A stretch of 37,842 bases of DNA from Bacteroidaceae bacterium. Lineage in GTDB: Bacteria > Bacteroidota > Bacteroidia > Bacteroidales > Bacteroidaceae. The number at the start of each line of letters is the position of its first letter. The stretch's first letter is position 1. A program made the translations under genes and the position numbers. The stretch covers positions 1-37,842 of the forward strand of contig JAFUVM010000103.1 in NCBI GenBank assembly GCA_017483665.1. The letters are read 5' to 3'. The notes under the pieces were generated by a model. It was not told the origin of the DNA. It ran no database searches and worked only from the letters and a program-made list of their open reading frames with translations. Of the stretch, positions 1 to 37,842 are shown one piece after another.

Positions 1-63
1 ACTGCGCTCGGCTACGCCTCGCTCCGTTCCGTGGACTGCCCCACAGAAACAAAGCATCCCTTC

Positions 64-85
64 GTTACCATTCTCTATCGGTAAC
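64..85. repeat. Short inverted repeat GTTACC/GGTAAC
   Basis: Arms 64-69 and 80-85 are perfect six-base complements around a ten-base loop. It lies just past the stop of the minus-strand gene ending at 130. It could be a weak 3' hairpin, but there is no strong T run. Bases 1-129 otherwise contain no gene I can support. Confidence 0.35.
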
Positions 86-129
86 CAAGGGGTATACTTT
101 TCGATTAGCGTAAGGGTACTAATTCTCAG

Positions 130-1221
130 TTAGCGTGGGCAGTAAAGCAGAATGAGATAGTTGATGGCCTGTGAAGAAGGGGATTGGGGGGTATGAAAGC
201 TTTTCACTTCCGGGTGAAACTGCAAGACAAGATAATCCATCATGTAGCGTTGCTCTACATTGCGACGCTTGACAGCCACATTGTTGTAAGGCTTTGCCGA
301 ATAGCGCATGGTCAGCCCTTCATTGTAGAGGCAGGCCTTTAGGTCGTCGGGTATCTTGGTCAGGAACCTGGAGCTGGCAGACAGATAGACGGGCCGCTTG
401 CTGTGCTCGAAGATGTAGCGCATGATGGCAATCAGTTCGTCATCTTGCTTAGAAGTCATGAACGAATTGTATATCTCATCGCTGAATGGAATGCCGATGC
501 TCTCGAACATCTGTTTCACATGACTCTTCACGTTGCCTTCGCTGCAGAGAATCTTGTCTTTGTGTACGCCTAACACAAACTGAAGGATGAACTTGCCCAA
601 GATGTAGCCTTGAGTCTGCCCCAGATAGACTCCTCCTTTCTCCATGCCCTGCAGTTCGTTGTAGTCGTATTGCAAGGCAGAAGCGGGATATTGGCCGCTT
701 TCGTAGTATTGGGTAAGCACTTTGGTGAGTCGCAATGTGTCTTTCTTGTTCATCAGATAACCTGCCCATTGATCATAATCATCGACAGGAATGTCCTTTG
801 GCATCACAGCGATGGCAGAATCGGCATAGTGTGCTCGGGGCTTAAATCCATTCATGTATGAAGCATAATAATAGGTATAGTTCCCGGGGATTGCTTGCGA
901 CATGCGTCCCAGCAGGTTCAGTTTATTGTGGAGTTGCTCTGCCTCTTTCTCTTTTCCATACAATATCAGCCGGTAAATCACCATCTCTTGTTCAATTTCG
1001 CTAAGCTTTCGCCAGGCTGCTTCGTCCTTTGGATGTTCCGTAACGACATTATCCCAATACTTATACACGCTGTCCAACTGCAGCGAATCCAAGTGGCGAA
1101 GCGATTGTCCGTCTTCAAGCGTTACCTTTACCTTACCCTTTTGGGCTACCGTTACTTTCTGTGCGCTGGCTCCTGCGAGAAGCAAAGTGAAAGCCAGCAA
1201 GGTCATAACTGTTCGTTTCAT
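130..1221 (-). CDS. Secreted protein of unknown function, C-terminus resembling the tail of DUF2723/GT117 proteins
   Basis: A 363-residue protein when started at the ATG at 1221, which gives a clean Sec signal peptide (MKRTVMTLLAFTLLLAGASA, cleavage near AQ) preceded by AAAAAAGGAAC. An upstream in-frame ATG at 1290 would place 23 non-signal residues ahead of it. The body is alpha-helical looking, with tyrosine-rich segments resembling TPR-type stretches. The last third (KRPVYLSASSRF, then LKACLYNEGLTMRYS) recalls from memory the soluble tail of Bacteroidetes DUF2723/GT117 membrane proteins, where a PxYF...L..YL.LEGL.YRL pattern occurs. No membrane segments remain, so this would be a free-standing periplasmic relative. 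It is transcribed from a promoter at 1422-1429 with a leader of about 195 nt that contains a strong hairpin. The signal peptide is seen; the family link is inferred and function is unknown. Confidence 0.7.
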   Translation of the reverse strand: MKRTVMTLLAFTLLLAGASAQKVTVAQKGKVKVTLEDGQSLRHLDSLQLDSVYKYWDNVVTEHPKDEAAWRKLSEIEQEMVIYRLILYGKEKEAEQLHNKLNLLGRMSQAIPGNYTYYYASYMNGFKPRAHYADSAIAVMPKDIPVDDYDQWAGYLMNKKDTLRLTKVLTQYYESGQYPASALQYDYNELQGMEKGGVYLGQTQGYILGKFILQFVLGVHKDKILCSEGNVKSHVKQMFESIGIPFSDEIYNSFMTSKQDDELIAIMRYIFEHSKRPVYLSASSRFLTKIPDDLKACLYNEGLTMRYSAKPYNNVAVKRRNVEQRYMMDYLVLQFHPEVKSFHTPQSPSSQAINYLILLYCPR

Positions 1222-1309
1222 GTTCCTTTTTTGTTTGGTTGGTTTTGCGTTTGTTTTGACAGCATACACACGAAACTGGAAATCGTTCATTCTTTTTGTG
1301 GGTTAGTCA

Positions 1310-1397
1310 TTTGGTCGTTTAGTCGTTTGGGGAAGTTACCGATGGACATAGGTTATTAAACCTAAACGGCCAAACGACTAAACGACCAAACGACCAG
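1310..1397. repeat. Long inverted repeat built from 8-bp units (leader hairpin)
   Basis: Bases 1310-1330 and 1370-1390 are perfect 21-base reverse complements, 39 bases apart. The right arm is itself a tandem of about 8-bp units (AAACGACT, AAACGACC and so on) continuing to about 1417. The structure lies inside the predicted 5' leader of the minus-strand gene starting at 1221, so the RNA could fold into a 21-bp stem. Confidence 0.85.
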
Positions 1398-1421
1398 TTT
1401 GCCAAACGACCAAACCTGCTG

Positions 1422-1429
1422 CAAAGGTA
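1422..1429 (-). promoter_or_regulatory. Promoter -7 box TACCTTTG for the secreted protein gene
   Basis: On the minus strand, TACCTTTG (1429 to 1422) matches TAnnTTTG. TTTG occurs 20 bp upstream (1453-1450), the usual Bacteroidetes spacing. The predicted start site near 1415 leaves a leader of about 195 nt. Confidence 0.7.
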
Positions 1430-1536
1430 ACGGAAAAGAATCAAACAGCCAAACAATCTGTAGCTCTCTAAAAGACAATTCGCCTCATATAAAGAAAAAA
1501 GTTTTACCTTTAACCCTTAATCTCTAATCTTTTTCA

Positions 1537-1544
1537 TATCTTTG
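1537..1544 (+). promoter_or_regulatory. Promoter -7 box TATCTTTG with upstream TAA heptads
   Basis: TATCTTTG perfectly matches TAnnTTTG. Three 7-bp units (TAACCCT, TAATCTC, TAATCTT; 1511-1531) end five bases before it. It would drive the antitoxin/PIN pair with a leader of about 20 nt. Confidence 0.75.
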
Positions 1545-1572
1545 CGGCAGCAACAGATAAAAGGAATGTACT

Positions 1573-1935
1573 ATGACGGCTTTGGCACAGAGAATCAAGG
1601 AAACTCCGATGGCTCCGTACATGGGGCTGATACGCAGCATGACGGACGAACAGAAGCAGATTGTGATGATGTTCATCAATGAAACGATGGGGATGCATGA
1701 GGAAGAAACCGCTACCCCAAAGTCTAATGCTGATATTATCCGCGAGAAGTGCAAGAACCAGAAAATATCGCCTCGCATGAAATGGTTGAGCCAGGGCATA
1801 TTGCACGATGCTACTGAATGGAATAATCTCGAAGCATGGGACAGACTGACTGACGAGCAGCGAAGGGATGCAGAACGTCTTAATCTGACTCCTGAAGATA
1901 TGGATGCCAAGACTTTCTCCATTTTAACAAGGTGA
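1573..1935 (+). CDS. Putative antitoxin partner of a PIN-domain toxin
   Basis: A 120-residue soluble, charged, helix-rich protein without a signal peptide. The central region (MTDEQKQIVMMFINETMG) and the C-terminal half (LTDEQRRDAERLNLTPEDM) look like short helices. It starts 28 bases after a good -7 box. Its stop (TGA 1933-1935) lies five bases before the ATG of the PIN gene, or overlaps that gene by four bases if the GTG at 1932 is used. Small upstream partners of PIN proteins in such bicistrons are generally antitoxins, and that is the only basis for the call. I recognise no DNA-binding fold with certainty. It could instead be an unrelated small gene co-transcribed with the toxin. Confidence 0.6.
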   Translation: MTALAQRIKETPMAPYMGLIRSMTDEQKQIVMMFINETMGMHEEETATPKSNADIIREKCKNQKISPRMKWLSQGILHDATEWNNLEAWDRLTDEQRRDAERLNLTPEDMDAKTFSILTR

Positions 1936-1940
1936 ATGCG

Positions 1941-2360
1941 ATGAAAAGAGTATTTCTCGACACCAACATCTTGCTCGACTTGGTACAACGACGCCAGCAT
2001 CTTAATGAGGCAGCCACCATCCTTCAATATGCGTATGAAGGGAAAATTGAGGTAGCAGCCTCTACTCTCTCATTTGCCAACATTGCTTACATCCTACGCA
2101 AACTACCTCAAGAGCTGTTCTATCAGTTAATGTCACGTCTGTCCGAGGACATACCGATGCTGCCTTTAACACCAACGGATATGAGGAATGCCATCGGTAA
2201 TCCCGTTAAGGACTTCGAGGACATGCTGCAATACCAATGCGCCTTGGCTGCCGGTTGCGATGTGATAGTGACGAATAACAAGAAAGACTTTCACGAGTTC
2301 TGCCGTATCCCATTCCTTACGGCCGAGGAATTCCTGTTGCAATTTGACTACGAAGGATAA
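1941..2360 (+). CDS. PIN-domain ribonuclease toxin (VapC-like)
   Basis: A 139-residue PIN-domain protein. The N-terminal motif VFLDTNILLDL carries the first catalytic aspartate. DFEDMLQYQCALAAGCD supplies the central acidic residues, and VIVTNNKKDF the C-terminal aspartate. This is the order of the PIN_3-type family common in Bacteroidetes, whose members are Mg-dependent RNases that cleave tRNA or other RNA when their antitoxin is lost. I chose the ATG at 1941 because AAGGTG sits eight bases upstream; a GTG at 1932 would add three residues and overlap the upstream gene. All acidic motifs are intact, so the toxin looks active. Its target RNA cannot be read from sequence. Confidence 0.85.
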   Translation: MKRVFLDTNILLDLVQRRQHLNEAATILQYAYEGKIEVAASTLSFANIAYILRKLPQELFYQLMSRLSEDIPMLPLTPTDMRNAIGNPVKDFEDMLQYQCALAAGCDVIVTNNKKDFHEFCRIPFLTAEEFLLQFDYEG

Positions 2361-2596
2361 CTCATCCTTGCTCTCATATTATTGTAATACATGGCAAGAT
2401 TTGACATTCTGCAAGCTGAAACATCATTTTTGCTTACTTCTTGAATTATGGCCGACGCGCGAGAATCGCTTGAAATTGCTTCGGTGGCACTTTTCTACTC
2501 TTAGGGTGAGAAATGCGCTTAAATCGAATTTGTGGTGAAACTCAGAGAGTTACAAGGCGTTCTTTAATGGATAAGAGCGCCTGATTGCTAACCTGA
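2361..2596. other. Gene-free spacer between the PIN gene and array C
   Basis: No gene-like reading frame or recognised element. A 64-codon plus-strand frame at 2344-2538 lacks a ribosome site and family features and is not annotated. The spacer leads into the 22-bp array starting near 2597. Confidence 0.5.
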
Positions 2597-2772
2597 CTTT
2601 ACAAAACGACGTGCTTATTCGCTATTTTCGGCCTTTTTCGAGGGCGAACTTCTACTGCCAAGTTTTCCAACACGGCGCGTCGTGTTGACCAACGCGGCAC
2701 GCCGTGTTGGAAAACGCGACGTGTCGTTGCACCTAATTCGACGTGTTTTGAGGCCTTTTTCGGCACGCCGGA
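2597..2772. repeat. 22-bp phased degenerate tandem array C (8 units)
   Basis: Cut at 2597 in steps of 22, successive units place a related GC core at positions 11-17. The core is CGACGTG in units starting at 2597, 2707 and 2729, CGGCACG in units at 2685 and 2751, and CGGCGCG in the unit at 2663. Units at 2619 and 2641 fit less well. Outside the core the units diverge. Nested in the array is a perfect 16-base inverted repeat (2662-2677 with 2700-2715) whose loop contains a second imperfect hairpin. Twenty-two is not a multiple of three, and no reading frame runs through the array convincingly. Confidence 0.8.
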
Positions 2773-2906
2773 AAATGACATCATGCTAACGAAAGTGGAT
2801 GATTTGCTTTCAATCTGACCTTGCAGCATCATGCCGTTTTTGTCTTTTTTAACAAGCAAAGAACACTAAATGCAAGCCAATGGACGTTATAAAAGAAAAC
2901 GAAACG

Positions 2907-3779
2907 ATGAAACCTCTCTTTGCTTTCCTTTCCGCTCTCCTGCTCCTGTCTGCCTGCTCGAAAGGCAGCGACAGCGACAATGTCATTGTTGAGCCGGACC
3001 TCCACCCTATCGTCACTAATACAGGCACATTGCTCTCCGTTGATGGCAGCAGGATGCACATTGCATATAGCTACGACGCGCAAGGCCGTGTGACCTACGC
3101 CGAACGGTTCGACACCACTTGGTACATCGTGAAGAAGATAGGCGAATACAAGTACGACGCCGACCGCATCTACATCACCTTCCAGGAGTTCGAAGAACTG
3201 CCCAACGGCGAGCACAACTTCGACTACAGCCGTGACATCGTCCGCGACGATACACTCTTCCTCGCAGACGGCAGGGTGGACAGCTGCGCAGGAGCCATGA
3301 GGAACAGATTCAACAGCTTCTTCTACAAGTTCCGCTACAACGAAAATGGCGAACTCACATACGTCAGAGACGACAACGTCCGCAAAGACCGCCAAGGAAA
3401 GCTGGAAGAGAAGCCCTGGTACACTGAAATCTATCTGTTGGACTGGCAAGATGGTAATGTCCTGCGCAGGACTACTATCGACCCCATACATCGCGACACG
3501 ACCAGTTGTACCTTTAGCTATTCCTCGCTGACGGGCACTTTCATCGTTAGCGAACCGAGGAACGTCCTGCCCGACTTCGAACCTCTCATGCAAACAGGCT
3601 ACTTCGGCAAGAGCTGCAAGAACCTGTTCGAAAGCCTCGAAGCCAAGAGCTGCAAGGAGCAAACGGAGTACCTGCTCGACGAACGGGGCATGGTCCGGCA
3701 GATGAGGTCCAACGTCACTTGGGACGACGGCGTGAGCCACGACTACGCGTACATCATCCGTTGGAGCGGCGACAACTGA
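2907..3779 (+). CDS. Surface or periplasmic lipoprotein with DUF4595-like strand repeats
   Basis: A 290-residue protein starting at the ATG at 2907 (MKPLFAFLSALLLLSACSKG). The lipobox LLSAC predicts signal peptidase II processing and lipid attachment. The mature part carries short beta-strand repeats resembling YD/RHS-type units: IAYSYDAQGRVTYAERF, EYKYDAD, FRYNENGELTYVRDDN and YLLDERGMVRQM. This spacing of YxYDxxGRL-like strands is typical of Prevotella and Bacteroides DUF4595 lipoproteins, whose function is unknown. An in-frame ATG at 2880 would add nine residues ahead of the signal and is less likely. The gene stands alone between array C and trpB. I see no clear TAnnTTTG box directly upstream. 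The lipoprotein nature is well supported; the family name is from memory. Confidence 0.75.
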   Translation: MKPLFAFLSALLLLSACSKGSDSDNVIVEPDLHPIVTNTGTLLSVDGSRMHIAYSYDAQGRVTYAERFDTTWYIVKKIGEYKYDADRIYITFQEFEELPNGEHNFDYSRDIVRDDTLFLADGRVDSCAGAMRNRFNSFFYKFRYNENGELTYVRDDNVRKDRQGKLEEKPWYTEIYLLDWQDGNVLRRTTIDPIHRDTTSCTFSYSSLTGTFIVSEPRNVLPDFEPLMQTGYFGKSCKNLFESLEAKSCKEQTEYLLDERGMVRQMRSNVTWDDGVSHDYAYIIRWSGDN

Positions 3780-3872
3780 CCGGGCTCCGCCCTCTGCATA
3801 TTTATTATGTAATGGGTCTCAATGCATCGTTTTATGCAGGAAAATGCATCAAATGAAGCCTTTCCTGCAAAA

Positions 3873-3906
3873 AACTCTTAACTCTTAACTCTTAACTCTT
3901 AACTTT
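3873..3906 (+). repeat. Heptad tandem repeat AACTCTT next to the trpB promoter
   Basis: Four perfect copies of the 7-bp unit AACTCTT (3873-3900) plus a degenerate fifth unit abut the trpB -7 box at 3911. Comparable TAA heptads precede the -7 boxes at 1537 and 15341. Confidence 0.9.
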
Positions 3907-3910
3907 TTCG

Positions 3911-3918
3911 TATCTTTG
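3911..3918 (+). promoter_or_regulatory. Promoter -7 box TATCTTTG of trpB
   Basis: Exact TAnnTTTG match. The predicted start near 3925 gives a leader of about 60 nt before the ATG at 3986. Confidence 0.75.
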
Positions 3919-3985
3919 CACCCGGATTCAACAGTAAAAAGGTAACAATTATGTTTTATTGGCAACGTTTAAATTAAAGTATAGT

Positions 3986-5356
3986 ATGAAAAACGTCCCT
4001 TACAAGATCTATTTGAGTGAGGAAGAGATGCCCACCAAGTGGTACAATGTGCGTGCTGACATGAAGATAAAGCCGGCACCGCTGCTGAATCCAGGCACCG
4101 GCAAGCCCCTCACGGCAGCCGAGATGGAACCCATCTTCTGTAAAGAACTCGTAGCGCAAGAGCTCGACAACGATACCAAGTGGTTCGACATCCCCGACGA
4201 GGTGCTCGGCTTCTACCGCATGTTCCGCCCCAGCCCACTCGTCCATGCGAAGTTCCTGGAACAGGCGCTCGACACGCCTGCCAAGATATTCTACAAGTTC
4301 GAGGGCAACAACACCAGCGGCTCCCACAAGCTGAATTCGGCCATCGCGCAGGCTTATTATGCCAAGAAGCAAGGCCTGAAGGGCGTCACCACCGAGACGG
4401 GAGCAGGTCAGTGGGGCACCGCTCTGAGCATGGCTTGCCAGTATTTCGGCCTCGACTGCAAGGTCTATATGGTGAAGTGCTCCTACGAACAGAAACCCTT
4501 CCGCCGCGAGGTCATCCGCACCTACGGCGCCAGCATCGTCCCCTCCCCCAGCGACACGACTCAGGTAGGCCGCAAGATTCTGGCTGAACACCCGGGCACA
4601 ACGGGCTCGCTCGGCTGTGCTATCTCCGAGGCAGTCGAGGTGGCTGTGACGAACGAAGGCTACCGCTACGAGCTGGGCAGCGTCCTCAATCAGGTCCTCC
4701 TGCACCAGACGGTCATCGGTCTCGAGGTGCAGAAGGCGCTCCAGAAGTACGGCATCAAGCCCGACATCCTCATCGGATGCACCGGCGGCGGCAGCAACCT
4801 TGGCGGATTCGCTTCGCCCTTCCTCGGCGAAATGCTGCGCGGAGAGGCCAGCTACAAGATTATCGGAGCCGAACCCGCCTCGTGTCCCAGCTTCACACGC
4901 GGCATCTATGCCTACGACTTCTGCGACACAGGCCAGATCTGCCCCTTGGCAAAGATGTACACCATCGGCAGCCAGTTCATCCCCTCTGCCAACCATGCAG
5001 GCGGACTCCGCTTCCACGGCATGAGTCCCATCCTCTCCGAACTCTACGACCAGGGCCTCTTCGAAGCCCGCGCCTACGAGCAGACATCCGTCTTCGAAGC
5101 AGCGGAGATCTTCGCCCGCGCCGAGGGAACGTTGCCTGCGCCCGAGAGCAGCCACGCCATCCGCGCAGCCATCGACGAAGCCCTCAAGTGCAAGGAGACA
5201 GGCGAGGAGAAGGTAATCGTCTTCAACCTTTCAGGCACCGGCTACTTCGACCTCTATGCCTACAAGGCCTTCAACGACGGCACCATGGGCGACTACATTC
5301 CCACCGACGAAGAAATCAACGCCGCCCTCGCCAAACTGCCGAAAGTGACCCCCTAA
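3986..5356 (+). CDS. trpB: TrpB2-type tryptophan synthase beta subunit-like PLP enzyme
   Basis: A 456-residue fold-type II PLP enzyme. TrpB condenses indole with L-serine to make tryptophan. The PLP lysine lies in GSHKLNSA (about residue 115 from this start), the phosphate-binding loop is IGCTGGGSN, and ETGAGQWG carries the catalytic glutamate region. The N-terminus (YLSEEEMPTKWYNVRAD) and the inserted segments mark the TrpB2 clade rather than TrpB1. The ATG at 3986 matches the usual TrpB2 N-terminus; the TTG at 3959 is in frame but unlikely. There is no trpA or other trp gene here. TrpB2 proteins often stand alone and are thought to salvage indole or act as serine deaminases. The family is certain; the physiological role is inferred. 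Confidence 0.93.
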   Translation: MKNVPYKIYLSEEEMPTKWYNVRADMKIKPAPLLNPGTGKPLTAAEMEPIFCKELVAQELDNDTKWFDIPDEVLGFYRMFRPSPLVHAKFLEQALDTPAKIFYKFEGNNTSGSHKLNSAIAQAYYAKKQGLKGVTTETGAGQWGTALSMACQYFGLDCKVYMVKCSYEQKPFRREVIRTYGASIVPSPSDTTQVGRKILAEHPGTTGSLGCAISEAVEVAVTNEGYRYELGSVLNQVLLHQTVIGLEVQKALQKYGIKPDILIGCTGGGSNLGGFASPFLGEMLRGEASYKIIGAEPASCPSFTRGIYAYDFCDTGQICPLAKMYTIGSQFIPSANHAGGLRFHGMSPILSELYDQGLFEARAYEQTSVFEAAEIFARAEGTLPAPESSHAIRAAIDEALKCKETGEEKVIVFNLSGTGYFDLYAYKAFNDGTMGDYIPTDEEINAALAKLPKVTP

Positions 5357-5379
5357 CCCCCTTTAAGGGAATAAATAAA

Positions 5380-5415
5380 CGCCGCAGGTTAAGAACCAAG
5401 TCTTAGCCTGCGGCG
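5380..5415 (+). terminator. Rho-independent terminator after trpB
   Basis: A 15-bp stem (5380-5394 with 5401-5415, one G-T mismatch) with a six-base loop, followed by ATACTTTTT. It lies 24 bases past the trpB stop and may also serve the convergent lipoprotein gene ending at 5453. Confidence 0.85.
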
Positions 5416-5452
5416 ATACTTTTTGGCGCACGGAACTTCGGCACCAAGCGCA

Positions 5453-6061
5453 CTAAGGCTTTGCCTCACCCTTGTCCTTCCCCACAAGAAGCTTCAGGTC
5501 CTCCGGGTCGGTAGGCTGGAAGGTGATACACCAGGCGCCGTCCTTCCATCCTGCCACCTGCACTTCGAGCAGCCCGCTTGGAGAGAGGTAAAGGTAACAA
5601 TGCTCCGAGTCCTTAGTGGGAAAATCCATATCGCCTTGCAGGATAAAACCATTGCGTTCCACCTCGGAGGTAACGGGTTCCAGCGGCATAGAGCCATAGT
5701 AGACGAATGCCACGAACTTGAGATAGTTTCCCTGGGCATCGGCAAAGTAGTACGTGTTCCTGAGATTGCCAAAGGCAAAGGTTCGCTTCCACCTGCCTGT
5801 CCCCTCGTCATAGACCAGCGAGTCGGCTTCTTCTATGGTCCAGTTGCTGCAGTTGGTCTTCATGTGATTCTCAAGGTCGGCCACCATTGCATCCCACGGA
5901 AGGAAGGGCCGAAGCACGATGGAGTCCAGATCGATGACCACCGTTGCTGTGTCAATCATGGAGTTGCCGTCGCTCGGCTTCGCTCTGCATCCGGAGACGA
6001 ACAGCGCTGTCACCAGTCCACACAAGGCTGCTGAACACATGATAATAGTTTTCTTCATCAT
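5453..6061 (-). CDS. Lipoprotein of unknown function
   Basis: A 202-residue protein with a lipoprotein signal (MMKKTIIMCSAALCGLVTAL, then FVSGC as lipobox). The mature region is rich in aromatic and beta-strand-like segments (RNTYYFADAQGNYLKFVAF, CYLYLSPSGLLEVQVAGWKD, AWCITFQP). I recognise no catalytic motif and no named family. Two adjacent ATG codons (6061 and 6058) are equally possible starts. A weak promoter-like TAACATTG lies at 6095-6088, about 20 bases upstream. The gene converges with trpB across a strong terminator and is monocistronic. It probably faces the periplasm or cell surface as a lipid-anchored protein. Confidence 0.7.
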   Translation of the reverse strand: MMKKTIIMCSAALCGLVTALFVSGCRAKPSDGNSMIDTATVVIDLDSIVLRPFLPWDAMVADLENHMKTNCSNWTIEEADSLVYDEGTGRWKRTFAFGNLRNTYYFADAQGNYLKFVAFVYYGSMPLEPVTSEVERNGFILQGDMDFPTKDSEHCYLYLSPSGLLEVQVAGWKDGAWCITFQPTDPEDLKLLVGKDKGEAKP

Positions 6062-6087
6062 GACAGTCGTTTTATCTATTCAGTTTT

Positions 6088-6095
6088 CAATGTTA
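6088..6095 (-). promoter_or_regulatory. Possible -7 box TAACATTG for the lipoprotein gene
   Basis: Seven of eight positions fit TAnnTTTG on the minus strand, 27 bases before the start. No clear upstream element was found, so this is tentative. Confidence 0.35.
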
Positions 6096-6138
6096 ATGTC
6101 TTCTTGATGTCCCACTAATGGCAGACAGTCACCGAACC

Positions 6139-6345
6139 TTACCGTTTGCGACGAGCCAAGGGGTCACCATCGTTGCAGTCGGCTGCATACTGTTCCGGCT
6201 CAGGCACCATCTCCACAATCTTGCCGCCACGACATACCACAAGGCTCTGGTGGGCGGCTCCAGCACGCTGCCAAAGGCGGTACTGGGCGCGGCGCACGCC
6301 TTCGTCTATCAGGCGCTGCATCTCCTTTATCTCCCGTTCTTTCAT
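6139..6345 (-). CDS. Small partner of the zeta-type kinase, possible antitoxin or modulator
   Basis: A 68-residue charged protein (start MKEREIKEMQRLIDEGVRRA, then LVVCRGGKIVEM). Its ATG overlaps the stop of the zeta-like gene in an ATGA junction (6342-6345), so the two are translationally coupled. The N-terminal half should form an amphipathic helix and the middle a short beta hairpin. Small proteins of this size directly downstream of chromosomal zeta-family genes are common in Bacteroidetes as far as I recall, and mostly uncharacterised. It does not look like the classical epsilon antitoxin, and the order (kinase first) is reversed from epsilon-zeta. Function is inferred from coupling only. 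Confidence 0.65.
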   Translation of the reverse strand: MKEREIKEMQRLIDEGVRRAQYRLWQRAGAAHQSLVVCRGGKIVEMVPEPEQYAADCNDGDPLARRKR

Positions 6346-6950
6346 GCCTTCTCGCCCTCCTCCGGCTTTGCGTATTTCTCTTGAAGCAGCCGATAAGCCT
6401 CTGCTTCGTAGACTTCAATTTTGTCGCCACCCATGCCGGATGCAATGCGGACAGCCGGACAGTCGCTGTTGTCATAGAGCGCCCAACTGTCGCAAACCGG
6501 CATATAGAGACGGAACAGATTGTTCAGACCGGCCTCGTAGCGACGGTAGACAACGTCCGTCGGGATGTTGTGGCCGCCCATCGAGACACGTTTTGCCACA
6601 CGCGCAACAGCCTGTTCGGGAGTGCTCAGCGAGAAGAAGAGCAACGTGACGAAGTAGCCACGCTTGCGGGCCTGCTGGATGAGCTTAACATAGGATCGCG
6701 TTGCCAACGTCGTCTCGAAGGCAAAGGTCACGCCCTCCTTCAGCAGATAGATGATGCGGTCTATCATGAGCCGGCCAGCCTGGATAGCCACACCCTCGGG
6801 GTTGAACGGCGAAAGGCCTGCGGCAATCTCGTCGGCATTCACAAACTCGCGGCAACCCAACATCTCGGGCAGGACGGTGAACGAAGCAGTCGTCTTGCCT
6901 GCACCGTTGCAGCCTGCAATGATGTACAGGTTCATTTCCTTCTTTTCCAT
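6342..6950 (-). CDS. Zeta-toxin family kinase
   Basis: A 202-residue P-loop kinase of the zeta-toxin family. The Walker A motif is AGCNGAGKTT near the N-terminus. FVNADEIAAGLSPFNPE matches the substrate-binding DE.A segment, and FAFETTLATRSY fits the region after the central helix. ARVAKRVSMGGHNIP contains the lid arginines, and VYRRYEAGLNNL follows. Classical zeta toxins phosphorylate UDP-N-acetylglucosamine; chromosomal short homologues may use other small molecules or tRNA-like substrates. The gene begins seven bases after the trmD stop and overlaps the downstream 68-residue gene by four bases, so it is expressed with pyrKD-trmD. The fold is sure; toxicity and substrate are not shown. Confidence 0.85.
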   Translation of the reverse strand: MEKKEMNLYIIAGCNGAGKTTASFTVLPEMLGCREFVNADEIAAGLSPFNPEGVAIQAGRLMIDRIIYLLKEGVTFAFETTLATRSYVKLIQQARKRGYFVTLLFFSLSTPEQAVARVAKRVSMGGHNIPTDVVYRRYEAGLNNLFRLYMPVCDSWALYDNSDCPAVRIASGMGGDKIEVYEAEAYRLLQEKYAKPEEGEKA

Positions 6951-6956
6951 ATCGTC

Positions 6957-7667
6957 TTATTTATGCTTTCCTTTCTTTTTTGGAGCCGCCTCGCCTGCCA
7001 AAAGGTCTGGCCGGAGACGCTGTGTCCGCTCCATACTCTGCTGCAATTCCCACTCCTTTATCAGCCGCTCGTTGCCCGAGAGCAGCACCTCGGGCACCTT
7101 CCAGCCCTTGTATTCGGCCGGACGCGTATAGACAGGGGCTGCCAAAAGGTTGTCCTGGAAGGAGTCGGAGAGAGCGCTCTGCTCATCGCCTATCACGCCC
7201 GGCACGATGCGAACTATGGCGTCTGCCATCACAGCCGCCGCCAGCTCGCCGCCGGTCAGCACGTAGTCGCCTATGCTCACCTCCTTCGTTATCAGGTGCT
7301 CGCGTATGCGATAGTCTATGCCTTTGTAGTGGCCGCAGAGGATAATGATGTTCTCCGCGAGCGAAAGGCTGTTGGCCATCGGCTGGTTGAACCGCTCGCC
7401 ATCAGGCGACGTGAAGATGATTTCGTCGTAGTGCCGCTCTGCCGTCAGGGCTGAAATGCAACGGTCGATGGGCTCACACTGCATGACCATTCCGGCAAAA
7501 CCGCCAAAGGGATAGTCGTCCACGCGGCGCCATTTGTCCAAGGTGTAGTCGCGCAGATTGTGGATATGTATTTCCACCAGACCCTTCTTCTGTGCCCTTC
7601 CGACAATAGACTCCTGCATGAAGCCCTGAATCAGCTCGGGCAGTACGGTGATAATGTCTATTCGCAT
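6957..7667 (-). CDS. trmD: tRNA (guanine-N1)-methyltransferase TrmD
   Basis: A 236-residue SPOUT methyltransferase that makes m1G37 in tRNAs with a G36, which prevents +1 frameshifting; normally essential. The start [12 protein letters not shown] is canonical. [13 protein letters not shown] matches the usual DD.P(Y/F)GGG.GM region, [11 protein letters not shown] is the trefoil-knot SAM-binding loop, and [14 protein letters not shown] is the signature with the catalytic region. The C-terminus ends in a lysine-rich tail. It overlaps the end of pyrD by ten bases and is followed after six bases by the zeta-like gene, so it is the middle gene of the operon. In many bacteria trmD sits with rpsP-rimM-rplS; here it is attached to pyrimidine genes. 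Confidence 0.96.
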
Positions 7668-8566
7668 AGGCCTACTATCTCTTTTACGCTTGCAAAACCA
7701 TGCTTGTCGAGGTATTCACCGATGCCCTCCGCCACCTTGACGCTAATGGTCGGATCGAGGAAATTGGCTGTCCCTATCTCTATCGCCGAAGCGCCCGCCA
7801 ACAGGAACTCCACTGCATCCTTGGCGTTGCTGATGCCGCCAAGCCCGACAACGGGAATCTGTACAGCATGCGCCACCTGGTAGACCATACGCAAGGCCAC
7901 TGGCTTGATGCACGGACCGCTGAGGCCTCCTGTTCCGATGCTCAGGATGCGCTTGCGTTTCTCCACGTCGATAGCCATTCCCATCAGCGTGTTGATCAAG
8001 CTCACGGCATCGGCACCGGCATCCTGCACCGCAAGGGCAATGTCCGTGATGCTGGTCACATTGGGCGAAAGCTTCACGATAAGCGTCTTGCCGTAAGCCT
8101 CGCGTACCGCTTTCACCACACTGGCCGCGCCATCGGTCGTCGTGCCGAATGCCATGCCGCCGTGCTTGACGTTGGGGCACGAGATATTGAGTTCGATGGC
8201 TGGGATGCACTCCAGTTCATTGATACGCGCCGCGCATTCGGCATAGTCCTCAGGGCTGTTGCCGGACACATTGACTATCATATTGGTGCGAACGTCCTTT
8301 ATCTGCGGATAGATATGCGTGCAGAAATAGTCCACACCCTTGTTCTGCAGACCCACACAATTGAGCATTCCCTGTGCTGTCTCCGCCATCCGGGGATAGG
8401 GATTGCCTTCCCTGGGGTGCAACGTCGTACCCTTGACGATTATGCCTCCCAAGCGGCTCAGGTCAATGAAATCCGCATATTCGATGCCATAGCCGAACGT
8501 TCCGCTGGCCGTGAGAACAGGATTCGCAAGCTCAAGGCCTGCTATGTTAACTCTTAAATCTGCCAT
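7658..8566 (-). CDS. pyrD: Dihydroorotate dehydrogenase B, catalytic subunit
   Basis: A 302-residue FMN-containing TIM barrel of class 1B, oxidising dihydroorotate to orotate with NAD via the PyrK subunit. Seen motifs: [13 protein letters not shown] near the N-terminus, ELNISCPN with the active-site cysteine (the class 1 base), KLSPNVT, and [12 protein letters not shown] with IEIGTANF as the phosphate/FMN-binding region. The length fits PyrDB. It begins seven bases after pyrK, its required partner, and its end overlaps the trmD start. The whole gene appears intact. Confidence 0.96.
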
Positions 8567-8572
8567 TTTAAC

Positions 8573-9346
8573 CTACCACTTCAGTTTCTTTATGCCAAAT
8601 ACCGGTCCCTCTTTGCAGACACAGACGTTGCCGTCCACGGTGTCCTCCACGCAGCAGAGACAGGCACCCAAGCCGCATGCCATCATATTCTCCAGGCTCA
8701 CTTCGCACGGAACGCCTTCCCTTCTTGCATAGGAAGCCATTGCCATCATCATGGGCTTAGGTCCGCATACTGCTATGCGGTCAAATCGTTTCTGCTGCAA
8801 CACGCTGTGCTGGGTCACAAAACCCCTTTCGCCTTCGGAACCATCCTCCGTCGTCACATAGACATCGCCGCAGGCACGATAGGCATCCAGCAGGAGCAAG
8901 TCCGAGGCACTGCGTGCACCAAGCAGGAACGCGGGACGCACGCCCATCCGCAGCATCTCTCTCCCCATAAAGAGGAGGGGAGCGATGCCTATGCCCCCGC
9001 CGACGAGCAAGAACTGCTCCGCCGCAGACGTGGGCATCGTAAAGCCCCGTCCAAGGGGAAGAACAGCATTCAGCACCGACCCAGGCTGTTTTTTCCGAAG
9101 CGAAGAAGTGCCTTCGCCTACCATCTGCACGAGGAAGCTGACTTCGTTCTTTTCGCGGTCCAGATTGTGTATACTGATGGGCCGTCGCAGGAAGGTCTCC
9201 TTGCTGTCATCGATACGAAGCTGTGCGAACTGCCCCGGACACATGTCGGGAAGTGCCCCCATCGGATTGGTAGCCACGAGCAACAGATGGCGCTCGCCGA
9301 GGCGTTCCACACGGGTGACACGAAGGTCCAAAACGTACTTCATCAT
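8573..9346 (-). CDS. pyrK: Dihydroorotate dehydrogenase B, electron-transfer subunit
   Basis: About 257 residues: a ferredoxin-reductase-type FAD/NAD domain plus a [2Fe-2S] site. LRRPISIHNLD is the FAD-binding RxxS region, LLVGGGIGIAPLL the nucleotide-binding loop, and VCGPKPMM the NAD-binding CGP motif. The four cluster cysteines lie in CGLGACLCCVED and VCVCKEGPVFG. PyrK passes electrons from PyrD's FMN to NAD. The start is ambiguous among ATG codons at 9352, 9346 and 9343. The longer frame from 9397 runs back over the promoter and is rejected. It is the first gene of pyrK-pyrD-trmD-zeta-small gene, with a promoter box at 9371-9378. Confidence 0.93.
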   Translation of the reverse strand: MMKYVLDLRVTRVERLGERHLLLVATNPMGALPDMCPGQFAQLRIDDSKETFLRRPISIHNLDREKNEVSFLVQMVGEGTSSLRKKQPGSVLNAVLPLGRGFTMPTSAAEQFLLVGGGIGIAPLLFMGREMLRMGVRPAFLLGARSASDLLLLDAYRACGDVYVTTEDGSEGERGFVTQHSVLQQKRFDRIAVCGPKPMMMAMASYARREGVPCEVSLENMMACGLGACLCCVEDTVDGNVCVCKEGPVFGIKKLKW

Positions 9347-9370
9347 ATACATTATTAATAAATGACGCTG

Positions 9371-9378
9371 CGAAGGTA
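9371..9378 (-). promoter_or_regulatory. Promoter -7 box TACCTTCG of the pyrK operon
   Basis: TACCTTCG on the minus strand differs from TAnnTTTG at one base; TTG lies about 18 bp upstream. It would give a leader of about 15-20 nt. It directly follows the T run of the upstream gene's terminator. Confidence 0.55.
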
Positions 9379-9379
9379 C

Positions 9380-9411
9380 AAAAAAATATCGGAACACAAC
9401 GCATGTTCCGA
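9380..9411 (-). terminator. Terminator of the XRE regulator gene
   Basis: Arms TCGGAACA and TGTTCCGA (9389-9396 and 9404-9411) flank a seven-base loop and are followed, on the minus strand, by TATTTTTTTG. It starts eight bases past the regulator's stop. The palindrome overlaps the upstream element of the pyrK promoter, so it could also act as an operator. Confidence 0.75.
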
Positions 9412-9418
9412 CACTTTT

Positions 9419-9874
9419 TCACACTTTTCTGGGGAAAACTTCAAAAGTACCATCGTCATAGAACACGCGGATTTCCGATATACGCCGCATGGGTTTGTCG
9501 GGATTTTTCTGGACAACGGCAGAATACGGCACTTGAGGGGGCACCTGAGAGGGCACAATATTCTGCTCCGAGAAGCTTCCCTGAACGGGATAGCCAGCGG
9601 AGGGCGGCATGGTGGCAAGTTCCTCAGCTTCGCCCGCCGCAGAGGGAGGAAGAGCCGGAGTGCCGGAGACGAGCATCTCGCCCTTGCCGTCGATGAGCCA
9701 ACCCATGTTGACCTCGGGGAAGCGCTCGTGGATATTGTTCACCGTGTTGAGCGTCGGTTTTGTCCGACCGTTGAAGATACTCGAAAGTGCTCCCTCTGAT
9801 ATGCATATCTCGGAGGCGAATGTTTTCTGCGACATGCCCATTTGTTTCATCAAGGCAATAATGCGATCCTTCAT
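9419..9874 (-). CDS. XRE-family helix-turn-helix regulator
   Basis: A 151-residue protein with an N-terminal lambda-repressor-like domain: RIIALMKQMGMSQKTFASE, then ICISEGALSSIFNGRTKPTL as the recognition helix region. A proline/alanine-rich linker follows (about residues 70-125). The conserved tail RRISEIRVFYDDGTFEVF is a feature I recall from Bacteroidales regulators of this type. The ATG at 9874 is chosen because the longer frame begins with TTG at 9898. It has its own promoter (9930-9937) and terminator and lies directly upstream of pyrK. Target and ligand are unknown; autoregulation or control of the flanking AT-rich region is possible but not shown. Confidence 0.85.
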   Translation of the reverse strand: MKDRIIALMKQMGMSQKTFASEICISEGALSSIFNGRTKPTLNTVNNIHERFPEVNMGWLIDGKGEMLVSGTPALPPSAAGEAEELATMPPSAGYPVQGSFSEQNIVPSQVPPQVPYSAVVQKNPDKPMRRISEIRVFYDDGTFEVFPRKV

Positions 9875-9929
9875 AATTTTTAGTGCGCTATAGGGCAAAG
9901 CCCGATTCTTTATGTTTCTAAACCGGATG

Positions 9930-9937
9930 CAAAGTTA
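9930..9937 (-). promoter_or_regulatory. Promoter -7 box TAACTTTG of the XRE gene
   Basis: Exact TAnnTTTG match on the minus strand with TTTG 19 bp upstream. It lies about 56 bases before the ATG at 9874. The leader contains a small GGGC/GCCC hairpin. Confidence 0.75.
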
Positions 9938-10325
9938 CGAAATTCGATTCAATTCTCAAAACTTTTGGTTTGAAAACTTGCAATTTAACCCTTCGATGCA
10001 ATTCACAACACAAAAGTTTACATTCCTAAACACACAATTTACATTTGTGCCATTTAGCTTTTCAAATCACATAAACCACACCGAAATCGACTTAAAGAGA
10101 GGCGGTTTCACTAAAGTACCGCAAAACGTTGGCTTTGAAAATGTAATTTGGTCCTGAAAACACCGGGACGAGGCGTTTCGGCCCAAAAATTGCATCATGC
10201 CACTCCATGTGTGCAAAAGTATGCGTCCCATTCCTTAACAAATGTTTGGTAACCACTGATTCTTAGTATCGTACAATGGTCACTTTCCCGCGAATAAAAA
10301 CCCGTTTAGATATGCAATTCCGTGC

Positions 10326-10369
10326 GTTTCAGTTTAGAAATGCAAATTTGCAAACCTAAACAGCGAAAC
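10326..10369. repeat. 44-bp interrupted palindrome
   Basis: Nested complementary arms GTTTC/GAAAC (10326-10330, 10365-10369) and GTTTAG/CTAAAC (10332-10337, 10356-10361) enclose the perfect 12-base palindrome TGCAAATTTGCA (10341-10352). It may be a regulator-binding site or a cruciform-forming sequence. Confidence 0.8.
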
Positions 10370-10664
10370 TGAGCGTTATGTCACACTTGTGGAGGACTTA
10401 TCCCGCAAACAGAGCACCATTATGCAAATGTAAATTTTGATTTGAAAAGCTAAACACACAGCAAAAGGGCGAAGAGGACGGGGAACCGCGGTTTGGGGCC
10501 TGAATTTTCGATTTTTGCCGCCTTTCGGGAGAATGTCCGTCGCGGCTAAATCCGTGCGATTCTCAGAGGGCCAGAAACCTGCATAAAGCTTTTGAGTTCA
10601 ACGCATAACGCCGAAAAATCAGGTTCGCGGCGCGCGTCAAAATAGAACGGGAAAGGGGGCTTTT

Positions 10665-11684
10665 TTAGTGCAGAATGAAGAAAATCAGGTCCTGCAAGAG
10701 CTCTTCGTGGGGTGTTCTGCAGCCCTCTACCCCCTTGCTCCAAGCGTCAGTTTTGCGTATTTCACCCAGAATCTGCATAACCTTCACTCCGGAGTAGTTC
10801 CTGCGGGCCGGTCCGACGTCCTGTCGCACCTTCCATTCGCTCTTCCCTATCCATGCTGCAATGCTCGCATCGGTTCTGTCCGGTGCATAATAGGCCAGCA
10901 TAACGTCGGAAAAGAATGTAAATAAATTTGTCAAGGTGCGCACGATGGAGAAGCTACGAGGGTTGCCCTGATAGTATTTCACGATTTGGTTGGCACGATA
11001 GACGTTGCGGGCGGCCAAGGCAGCCTGCAGTTCGAAATCGTTGAAATCCTTGCTCATGCCCGTCTGTTGCTCCACGAGGTCGGCACCCACTACCCTGCCG
11101 TCTTTCGGGAGGGCCAGCAGGAGTTTGTCCATCTCCGTGGTGAGACGGCTCAGGTCGGCACCTACGTGTCCGGCAAGCATCTGCACGGCTCGCGGCTCGA
11201 TGTCTACGCCTTTTTGGCGGAAATACTGGGCGATGAAGGGCGGAAGCTGATTGTCGAAGAGCTTGCGGCTCTCGTAGACCACGCCCACCTGCTGCAGGGC
11301 TTTGGCCGCAGCCTTGCGCATATCCAGCTTGCCATGCTTGTGGCAGAAGACAAGTACCGTGGAGGGTGTGAGATGGGCGAGGTAGGCCTCAAGTCCGTCC
11401 AGCGAGCGTATGGCCTGTGCTTCGCGCACGAGTACAACGCGCCGCTCGGCCATCATGGGATAGGCATGCGCCAGCTCTATCACTTTGTCGACGTTTGTTT
11501 CTGCGCCATACACGACGTCAAGATTGAAATCTCTCTCATCCTTGCTCAGCACAGCGTCCACTATGGCGTCGCTCAGACGGTCGATATAGTAGTCCTCCTC
11601 GCCCATCAGATAATAGACGGGAGCAATCTTCTGCGCCTTGACATCGCGCAGGATTTCCTCGTAGGTGACGGTTCTTGCTGCCAT
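10665..11684 (-). CDS. holA: DNA polymerase III subunit delta
   Basis: A 339-residue clamp-loader delta subunit, which opens the beta sliding clamp. Features: APVYYLMGEEDYYIDRLSDA at the N-terminus (the PVYLL.GEE pattern), ERRVVLVREAQ, and the middle domain IEPRAVQMLAGHVGADLSRL followed by TEMDKLLLAL. The C-terminal helical collar domain contains RSFSIVRTLTNLFTFFSDVML. No Walker ATPase site is expected in delta and none is present. It lies 24 bases downstream of amn on the same strand and has no promoter box of its own. Length and motifs are normal. Confidence 0.92.
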   Translation of the reverse strand: MAARTVTYEEILRDVKAQKIAPVYYLMGEEDYYIDRLSDAIVDAVLSKDERDFNLDVVYGAETNVDKVIELAHAYPMMAERRVVLVREAQAIRSLDGLEAYLAHLTPSTVLVFCHKHGKLDMRKAAAKALQQVGVVYESRKLFDNQLPPFIAQYFRQKGVDIEPRAVQMLAGHVGADLSRLTTEMDKLLLALPKDGRVVGADLVEQQTGMSKDFNDFELQAALAARNVYRANQIVKYYQGNPRSFSIVRTLTNLFTFFSDVMLAYYAPDRTDASIAAWIGKSEWKVRQDVGPARRNYSGVKVMQILGEIRKTDAWSKGVEGCRTPHEELLQDLIFFILH

Positions 11685-11708
11685 AGGGAAAAGGGTTCAG
11701 TGTAAAGG

Positions 11709-12485
11709 TCAATAGTCGAATTTCAGGTGACGCACGGTCTTCTTGTCCTGCTTAATCATTTCGAGTGCCTGGATGCCGATGTTCACGTGGTTTATCACGT
11801 AGCTGGCTGTCACTTGGCGGTCGCTGTCGCTGGTCTTCACGCCTTCGGGCGTCATGGGGTTGTCGCTGACGAGCAGGAGGGCTCCCGTGGGGATGTGATT
11901 GGCAAATCCACAAGTGAAAAGCGTTGCCGTCTCCATGTCCACAGCCATAGCTCTGGTGGTGCGCAGGTATTCCTTGAACTGGTCGTCGTGCTCCCACACG
12001 CGGCGGTTGGTGGTGAAGACCGTTCCGGTCCAGTAGTCGAAGCCCATGTCGCGGATGGTACTGCTGACGGCACGCTGCAGCATGAAGGCCGGCAGGGCGG
12101 GCACTTCGGGCGGGAAGTAGTCGTTGCTCGTACCTTCTCCCCTGATGCCAGCTATGGGCAGCACCAGGTCGCCGCGCTGTGTCTTTTGCGAGATGCCGCC
12201 GCACTTGCCCAGGAAGAGGCATGCGCGGGGCTTGATGGCGCTGAGCAGGTCCATGATGATGGCGGCGTTGGGGCTTCCCATGCCGAAGTTGATGATGGTG
12301 ATGCCGTCGGCCGTGGCGCACCGCATGTTGGAACTGTAGTCGGGTTTCTCGATGCCGAAGTTATCGCAGAAGATGTCCACATAGTTGTTGAAGTTCGTCA
12401 ACAGGATGTACTGTCCGAAGCCTTCGAGCGGCATTTGCGTGTATCTTGGCAGCCAATTTTCTACAATTTCTTGCTTTGTCTTCAT
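11709..12485 (-). CDS. amn: AMP nucleosidase, short Bacteroidetes form
   Basis: A 258-residue member of the nucleoside phosphorylase fold, cleaving AMP to adenine and ribose 5-phosphate. ITIINFGMGSPNAAIIMDLL is the phosphate-site region. FLGKCGGISQKTQRGDLVLP and AMAVDMETATLFTCGF carry the conserved base-site and MET segments, and LLLVSDNPM the catalytic aspartate. It lacks the extra N-terminal domain of the long E. coli enzyme. It is transcribed from 12507-12514 and is followed by holA. Confidence 0.9.
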   Translation of the reverse strand: MKTKQEIVENWLPRYTQMPLEGFGQYILLTNFNNYVDIFCDNFGIEKPDYSSNMRCATADGITIINFGMGSPNAAIIMDLLSAIKPRACLFLGKCGGISQKTQRGDLVLPIAGIRGEGTSNDYFPPEVPALPAFMLQRAVSSTIRDMGFDYWTGTVFTTNRRVWEHDDQFKEYLRTTRAMAVDMETATLFTCGFANHIPTGALLLVSDNPMTPEGVKTSDSDRQVTASYVINHVNIGIQALEMIKQDKKTVRHLKFDY

Positions 12486-12493
12486 GTTTTATG

Positions 12494-12501
12494 TAATTTT
12501 G
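12494..12501 (+). promoter_or_regulatory. Promoter -7 box TAATTTTG of the HsdR_N gene
   Basis: Exact TAnnTTTG match with TTG 20 bp upstream, 28 bases before the ATG at 12529. It lies five bases from the opposing amn box. Confidence 0.65.
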
Positions 12502-12506
12502 CAGGA

Positions 12507-12514
12507 CAAAGTTA
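12507..12514 (-). promoter_or_regulatory. Promoter -7 box TAACTTTG of amn
   Basis: Exact TAnnTTTG match on the minus strand, 22 bases before the amn ATG. The two -7 boxes of the divergent genes face each other, so their predicted start sites cross. Confidence 0.65.
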
Positions 12515-12528
12515 CTAAAAAATACGAT

Positions 12529-12999
12529 ATGGAGGCACTGAACATCCCGAAAACAGACCTAAAAATCGTCACAAGGGAAGGGAAACAGCTCGTTTTCGAT
12601 GTTCTGAGACGGAAATTTGTGTCCCTGACACCCGAAGAGTGGGTGCGGCAGCAGTTCGTCCACTTCCTTGTGAACGGCAAGGGATATCCTGCGGCCTGCA
12701 TCGGCAACGAGGTGTCCATCCGGCTGGGCAGTACGCGCAAGCGGTGCGACACGGTGGTCTACGGCCGGCACGCCGAACCTCTGATGATTGTGGAGTACAA
12801 GGCGCCGGGCGTGGAGATTACGCAGCAGGTCTTCGAGCAGATCAGCCGCTACAACATCCGTCTGCACGTACAGTGGCTCATTGTGAGCAACGGACTGCAA
12901 CACTATTGCTGCCACATCGACTATTCAAGCGGCACTTACCGTTTCGTGGAGGACATCCCGCCCTACTCCGACATCGCAGGCACAGAGCCCTCCGCCTGA
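12529..12999 (+). CDS. Stand-alone HsdR N-terminal-like nuclease-fold protein
   Basis: A 156-residue protein consisting only of the type I restriction R-subunit N-terminal-like domain (HSDR_N_2). KRCDTVVYGRHAEPLMIVEYK holds the PD-(D/E)XK-like core: D in CDTVVY and the ExK of VEYK. PEEWVRQQFVHFLVNGKGYP precedes it. No helicase or methylase gene is nearby, so this is not a restriction system. From memory, this gene opposite holA/amn is a recurring Bacteroidales arrangement. The start at 12529 follows a promoter box by 28 bases and excludes the longer frame that overlaps amn. A housekeeping DNA-repair or recombination role is conceivable; function is unknown. Confidence 0.8.
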   Translation: MEALNIPKTDLKIVTREGKQLVFDVLRRKFVSLTPEEWVRQQFVHFLVNGKGYPAACIGNEVSIRLGSTRKRCDTVVYGRHAEPLMIVEYKAPGVEITQQVFEQISRYNIRLHVQWLIVSNGLQHYCCHIDYSSGTYRFVEDIPPYSDIAGTEPSA

Positions 13000-13018
13000 C
13001 CGCCCGGCGTACATTTCT

Positions 13019-13370
13019 CCCGGAAAGCTCCGGCGCTTATTCCAATGATGCTTTGTGCTTATTTCGGGAATGCCTCATGCTTATTTCCAAACGCTTCGTG
13101 CTTTTTTCCAAATGCTTCGTGCTCATTTCCCAAATGCTTCGTGCTCATTATCCAAACGCTTCGTGCTCATTTTGGAAACGTTGGGAACACAATTTGCTGA
13201 CGGCACGTTGCAAAGTTCTTCACCGTCTTTGATAAAACTATTTCAGTGGCTTTGAAATATATTTCAAAGCCTTGGAAATATATTTTAGTGCCTCGGAAAT
13301 ATATTTCCAAGCCACTGAAATAGTTTTTATCCGCGTCGCGAAGAAGTTTACAGGCTTTCGCGAAGGAAAA
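13019..13370. repeat. 22-bp phased degenerate tandem array A (16 units)
   Basis: From 13019 the spacer divides into sixteen consecutive 22-base units, each with AT-rich edges and a GC-richer centre. Sub-families follow one another. Units at 13085-13172 share CCAAATGCTTCGTGCTCATT with few changes. Units at 13239-13326 share a near-palindromic TTTCAAAGCCTTGGAAAT type. The units between are more diverged yet keep the register. The array begins 19 bases after the stop of the HsdR_N gene and ends ten bases before the terminator hairpin of the convergent zinc-ribbon gene. Confidence 0.85.
13235..13326. repeat. Four-unit palindromic block shared with array B
   Basis: Arms 13235-13262 and 13299-13326 are reverse complements at 27 of 28 positions, with a 36-base loop. 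A homologous block in the same unit order lies at about 21749-21842. Confidence 0.85.
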
Positions 13371-13379
13371 GATACACAA

Positions 13380-13418
13380 AGCCCCGCTGCTTCCCGACGT
13401 GAGGGATGCTGCGGGGCT
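13380..13418 (-). terminator. Hairpin terminator of the nif3/zinc-ribbon operon
   Basis: Arms 13380-13395 and 13403-13418 pair at 14 of 16 positions (AGCCCCGC with GCGGGGCT at the base) around a seven-base loop. It lies 67 bases past the minus-strand stop; the following T content is only moderate. Confidence 0.6.
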
Positions 13419-13484
13419 TCGTGCGGCTGTGTGCAGGGGAACTGCGGGCTCCGGCGCACACGGCATGGTATTTCCACCAAGCCT

Positions 13485-14309
13485 TTACTCGGCCTTCTTG
13501 GCCTTCGACTTGCGTGCGGTCTTCTTGGGAGCTGCCTCCTGATTCTCGGAGGGCAGGCCGGCCAGCTCGCGGTCAATCATGATGCGGCCGCAGTACTCGC
13601 AGACGATGATCTTCTTGCGGCTGCGGATGTCGAGCTGACGCTGGGGCGGAATCTTGTTGAAGCAGCCGCAGCAGGCGTCGCGTTGTACGGAGACGATGCC
13701 CAGGCCGTTGCGGCTGTTGCGGCGGATGCGCTTGAAGGCGTTGAGCAGACGGGGCTCGATGGTTATCTCGATGTTCTTGGCACGTTCGCGGAGCTTTTCC
13801 TCTTCGGCCTTTGTCTCGCTGACGATTTCTTCCAGCTCGTCGCGCTTCGTCTCGAGCATCACGCGGCGGTCGTTGACGTCGAGGTTGCAGTGGGTCATCT
13901 CGGTGGTCTTGGCCTTGAGGAGCTCCTTTGCCTCTCCTATCTTCTTCTCGTGCAACTGGTTGTCCAGCTCGGCGTATTCCACCTGCTTGCTCAGGCTGTC
14001 GTACTCGCGATTGTTGCGTACGCTCTGCATCTGCGTGTTGTAGCGCTCGATGTTTGCATTGTTCTCTGCAATCTTGCCGTTGCGCTCGTTGATGTCACGC
14101 TTCAGCTCTGCAATCTCGGTGTTTATTTTCTCTATGCGGGTTGTCATGCCTGCAATCTCGTCCTCCAGGTCCTGCACCTCGAGGGGCAGCTCGCCGCGGA
14201 GCGTCTTGATGCCGTCTATCTCGGACAGGATGCTCTGCAGGGAGTAAAGGTTCTTCAGTTTCTCTTCTACGCTGTAGTCAGCGGGGTCTTTTGCTTTTTC
14301 TCTTGCCAT
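13485..14309 (-). CDS. Coiled-coil protein with C-terminal C4 zinc ribbon
   Basis: A 274-residue protein. Residues of about 10-190 are an almost continuous coiled coil rich in E, K, L and I (EIAGMTTRIEKINTEIAELK and similar heptads). The C-terminus has a C4 zinc ribbon: ACCGCFNKIPPQ supplies CxxC, and IVCEYCGRIM the second CxxC. A lysine/alanine-rich tail follows. This matches the CT398-like family (zf-RING_7), which commonly lies next to nif3 as it does here; the role is unresolved, with proposed links to RNA metabolism or secretion. It is the second gene of the operon, 69 bases after nif3. Confidence 0.88.
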   Translation of the reverse strand: MAREKAKDPADYSVEEKLKNLYSLQSILSEIDGIKTLRGELPLEVQDLEDEIAGMTTRIEKINTEIAELKRDINERNGKIAENNANIERYNTQMQSVRNNREYDSLSKQVEYAELDNQLHEKKIGEAKELLKAKTTEMTHCNLDVNDRRVMLETKRDELEEIVSETKAEEEKLRERAKNIEITIEPRLLNAFKRIRRNSRNGLGIVSVQRDACCGCFNKIPPQRQLDIRSRKKIIVCEYCGRIMIDRELAGLPSENQEAAPKKTARKSKAKKAE

Positions 14310-14378
14310 AATGTAATTTACTATTTAATCATTTACTGTTTACTATTTTATTCTCCCCTAAAGGGGAGTTTAGGGAGC
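14310..14378. repeat. Intergenic spacer with CTCC-type palindrome and TTTACT repeats
   Basis: CTCCCCTAAAGGGGAG (about 14352-14367) is a compact palindrome related to the repeats found inside trmO and glnN. Next to it are degenerate TTTACTRTTT words (14315-14345) that resemble, inverted, those before glnN (about 17378-17412). Confidence 0.7.
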
Positions 14379-15194
14379 CTACAGGTACTTGATAGGATTG
14401 GTGCAGACGTTCGTCTTGAAGAGCGGCAGTCGCGGGCACTTTTCGCTCAGTATCGTCTGGAAGATGTCCGTCGTGTACTGTTCGCTCTGGTAGTGCCCGA
14501 GCACCCCTATCTGTATCTGTCCGTCGTGGCCGAAGTACTGGTGGTAGTGCATCTCGCCGGTGAGGAAGGCGTCGGCCTGCACGCGCAACGCCTCGTCAAG
14601 TAGGAAATCGCCTGCTCCGCCGCAGATGGCTACGCTCTGCACGGGGCGCGGCAGCAGTTCGTTGTGCATCAGGCACTCCACGCCGAAGGCTTGCTTCACG
14701 CGCTGCAGGAAAGCCAGCGAGTCCTCGCCCTCTGGCAGATAGCCTATCACGCCGTTGCCGCCCTCTACGTTACGCGCCCTTCCGCCTATGCCTACCGACA
14801 CTTGGCGAGGCTGCAACAGCACGACATCCACCAGGCCCAGCCGCTCGGCCATCATGTAGTTGACGCCGTCGACGGCTGCATCCAGGTTCGTGTGGGCGGA
14901 ATAGATGGCAATGTCGTTCTGCAAAGCCAGGCGCACACAGCGCTGCACGGCATTCCCGTCCACCAACTGTTTCAGCCCGTGGAAGATGAGGGGATGGTGC
15001 GACACTATCATGTTGCACCCCAGCTCCAGTGCCTCGCGTATCACTTCCTCAGTGACATCCAGACACAATAAAGCCCCTGATACTTCCGCCTCCGTCAATC
15101 CCGTCTGCAAGCCGGCATTATCATAGCTCTCCTGCAGGGGCAGAGGCGCGAAATCTTCAAGGGCGTCGATGACATCTTGAACTCTCACGCTCAT
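14379..15194 (-). CDS. Nif3-like dinuclear metal-centre protein
   Basis: A 271-residue Nif3/YbgI-type protein. GCNMIVSHHPLIFHGLK carries two metal-ligand histidines, YSAHTNLDAA a further ligand, and FLTGEMHYHQ the C-terminal H and E ligands. These proteins form toroidal hexamers with paired metals; GTP cyclohydrolase I-like or ring-opening hydrolase activities have been proposed, none certain. It is short: many Bacteroidales homologues of about 365 residues carry a CutA-like insert that is missing here. It is the first gene of the operon with the zinc-ribbon protein. A possible -7 box TATCTTAG lies at 15218-15225. Confidence 0.9.
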   Translation of the reverse strand: MSVRVQDVIDALEDFAPLPLQESYDNAGLQTGLTEAEVSGALLCLDVTEEVIREALELGCNMIVSHHPLIFHGLKQLVDGNAVQRCVRLALQNDIAIYSAHTNLDAAVDGVNYMMAERLGLVDVVLLQPRQVSVGIGGRARNVEGGNGVIGYLPEGEDSLAFLQRVKQAFGVECLMHNELLPRPVQSVAICGGAGDFLLDEALRVQADAFLTGEMHYHQYFGHDGQIQIGVLGHYQSEQYTTDIFQTILSEKCPRLPLFKTNVCTNPIKYL

Positions 15195-15217
15195 ACGTAT
15201 AACGCTTAATTGTGCCG

Positions 15218-15225
15218 CTAAGATA
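15218..15225 (-). promoter_or_regulatory. Possible -7 box TATCTTAG of nif3
   Basis: Seven of eight bases fit TAnnTTTG on the minus strand, 24 bases before the start. Confidence 0.4.
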
Positions 15226-15305
15226 CAATTAAAATTGATAAATGAAAAGTGAAAAGTGAAAAATTATTTCCTTTCGTGCTGTTTTTGCCTTTTTACTTAA
15301 TTCTT

Positions 15306-15348
15306 TAATCCCTAATCTTTAATCTTTAATCTTTTCTTCGTACCTTTG
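15306..15348 (+). promoter_or_regulatory. aguA promoter: TAATCTT heptads plus -7 box TACCTTTG
   Basis: Four heptads (TAATCCC then TAATCTT three times, 15306-15333) precede TACCTTTG at 15341-15348, an exact TAnnTTTG. The leader is about 18 nt. Confidence 0.75.
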
Positions 15349-15372
15349 TACCTTCGAAACAGCAGTCCGAAT

Positions 15373-16425
15373 ATGAACTCTGAACTGTTAGAGACAACGA
15401 ACCATGTTTTGCCGGCAGAATGGCACGAGCAATGTGCCGTACAGCTGACGTGGCCGCATGCCGCTACCGACTGGCAGCCCATACTGGCCGAAGTGACACG
15501 CTGCTACATCGACATGGCAAGGGAACTCTTCGCGCGCGTACATCTTATTATTATATCGCCCGAGCCCGAACATGTCCGCGCACTCCTCGAGGGACACCTC
15601 TCTGCCGAAGGCCTGCGGCAAACAACCTTCTGCCAGGCACCCACCGACGACACCTGGGCCCGCGACCACGGTTTCATCACCCTGCTTGCACCCGACGGAC
15701 CGCATCTGCTCGACTTCTGCTTCAACGGCTGGGGCGAGAAGTTCCCCGCAGAGCAGGACAACCGCATCTGTCGCCGCATGGCAGAGCAAGGCATCCCGAA
15801 AGGGCACTATGAGAACCACCTTGACTTCGTGCTGGAAGGCGGCAGCATCGAGAGCGACGGGCAGGGCACCATCCTCACCACCAGCCAGTGCCTGCTTGCT
15901 CCACACCGCAACCAGCCGCTCACACAGGAACAGATTGAAGCCCGGCTGCTCAGGACGCTCCACGCTAAACGCATCCTTTGGCTCGACCACGGCTACCTTG
16001 CCGGCGACGACACCGATAGCCACATCGACACACTGGCCCGCTTCTGTCCCGACGACACGATTGCCTACGTCCAATGCACAGACGCTGCCGACGAACATTA
16101 CGACGAGCTCCGACTCATGGAAGCGCAGCTCCGCACGTTCCGAACCGCAGAAGGCAAGCCCTACCGCCTCATCCCGCTGCCAATGGCAAAGGCAGCCTAC
16201 GACGAAGACGGCACCCGTCTGCCTGCCACCTACGCCAACTTCCTCGTCACCAACGGAGCCGTCCTCATGCCCACCTACGGCACGCCCGACCTCGACAACC
16301 AGGCCAAAGAACGTCTGCGCGAGGCCTTCCCCGGGCGCGACATCGTAGGCATCGACTGCCGCCCGCTCATCATACAGCACGGCAGCCTGCACTGCTGCAC
16401 GATGCAGTTCCCGGCATGGAAATGA
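15373..16425 (+). CDS. aguA: Agmatine deiminase
   Basis: A 350-residue enzyme of the guanidino-group modifying superfamily (PAD_porph fold), converting agmatine to N-carbamoylputrescine and ammonia. QLTWPHAATDW, TWARDHGFITL, FVLEGGSIESDGQGTILTT, GDDTDSHIDTLARF and the C-terminal HGSLHCCTMQFP (catalytic cysteine) occur in the family order with the usual spacing. The ATG at 15373 fits the family; a TTG at 15346 lies on the promoter. The adjoining aguB, 17 bases downstream, supports agmatine rather than peptidylarginine as substrate. Together they form the plant-type route to putrescine. Confidence 0.93.
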   Translation: MNSELLETTNHVLPAEWHEQCAVQLTWPHAATDWQPILAEVTRCYIDMARELFARVHLIIISPEPEHVRALLEGHLSAEGLRQTTFCQAPTDDTWARDHGFITLLAPDGPHLLDFCFNGWGEKFPAEQDNRICRRMAEQGIPKGHYENHLDFVLEGGSIESDGQGTILTTSQCLLAPHRNQPLTQEQIEARLLRTLHAKRILWLDHGYLAGDDTDSHIDTLARFCPDDTIAYVQCTDAADEHYDELRLMEAQLRTFRTAEGKPYRLIPLPMAKAAYDEDGTRLPATYANFLVTNGAVLMPTYGTPDLDNQAKERLREAFPGRDIVGIDCRPLIIQHGSLHCCTMQFPAWK

Positions 16426-16442
16426 AAATGAAAGACTAAAAG

Positions 16443-17324
16443 ATGAAAATAGGTATCATACAACAAAGCTGCACAGCCAGCATCGCAGAAAACAGAGAGA
16501 AACTCGCTGCAAGCATCACCAAGCTTGCCGGACAGGGCGCACAGCTCGTCGTGCTGCAAGAACTGCACGACAGCCCCTACTTCTGCCAAACGGAGAACAC
16601 CGACAACTTCCGCTACGCCCTCCCCATTCCGGGCGAGGCAACAGAGTTCTACGCGAAGGCGGCAAGGGACAACCGCATCGTGCTCGTCACCAGTCTCTTC
16701 GAACGTCGCACAGCAGGCCTCTACCACAACACTGCTGTCGTCTTTGAGGCTGACGGCACCATCCGCGGCATGCACCGCAAGATGCACATCCCCGACGACC
16801 CCGCATACTACGAGAAATTCTACTTCACGCCCGGTGACCTCGGCTTCCACCCCATTCAGACCAGCCTGGGACGAATCGGCGTACAGGTCTGCTGGGACCA
16901 GTGGTACCCCGAAGGCGCACGCCTCATGGCCCTGCAGGGAGCAGACATCCTCGTCTACCCCACTGCCATCGGCTACGAAAGCACCGACACGCCGGAGGAA
17001 CAGCAAAGGCAGCGCGATGCCTGGACCACCATCCAGCGCAGTCACGCCATCGCCAACGGCATCCCTGTCGTCAGCGTCAACCGTGTCGGCTTCGAGCCCG
17101 ATCCGAGCGGTGCAACAGGCGGCATACAGTTCTGGGGCAGCAGCTTCGTGGCCGGACAGCAGGGCGAACTGCTCTACAGGGCAAGCGCCGAGAAGGAAGA
17201 GACAGCCGTTGTGGAAGTCGACCTGCAGCGCACCGAGACCGTCCGCCAGTGGTGGCCCTTCCTGCGCGACCGCCGCATCGACGCCTACGCGCCGCTCACC
17301 CGGCGGTTCATCGACAGAGATTGA
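16443..17324 (+). CDS. aguB: N-carbamoylputrescine amidase
   Basis: A 293-residue nitrilase-superfamily amidase producing putrescine, CO2 and ammonia from N-carbamoylputrescine. The Glu-Lys-Cys triad is visible: E in LQELHDSPYF (about 41), K in HRKMHIPDD (about 113) and C in VQVCWDQWYPEGARLMA (about 149). FYFTPGD and WGSSFVAGQQGEL are also family features. It follows aguA by 17 bases and no terminator intervenes. The gene is full length with no anomalies. Confidence 0.95.
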   Translation: MKIGIIQQSCTASIAENREKLAASITKLAGQGAQLVVLQELHDSPYFCQTENTDNFRYALPIPGEATEFYAKAARDNRIVLVTSLFERRTAGLYHNTAVVFEADGTIRGMHRKMHIPDDPAYYEKFYFTPGDLGFHPIQTSLGRIGVQVCWDQWYPEGARLMALQGADILVYPTAIGYESTDTPEEQQRQRDAWTTIQRSHAIANGIPVVSVNRVGFEPDPSGATGGIQFWGSSFVAGQQGELLYRASAEKEETAVVEVDLQRTETVRQWWPFLRDRRIDAYAPLTRRFIDRD

Positions 17325-17418
17325 CTTCGTTATGCCGCGCTAACAAAAGGTCGAGATAACGAAATAACGTTATAACGAAAACAGTAAACAGTAAATCATC
17401 AAACAGTAAATAAAGCAG
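17325..17418. repeat. Spacer before glnN with ACAGTAAA words and a 10-bp palindrome
   Basis: CGTTATAACG is a perfect ten-base palindrome near 17368. It is followed by repeated ACAGTAAA words (about 17381-17410) reaching nearly to the glnN start. No TAnnTTTG box is seen, so glnN could read through from aguAB or use an unusual promoter. Confidence 0.6.
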
Positions 17419-19656
17419 ATGTCCAGCATACTCAGATTCCAGATAGTGGGCGAAGCCTTCAAGAAGAAGCCCGTCGAAGTGCCAAACCGCGAGGAACGCC
17501 CCAGCGAGTTCTTCGCCAAATACGTCTTCACCCGGCAGAAGATGCAGAAATACCTGCCCGCCGAGGTCTACAAGAAGATGTGCGACGTGATAGACGGCAG
17601 TGCCGTTCTCGACATGGCGACAGCCGATGCCGTGGCCGCAGGCATGAAGAAATGGGCGATGGAGCTCGGCGTGACGCACTGCACACACTGGTTCCAGCCC
17701 CTGACGGAAGGCACCGCCGAGAAGCACGATGGCTTCGTGGAGCACGATGGCAAGGGCGGCATGGTGGAAGAGTTCACGGGCAAACAGCTTGTACAGCAGG
17801 AGCCCGATGCCAGCTCATTCCCCAGCGGCGGCATACGCTCCACGTTCGAGGCCCGCGGTTACTCGGCATGGGACCCTGCAAGTCCCGTCTTCGTCATTGG
17901 CGATACGCTGATGATTCCCACCATCTTCATCTCCTATACAGGCGAAGCACTCGACTACAAGGCTCCGCTCAAGAAGGCGCTCAAGGCTGTAGACAAGGCA
18001 GCCACAGCCGTTGCACAATACTTCTACCCCGACGTCACGAAGGTCATCAGCAACCTCGGCTGGGAGCAGGAGTACTTCCTCGTGGACGAAGGTCTCTATG
18101 CCGCACGCCCCGACCTGCTCATGACCGGGCGTACGCTGCTCGGACACGACAGCGCCAAGAACCAACAGATGGACGACCACTACCTGGGCTCCATTCCCAT
18201 GCGTGTGGCAGCCTTCATGAAGGACCTGGAGATACAGGCGCTGGAGCTGGGCATCCCCTGCAAGACGCGGCACAACGAGGTGGCGCCCAATCAGTTTGAG
18301 CTCGCTCCCATCTACGAGGAGACGAACCTTGCAGTGGACCACAACATGCTCATCATGAGTCTGATGAAGCGCACGGCACGCAAGCACGGCTTCCGCTGTC
18401 TGCTCCACGAGAAGCCCTTTGCCGGCATCAACGGCAGCGGCAAGCATTGCAACTGGAGCCTCGCTACGAACACCGGCGTGCTGCTGCACGGCCCCGGCAA
18501 GACGCCGCTCGACAACCTGCGCTTCGTCACCTTCATCGTCGAGTCGCTCATGGCCGTTTATCGTCACAACGGTCTCATGAAAGCTTCCATCATCAGTGCC
18601 ACCAACGTGCACCGCCTGGGCGCATCCGAGGCACCGCCAGCCATCGTGTCGAGCTTCCTGGGCAAGACGCTTGGCGAACTGCTCGACCAACTGGAGACAA
18701 CGGACTCCCCCTTCCTCTCCGAAGGCGGGGTGAATCTCGACGCCGAGGCTCCGTCTCCTTTGGAAAGAGTCGGAGAGAGGCTTTCGCTCAGCCTCGACAT
18801 CCCGCAGATACCGGAGCTCATGCAGGACGACACCGACCGCAACCGCACCTCGCCCTTCGCCTTCACGGGCAACCGCTTCGAGTTCCGCGCCGTCGGCAGC
18901 CAGCAGAACTGTGCAGCCGCCATGATTGTGCTCAACACAGCTATGGCCGAGGCGCTGACCGACTTCAAGGTGCGCGTCGACGCCCTCATTGCCCAGGGAA
19001 CGGAACCCATGAAGGCTATCCTGCACATCGTCCGCGAGGACATCAAGACCTGCAAGCCCATCCGCTTCGACGGCAACGGCTACAGCGAGGCATGGAAGCA
19101 GGAGGCTGCCCGCCGCGGACTGAACGTAGAGACCAGCGCCCCCATCATCCTGGACCAGTACCTCGCGCCCGATACCGTGGAGATGTTCGCCCGCATGAAT
19201 GTGATGCGGCCTGGCGAGCTGGTGGCACGCAACGAGATAAAGCTGGAGACCTACACCAAGAAGATACAGATCGAGGCACGCATCTTCGGCGACCTCTGCA
19301 TGAACCACATCATCCCCACCAGCACGCGCTACCAGAGCCAGCTCATCGACAACGTGCACAAGACGATGGAAATCTTCCCTGCCGAGACAGCCGAACGCCT
19401 GAACCGCACCAACCTGCGACTCATCGAACAGATGAGCGAGCACAACGCCTTCATCATCGAGAACGTGGAACAGCTCATTGAGGCCCGGCGCGTAGCAAAC
19501 CGCATCCAGGACGAACGCGAGAAGGCCATCGCCTACCACGACACCGTGGCACCACTCATCGAGAAGATACGTTACCACGTCGACCATCTGGAACTCATCG
19601 TCGACGACGAGCTCTGGCCTCTGCCCAAGTACCGCGAGATGCTCTTCATACGATGA
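17419..19656 (+). CDS. glnN: Glutamine synthetase type III
   Basis: A 745-residue GSIII, the large glutamine synthetase typical of Bacteroidetes, forming glutamine from glutamate, ATP and ammonia as a dodecamer. ASSFPSGGIRSTFEARGYSA, LGWEQEYFLVDE, KTRHNEVAPNQFELAPI, GINGSGKHCNWSL and NRTSPFAFTGNRFEFRAVGS are hallmarks. It is longer than the roughly 729 residues I recall for Bacteroides GlnN. The extra length falls at SEGGVNLDAEAPSPLERVGE, before IPQIPEL, where the DNA (18745-18782) is a palindromic repeat flanked by direct GAGGCT. This looks like an in-frame repeat insertion in a surface loop. Active-site residues are unaffected. Confidence 0.95.
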   Translation: MSSILRFQIVGEAFKKKPVEVPNREERPSEFFAKYVFTRQKMQKYLPAEVYKKMCDVIDGSAVLDMATADAVAAGMKKWAMELGVTHCTHWFQPLTEGTAEKHDGFVEHDGKGGMVEEFTGKQLVQQEPDASSFPSGGIRSTFEARGYSAWDPASPVFVIGDTLMIPTIFISYTGEALDYKAPLKKALKAVDKAATAVAQYFYPDVTKVISNLGWEQEYFLVDEGLYAARPDLLMTGRTLLGHDSAKNQQMDDHYLGSIPMRVAAFMKDLEIQALELGIPCKTRHNEVAPNQFELAPIYEETNLAVDHNMLIMSLMKRTARKHGFRCLLHEKPFAGINGSGKHCNWSLATNTGVLLHGPGKTPLDNLRFVTFIVESLMAVYRHNGLMKASIISATNVHRLGASEAPPAIVSSFLGKTLGELLDQLETTDSPFLSEGGVNLDAEAPSPLERVGERLSLSLDIPQIPELMQDDTDRNRTSPFAFTGNRFEFRAVGSQQNCAAAMIVLNTAMAEALTDFKVRVDALIAQGTEPMKAILHIVREDIKTCKPIRFDGNGYSEAWKQEAARRGLNVETSAPIILDQYLAPDTVEMFARMNVMRPGELVARNEIKLETYTKKIQIEARIFGDLCMNHIIPTSTRYQSQLIDNVHKTMEIFPAETAERLNRTNLRLIEQMSEHNAFIIENVEQLIEARRVANRIQDEREKAIAYHDTVAPLIEKIRYHVDHLELIVDDELWPLPKYREMLFIR
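18745..18782. repeat. Palindromic repeat inserted in frame within glnN
   Basis: Arms CTCCGTCTC (18749-18757) and GAGTCGGAG (18767-18775) pair with one mismatch around CTTTGGAAA. GAGGCT occurs directly at 18745-18750 and 18777-18782. It encodes the APSPLERVGERL segment, which I do not recall in other GSIII proteins. Confidence 0.6.
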
Positions 19657-19705
19657 AAAAAACTAAAACACACTATATTATTAACCCATCAAACATCGTA
19701 ATACT

Positions 19706-20383
19706 ATGAAACGGAGCGAAATCAATCAGATTATCCGGGATGCCGAGGCATTCCTGGCTTCACGTCAGTTCGTACTGCCCGAGTGGGCAAACTGGAGCCT
19801 TGCAGACTGGAAGCAGAACCGCGACCGCGTGGGCTACATCACCGAGCGCATGCTGGGATGGGACATCACGGACTTCGGCTCGGGCAACTTCCTGCAGCGC
19901 GGACTCTTCCTCTTCACCCTTCGCAACGGCAAATACGGCGTGGACAAGAAGCCCTACGCAGAGAAAATCATGATTGTGCAGGAGAATCAGGAGACACCGA
20001 TGCACTTCCATTGGTCGAAAATGGAGGACATCATCAACCGAGGCGGCGGCAACCTGGCCATCGAGCTGTACAACGCCGACGAGAAGGAGCAGTTCGCCGA
20101 CACGCCGGTACACGTGCTCATCGACGGACTGGAGCACGTCGTGGAGCCCGGCGGCAAGATTATCCTCACGCCCGGACAGAGCATGTGCATGACTCAGTAC
20201 CTTTACCATCGCTTCTACGGCGAGCCGGGAACGGGCACCGTCATGGTGGGCGAGGTGAGCCAATGCAACGACGACACGACCGACAACCGCTTCTACGAAC
20301 AGATAGGACGCTTCCCCGACATCATCGAGGACGAGGAGCCGCTGCATCTGCTGTGTTCCGACTACACGAAGTTCCTCTGCTAA
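19706..20383 (+). CDS. D-lyxose/D-mannose isomerase-type cupin
   Basis: A 225-residue protein of the D-lyxose isomerase family (PF07385), metal-dependent cupins interconverting D-lyxose with D-xylulose and often D-mannose with D-fructose. Metal ligands fit TPMHFHWSKMEDIINRGGG (HxH...E), with a late histidine in CMTQYLYHRFYGE. The length is normal. It is followed after 12 bases by a PfkB kinase, suggesting that the ketose formed is phosphorylated next. No transporter or glycosidase adjoins, so the physiological sugar cannot be read here. Family confident, substrate inferred. Confidence 0.85.
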   Translation: MKRSEINQIIRDAEAFLASRQFVLPEWANWSLADWKQNRDRVGYITERMLGWDITDFGSGNFLQRGLFLFTLRNGKYGVDKKPYAEKIMIVQENQETPMHFHWSKMEDIINRGGGNLAIELYNADEKEQFADTPVHVLIDGLEHVVEPGGKIILTPGQSMCMTQYLYHRFYGEPGTGTVMVGEVSQCNDDTTDNRFYEQIGRFPDIIEDEEPLHLLCSDYTKFLC

Positions 20384-20395
20384 AACACCCGAACC

Positions 20396-21589
20396 ATGGA
20401 ACGCAAAGTCATCGTAGCAGGCGTGGGATGCTGTCTGGTGGACCGCATCTACGACCACATCGACTTCTCGTCGGAAGCCTTCACCTCGCTCATGAGCCGC
20501 AAGCCGGGCGACGGCGGACTCTGGCCCGGCAAGCTGGAGTTCGAGGAAGAACTGGAACGCTTCGCCGGCAGGAAGTTCGCCTCTCTGCTACCCTCCCTGA
20601 CGGGCGGCAGACAGGCCGACAAGGAGAACATCGGCGGCCCGTGCATCGTGGCGCTCATCCACGCAGCCCAGCTCACGGGCGACGCTGCCGAGGTGCGCTT
20701 CTACGGCTGCCAGGGCGACGACGAGGTGGGCAGTCATCTGCACGAAGCACTTAGCCGTACGCCCGTCAACCTCAGCCACTACCGCATCGAGCCGGGAGCC
20801 GAGACTGCCTCCACCGTTGTCCTCTCCGACCCGAACTACGACGGCGGACATGGCGAACGCACCTTCGTGAACACCATCGGCGCATCGTGGCACTACCTGC
20901 CCCAAGAGCCGGACGACGACTTCTACCGCGCCGACATCTGCGTCTTCGGCGGGACCGCCATCGTGCCGCCCATTCACGAGGCACTCGACACGATGCTCCC
21001 GAAAGCCAAACAGCAAGGCGCTCTGACCGTCGTCAACACGGTGTACGACTCCCTGAACGAGCGCAAGAACCCCCATGCACGCTGGCCCCTGGGCAGCAGC
21101 GACGAGAGCTACAGGCAGACGGACCTGCTCATCGTGGACAAGGAGGAAGCGCTTAGGCTGAGCGGACAAACGGACATCCCGCAGGCCGTGCAGTTCTTCA
21201 TGCAGCTGGACACGAAGGCCGTGCTCGTCACCAACGGCTCGCGCGACGTCTATCTCTGTGCCGCGGGCGGAACGTTCGGCGAGCTTCCGCTCACGAAGCT
21301 GCCTGTGTCCGAGGCCGTGACAGCCGAGATCATGCGCGGACACAAAGGCGACAGCACCGGTTGCGGCGACAACTTCGCCGGCGGCGTGATTGCCTCGCTG
21401 TGCTGGCAGAAGCGCGAAGGCCGCCAGCAGCTCGACCTGCAGGAAGCCTGTCGCTGGGGCATCGTCTCCGGCGGCTACGCCTGCTTCTACTACGGCGGCA
21501 CGTTCTTCGAGACCCGCCCGGGCGAGAAGCTGCAGCTCGTCGAACCCCTCTACAAGCAGTATCTCGAGCAGACAAAGTCTTCACTCTGA
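20396..21589 (+). CDS. PfkB-family carbohydrate kinase
   Basis: A 397-residue ribokinase/PfkB-family sugar kinase. The N-terminus VIVAGVGCCLVDRIYD resembles the usual G(N/L).VDI. segment. ENIGGPCIVALIHAAQL is the substrate-side GG motif, and GHKGDSTGCGDNFAGGVIAS holds the anion hole and catalytic aspartate (usual form DTTGAGD; here DSTGCGD). It is longer than typical ribokinases (about 310) because of an extended N-terminal part (SEAFTSLMSRKPGDGGLWP) also seen in some Bacteroidetes kinases. It is coupled to the lyxose-isomerase-type gene. Candidate substrates are fructose or xylulose; neither is shown. Its last four codons already form part of the 22-bp array that follows. Confidence 0.85.
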   Translation: MERKVIVAGVGCCLVDRIYDHIDFSSEAFTSLMSRKPGDGGLWPGKLEFEEELERFAGRKFASLLPSLTGGRQADKENIGGPCIVALIHAAQLTGDAAEVRFYGCQGDDEVGSHLHEALSRTPVNLSHYRIEPGAETASTVVLSDPNYDGGHGERTFVNTIGASWHYLPQEPDDDFYRADICVFGGTAIVPPIHEALDTMLPKAKQQGALTVVNTVYDSLNERKNPHARWPLGSSDESYRQTDLLIVDKEEALRLSGQTDIPQAVQFFMQLDTKAVLVTNGSRDVYLCAAGGTFGELPLTKLPVSEAVTAEIMRGHKGDSTGCGDNFAGGVIASLCWQKREGRQQLDLQEACRWGIVSGGYACFYYGGTFFETRPGEKLQLVEPLYKQYLEQTKSSL

Positions 21590-21996
21590 GGGGACAATGC
21601 CTTCGCTCTGAGGGGACAATGCCTTCGCTCTGAGCAAACAAAGTCTTCGCTCTGAGCAGTCAGAACCTTCGCTCTGAGGATACAAAATCCTCTCTTTGAG
21701 GACAAAACTTCTTTTCCCCGTGGGAACAAATTCTTCTCCCCACGGGGAAAAACTTTTTCAGTGGCACGGAAATATATTTCAAAGGCTTGGAAATATATTT
21801 CAGAGCCACTAAAATATATTTCCAAGCCTTTGAAATAGTTTTATCGCGAGCAGCGGAGGATTTGTTATAACGTTGCGGGGAAATTGTTCTTGCGACACGA
21901 GGAAAATGTTCTTGCGTTGCGGGGAAGTTGTTCTTGCGAAGCGAAGAAATTGTTCTTGCGAGGCGGGGAAGTTTATTTCCTGCGGCGTAGGAGTTT
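21579..21996. repeat. 22-bp phased degenerate tandem array B (19 units)
   Basis: Nineteen contiguous units of exactly 22 bases. Five share CTTCGCTCTGAG plus a variable ten bases (21579-21688). Three are pyrimidine-then-purine palindromes (CTTCTCCCC/ACGGGGAAAA type, to 21754). Four are AT-rich and homologous to array A (21755-21842). The rest, mainly TTCTTGCG....GGGGAAGTTG, run to 21996. Units start with pyrimidines and end with purines or A/T. The array fills the space between convergent genes exactly, starting in the last codons of the kinase gene and ending in the stop codon of trmO. Confidence 0.9.
21749..21842. repeat. Four-unit block homologous to 13235-13326
   Basis: The four units match the block in array A in the same order and orientation at roughly four-fifths of positions by eye, with the same flank (GAAATAGTTTT then ATC-CGCG). 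Arm pairing here is weaker than in array A. Confidence 0.8.
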
Positions 21997-22750
21997 ACGG
22001 TCTGTCTTCTCCTGCAAGCCAGGCCTGCACTTCGTCGTTCACGACGCGGAACTTCACTTCCCGTCCCGCAAACTCCATCGCATAGACGCGGGCGGCATCG
22101 TCGTGATAATGCGGGCGCGGGTCGGCACTCAGTATGCCGCGAAGGGCCTCGACCCGCTCGGCATCGAAGGCCGCCTGCAACTCATCGGAGAGACTGACCC
22201 CGAGCGGCTTCTGCTCACGGTTCTGCTCTTCGGCAAAACCGCCGCGGGCTTCGGGGTGACAGTCCGTGAAGGGCAGGTAAGGTTTGATGTCGAAGATGGG
22301 CGTGCCGTCCATCAGGTCGGCTCCCTCCACCTCGATGACCGGACCGTCGGGGGTGTGCAAGTGGATGCCAACGATGCGGACCGACGAGAGTCCGATGCTG
22401 TTGGGACGGAAAGGACTGCGCGTGGCCCACACTCCCATACGGCGGTTGCCGCCCAGTCGCGGCGGGCGAACCGTCGGACGGAAAGACCCTCCCCGGCCTT
22501 CCCCCTCAGCGAAGGAAGTCTCACCTTTAAGGGGAGATTTAGAGGAACCTTTTCGTGCTTCGCTGAAATCCCAAAGCAGCCAGATGTGGCTGAAGCCTTC
22601 CAGTCCGCGCAAAGCCTCCGGGTCGCGGAACTCTGGCTCGAAGACAATCCGGCCCTTCAGCCCTTTGACCAGTCCGCTCTGACGCGGCACACCGAACTTC
22701 GTAGGGAAGTCGGTCCTTATCTTTGCTATGGCTGTCAGTTCGTATTTCAT
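21995..22750 (-). CDS. trmO: tRNA t6A37 N6-methyltransferase TrmO (TsaA)
   Basis: A 251-residue TsaA/TrmO-family SAM methyltransferase forming m6t6A37 in tRNA-Thr. Seen: RTDFPTKFGVPRQSGLV, LEGFSHIWLLWDFSEA, PTVRPPRLGGNRRMGVWATR, SPFRPNSIGLSSVRIVG and GADLMDGTPIFDIKPYLP, in the expected order. Between DFSEA and the PTVRPPRLGG motif, where other members have only a few residues, there is an extra segment of about 20 residues (SPLKGETSFAEGEGRGG). It is encoded by a CTCCCCTTAAAGG-type repeat (about 22485-22553) that keeps the frame. It is the last gene after the MATE exporter, 15 bases downstream. The C-terminal part is the usual extra domain. Confidence 0.93.
   Translation of the reverse strand: MKYELTAIAKIRTDFPTKFGVPRQSGLVKGLKGRIVFEPEFRDPEALRGLEGFSHIWLLWDFSEARKGSSKSPLKGETSFAEGEGRGGSFRPTVRPPRLGGNRRMGVWATRSPFRPNSIGLSSVRIVGIHLHTPDGPVIEVEGADLMDGTPIFDIKPYLPFTDCHPEARGGFAEEQNREQKPLGVSLSDELQAAFDAERVEALRGILSADPRPHYHDDAARVYAMEFAGREVKFRVVNDEVQAWLAGEDRP
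22485..22553. repeat. CTCC-type repeat inserted in frame within trmO
   Basis: On the coding strand it reads CTCCCCTTAAAGGTGAG, then a purine-rich GAGGGGGAAGGCCGGGGAGG stretch, with no stop codon. It belongs by appearance with the palindrome at 14352-14367 and the remnant CCCCCTTTAAGGG just after the trpB stop (about 5357-5369). Confidence 0.6.
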
Positions 22751-22765
22751 AGTGGTAATCGGGGG

Positions 22766-24139
22766 TCACAGCGTTTTCCGGACAATCGGACAGTTCGGAG
22801 CAGACGCCCGCTTGGTGCTTCGTCTGAACTCCCGGAAATAAAGTAGTCCGGCTGTTGTCAAGCCAAAGGGGAAGGCCATCCAGATGCCTACGAGTCCCCA
22901 ACGGCAGACGAAGCCGAAGATGTAGCCCAGCGGCAAGGAGACAACGACATAGGCAAAGAAGGCTATCCAGGCCATCGCCTTCACCCGTGCCATGCCCCGA
23001 AGCGCATTGGCATACGTGCTTTGCAGGGAGTCGCCAAACTGGAAGATGAGGAAAGGAATGGTTATCGCAGCCACGAGGCTGACGACTTCGGCATCGCCGG
23101 TGAAGAGCATGCCTGCCACTCCGCGCAGCAGAAACAGAGGGATGCCCAGGCCGAACGCTATGAGCCAGCACAGGTGCAGTCCGGCAAAGGCGACCTGCCG
23201 GGTCTGCCCCAGCAAGCCTTCTCCGCGATAAAAGCTCACCTTGACGGCCACAGCTGCCGACATTCCGTAGTAAAGCATGAAGAAGAACTGGCTGATGATA
23301 ATCATCACCTGATGTGCCGCCAAAGCCTTTGCGCCGAGCCAGCCCACATAGATGGCGCTGAAGCTGAACGAGGCGGCCTCCATCCCGAGCTGAAACGCTA
23401 CGGGCCAGCCCAGGCGGTGCAGTTCCCGCTGGTCGGCACGGGAAACGGACGACGCAGGGAAGTCCCGGCGATAGAGCTCGTAGTGCCTCGTCAGATGGAA
23501 CACGCCCATCATCAGAGCCAACTGCACCACTCGGCTCAGGAGCGTAGCCAGACCTGCCCCCAGCAAGCCCATCTCGGGAAATCCGCACAGGCCAAAGATG
23601 AGCAGAGCGTTGCCGACAACGTTGAACACATTGGAGGCAAGCATAATCCACATCGGGGTGGTGGTGTCCTGAATGGCGTCGCTGAACTGCTTGTAGGCAT
23701 TGAAAACCATCTGAGGCAACAGGCTCAGCAGCAATACAAACAGGTAGGGCCGCATCAGCGGCAACAACTCTCCGGGCAATCCGAGCCAGGGCAGCGCCGC
23801 CAGCAGAACGCCTGCCAGCAGCATCAGCAACAGGCCTACCATCAGGCAAGCCAGCAGACCGTTCTTCAGCTTGCCCGCCACGGCATGCTCCCTACCCTCT
23901 CCCATCAAGGCACCCACAATGGGGGTCAGCCCATAGGAGAAGCCCATGCCTCCGATGATGAGCAGTCCGAAGGCATTGTTCACAAAGCCGGCAGCCGCCA
24001 GCTCGCTTGTGCCGTAACGTCCTACCATAAGCGTATCGGCGAACCCCATCAGGATGGTGCTCATCTGCCCCATCATGATTGGCACGCCGATACGCAGCAA
24101 GTCGACGTAGTGACGCTTGTAACCTGCTACATGAACCAC
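22766..24139 (-). CDS. MATE-family multidrug/cation antiporter
   Basis: A 457-residue MATE transporter with about 12 hydrophobic segments in two six-helix halves. The first half shows [20 protein letters not shown] and [20 protein letters not shown], the second [24 protein letters not shown] proteins export cationic drugs or metabolites in exchange for Na+ or H+. I start it at the GTG at 24139 ([15 protein letters not shown]), 13 bases inside the end of glgP. The ATG at 24232 would extend the overlap to 106 bases and add a sequence unlike MATE N-termini. It is expressed downstream of glgP and upstream of trmO. Substrate unknown. Confidence 0.87.
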
Positions 24140-26691
24140 TTCACGTAGCAGAAGTCCTGACGGTGAGGCAGGTTGTCGTTCTTCGGGAATATACGGTAGC
24201 AAACCTTGAAGCTGCCGGCATTGTCGAGGCAATGGGTAGCGTTGAAGGTGTACAGGTTGCCCTCGCGCTTAGTCATGGTGAAGGAATCGACGTGCGAGAC
24301 GTGGTCCTTGCCCTCCGTGTCGGTGTAGAGCGTAACCAGCTCCAGACCGATGGCATCGTCCAGGCCTGCCTCGTCCACGACAATCTCGATGTCGTACTTA
24401 CGGCCTGCCTCGATTACACCATTGATGAGGTCTTCCTCCTTCTTCATGCTGACCACCTTGATGTCGTCCCAGCGTTCTGCTACGATTTCCTTCCACAGCA
24501 CAATCTCCTTTGCAAGGCGGCAGTCGTTGGCCTGTAGCTTTTGGAAGCGGTCGCGCATCTTGTTGTAGAACTTGTTGTAGTAGTCGTCGAGCTGGCGCTT
24601 CATGGTGTAGTGCGGAGCAATCTGTGCGATGGAGTTCTTGATGACCTTTATCCAACCCTTCGAAATGCCATTCTTGTCCCTGTCGTAGTACAGAGGAATG
24701 ATTTCGTCCTCCAAGAGGGAATAGATAGTTGCTGCGTCGAGGCGGTCCTGATACTCCTGGTTCTGGTATGTACGCTTCTCGGTGAGAGCCCATCCGGCGC
24801 CCTCGCGATAGCCTTCGAGCCACCAGCCGTCCTTCACGCTGAGGTTGACGATACCGTTCATCAAAGCCTTCTCGCCGCTGGTGCCACTTGCCTCGAGGGG
24901 ACGTGTCGGGGTGTTCATCCAGATGTCGACACCGCTCACGAGACGGCGGGCCAGCAGGAAGTCGTAGTCCTCCACAAAGATAACCTTTGCCTGGAACTCT
25001 GCACGCTGCGATATCTCATAAATCTTCTTGATGAGTCCCTGACCGGCTCCGTCGGCAGGATGTGCCTTGCCGGCAAACAGGAAGATGACCGGACGGTCGG
25101 GGTTGTTCACGATTTTGCTGAGGCGCTCCAGGTCGGTGAAGAGCAGGTGAGCACGCTTGTAGGTAGCGAAACGGCGGCAGAAGCCGATGACCAGAGCATT
25201 GGGGTTGAAGTTCTCGAGGAGCTTCACCACGCGCTGCGGGTCGCCCTGATTCTTCAGCCACGTCTCGGTGTACTGTTCGCCGACGTATTTGAAAAGCTTC
25301 TCTTTCATGACCTGACGAGCCTTCCATATCTCTTCGTCGGGACAGTTGTAAATGCCGTGCCAGATCTCTTCGTTCGACTGGTCGCTCATGTGACTTGCGT
25401 CGAGGTACTTGGCATAAATCTTTCGCCACTCCGTAGAGCACCACGTGGGGAAGTGGACGCCGTTGGTGACGTAGCCCACATGGCTTTCCTCGGGATAGTA
25501 GCCCGACCAGATGTTGTTGAACATCTTCTTGCTGACCTCGCCGTGCAGCCAGCTCACGCCGTTGACTTCCTGGCAGGTGTTGCAGGCGAAGGTGCTCATG
25601 CAGAACTTCTCGCCGTGGTCGTCGGGGTTCGTACGGCCCATGCCTATGAACTCGTCCCAAGTGATGCCGAGCCTTTCGGGATAGCCGCCCATGTACTTAC
25701 CGAACAGACTTTCCTCGAAATAGTCGTGGCCTGCAGGCACGGGGGTGTGGACTGTATAGAGCGACGAGGCACGTACCAGCTCAAGAGCCTGGTTGAACGT
25801 CAGACCCTCGTCGATGTAGTCGCAGAGGCGCTGCAGGTTGCACAGCGCGGCATGACCCTCGTTGCAATGGTAGATGTCCTTCTTGATGCCGAGCTTCTTG
25901 AGCATCAGCATGCCGCCGATGCCAAGCAGGATTTCCTGCTTCAGACGGTTCTCCCAGTCGCCGCCATAGAGGGCGTGGGTGATGCTGCGGTCGAACTCGG
26001 AGTTCATCTCGTTGTCGGTGTCCAGCAGATAGAGCTTCACGCGACCCACATTGACGCGCCAGACGTAAGCATGAACGTGGAAGTTCAGGTAGGGAACGTC
26101 GATGACCATCGGCGTGCCGTCCTCGTTCTTCTGCTGTTCTATGGGCAGCGCGCCGAAGTTCTGTGCCTCGTAGTTGGCAATCTGCTGTCCGTCCATGGCA
26201 AGGCTTTGGGTGAAGTAGCCATAGCGATAGAGGAAGCCGACGGCGCACATGTCGACGTTCGAGTCGGATGCTTCCTTCACGTAGTCGCCGGCCAGCATGC
26301 CCAGGCCGCCGCTGTAGATCTTCAGGGCGGAGTGGATGCCGTACTCCATGCAGAAGTAGGCTACCGACGGACGTGTACGGTCGGGCTCGACGTCCATGTA
26401 CTTACGGAACTTCTTGTAGACCTCGTCGATGCGCTTCATGAGGGCTTTGTCCTTTATGATTTCTTCCTTGCGGGTAAAGGAGAGGCGCTCCAGAAGGAGC
26501 ACGGGGTTGTGCTTTGCCTCGCGGTAGAGCGTAGGATCGATGTCGCGGAACAGGTCGCGAGCTTCATAGTTCCATACCCACCACATGTTACGGGCGAGTT
26601 CTTCGAGTTTGCTAAGCTCGGCAGGCATGTTGCTCTTGACGATGACCGGCTTCCAGCAGGGATGGTTTGCGTTACTTGCTTTAATCTTCAT
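24127..26691 (-). CDS. glgP: Alpha-glucan (glycogen) phosphorylase, GT35
   Basis: An 854-residue alpha-glucan phosphorylase releasing glucose 1-phosphate from glycogen or maltodextrin. It is the longer bacterial/archaeal GlgP type: the N-terminal segment [20 protein letters not shown] is the DUF3417-like region, followed by [53 protein letters not shown] and the PLP region [20 protein letters not shown] follow (the last corresponds to the EASGT.GMK motif). The ATG at 26691 fits the family; the upstream frame to 27087 lies within the glycogen synthase gene. It is paired with glycogen synthase, so both directions of glycogen turnover are in one operon. Confidence 0.95.
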
Positions 26692-26712
26692 ATTACATAT
26701 TTTATTATTATG

Positions 26713-26748
26713 GGTCTTATAGGACATATAGGTCTTATAGGTCCTATG
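26713..26748. repeat. Four 9-bp units GGTCTTATA between glgS and glgP
   Basis: GGTCTTATA, GGACATATA, GGTCTTATA and GGTCCTATG follow without gaps, two bases from the glycogen synthase stop and about 20 bases before the glgP start. Confidence 0.85.
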
Positions 26749-26750
26749 GT

Positions 26751-28406
26751 TTATCTTCTCTCTTTTGCTTTTCGCAGGGCGATGTCGTAGGCGTCGTGGT
26801 AATAGGCGATGAAGTGCTTCCACAATGCCTTTTCCGCCAGCTTTGCAGCATTGCGGCGGGCTTTGTCGGCATCCTTCTTGCCGAAGGCGGCATAGCGTGC
26901 AACGATGTTGCTGAGCTGTTCGGCCACGTCCTGGGCGTTGTAGTCGTTGCGCGGAATGACTTCCACACCGTCCTCTATCTTGCTGTCGCGCCCGATGACA
27001 GCGTTTGCCCAGGCACCGAAGCCGCTGAGCGAAGTGGTGACGCAGGGCACATGGAACGCAACGGCCTCGAGCGGCGTATAGCCCCAAGGCTCGTAGTAGG
27101 AAGGGTATGCTGCCAGGTCGTCGCCGATGAGGAGGTCGTAGTACGGCTTCTGGAAGATGCCGTCGTTGCCGTCCAGATAGCAGGGCACGAAGATGACCTT
27201 CACGCGGCTATGCACGTCGTTCCTCATGCCATGCGAGTTCAGGAAGCACAGCACAGGGTCGTTCCATGCTTCATGCAGGTTGTGAGTGATGACAGGATTG
27301 GGCAGAGCTGTGTCGAAAGTTCCGCCCAGAGCAAGACGTTCCTGCAGGTCGGTGCGAGGGCTTTCCACCCAGGCCGGCACCTGAATGAGCATCAGCACGG
27401 GGCGCTCTAAGTTGTTATCGTAGAGGCTGCGATAGGCTGCCTCCAGGAAGACGTCGATGCCTTTGTTGCGGTATTCATAGCGTCCGCTGGTGGCAACGAT
27501 GAGTGTGTCGTCGGAAAATGTGGCGCCGGTCAGGGCGTTTGCCACTTGCAGTATCCTGGCACGTGCCTCGTTGCGACGCTTGTTGAAGGCTGTGCCGGCG
27601 GGCACAAAGTCTGCCTCGAAGCCGTTGGGGAGTATCACGTCGCAAGGCTTGTCGAGCAGCTCGGCACATTCGCGGCCGGTAACGTCGCTCACCGTGGTGA
27701 AGCAGTCCACACAGTGCGCTGCCTGCCGCTCCACGCTGTGCTTGGCCTCCATGTTGAGCTCGCCTGCCATCTGTGTGCCGTTGTACGCCCAAAGGTACTC
27801 GTAGAGGGGCTTGCCGTTGCCGGCAATGCTGCGGCCGATGCTCGTGGCATGCGTGGTGAAGATGGTGGCTATCTCGGGCACGTACTTGCTGATGTAGAGC
27901 ACGCCGAGGGCTGTCATCCATTCGTGAGCCTGATAGACGACCTTTTTCTTGCTGCTGAGCTTTGCACGGTAGAAGCTTTCTACGACAAGAGCCGCGGCGT
28001 AGCTGAACATGCTGGACTCGTCGTAGTCGCCGTAGGCATGGAGGCTGTCCACGCCGAAGTCGCTCCATGCGGCTCCGTAGAGCTCGTTCTTCCTTGCAAA
28101 GTACGGCTGGTAGTCAACCAGTACGACGCAGGGCTGGCCGGGGATGTTCCAGCGTCCGACGCGGACGTGAAGCCCGGCCTCGGCTGCCTTCTTCACCCAG
28201 GGGCGCCACATCTTTGTGTCCTCCGCGAAGAGGGGGTTCTCCTTCCCCTGCCACAGGTCGGGGCCGATGAACACCACCTTGTCGGGAAATTGCTCTTGGA
28301 GCGTCTTAGCACGTGTGGACAATACCGTATAGATACCGCCCACCTTATTACAAACCTCCCAACTACTTTCGAAGATGAAGTCGGGAGTCATTATGCTTTC
28401 TTTCAT
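26751..28406 (-). CDS. Glycogen synthase, GT3-like (eukaryotic-type)
   Basis: A 551-residue glycosyltransferase resembling the GT3 glycogen synthases of yeast and animals rather than Glg[64 protein letters not shown], and [20 protein letters not shown] with [12 protein letters not shown] match the GT3 order, the E..G motif included. It elongates alpha-1,4-glucan from UDP-glucose. The start is at 28406 ([10 protein letters not shown]) after AGAGGAAAC; 28391 is an alternative. Promoter TATCTTTG lies at 28437-28444. First gene of the run ending with trmO. No glgB or glgC is in the window. Confidence 0.92.
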
Positions 28407-28436
28407 GAACAAGCCTTGTTTCCTCTAATTCGGGCG

Positions 28437-28444
28437 CAAAGATA
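28437..28444 (-). promoter_or_regulatory. Promoter -7 box TATCTTTG of the glycogen operon
   Basis: Exact TAnnTTTG on the minus strand, 31 bases before the ATG at 28406. Confidence 0.7.
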
Positions 28445-28530
28445 CAACAATTTATGTTAAAAAGGAAACGTTTCGTGCTTTTTATATATAAATGTATGGT
28501 GTTTGCGCTACAAGTTAACGTTTTTTTCGC

Positions 28531-28538
28531 TAACTTTG
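28531..28538 (+). promoter_or_regulatory. Promoter -7 box TAACTTTG of the cytochrome/FGE cluster
   Basis: Exact TAnnTTTG, 42 bases before the ATG at 28580, divergent from the glycogen operon. Confidence 0.7.
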
Positions 28539-28579
28539 TAGGAGTTTACGACGATAAACGTATAAACAGAAAACTTCAC

Positions 28580-28996
28580 ATGAGAAGAAGGGCAACAATT
28601 GCTGTAATGTTGGGCATCTTTACAGGCGTTCTCGGCAAACAACCCTGGAAGCTGAATCTGCTTTGCCCAGAAGAGAAAATCAATCTGGTGCTCGACCTCT
28701 ACGAGGAGAGCGTCGAGGTGCCGGGGCTGGAGGCTTTCGGGCCGATGAACGGATTCCTGGGCGGCAGCATCTATGGCGTGTGGTACGTAGTGGGCTTCGA
28801 CATCAAGGACGACGAGCACGCCACCGTGACCATAGCCAACGACCTGGGAAGCGAGGATCAGAAGCTCTCGCTGACGCAGACCTCCGACTCCACCTATCAG
28901 CTGAAGTTCCTTGGCTACAACGCCGTGAAGCGTGCCCAGGGCAAGAAGCTGGTGAAGATTCCGGGAGAACTAAAAATGGTAAAAGCTGATAAATGA
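28580..28996 (+). CDS. Small exported or membrane-anchored protein of unknown function
   Basis: A 138-residue protein. MRRRATIAVMLGIFTGVLGK is a hydrophobic N-terminal signal or anchor. The rest is soluble and beta-rich (VWYVVGFDIKDDEHATVTIA, KLSLTQTSDSTYQLKFLGYN). I recognise no family. The ATG at 28580 is preferred because the longer frame from 28454 begins upstream of the promoter box. Its stop overlaps the ATG of the cytochrome-FGE gene in an ATGA junction, so the two are translationally coupled and probably work in the same envelope process, perhaps as a small periplasmic subunit. That is inference from coupling only. Confidence 0.7.
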   Translation: MRRRATIAVMLGIFTGVLGKQPWKLNLLCPEEKINLVLDLYEESVEVPGLEAFGPMNGFLGGSIYGVWYVVGFDIKDDEHATVTIANDLGSEDQKLSLTQTSDSTYQLKFLGYNAVKRAQGKKLVKIPGELKMVKADK

Positions 28997-30507
28997 CAAA
29001 CAGACACTATACCCTTGCCGTGCTTGGCGGCATGTGCTTCGGCATCGTCCTGGTGCTGGCAGCACTCTATACCAGTAACGTCACCTCAACCAACGAGTCG
29101 TGTGCAGCCTGCCACGTACACCCCGACGCAGAGACAAGCTGGAAGCAAAGCCCGCACTTCGCAGGCGAGAGCGGCGTGCAGACGGATTGCGCCGCCTGCC
29201 ACCTGCCGCCGGAAGGGACGGCTCACTACTACTGGGCAAAGGCCACAACCGGACTGCGCGACGTGTGGATGTACCTGACGCACGACAAAGAGGACTTCGA
29301 CTGGGAGAGCAAACGCACAGTGGAATATGCACCGCGCATCGTCTACAACGAGTCGTGCAAGAAGTGCCACACGAACATCTTCCCGCAAGGACTCTCGGAC
29401 GACGGTGTGGCCGCACACCTCTACTACGAGGAGAACGAGGAGAAGCTGGGACTGCAATGCGTGAGCTGCCACCTGGATGCAGGTCACTTCCTGCCCGGCT
29501 ACAAGCACGAAAAGATGACCAGCGCCCCGGTCGACACCACAGGTCCGGTCTATACGGAGCCTGCCTCGGTGACATCCTTCACAAGCTTCATCGAGACCAT
29601 ACCGGGCACACGCGCCGCCATCAGCATGATAGCTGTGCCGGGAGGCAAGTTCACGATGGGCAGTCAGAAGGGCGACAAGTTCAGCCGTCCGGACGAATAT
29701 CCTGCCCACGAGGTCACCGTCTCGCCTTTCTTCATGGGCGAAATGGAGGTGACTTGGGACCAGTACTGGGCGTTCTACGTCGAGACAATGTCGGAAGGTC
29801 GCACGCCGCCCGAGAAGATATATGCCAACAACAGCAGGCCTGACGTCGATGCCGTGTCCGGTCCTACCCCACCCTTCGGCATGCCCGACCAGGGATGGGG
29901 CATGGGTAGCCGCCCGGCCATCACCATGACGCACTATGCCGCCGAGACCTTCTGCCAATGGCTCAGCCTGAAGACGGGCCGACACTACCGCTTGCCGACG
30001 GAAGCCGAATGGGAATACGCGGCTCGCGGAGGCACAGAGACACCCTACTTCTTCGAAGGGAAACCCTCTGCATACTCCAGCGAAGGACTGTGGAACAGCA
30101 TCTTCGGCACAGACACCACGACCATCAACCGCTACGCCATATACGCTCTCAACAGCAGGAACCGCACACAGGAGCCTTCGCGCGTCGCAGCCAATCCCTT
30201 CGGCCTGCGCAACATGCTGGGCAACGTGATGGAGTACTGTCAGGACTGGTATGCCGAGGATGCCTACGAGAAGGCAGGCTCCGCTGCCGTCGACCCGCAA
30301 GGTCCCGCCTCGGGCACAGACTATGTGGTGCGCGGCGGCTGCTACAACGACGATGCCAGCGAACTGCGTTGTGCCGCCCGACGCCACAGCGACTACGAAG
30401 CCTGGCTCAAGACCGACCCGCAGAACCCGAAGAGCATCTGGTGGCTGAGCGACATCAAAGGCATCGGCTTCCGCGTGGTCTGCGAAGCAGAAATCGGGAA
30501 GAACTAG
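28993..30507 (+). CDS. Tetraheme NapC/NrfH-type cytochrome fused to an FGE-sulfatase-fold domain
   Basis: A 504-residue fusion. Residues 6-28 form one membrane helix. Four heme motifs follow: CAACH at 37 and 66, CKKCH at 122, CVSCH at 156, with WKQSPHFAGESGVQTDC and AHYYWAKATTGLRDVW as in NapC/NirT/NrfH quinol dehydrogenases. From about 210 the protein is an FGE-sulfatase (SUMF1) fold: MIAVPGGKFTMGSQKGDKFS, RLPTEAEWEYAARGG, GNVMEYCQDWYAED, VVRGGCYNDD, GIGFRVVC. The two catalytic cysteines of aerobic formylglycine-generating enzyme are not in place (after VRGG comes CYNDDASELRC), so it probably does not mature sulfatases. It likely sits in the inner membrane with both domains periplasmic, moving electrons from menaquinol. 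Coupled to the small gene upstream and followed by two Tat-type sugar enzymes. Confidence 0.88.
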   Translation: MTNRHYTLAVLGGMCFGIVLVLAALYTSNVTSTNESCAACHVHPDAETSWKQSPHFAGESGVQTDCAACHLPPEGTAHYYWAKATTGLRDVWMYLTHDKEDFDWESKRTVEYAPRIVYNESCKKCHTNIFPQGLSDDGVAAHLYYEENEEKLGLQCVSCHLDAGHFLPGYKHEKMTSAPVDTTGPVYTEPASVTSFTSFIETIPGTRAAISMIAVPGGKFTMGSQKGDKFSRPDEYPAHEVTVSPFFMGEMEVTWDQYWAFYVETMSEGRTPPEKIYANNSRPDVDAVSGPTPPFGMPDQGWGMGSRPAITMTHYAAETFCQWLSLKTGRHYRLPTEAEWEYAARGGTETPYFFEGKPSAYSSEGLWNSIFGTDTTTINRYAIYALNSRNRTQEPSRVAANPFGLRNMLGNVMEYCQDWYAEDAYEKAGSAAVDPQGPASGTDYVVRGGCYNDDASELRCAARRHSDYEAWLKTDPQNPKSIWWLSDIKGIGFRVVCEAEIGKN

Positions 30508-30556
30508 TATAACTAGTAAAACTAGAAAGACTAGAAAGACTAGAAAGACTAGGAAA
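30503..30556. repeat. Six 9-bp units ACTAGAAAG after the cytochrome gene
   Basis: ACTAGTATA, ACTAGTAAA, three perfect ACTAGAAAG and ACTAGGAAA run without gaps. The first unit supplies the TAG stop of the cytochrome-FGE gene; the array ends 38 bases before the next start. Confidence 0.9.
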
Positions 30557-30594
30557 TAAACCAAAGAAAACAACCATAAAACCAAAACTGAATT

Positions 30595-31941
30595 ATGAAA
30601 GAACAATCAATGAGTAGGCGCAGCTTCCTTGCTGGCGCCGCTACCGTCGGTGCAGCAGCAGTGGCTGCACCAGCACTGTTTGCCAGCTGCTCCGGCTCAG
30701 GCAACAAACTCACACCCCTCAAGAAGGAGGGCGAATACTATGTACCCGAACTTCCCGACAAGGCCATCGACGGACGCGAACTGAAGGTTGGACTCGTAGG
30801 CTGCGGCGGTCGCGGCAGCGGTGCCATCATCAACCTGCTGGATGCTGCCGACGGCATCACCGTGGTTGCCCTGGGCGACGTCTTCGCCGACCGCCTGAAC
30901 GACGTGCGCGAACGTCTGAAGAACGAGCGCGGACAGGAAGTACCCGAGGACAAGTGCTTCGTCGGCTTCGATGCCTACAAGCAGGTGATTGACTCGGGCG
31001 TCGACATGGTCATCCTCACCACACCGCCCGTCTTCCGTCCCGAGATGTTCAAGTATGCCACAGAGAAGGGCGTACACTCTTTCCTCGAGAAGCCCATCGC
31101 CGTTGATGCCAAGGGCTATCGCTCCGTCATGGCAACGGCAAAGCAGGCTCAGGCAAAGGGCTTGAGCGTTGTGGTCGGCACACAGCGCCACCACGAACGT
31201 CGCTACGTAGAAGCCAACAAGCAGATTCAGGCCGGACTCATCGGCGAGATTACCGGCGGCAACGTCTACTGGAACCAAGGCATGCTCTGGTACCGCCAGC
31301 GCGAAGAAGGATGGAGCGACATGGAGTGGAACATCCGCGACTGGGTGAACTGGAAGTGGCTCTCGGGCGACCACATCATCGAGCAGCACGTGCACAACAT
31401 CGACGTCTTCCTCTGGATGAGCGGACTGAAGCCTGTTTCCGCCACAGCATTCGGCTCGCGTCAGCGCCGCGTCACAGGCGACCAATACGACTTCTTCAGC
31501 ACCGACTTCACCATGGAGAACGGCATCCACATGCACTCGATGTGCCGCCAGATTGACGGCTGCAGCAGCAAAGTGAGCGAGTTCATCCAGGGCAGCAAAG
31601 GCAGCTGGGACAGCGAGACAAACGAGATAAAGGACCTCGAGGGCAACGTCATCTGGAAGTACGACGAGGAGAAGGCAAAGCAGGAGTTCCAGCAGCACGA
31701 CCCCTACACCCTGGAGCACGTAGACTGGGTGAACCACATCCGCAAGGGAACGGCTCACGAAGAGGCAACCGACAACGCCACATCCTGCATGGCAGGCATC
31801 ATGGGACGCGAAGCAGCCTACACCGGTCAGACCGTGACATGGGACGAGATGACGCAGTCGCCTCAGGACTTCATGCCCGAGAAGCTCGAACTCGGCCCGC
31901 TCGACCTGGCTTCGATGACAGTGCCCGTACCGGGGAAGTAA
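30595..31941 (+). CDS. Tat-exported Gfo/Idh/MocA oxidoreductase
   Basis: A 448-residue NAD(P)-dependent oxidoreductase. The N-terminus MSRRSFLAGAATVGAAAVAA is a twin-arginine signal, ending in LFASC, which could also be lipidated. VGLVGCGGRGSGAIINLL is the Rossmann GxGxxG-like loop and LEKPIAVDAKGYRSV the EKP motif with the catalytic lysine. Export by Tat implies folding with its cofactor before leaving the cytoplasm, as in the periplasmic glucose-fructose oxidoreductase group. From memory, Bacteroides uses related exported Gfo/Idh/MocA proteins with TIM-barrel partners to oxidise and process glycosides through 3-keto intermediates. Here it lies between a menaquinol-linked cytochrome and a Tat-type TIM-barrel protein. 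Substrate unknown. Confidence 0.9.
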   Translation: MKEQSMSRRSFLAGAATVGAAAVAAPALFASCSGSGNKLTPLKKEGEYYVPELPDKAIDGRELKVGLVGCGGRGSGAIINLLDAADGITVVALGDVFADRLNDVRERLKNERGQEVPEDKCFVGFDAYKQVIDSGVDMVILTTPPVFRPEMFKYATEKGVHSFLEKPIAVDAKGYRSVMATAKQAQAKGLSVVVGTQRHHERRYVEANKQIQAGLIGEITGGNVYWNQGMLWYRQREEGWSDMEWNIRDWVNWKWLSGDHIIEQHVHNIDVFLWMSGLKPVSATAFGSRQRRVTGDQYDFFSTDFTMENGIHMHSMCRQIDGCSSKVSEFIQGSKGSWDSETNEIKDLEGNVIWKYDEEKAKQEFQQHDPYTLEHVDWVNHIRKGTAHEEATDNATSCMAGIMGREAAYTGQTVTWDEMTQSPQDFMPEKLELGPLDLASMTVPVPGK

Positions 31942-31951
31942 AGTCTTTTGT

Positions 31952-32116
31952 GGTTAGTGGTTAGAGGTTAGAAGTTAGGGGTTAGAGAATACCACATTCT
32001 CCGCCCCCATCTTCCCAAACATCCCTCTAACCACTAACGTCCTAACCACTAACCACTAACCTCCAACCACTAACCTCTAACCACTAACCTCTAACCACTA
32101 ACCTCTAACCACTAAC
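31952..32116. repeat. Two opposed 7-bp repeat arrays (GGTTAGA and CACTAAC/CTCTAAC)
   Basis: Left array 31952-31988: five heptads of GGTTAGA type. Right array 32025-32116: about thirteen heptads alternating CTCTAAC and CACTAAC, with one extra base near 32040. The arrays are complementary and 36 bases apart. The right array ends five bases before the ATG at 32122, so no ordinary ribosome site is left. Confidence 0.92.
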
Positions 32117-32121
32117 ACATC

Positions 32122-33030
32122 ATGAAAAGGCGTAATTTCCTATTAACCTCTATGGCTGGCGCTGCAGCTGCAACGCTGGCTCCCACCACGCTGCTGGCTT
32201 CCTGCGCTCCGAAGCAGGAGGCAAAGAAAGGCGCAGACACTCAGCTGAACCTCTGCTTCCAGGAAGGTGTCACCCCGGGCGATACACTCCAGGAGAAGCT
32301 TGACTTCATCGAAAGCCTCGGTGTGACGGGCTTCGAAGTAGGCGGTCGCGGCTTGGCTGGCCGCGTGGACGAGATAAACAATGCCCTCAATGGCCGCAAC
32401 ATCCGCATGGGCGCCATCTGTGCCGGCTTCGACGGCTTCATCCTGGCCGAAGACGAGCAGAAGGACAGGTTCGACACCACGATGCGCGAAATCATCGAGG
32501 CTGCCGGCAAGGTCAACTCCTGCGGCGTCATCATGGTGCCCGCCTTCAACGGACAGACACCCTGCCGTCCGCACACGATGGACACACGCAACTACCTCTG
32601 CGAAGAGCTGCACAAGCTGGGCGAGTTCGCCGTGCAGAACAACACGACCGTGATTCTCGAGCCGCTGAACCGCGGCGAGTGCTTCTACATGCGACTGGTG
32701 GCCGACGCTGCAGCCATTGCACGCGATGCCGACAGCAAGGGCGTGAAGTGCATGGGCGACTTCTGGCACATGAAGGAGGAGACCTCCGACTACGCAGCAT
32801 TCATGGCAGCCGGCACGGAATACCTGCAGCACGTACACATCGCAAGCCGCGGTCGCCGACTCACTCCCGGCGAGGACGGCGAGAAGGACGACTATCGCGA
32901 CGGCTTCCGCGCCCTCAAGGAACTGGGCTATCCCGGTTTCGTCAGCTTCGAGTGCGGCTGCGAAGGCGACCGCAAGGAAGTCCTGACCAATGCCGTACAG
33001 CTGCTCCGCCAGCAGTGGGAGGAAGCATAA
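32122..33030 (+). CDS. Tat-exported xylose-isomerase-like TIM-barrel protein
   Basis: A 302-residue sugar phosphate isomerase/epimerase-type TIM barrel (AP_endonuc_2 superfamily). MKRRNFLLTSMAGAAAATLA is a twin-arginine signal ending in TLLASC, a possible lipobox. LQEKLDFIESLGVTGFEVGG, GVIMVPAF, VILEPLNRGECF, KCMGDFWHMKEE, QHVHIASRGRRL and FVSFECGCEGDR supply the usual glutamate, aspartate and histidine metal ligands. It follows the Gfo/Idh/MocA gene and probably acts on the same sugar, as an epimerase, isomerase or lyase. The start codon is fixed by the Tat signal, although a repeat array takes the place of a ribosome site. Confidence 0.88.
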   Translation: MKRRNFLLTSMAGAAAATLAPTTLLASCAPKQEAKKGADTQLNLCFQEGVTPGDTLQEKLDFIESLGVTGFEVGGRGLAGRVDEINNALNGRNIRMGAICAGFDGFILAEDEQKDRFDTTMREIIEAAGKVNSCGVIMVPAFNGQTPCRPHTMDTRNYLCEELHKLGEFAVQNNTTVILEPLNRGECFYMRLVADAAAIARDADSKGVKCMGDFWHMKEETSDYAAFMAAGTEYLQHVHIASRGRRLTPGEDGEKDDYRDGFRALKELGYPGFVSFECGCEGDRKEVLTNAVQLLRQQWEEA

Positions 33031-33060
33031 CACACACCTGTCTCATTCACCTGCAAGCCC

Positions 33061-33534
33061 ATGACACAACTCACCGACAACCTGCACGAGGCACAGATGG
33101 CTGACATGGCACGTTTCGATGGCGAGATGCCGCAGATAGGCATCTTCTGGTACGACCCGTCCGACAACACATTCTTCGGCGTCTGCCGACAGGAGCTGAC
33201 GCCGAAGATGGTTGAAGATGCTGCAGAGAAAGGTTTGCCATTCATCAACTATCCGCACCTGCACCGCCAGGTTTGGGCCAAAGAGTACTTCCGTGCACAA
33301 GCCAAACACGAGGAGACCAAGTTCAAGGGAGACTACACACAGGTTCCCCGAGGCCGCGTGGCATGGAACATCGACAGGTTCATCGTACTTGTGGGACATT
33401 GGGCTGAGCCTATCAAAGAGCAACTTACTGCTCTGATTGAGCAACACTTTCACCTCCCCTACTTTGAGTTCGTCTACGACGAGCATTGGGACTTAGGCCA
33501 CGGCTGGAGCGGAGACGAGGTGCTGTCAGTCTGA
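33061..33534 (+). CDS. Conserved hypothetical protein
   Basis: A 157-residue cytoplasmic-looking protein. MPQIGIFWYDPSDNTFFGVC, then FKGDYTQVPRGRVAWNIDRF, FIVLVGHWAEPIKEQLTALI and FEFVYDEHWDLGHGWSGDE form a compact alpha/beta protein with several conserved-looking tryptophans and histidines. I recall similar Bacteroidetes proteins annotated as hypothetical, with the GDY.Q.PRGRV and DEHWD.GHGWS motifs; no function is known to me. It lies 30 bases after the TIM-barrel gene and may be the last gene of that unit, or independent. It converges with the broken toxin gene. Confidence 0.75.
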   Translation: MTQLTDNLHEAQMADMARFDGEMPQIGIFWYDPSDNTFFGVCRQELTPKMVEDAAEKGLPFINYPHLHRQVWAKEYFRAQAKHEETKFKGDYTQVPRGRVAWNIDRFIVLVGHWAEPIKEQLTALIEQHFHLPYFEFVYDEHWDLGHGWSGDEVLSV

Positions 33535-33589
33535 AATTGCAACCTTAACCACGAATTACAAGCTCCGCCTGCGCCTGAGCGAAACGAAG

Positions 33590-33642
33590 AATTGCACGAA
33601 TTATCGAGCTACAGATTATGCAGCAGAACAATTCGTGCAATT
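33590..33642. repeat. 13-bp inverted repeat AATTGCACGAATT between convergent genes
   Basis: Arms 33590-33602 and 33630-33642 are perfect reverse complements. The words ACGAATT/AATTCGT recur in the spacer at 36410-36670. It may act as a bidirectional terminator. Confidence 0.8.
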
Positions 33643-33655
33643 CGTGTTTTATTAT

Positions 33656-33931
33656 CTATTTGTCACCGTAGTGTCCGCCAACTTGAATGACAAGCACTGT
33701 CACAACATCATCGTAAATGTCGTAGATAATTCTGTCGTGCGCCGAAAGATGGCGCGACCATGTTATATCTTTCCCGCCAATCAATGGTTCAGGATGTCCC
33801 ACACCTGTTCGTGGATGTTCCTCCTACTCCGGAAGGATGTCATATAGCTTTTTGAAGAGCAGTGGATTGGACTTCTTCCACTTCTTTATGACCCTCTTAA
33901 CATCGGAAGAATACTCAATACTGTACTTCAT
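33656..33931 (-). pseudogene. YoeB/Txe-family toxin interrupted by one amber codon
   Basis: Reading the minus strand from the ATG at 33931 gives MKYSIEYSSDVKRVIKKWKK, SNPLLFKKLYDILPE, then TAG (33826-33824). The same frame continues as EEHPRTGVGHPEPLIGG, KDITWSRHLSAHDRIIYDIY, DDVVTVLVIQVGGHYGDK and stop. This is a complete Txe/YoeB RNase sequence of normal length, including the GHPEPL, RHLSAHDRIIY and GHY segments. Only the single stop at codon 36 breaks it, probably from TTG (Leu). Its ATG overlaps the antitoxin stop (ATGA). TAG ends an intact gene elsewhere (30505-30507), so genome-wide amber recoding is unlikely. A base-calling error cannot be excluded. Confidence 0.88.
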
Positions 33932-34194
33932 AGTTCATCCATCCACTTCTGCGCAGCGGATGCACTGCTGAACCGAAGCGTTTTTCCTTCATGAAATTCT
34001 CTTCTTGCCTTTTCTGCAACAAGACGAAATTCCTCGGAGTTCACGTATTCGTCGAACTTCTTGTCGTCTTCAGAAATAGGAGTGAGCTCTGCATAACCCG
34101 CTCTTGAGGAGAGAATGACTCTTTCCCCTTTATGGACCATTCGGATGTATTTGCTCTGATTGGCCCTAAACTGTCTGCCTGTAATGACTGTCAT
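33928..34194 (-). CDS. YefM/Phd-family antitoxin
   Basis: An 88-residue Phd/YefM-type antitoxin. MTVITGRQFRANQSKYIRMV is the N-terminal DNA-binding half (the usual form is R.F..N...Y...V). KGERVILSSRAGYAELTPIS follows, and the C-terminal part from about residue 50 is charged and would wrap the toxin. It has its own promoter (34220-34227) and overlaps the toxin start. The longer frame to 34284 runs back over the promoter and is rejected. The antitoxin is intact while its toxin carries a stop codon. Confidence 0.88.
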   Translation of the reverse strand: MTVITGRQFRANQSKYIRMVHKGERVILSSRAGYAELTPISEDDKKFDEYVNSEEFRLVAEKARREFHEGKTLRFSSASAAQKWMDEL

Positions 34195-34219
34195 AATAGC
34201 TTCTTCTAAATATACACTG

Positions 34220-34227
34220 CAAAGATA
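34220..34227 (-). promoter_or_regulatory. Promoter -7 box TATCTTTG of the YefM/YoeB pair
   Basis: Exact TAnnTTTG on the minus strand with TTG 19 bp upstream and a leader of about 20 nt. Confidence 0.7.
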
Positions 34228-34282
34228 GCGAATTATTTCCACATAACAAGAAAAGAAAGAATATAATTTGTTATAACGTAGC

Positions 34283-34315
34283 AAAAAGCCCCCGGCGGAT
34301 GTCCGTCGGAGGCTT
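34283..34315 (-). terminator. Rho-independent terminator after the sorting-domain protein
   Basis: On the minus strand a GC-rich stem (34287-34299 with 34303-34315; two G-T type mismatches) is followed by CTTTTTGC. It lies about 40 bases past the stop at 34355. Confidence 0.85.
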
Positions 34316-34354
34316 GGTTTATCCTTTAGTTAAAAGGTGATGCCGGAAGTTGAC

Positions 34355-34993
34355 TTACTTCACAGCAACCTTCTTACCGTTCTGGATGAAGACGCCCTTC
34401 TGAGCCTTGCTTACGCGCTGGCCAGCGATGTTATAGATGGGAGCCTTGCTGTCTGCAGCGTTGATGCCATTGATGCCAGTACCACCAGTTACAGTTGCCT
34501 TAACCTTGAAAATTTCCTGAGGATAAACAGACACTGTACCCTTGTTGAAAGATGTGGGACCAACAACGATTTCATAATCACCATTAGTCATAGTCTCAGC
34601 TGCGAGGAGACCAATTCTTGCAAGAACCTTTGTTGATGTCCTGAAAGTGGCAGCAGTTGAAGCAACAGCCAAAGTGTACTTGTTGGGATTTGAGGGAGCC
34701 TGAACGAGCATTACTGTGTGTGCAGACTTTGCTGCGGGAGCCTCGAGGTCATTAGCCCACTCTTCATCGTCTTCATTCCACACCTGATTTACGGTAAAGC
34801 CCTCAGGAAGTTCGATAACAGTACCGCAACCATTTACGAGACCCGGTTCGCTCTCATTAATTGTAAACTCCAGATAGAAGGGAGTCTTACCATCAGCAGT
34901 AGCAGTAACGTCCTCAGCGGAGATTGTGCAAGTCTGTGCCATTGCTGCAGCACCGCACAGCATAGCAACGATTGTCATGTAAAACTTTTTCAT
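34355..34993 (-). CDS. Secreted cohesin-like protein with C-terminal sorting domain
   Basis: A 212-residue secreted protein. Residues 1-19 are a Sec signal (MKKFYMTIVAMLCGAAAMA). Residues of about 22-168 form a beta-sandwich whose landmarks (VIELPEGFTVNQV, KVLARIGLLAAETMTNGDYE) parallel the cohesin-like domain of the upstream gene. Residues of about 172-212 (APIYNIAGQRVSKAQKGVFI, QNGKKVAVK) are the short C-terminal domain common on exported Prevotella proteins and resembling type IX secretion sorting signals. It probably reaches the cell surface. It is 56 bases downstream of the dockerin-bearing paralogue and probably in one operon, ending at the terminator near 34300. Ligand unknown. Confidence 0.82.
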   Translation of the reverse strand: MKKFYMTIVAMLCGAAAMAQTCTISAEDVTATADGKTPFYLEFTINESEPGLVNGCGTVIELPEGFTVNQVWNEDDEEWANDLEAPAAKSAHTVMLVQAPSNPNKYTLAVASTAATFRTSTKVLARIGLLAAETMTNGDYEIVVGPTSFNKGTVSVYPQEIFKVKATVTGGTGINGINAADSKAPIYNIAGQRVSKAQKGVFIQNGKKVAVK

Positions 34994-35049
34994 TTTTGTT
35001 TAGTTTTAAATATTAATAACTTTGTTTCGTATAATCTAATAATTAAAAT

Positions 35050-35727
35050 TTATGCACCTGCCATAATCTGAAGAATAGCAACGAAGTCAGCGATGTCGAC
35101 GTTACCATCACCATTGATGTCAGCAGCAGAATCGTTAGAACCTTCAGCCATAATCTGAAGAACACTTACTGCGTCAGCGATATCAACAGTGCCGTCACCA
35201 TTCAGGTCACCCTTGATGCCGGGTTCTTCGCCCTGCTCGATGATCCAAGGGAATTCAACAGCCTTGGTGTTGGTGTAGATTGAAGCAGGTTCGCCGGGCT
35301 CGGTGAGCTTAGCTTCCACAATCTTCACAATGTAATTGCCAGGAGTAACATCGGCGGCAATTTTAACGGTTACCTTTGCAACAGCACCTTCAGAACCTGT
35401 GAGTGTAACACCATCTTCACCTTCGCAAACGATTGTTACGCTACCACTTTCGTTTGTAACTGTGTTGAACTCAGCGTTATAGCCCTCGGGATAACGACCC
35501 CCAGTAGCCTCAACGCTCTCGAAAGTAACGCCTTCGGGGAGAACGAGTTCGCAGCTCCAAGTTGCAATAGCATGCTTGTTCTTCATGTTCAGAGTCAGCT
35601 CTGCGGTTGCACCTGTCTTGCCGTTAGCGGCAGCCGTCACATAAATCTGGTAAGCATCTGTCAGAGAGGCCCACATTGCTGTCATTGCGAAGAATGACAC
35701 CAGGGAGAGTAAAATTCTCTTTTTCAT
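35050..35727 (-). CDS. Secreted cohesin-like protein with C-terminal type I dockerin
   Basis: A 225-residue secreted protein. Residues 1-20 are a Sec signal (MKKRILLSLVSFFAMTAMWA). Residues of about 25-145 form a cohesin-like beta-sandwich (GATAELTLNMKNKHAIATWS, LVLPEGVTFESVEATGG, AVAKVTVKIAADVTPGNYIV). Residues 173-225 are a type I dockerin with two calcium-binding F-hand repeats: DLNGDGTVDIADAVSVLQIM and DINGDGNVDIADFVAILQIM. Carrying both a cohesin-like and a dockerin module in one small non-enzymatic protein is unusual. There is no C-terminal sorting domain, unlike its neighbour. The promoter at 35780-35787 gives a leader of about 46 nt. Confidence 0.88.
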   Translation of the reverse strand: MKKRILLSLVSFFAMTAMWASLTDAYQIYVTAAANGKTGATAELTLNMKNKHAIATWSCELVLPEGVTFESVEATGGRYPEGYNAEFNTVTNESGSVTIVCEGEDGVTLTGSEGAVAKVTVKIAADVTPGNYIVKIVEAKLTEPGEPASIYTNTKAVEFPWIIEQGEEPGIKGDLNGDGTVDIADAVSVLQIMAEGSNDSAADINGDGNVDIADFVAILQIMAGA

Positions 35728-35779
35728 AGATTTTTGTTTTTTGATGTTATTAATGTTGTTTTGTTATACTTTTCTGCTG

Positions 35780-35787
35780 CAAATTTA
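35780..35787 (-). promoter_or_regulatory. Promoter -7 box TAAATTTG with TTTG 20 bp upstream
   Basis: Exact TAnnTTTG on the minus strand; TTTG at 35811-35808 gives the standard 20-bp spacer. It drives the dockerin gene and probably its downstream neighbour. Confidence 0.8.
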
Positions 35788-35931
35788 GTGCTTTTTTAGA
35801 TATCCACCAAAACTTTTCACTATTTTTTTTCGTCTTTATTGCAAAATTAAGGGGTTTGGCGCAAAAAAAGATGTTAAAAGACAGGTTTTGATGTTTTTTA
35901 GTTGCGTTGGATGGGTTGGTATACATTATTA

Positions 35932-36342
35932 TTATTGTACGCCGCGCGCACGCATGATGATGTCGCGTGCCTCGGTGATGCGCTGGAAGTTTTCCTCGGC
36001 AGCCTGGCGTGCAGCTTCTCCCTGACTGGCAACGCGGTCGGGATGATAGCGCAGGGCCAACTGGCGATACGCCTGGCGTACCTGCTCGTCGGTTGCGGTG
36101 CTTGGGATGCCGAGGGTGCGATAGGCTTCCTGGAGGGTGACGTCGACGTACGGATGCCAGGTCTGCTGCTGTTGCTGCTGGCTGTCGGCGAAGTCGTCGG
36201 CTGCGGTACGACGGAAAGTGAACCGCACTGAGGACCGCCCGAACATGGAGTCGATGAGCCAGCCAAGGAGAAACCCGAACAGGAAGCCCTTGCCACCGCT
36301 GAAGTACATGCCAATGAAACCGAATATCCACTTATAACTCAT
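35932..36342 (-). CDS. Membrane-anchored short J-domain protein
   Basis: A 136-residue protein. Residues of about 5-33 (WIFGFIGMYFSGGKGFLFGF and onward) form a glycine-rich membrane hairpin or glycine-zipper-like segment. A glutamine-rich linker (DSQQQQQQ) precedes a C-terminal J domain: AYRTLGIPSTATDEQVRQAY, then LALRYHPDRV with the invariant HPD. The layout is like DjlA, anchor first and J domain last, but without the central TerB domain. It probably recruits DnaK to the inner face of the membrane. I see no clear promoter box. Confidence 0.88.
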   Translation of the reverse strand: MSYKWIFGFIGMYFSGGKGFLFGFLLGWLIDSMFGRSSVRFTFRRTAADDFADSQQQQQQTWHPYVDVTLQEAYRTLGIPSTATDEQVRQAYRQLALRYHPDRVASQGEAARQAAEENFQRITEARDIIMRARGVQ

Positions 36343-36400
36343 AGGATTGAAAACAGATGATAGATTTAAACTGATTATTACTTGGACAGGGACCTATACC

Positions 36401-36672
36401 ACGTTACACGAATTGTTTTTTACCACGGATTTAACGGATTAAACGGATTTTGAAGGGGTTTATTTATTACGGATTGAACGGATTCACACGAGGTGGGGGA
36501 CTTAACAACGATTTGTGGATTTTATTTTTAACAACGAATTAAACGAATTACACGAATTATAAAAATCCGTTTAATCCGTTAAATCCTTGGTTTCATTTTT
36601 AGTTTCATTCAGTTTAATCCGTTTAATCCGTGGTTCCTTTTCCTGTCTCAATTCGTGTAATTCGTGGTTTCA
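36401..36672. repeat. ACGAATT/AATTCGTG word family in the J-domain/nuclease spacer
   Basis: ACACGAATTG (about 36406), ACGAATTAAACGAATTACAC (about 36534-36553) and AATTCGTGTAATTCGTGG (36650-36667) interleave with the ACGGATT family. They are 9-bp-period words occurring in both orientations. Confidence 0.8.
36423..36590. repeat. 29-bp inverted repeat of ACGGATTAA units
   Basis: Arms 36423-36451 and 36562-36590 are reverse complements at 28 of 29 positions. Each arm is built of about 9-bp ACGGATTAA units. A third copy as TTTAATCCGTTTAATCCGTGG lies near 36613-36633. Confidence 0.9.
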
Positions 36673-36699
36673 TTTCTTGGTCTTAGTCGTGCTGGGGTA

Positions 36700-37554
36700 T
36701 TACAGGGTTTGGCGGAGCTGTTCGGTGAGGTCATCGACGGGGACGAGTTTGTATTCGCTGTCGCAGAGCCAGACGATGCGGCGGGAGGCGATGGGGAGGC
36801 CGATGTCCTGGAGCATGAGGGCGTAGAGGGAGAGCTGTATGGTGTAGAGGGAGAGGTCCTCTTCCGTGAGGTGGCTGAACGGTGGGAGCAGCATGCGTCC
36901 GAAGCGACGGTTGTAGTCGCTGACGAGGGATGCGTTGGTCTTGTAGTCGAGGATGTGGAAGCCTTGGGGCTGTCCGTCGGTGCCGTCGCAGTAGTAGAGC
37001 ATGTCGAAGGTGCCGCTGACTTGCTCACGGAGGTTGCGGTCGGGGTCGGGGTTCTTGCCGCTGTAGACTTTTGCTTCGTTGAGGACGAGGTGCATGCTGG
37101 TGGGGAGTTCGCTCATGAACTTGAGTACGGCTTCCTCCTTGGGGTGTATTGGTGCGAGGAACCGGTACTGGGGCATGTACTGTGTCTGCATGGAGGGGCA
37201 GATGCGTTCGGGCAGTCCGGCCCTCAGATAGCCGAGGCTTTCGCCGTAGGCATGCGTCTTGGTGCCGAGGGTGGTGGCGCGGAAGGAGTTTTGCCGCCAC
37301 TGCTGTATCCAGTATTCGGGTGTCTGTCCGTGGCGTTCGGCATAGCGGGCAGCCTGCTTCTGCTCGTCGAAGGGTTCGCGCACGAAGCGGTGTGCCACGT
37401 TTGTGACGGAGGGCAGCTGTCTGCCGTGGAGCACATAGCGGTGGCCTTCGTCGTAGAACTCGAGGTCCTGAAACTCGTGCAGTACGTGGCGCCGTGCCTG
37501 GGCTGCGGCTGCGGGCTCGCCGTCGACGTAGAACATTCCTTTTGGTTCTTGCAT
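36700..37554 (-). CDS. PD-(D/E)XK nuclease-fold protein (RecB-like)
   Basis: A 284-residue protein with a RecB-type PD-(D/E)XK core. LGTKTHAYGE gives the motif-I histidine region, HLVLNEAKVYS the acidic residue, VSGTFDMLYY the D of motif II, and HILDYKTNASL the DxK of motif III. YTIQLSLYALML is the trailing QxxxY helix. This is the arrangement of phage/RecB-family exonucleases. The ATG at 37554 (MQEPKGMFYVDGEP) is chosen because the longer frame to 37629 overlaps the promoter. It is preceded by promoter box 37580-37587 and followed by large inverted repeats. No helicase partner is present. A DNA-repair role is plausible but not shown. Confidence 0.85.
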   Translation of the reverse strand: MQEPKGMFYVDGEPAAAAQARRHVLHEFQDLEFYDEGHRYVLHGRQLPSVTNVAHRFVREPFDEQKQAARYAERHGQTPEYWIQQWRQNSFRATTLGTKTHAYGESLGYLRAGLPERICPSMQTQYMPQYRFLAPIHPKEEAVLKFMSELPTSMHLVLNEAKVYSGKNPDPDRNLREQVSGTFDMLYYCDGTDGQPQGFHILDYKTNASLVSDYNRRFGRMLLPPFSHLTEEDLSLYTIQLSLYALMLQDIGLPIASRRIVWLCDSEYKLVPVDDLTEQLRQTL

Positions 37555-37579
37555 GGTGTGGTCTGTTTGTTTTCGGGTA

Positions 37580-37587
37580 CAAAGGTA
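37580..37587 (-). promoter_or_regulatory. Promoter -7 box TACCTTTG of the nuclease gene
   Basis: Exact TAnnTTTG on the minus strand with TTG 20 bp upstream and a leader of about 20 nt. Confidence 0.75.
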
Positions 37588-37726
37588 CGGCACTTTTGGC
37601 GGAAATGCAAGAGTCGGACACTTAAACAAACTTAACGCTATACATTATTATATATATAGAGGTCCGGATTGGGGTATTTCGGCAGTAACTATTCAGCGAA
37701 GAGGCAATAGGAAAGTTGTTATTAGG

Positions 37727-37820
37727 AAACGAATTGGAATAATGATAATAATAAGCTCGCGAAAGGGAAGGAGTATTCTTCTTGGCGTATAGGAATTATT
37801 CCAATTACCCTAATTCGTTT
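37727..37820. repeat. Compound inverted repeat near the right end
   Basis: AATTGGAATAAT (37732-37743) pairs perfectly with ATTATTCCAATT (37795-37806), and AAACGAATT (37727-37735) with AATTCGTTT (37812-37820). The final 250 bases otherwise show no supported gene. Confidence 0.7.
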
Positions 37821-37842
37821 CTTTTCACTTCATTTTTATTAG

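Follow-up and report, generated by a model that had tools for sequence, protein, structure and literature searches.

A dispersed intergenic element with a 93-bp near-palindromic core and 22-bp repeat arms in a Bacteroidaceae genome

The spacer between the sugar-kinase and trmO genes

The window, that is, the whole stretch of 37,842 nucleotides analysed here (contig JAFUVM010000103.1 of a Bacteroidaceae bacterium), contains a PfkB/ribokinase-type sugar-kinase gene and, convergent to it, trmO; the spacer between them is occupied by short tandem units (Table 1). In the autocorrelation of positions 21579-21996, identity at lag 22 is 0.614, while 1000 dinucleotide shuffles of the same stretch attain at most 0.328 at this lag and, over all lags of 5-59, at most 0.349. 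The 22-bp periodicity pointed out in the first-pass annotation is therefore real, and so is its continuation into the last kinase codons, the array reaching back to approximately 21566. These codons (21566-21589) lie inside the outermost 22-bp unit, and the kinase C-terminus varies among three sister species.

What did not survive is the division of the spacer into 19 units in one exact 22-bp register. TRF, direct repeats and a local lag scan place pitch 22 at approximately 21566-21749 and 21843-21970, and pitch 21 at approximately 21756-21837; TRF reports the left block only up to 21686 and the right one from 21871, and the parts adjoining the core rest on the weaker lag scan, in which the best local lag of the left arm stays at 22 as far as the core but with less strength inward. 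The spacer consists of two inverted 22-bp blocks flanking a 93-bp near-palindrome with 21-bp pitch (21750-21842), and the product 19 x 22 = 418 is valid only as a total, because a 21-bp middle separates two mirror-oriented 22-bp blocks. Adjacent units are similar within each block (up to 21 of 22 positions), whereas a unit from the left block and one from the right mostly share 2-11 of 22 positions, as had been remarked of neighbouring and distant units. In a mirror test on 41 copies of the element (see below), the left arm agrees with the reverse-complemented right arm at 0.33, compared with 0.24 in direct orientation and 0.257 after shuffling, and this agreement is equal between loci (0.329) and within a locus (0.330). 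The units are contiguous at 22 bp, without CRISPR-type spacers between them, and the array is indeed not CRISPR-like. The proposal that every unit faces the same side of the helix, assuming 10.5 bp per turn, is compatible with the 21-bp pitch of the core; in the arms, a 22-bp step would drift by about 34 degrees per unit. Phasing of A/T at lag 11, the half-unit distance, is absent within the 22-bp units (z -0.5).

Table 1. Features of the kinase/trmO locus and of the second copy in the window
Feature	Coordinates	Strand	Basis and remarks
Sugar-kinase gene (PfkB/ribokinase type)	20396..21589	+	ORF upstream of the element; NCBIfam sugar-kinase matches all below cut-off
Left arm	21566..21749	+	About eight 22-bp units, the outermost overlapping the last kinase codons; TRF 21571-21686, period 22; direct-repeat family D1, six copies, spacing 22
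Core	21750..21842	+	93-bp near-palindrome, 21-bp pitch; TRF 21756-21837, period 21; inverted repeats I1-I3
Right arm	21843..21970	-	About six 22-bp units, oriented opposite to the left arm; TRF 21871-21970, period 22; direct-repeat family D2; lag scan; mirror test, 41 copies
trmO	21995..22750	-	Convergent neighbour; TIGR00104, 120.6 bits, cut-off 93.25
22-bp array adjoining the second core	13035..13172	+	TRF; orthologous UBA4336 spacer with a 22-bp array and no core (L078 2513-2697)
Second core	13235..13327	+	87% identical over 93 bp

The core has AAAC and GTTTT at its ends (terminal motifs ATAAAACTWTTTC / GAAATAGTTTTAT) and is built of five AT-rich boxes, three internal (AAATATATTT) and two terminal, with four GC-richer words between them. 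Forty core copies align without gaps over 93 columns. A length of 93 was also recorded in 100 of 101 copies, partly by construction, the ends being projected from the reference, and the claim of a fixed length rests instead on the gap-free alignment, the spacing of the end motifs and a scan of loci in other species. The arm units nearest the core have a common consensus that weakens with distance from it (12.4, 8.3, 5.3, 2.4 and 1.4 bits from unit 1 out to unit 5), the outer positions including arms that stop before that point. Across an AT box, opposing half-sites show anti-correlation in 100 cores from three related species (z -6.5 and -4.9), the strongest positive pair in the same set, with relatedness left in, reaching z +2.7; from these sequences, it looks as if perfect palindromes were avoided in the core. 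In columns 41-53 and 62-74 of the A2 alignment, the half-sites on either side of the AT box tend not to be reverse complements.

A core search of the window yields only the copies at 13235 and 21750. No Rfam family reaches its gathering score anywhere in the window, which contains neither tRNA nor tmRNA. Other repeats in the window include a further 22-bp array at 2667-2727, with the partly palindromic unit CCAACGCGGCGCGTCGTGTTGA, and short-unit arrays of 7, 9 and 14 bp at 32027-32116, 3873-3904 and 36425-36631, respectively.

Copies in the genome and in related species

A search of the own genome with the spacer finds this place and 39 others among the 40 of 77 candidates that were scored, that is, at least 40 places. 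Together with the second copy of the window, and once a duplicate entry is removed, 41 distinct copies were analysed. The end motif, with up to two mismatches, gives 86 matches at 63 places, compared with none for the reversed control pattern. When matches no more than 120 bp apart are grouped, the two ends start exactly 81 bp apart at all 23 two-ended places; in this 78% complete genome, no other end spacing occurs within 120 bp, and 40 of the 63 places show one end only within that distance. The array is thus more than the local satellite-like amplification originally proposed: it belongs to an element that is dispersed in the genome and whose core is conserved.

None of the 41 copies is flagged inside a gene by our own codon-usage gene caller. 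Among the 38 copies with a classifiable setting, 14 lie between convergent genes, 22 between tandem and 2 between divergent ones, a further 3 being unclassified; convergent genes, taken at first as the setting of the array, were dropped as a rule for the element. The corresponding shares of intergenic bases in the own-species stretches are 0.15, 0.59 and 0.26, a background that includes spacers carrying cores themselves, and against it the divergent copies are depleted (P 0.001) and the convergent ones enriched (P 0.0006). By hand count, 20 of the 22 tandem copies are closer to the 3' end of the upstream gene than to the start of the next one.

The closest named genomes, judged by the kinase, are Prevotellaceae bacterium UBA4336 (96%) and the Bacteroidales MAG RUG14526 (89%). 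Both carry the core in the same kinase/trmO spacer, with 22-bp units that differ in number and sequence, and both have at least 40 matched places (40 of 58 candidates scored in UBA4336, 40 of 62 in RUG14526). Among 30 UBA4336 copies, 16 share both flanks with one of the 41 window-species copies and 6 share a single flank; the respective figures for 30 RUG14526 copies are 9 and 10. At the place of the second copy, UBA4336 retains both flanking genes and a 22-bp array with the core absent, so that core and array can be separated. The alignment with RUG14526 covers only the right flank of this place, and neither core nor 22-bp array is present there. Within the genus, a core is detectable in 15 of 139 genomes, the own one included, the remaining 124 giving no core match with this query. 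The cores of other species are approximately 70-83% identical, with similar ends and pitch, and 24 loci were scanned for their length: 14 distinct loci from seven species, at about 70-77% identity, have 93 bp and one locus from an eighth has 94 bp, the others comprising one chance match, one duplicate place and seven without a pattern match. The genus stretches L069, L078 and L079 were chosen for carrying the element or its neighbour. In genome G070, whose kinase is 76% identical, the kinase gene is accompanied by two 22-bp arrays and by about ten copies of an 11-bp unit, half the usual 22 (L121 841-1264).

Between UBA4336 and the window species, core identity is 0.944 over the 18 of 22 copies that align and identity at fourfold sites 0.827, while noncoding DNA is 0.835-0.838 identical within 200 bp and, counting only DNA inside alignments of at least 200 bp, 0.909 elsewhere (0.921 before the removal of weakly scored genes). 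For RUG14526 the core value is 0.927, from only 4 of 19 copies and 372 bases, compared with 0.725 at fourfold sites, 0.835-0.84 in noncoding DNA within 200 bp and 0.877 elsewhere in the alignments, again those of at least 200 bp. The core is therefore clearly conserved above fourfold sites and modestly above other aligned noncoding DNA, the latter excess being modest because that DNA is also well conserved. Orthologous cores are on average 0.933 and 0.913 identical and paralogous ones 0.862, which argues against homogenisation as the sole cause.

These data bear on the possibility that the element is a fossil or low-activity MITE-like repeat with a minisatellite, functionless now and with arms that grow neutrally. 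Several observations speak for such a repeat: the copies are intergenic and dispersed with inverted ends, the core is missing from an orthologous UBA4336 spacer that holds a 22-bp array, its conservation exceeds that of other aligned noncoding DNA only modestly, and the BrickBuilt element offers a published precedent, as described in the accessible text of its source (PMC4596501). Moreover, 14 of 30 UBA4336 and 21 of 30 RUG14526 copies have no two-flank partner among the 41, in genomes and lists that are themselves incomplete. On the other hand, the constant 81-bp distance at 23 of 23 two-ended places means that no autonomous parent was seen, more than half of the UBA4336 copies (16 of 30) are orthologous on both flanks, and the core is more conserved than fourfold sites. 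The one core-less UBA4336 spacer is too diverged for a target-site duplication to be read. The spacer has no match in phages or plasmids, nor does one exact core-derived pattern in viral contigs, and a phage, plasmid or viral source was set aside on these grounds. On balance, we regard a functionless repeat of this type as unlikely, though by no means negligible.

The position of the copies, near 3' ends and shunning divergent spacers, would also suit a bidirectional transcription terminator or an RNA hairpin protecting 3' ends. The spacer RNA folds better than 100 of 100 shuffles (z -9.3), which is expected of any palindrome; the kinase/trmO locus has six terminator-like sites where 0.9 are expected, but the second locus has none against 0.8 expected. 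The long hairpin pairs 80.8% of cells, the highest among the registers tried, and yet in 40 cores its percentage of paired cells, doubly changed cells and covariation score are all below 500 of 500 shuffles, with pairs showing double changes (12 against 11.2) and pair types (23 against 22.0) at the shuffle level. The four unit hairpins fall below every shuffle in all five measures. An RNA stem, besides, has no need of an exact 21-bp pitch. Covariation thus argues against the RNA hairpin, long or unit-sized, as the selected feature, a reading that was rejected on these grounds, and a terminator or protective hairpin is improbable as an account of the element. A Rho-independent terminator, with a T-tract after a stem that compensatory changes preserve, does not agree with the covariation score of the core, which is lower than in all 500 shuffles for both hairpin models; some arm hairpins at the kinase/trmO locus look terminator-like.

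The 22-bp period in the arms and beyond the element

Orthologous arms, measured from flanking anchor to core in three genomes that are not independent, gave 68 comparisons. Nineteen of these show no difference in length; of the 49 that do, 33 differ by exact multiples of 22, where about 2 would be expected. The largest such multiple is 462 bp, and some of the exceptions as well as some of the exact multiples depend on anchors several hundred bases away. The UBA4336-G000 pair alone gives multiples of 22 in 14 of 20 differences by hand count. Other noncoding DNA at the same loci has 16 gaps in 2,880 aligned bases, none a multiple of 22, and a rough estimate from this rate would leave 31 of 68 arms in register by chance, compared with 52 observed. 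Taken gap by gap, the array spacers show 83 gaps, of which only 6 are multiples of 22 and many are of 1-3 bases; we think that lax gap costs split 22-bp gaps (e.g., into 20 + 2), and for this reason net arm lengths were used rather than single gaps. The 22-bp register is largely kept in the arms. Nevertheless, whole-unit change is expected of any tandem repeat, and register keeping alone is no proof of selection.

The period is not confined to the element. Using TRF at score 50, arrays were counted in the own species (298 kb), other species of the genus (920 kb), other genera of the family (701 kb) and other families of the order (225 kb). Period 22 accounts for 35, 47, 21 and 0 arrays in these four sets, and period 21 for 18, 16, 5 and 3, respectively; period 23 occurs 1, 2, 0 and 2 times, and period 20 once in the own species, once in the genus and not in the other genera. 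At least one 22-bp array is present in 22 of 39 other species of the genus and in 5 of 13 other genera, a small sample. None of the 22-bp arrays is called coding in the own species (0/35) or the genus (0/47), unlike the 21-bp arrays (7/18 and 9/16); the 3 of 21 called coding in the other genera come from a gene caller, our own codon-usage script, that models this mixed set poorly (noncoding 0.455). Of the classifiable 22-bp arrays of the own species, with or without a core, 10 of 32 are in divergent spacers. Grouped by unit sequence, the 103 arrays of 22 bp form 67 clusters, of which the largest has 19 members. The first-pass annotation had held that the period is retained while the sequence drifts, and had named arbitrary unit lengths in relatives as evidence to the contrary; the 67 clusters bear the claim out, and the lengths in related genomes are mostly 22. 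Two recurring 22-bp unit families, of CTTCCGAAATAAGCGCGAGG and CACGACACGTGCC type, adjoin each other in an apparent single register in divergent and tandem spacers (L172 12558-12732, L178 7707-7836, L180 7862-8062 and L184 3601-3769). Units of this size have a precedent in the order, since tandem repeats of 22, 23 and 41 nt are mentioned for P. gingivalis in the accessible text of an earlier paper (PMC4596501).

The 22-bp length could in principle be set by a mutational machine and not by selection, namely an enzyme with a cutting stagger fixed at 22 bp and a preference for palindromes, fill-in repair then producing exact 22-bp tandem duplications. The sharing of one length by 67 clusters fits such an enzyme, as do the peak of exact tandem runs at 22 (11 in the own species, 16 in the genus), the lengths of coding and noncoding arrays with at most 2.3 copies (25 of 22 bp, 2 of 20, 17 of 21 and 1 of 23) and an excess of palindromic units (18 of 103 reach p<=0.05, where about 5 are expected). 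Against it, many exact duplications lie within longer arrays, where unit slippage suffices, several two-copy arrays have residual periodicity in their flanks, and exact runs at 22 are absent from the other genera. We hold this to be the least probable of the explanations considered. Palindromy as a universal property of the units was discarded, the enrichment being modest.

A possible platform for a spacing-reading protein and its relatives

The reading that we favour, with a probability of about 0.42, is that of a dispersed chromosomal non-coding element that works at the DNA level, as a platform, probably for a protein that reads two-turn spacing, and that sits mostly at the 3' ends of genes. 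Fixed pitch and length, together with the tolerated imperfect symmetry, suit a DNA-level site better than an RNA stem and for this reason favour a protein platform; against it, a 22-bp unit does not match an integral number of 10.5-bp turns, the A/T phasing at 11 bp is absent, and 22-bp arrays as a class occur in divergent spacers too. In the mechanism envisaged, an oligomeric DNA-binding protein would bind the core boxes on a single helical face, with a weak, cooperative extension into the arms, where the spacing of sites would count more than their letters. Slippage or unequal exchange could then add and remove 22-bp steps in such arms while the sequence of the units is replaced. The likely outcome would be a boundary or anchor between transcription units, for instance a polymerase roadblock or a nucleoid-organising site.

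A broader proposal, possible if on the doubtful side, is that the intergenic DNA of the family is partly organised by length and not by its letters: a two-turn-phased system that binds or duplicates DNA would keep a quantum of 22 bp while the units turn over completely, and the 93-bp palindromic core would be the place where it nucleates in some lineages. Repeats are usually recognised by sequence, whereas here the period is what is common, 22 bp in arms and free-standing arrays, and 21 bp and 93 bp in the core. Should a protein or enzyme read this spacing, it would represent an unrecognised chromosome-organising or DNA-duplicating activity of rumen and related Bacteroidales, for which the fixed-length core provides a direct bait.

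In the literature searched, with most subscription journals outside reach and sources accessible in part, there is no description of the element or of a sequence-independent 22-bp rule. Several known systems are nonetheless comparable. Iteron and partition-site arrays (parS, parC, plasmid iterons) are repeated protein-binding sites in helical phase, and the element can be likened to them in its mode of working, with the difference that it occupies 63 chromosomal places and that its binding protein is putative. Bacterial minisatellites or VNTR loci gain and lose whole tandem units, but here one unit length is common to 67 sequence clusters across the family. REP elements with RAYT transposases are likewise short palindromes dispersed between genes, from which, as far as the accessible text describes them (PMC3733652), the present element differs by a fixed four-word core with tandem arms. 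The GTAG/CGTC tag of REPs is found inside none of the 41 cores; GTAG or CGTC lies within 25 bp outside the core in 12 of 41 copies as a raw count, and the genome contains one partial Y1_Tnp match (27.7 bits, cut-off 23). A further comparison is with BrickBuilt, a MITE of Porphyromonas gingivalis with 23-nt units, IS5-like ends GAGACC... and 19 copies in one strain, according to the accessible text of its source (PMC4596501). Both are dispersed intergenic Bacteroidales elements that have inverted ends and contain tandem units close to two helical turns in length. However, in comparison with that text, the element described here has units of 22 bp in the arms and of 21 bp in the core in place of 23-nt units, its ends (ATAAAACTWTTTC / GAAATAGTTTTAT), compared by eye with Table 2 of the same paper, do not match GAGACC..., and it is organised around a 93-bp near-palindromic core with two mirrored arms whose sequences are specific to each locus.
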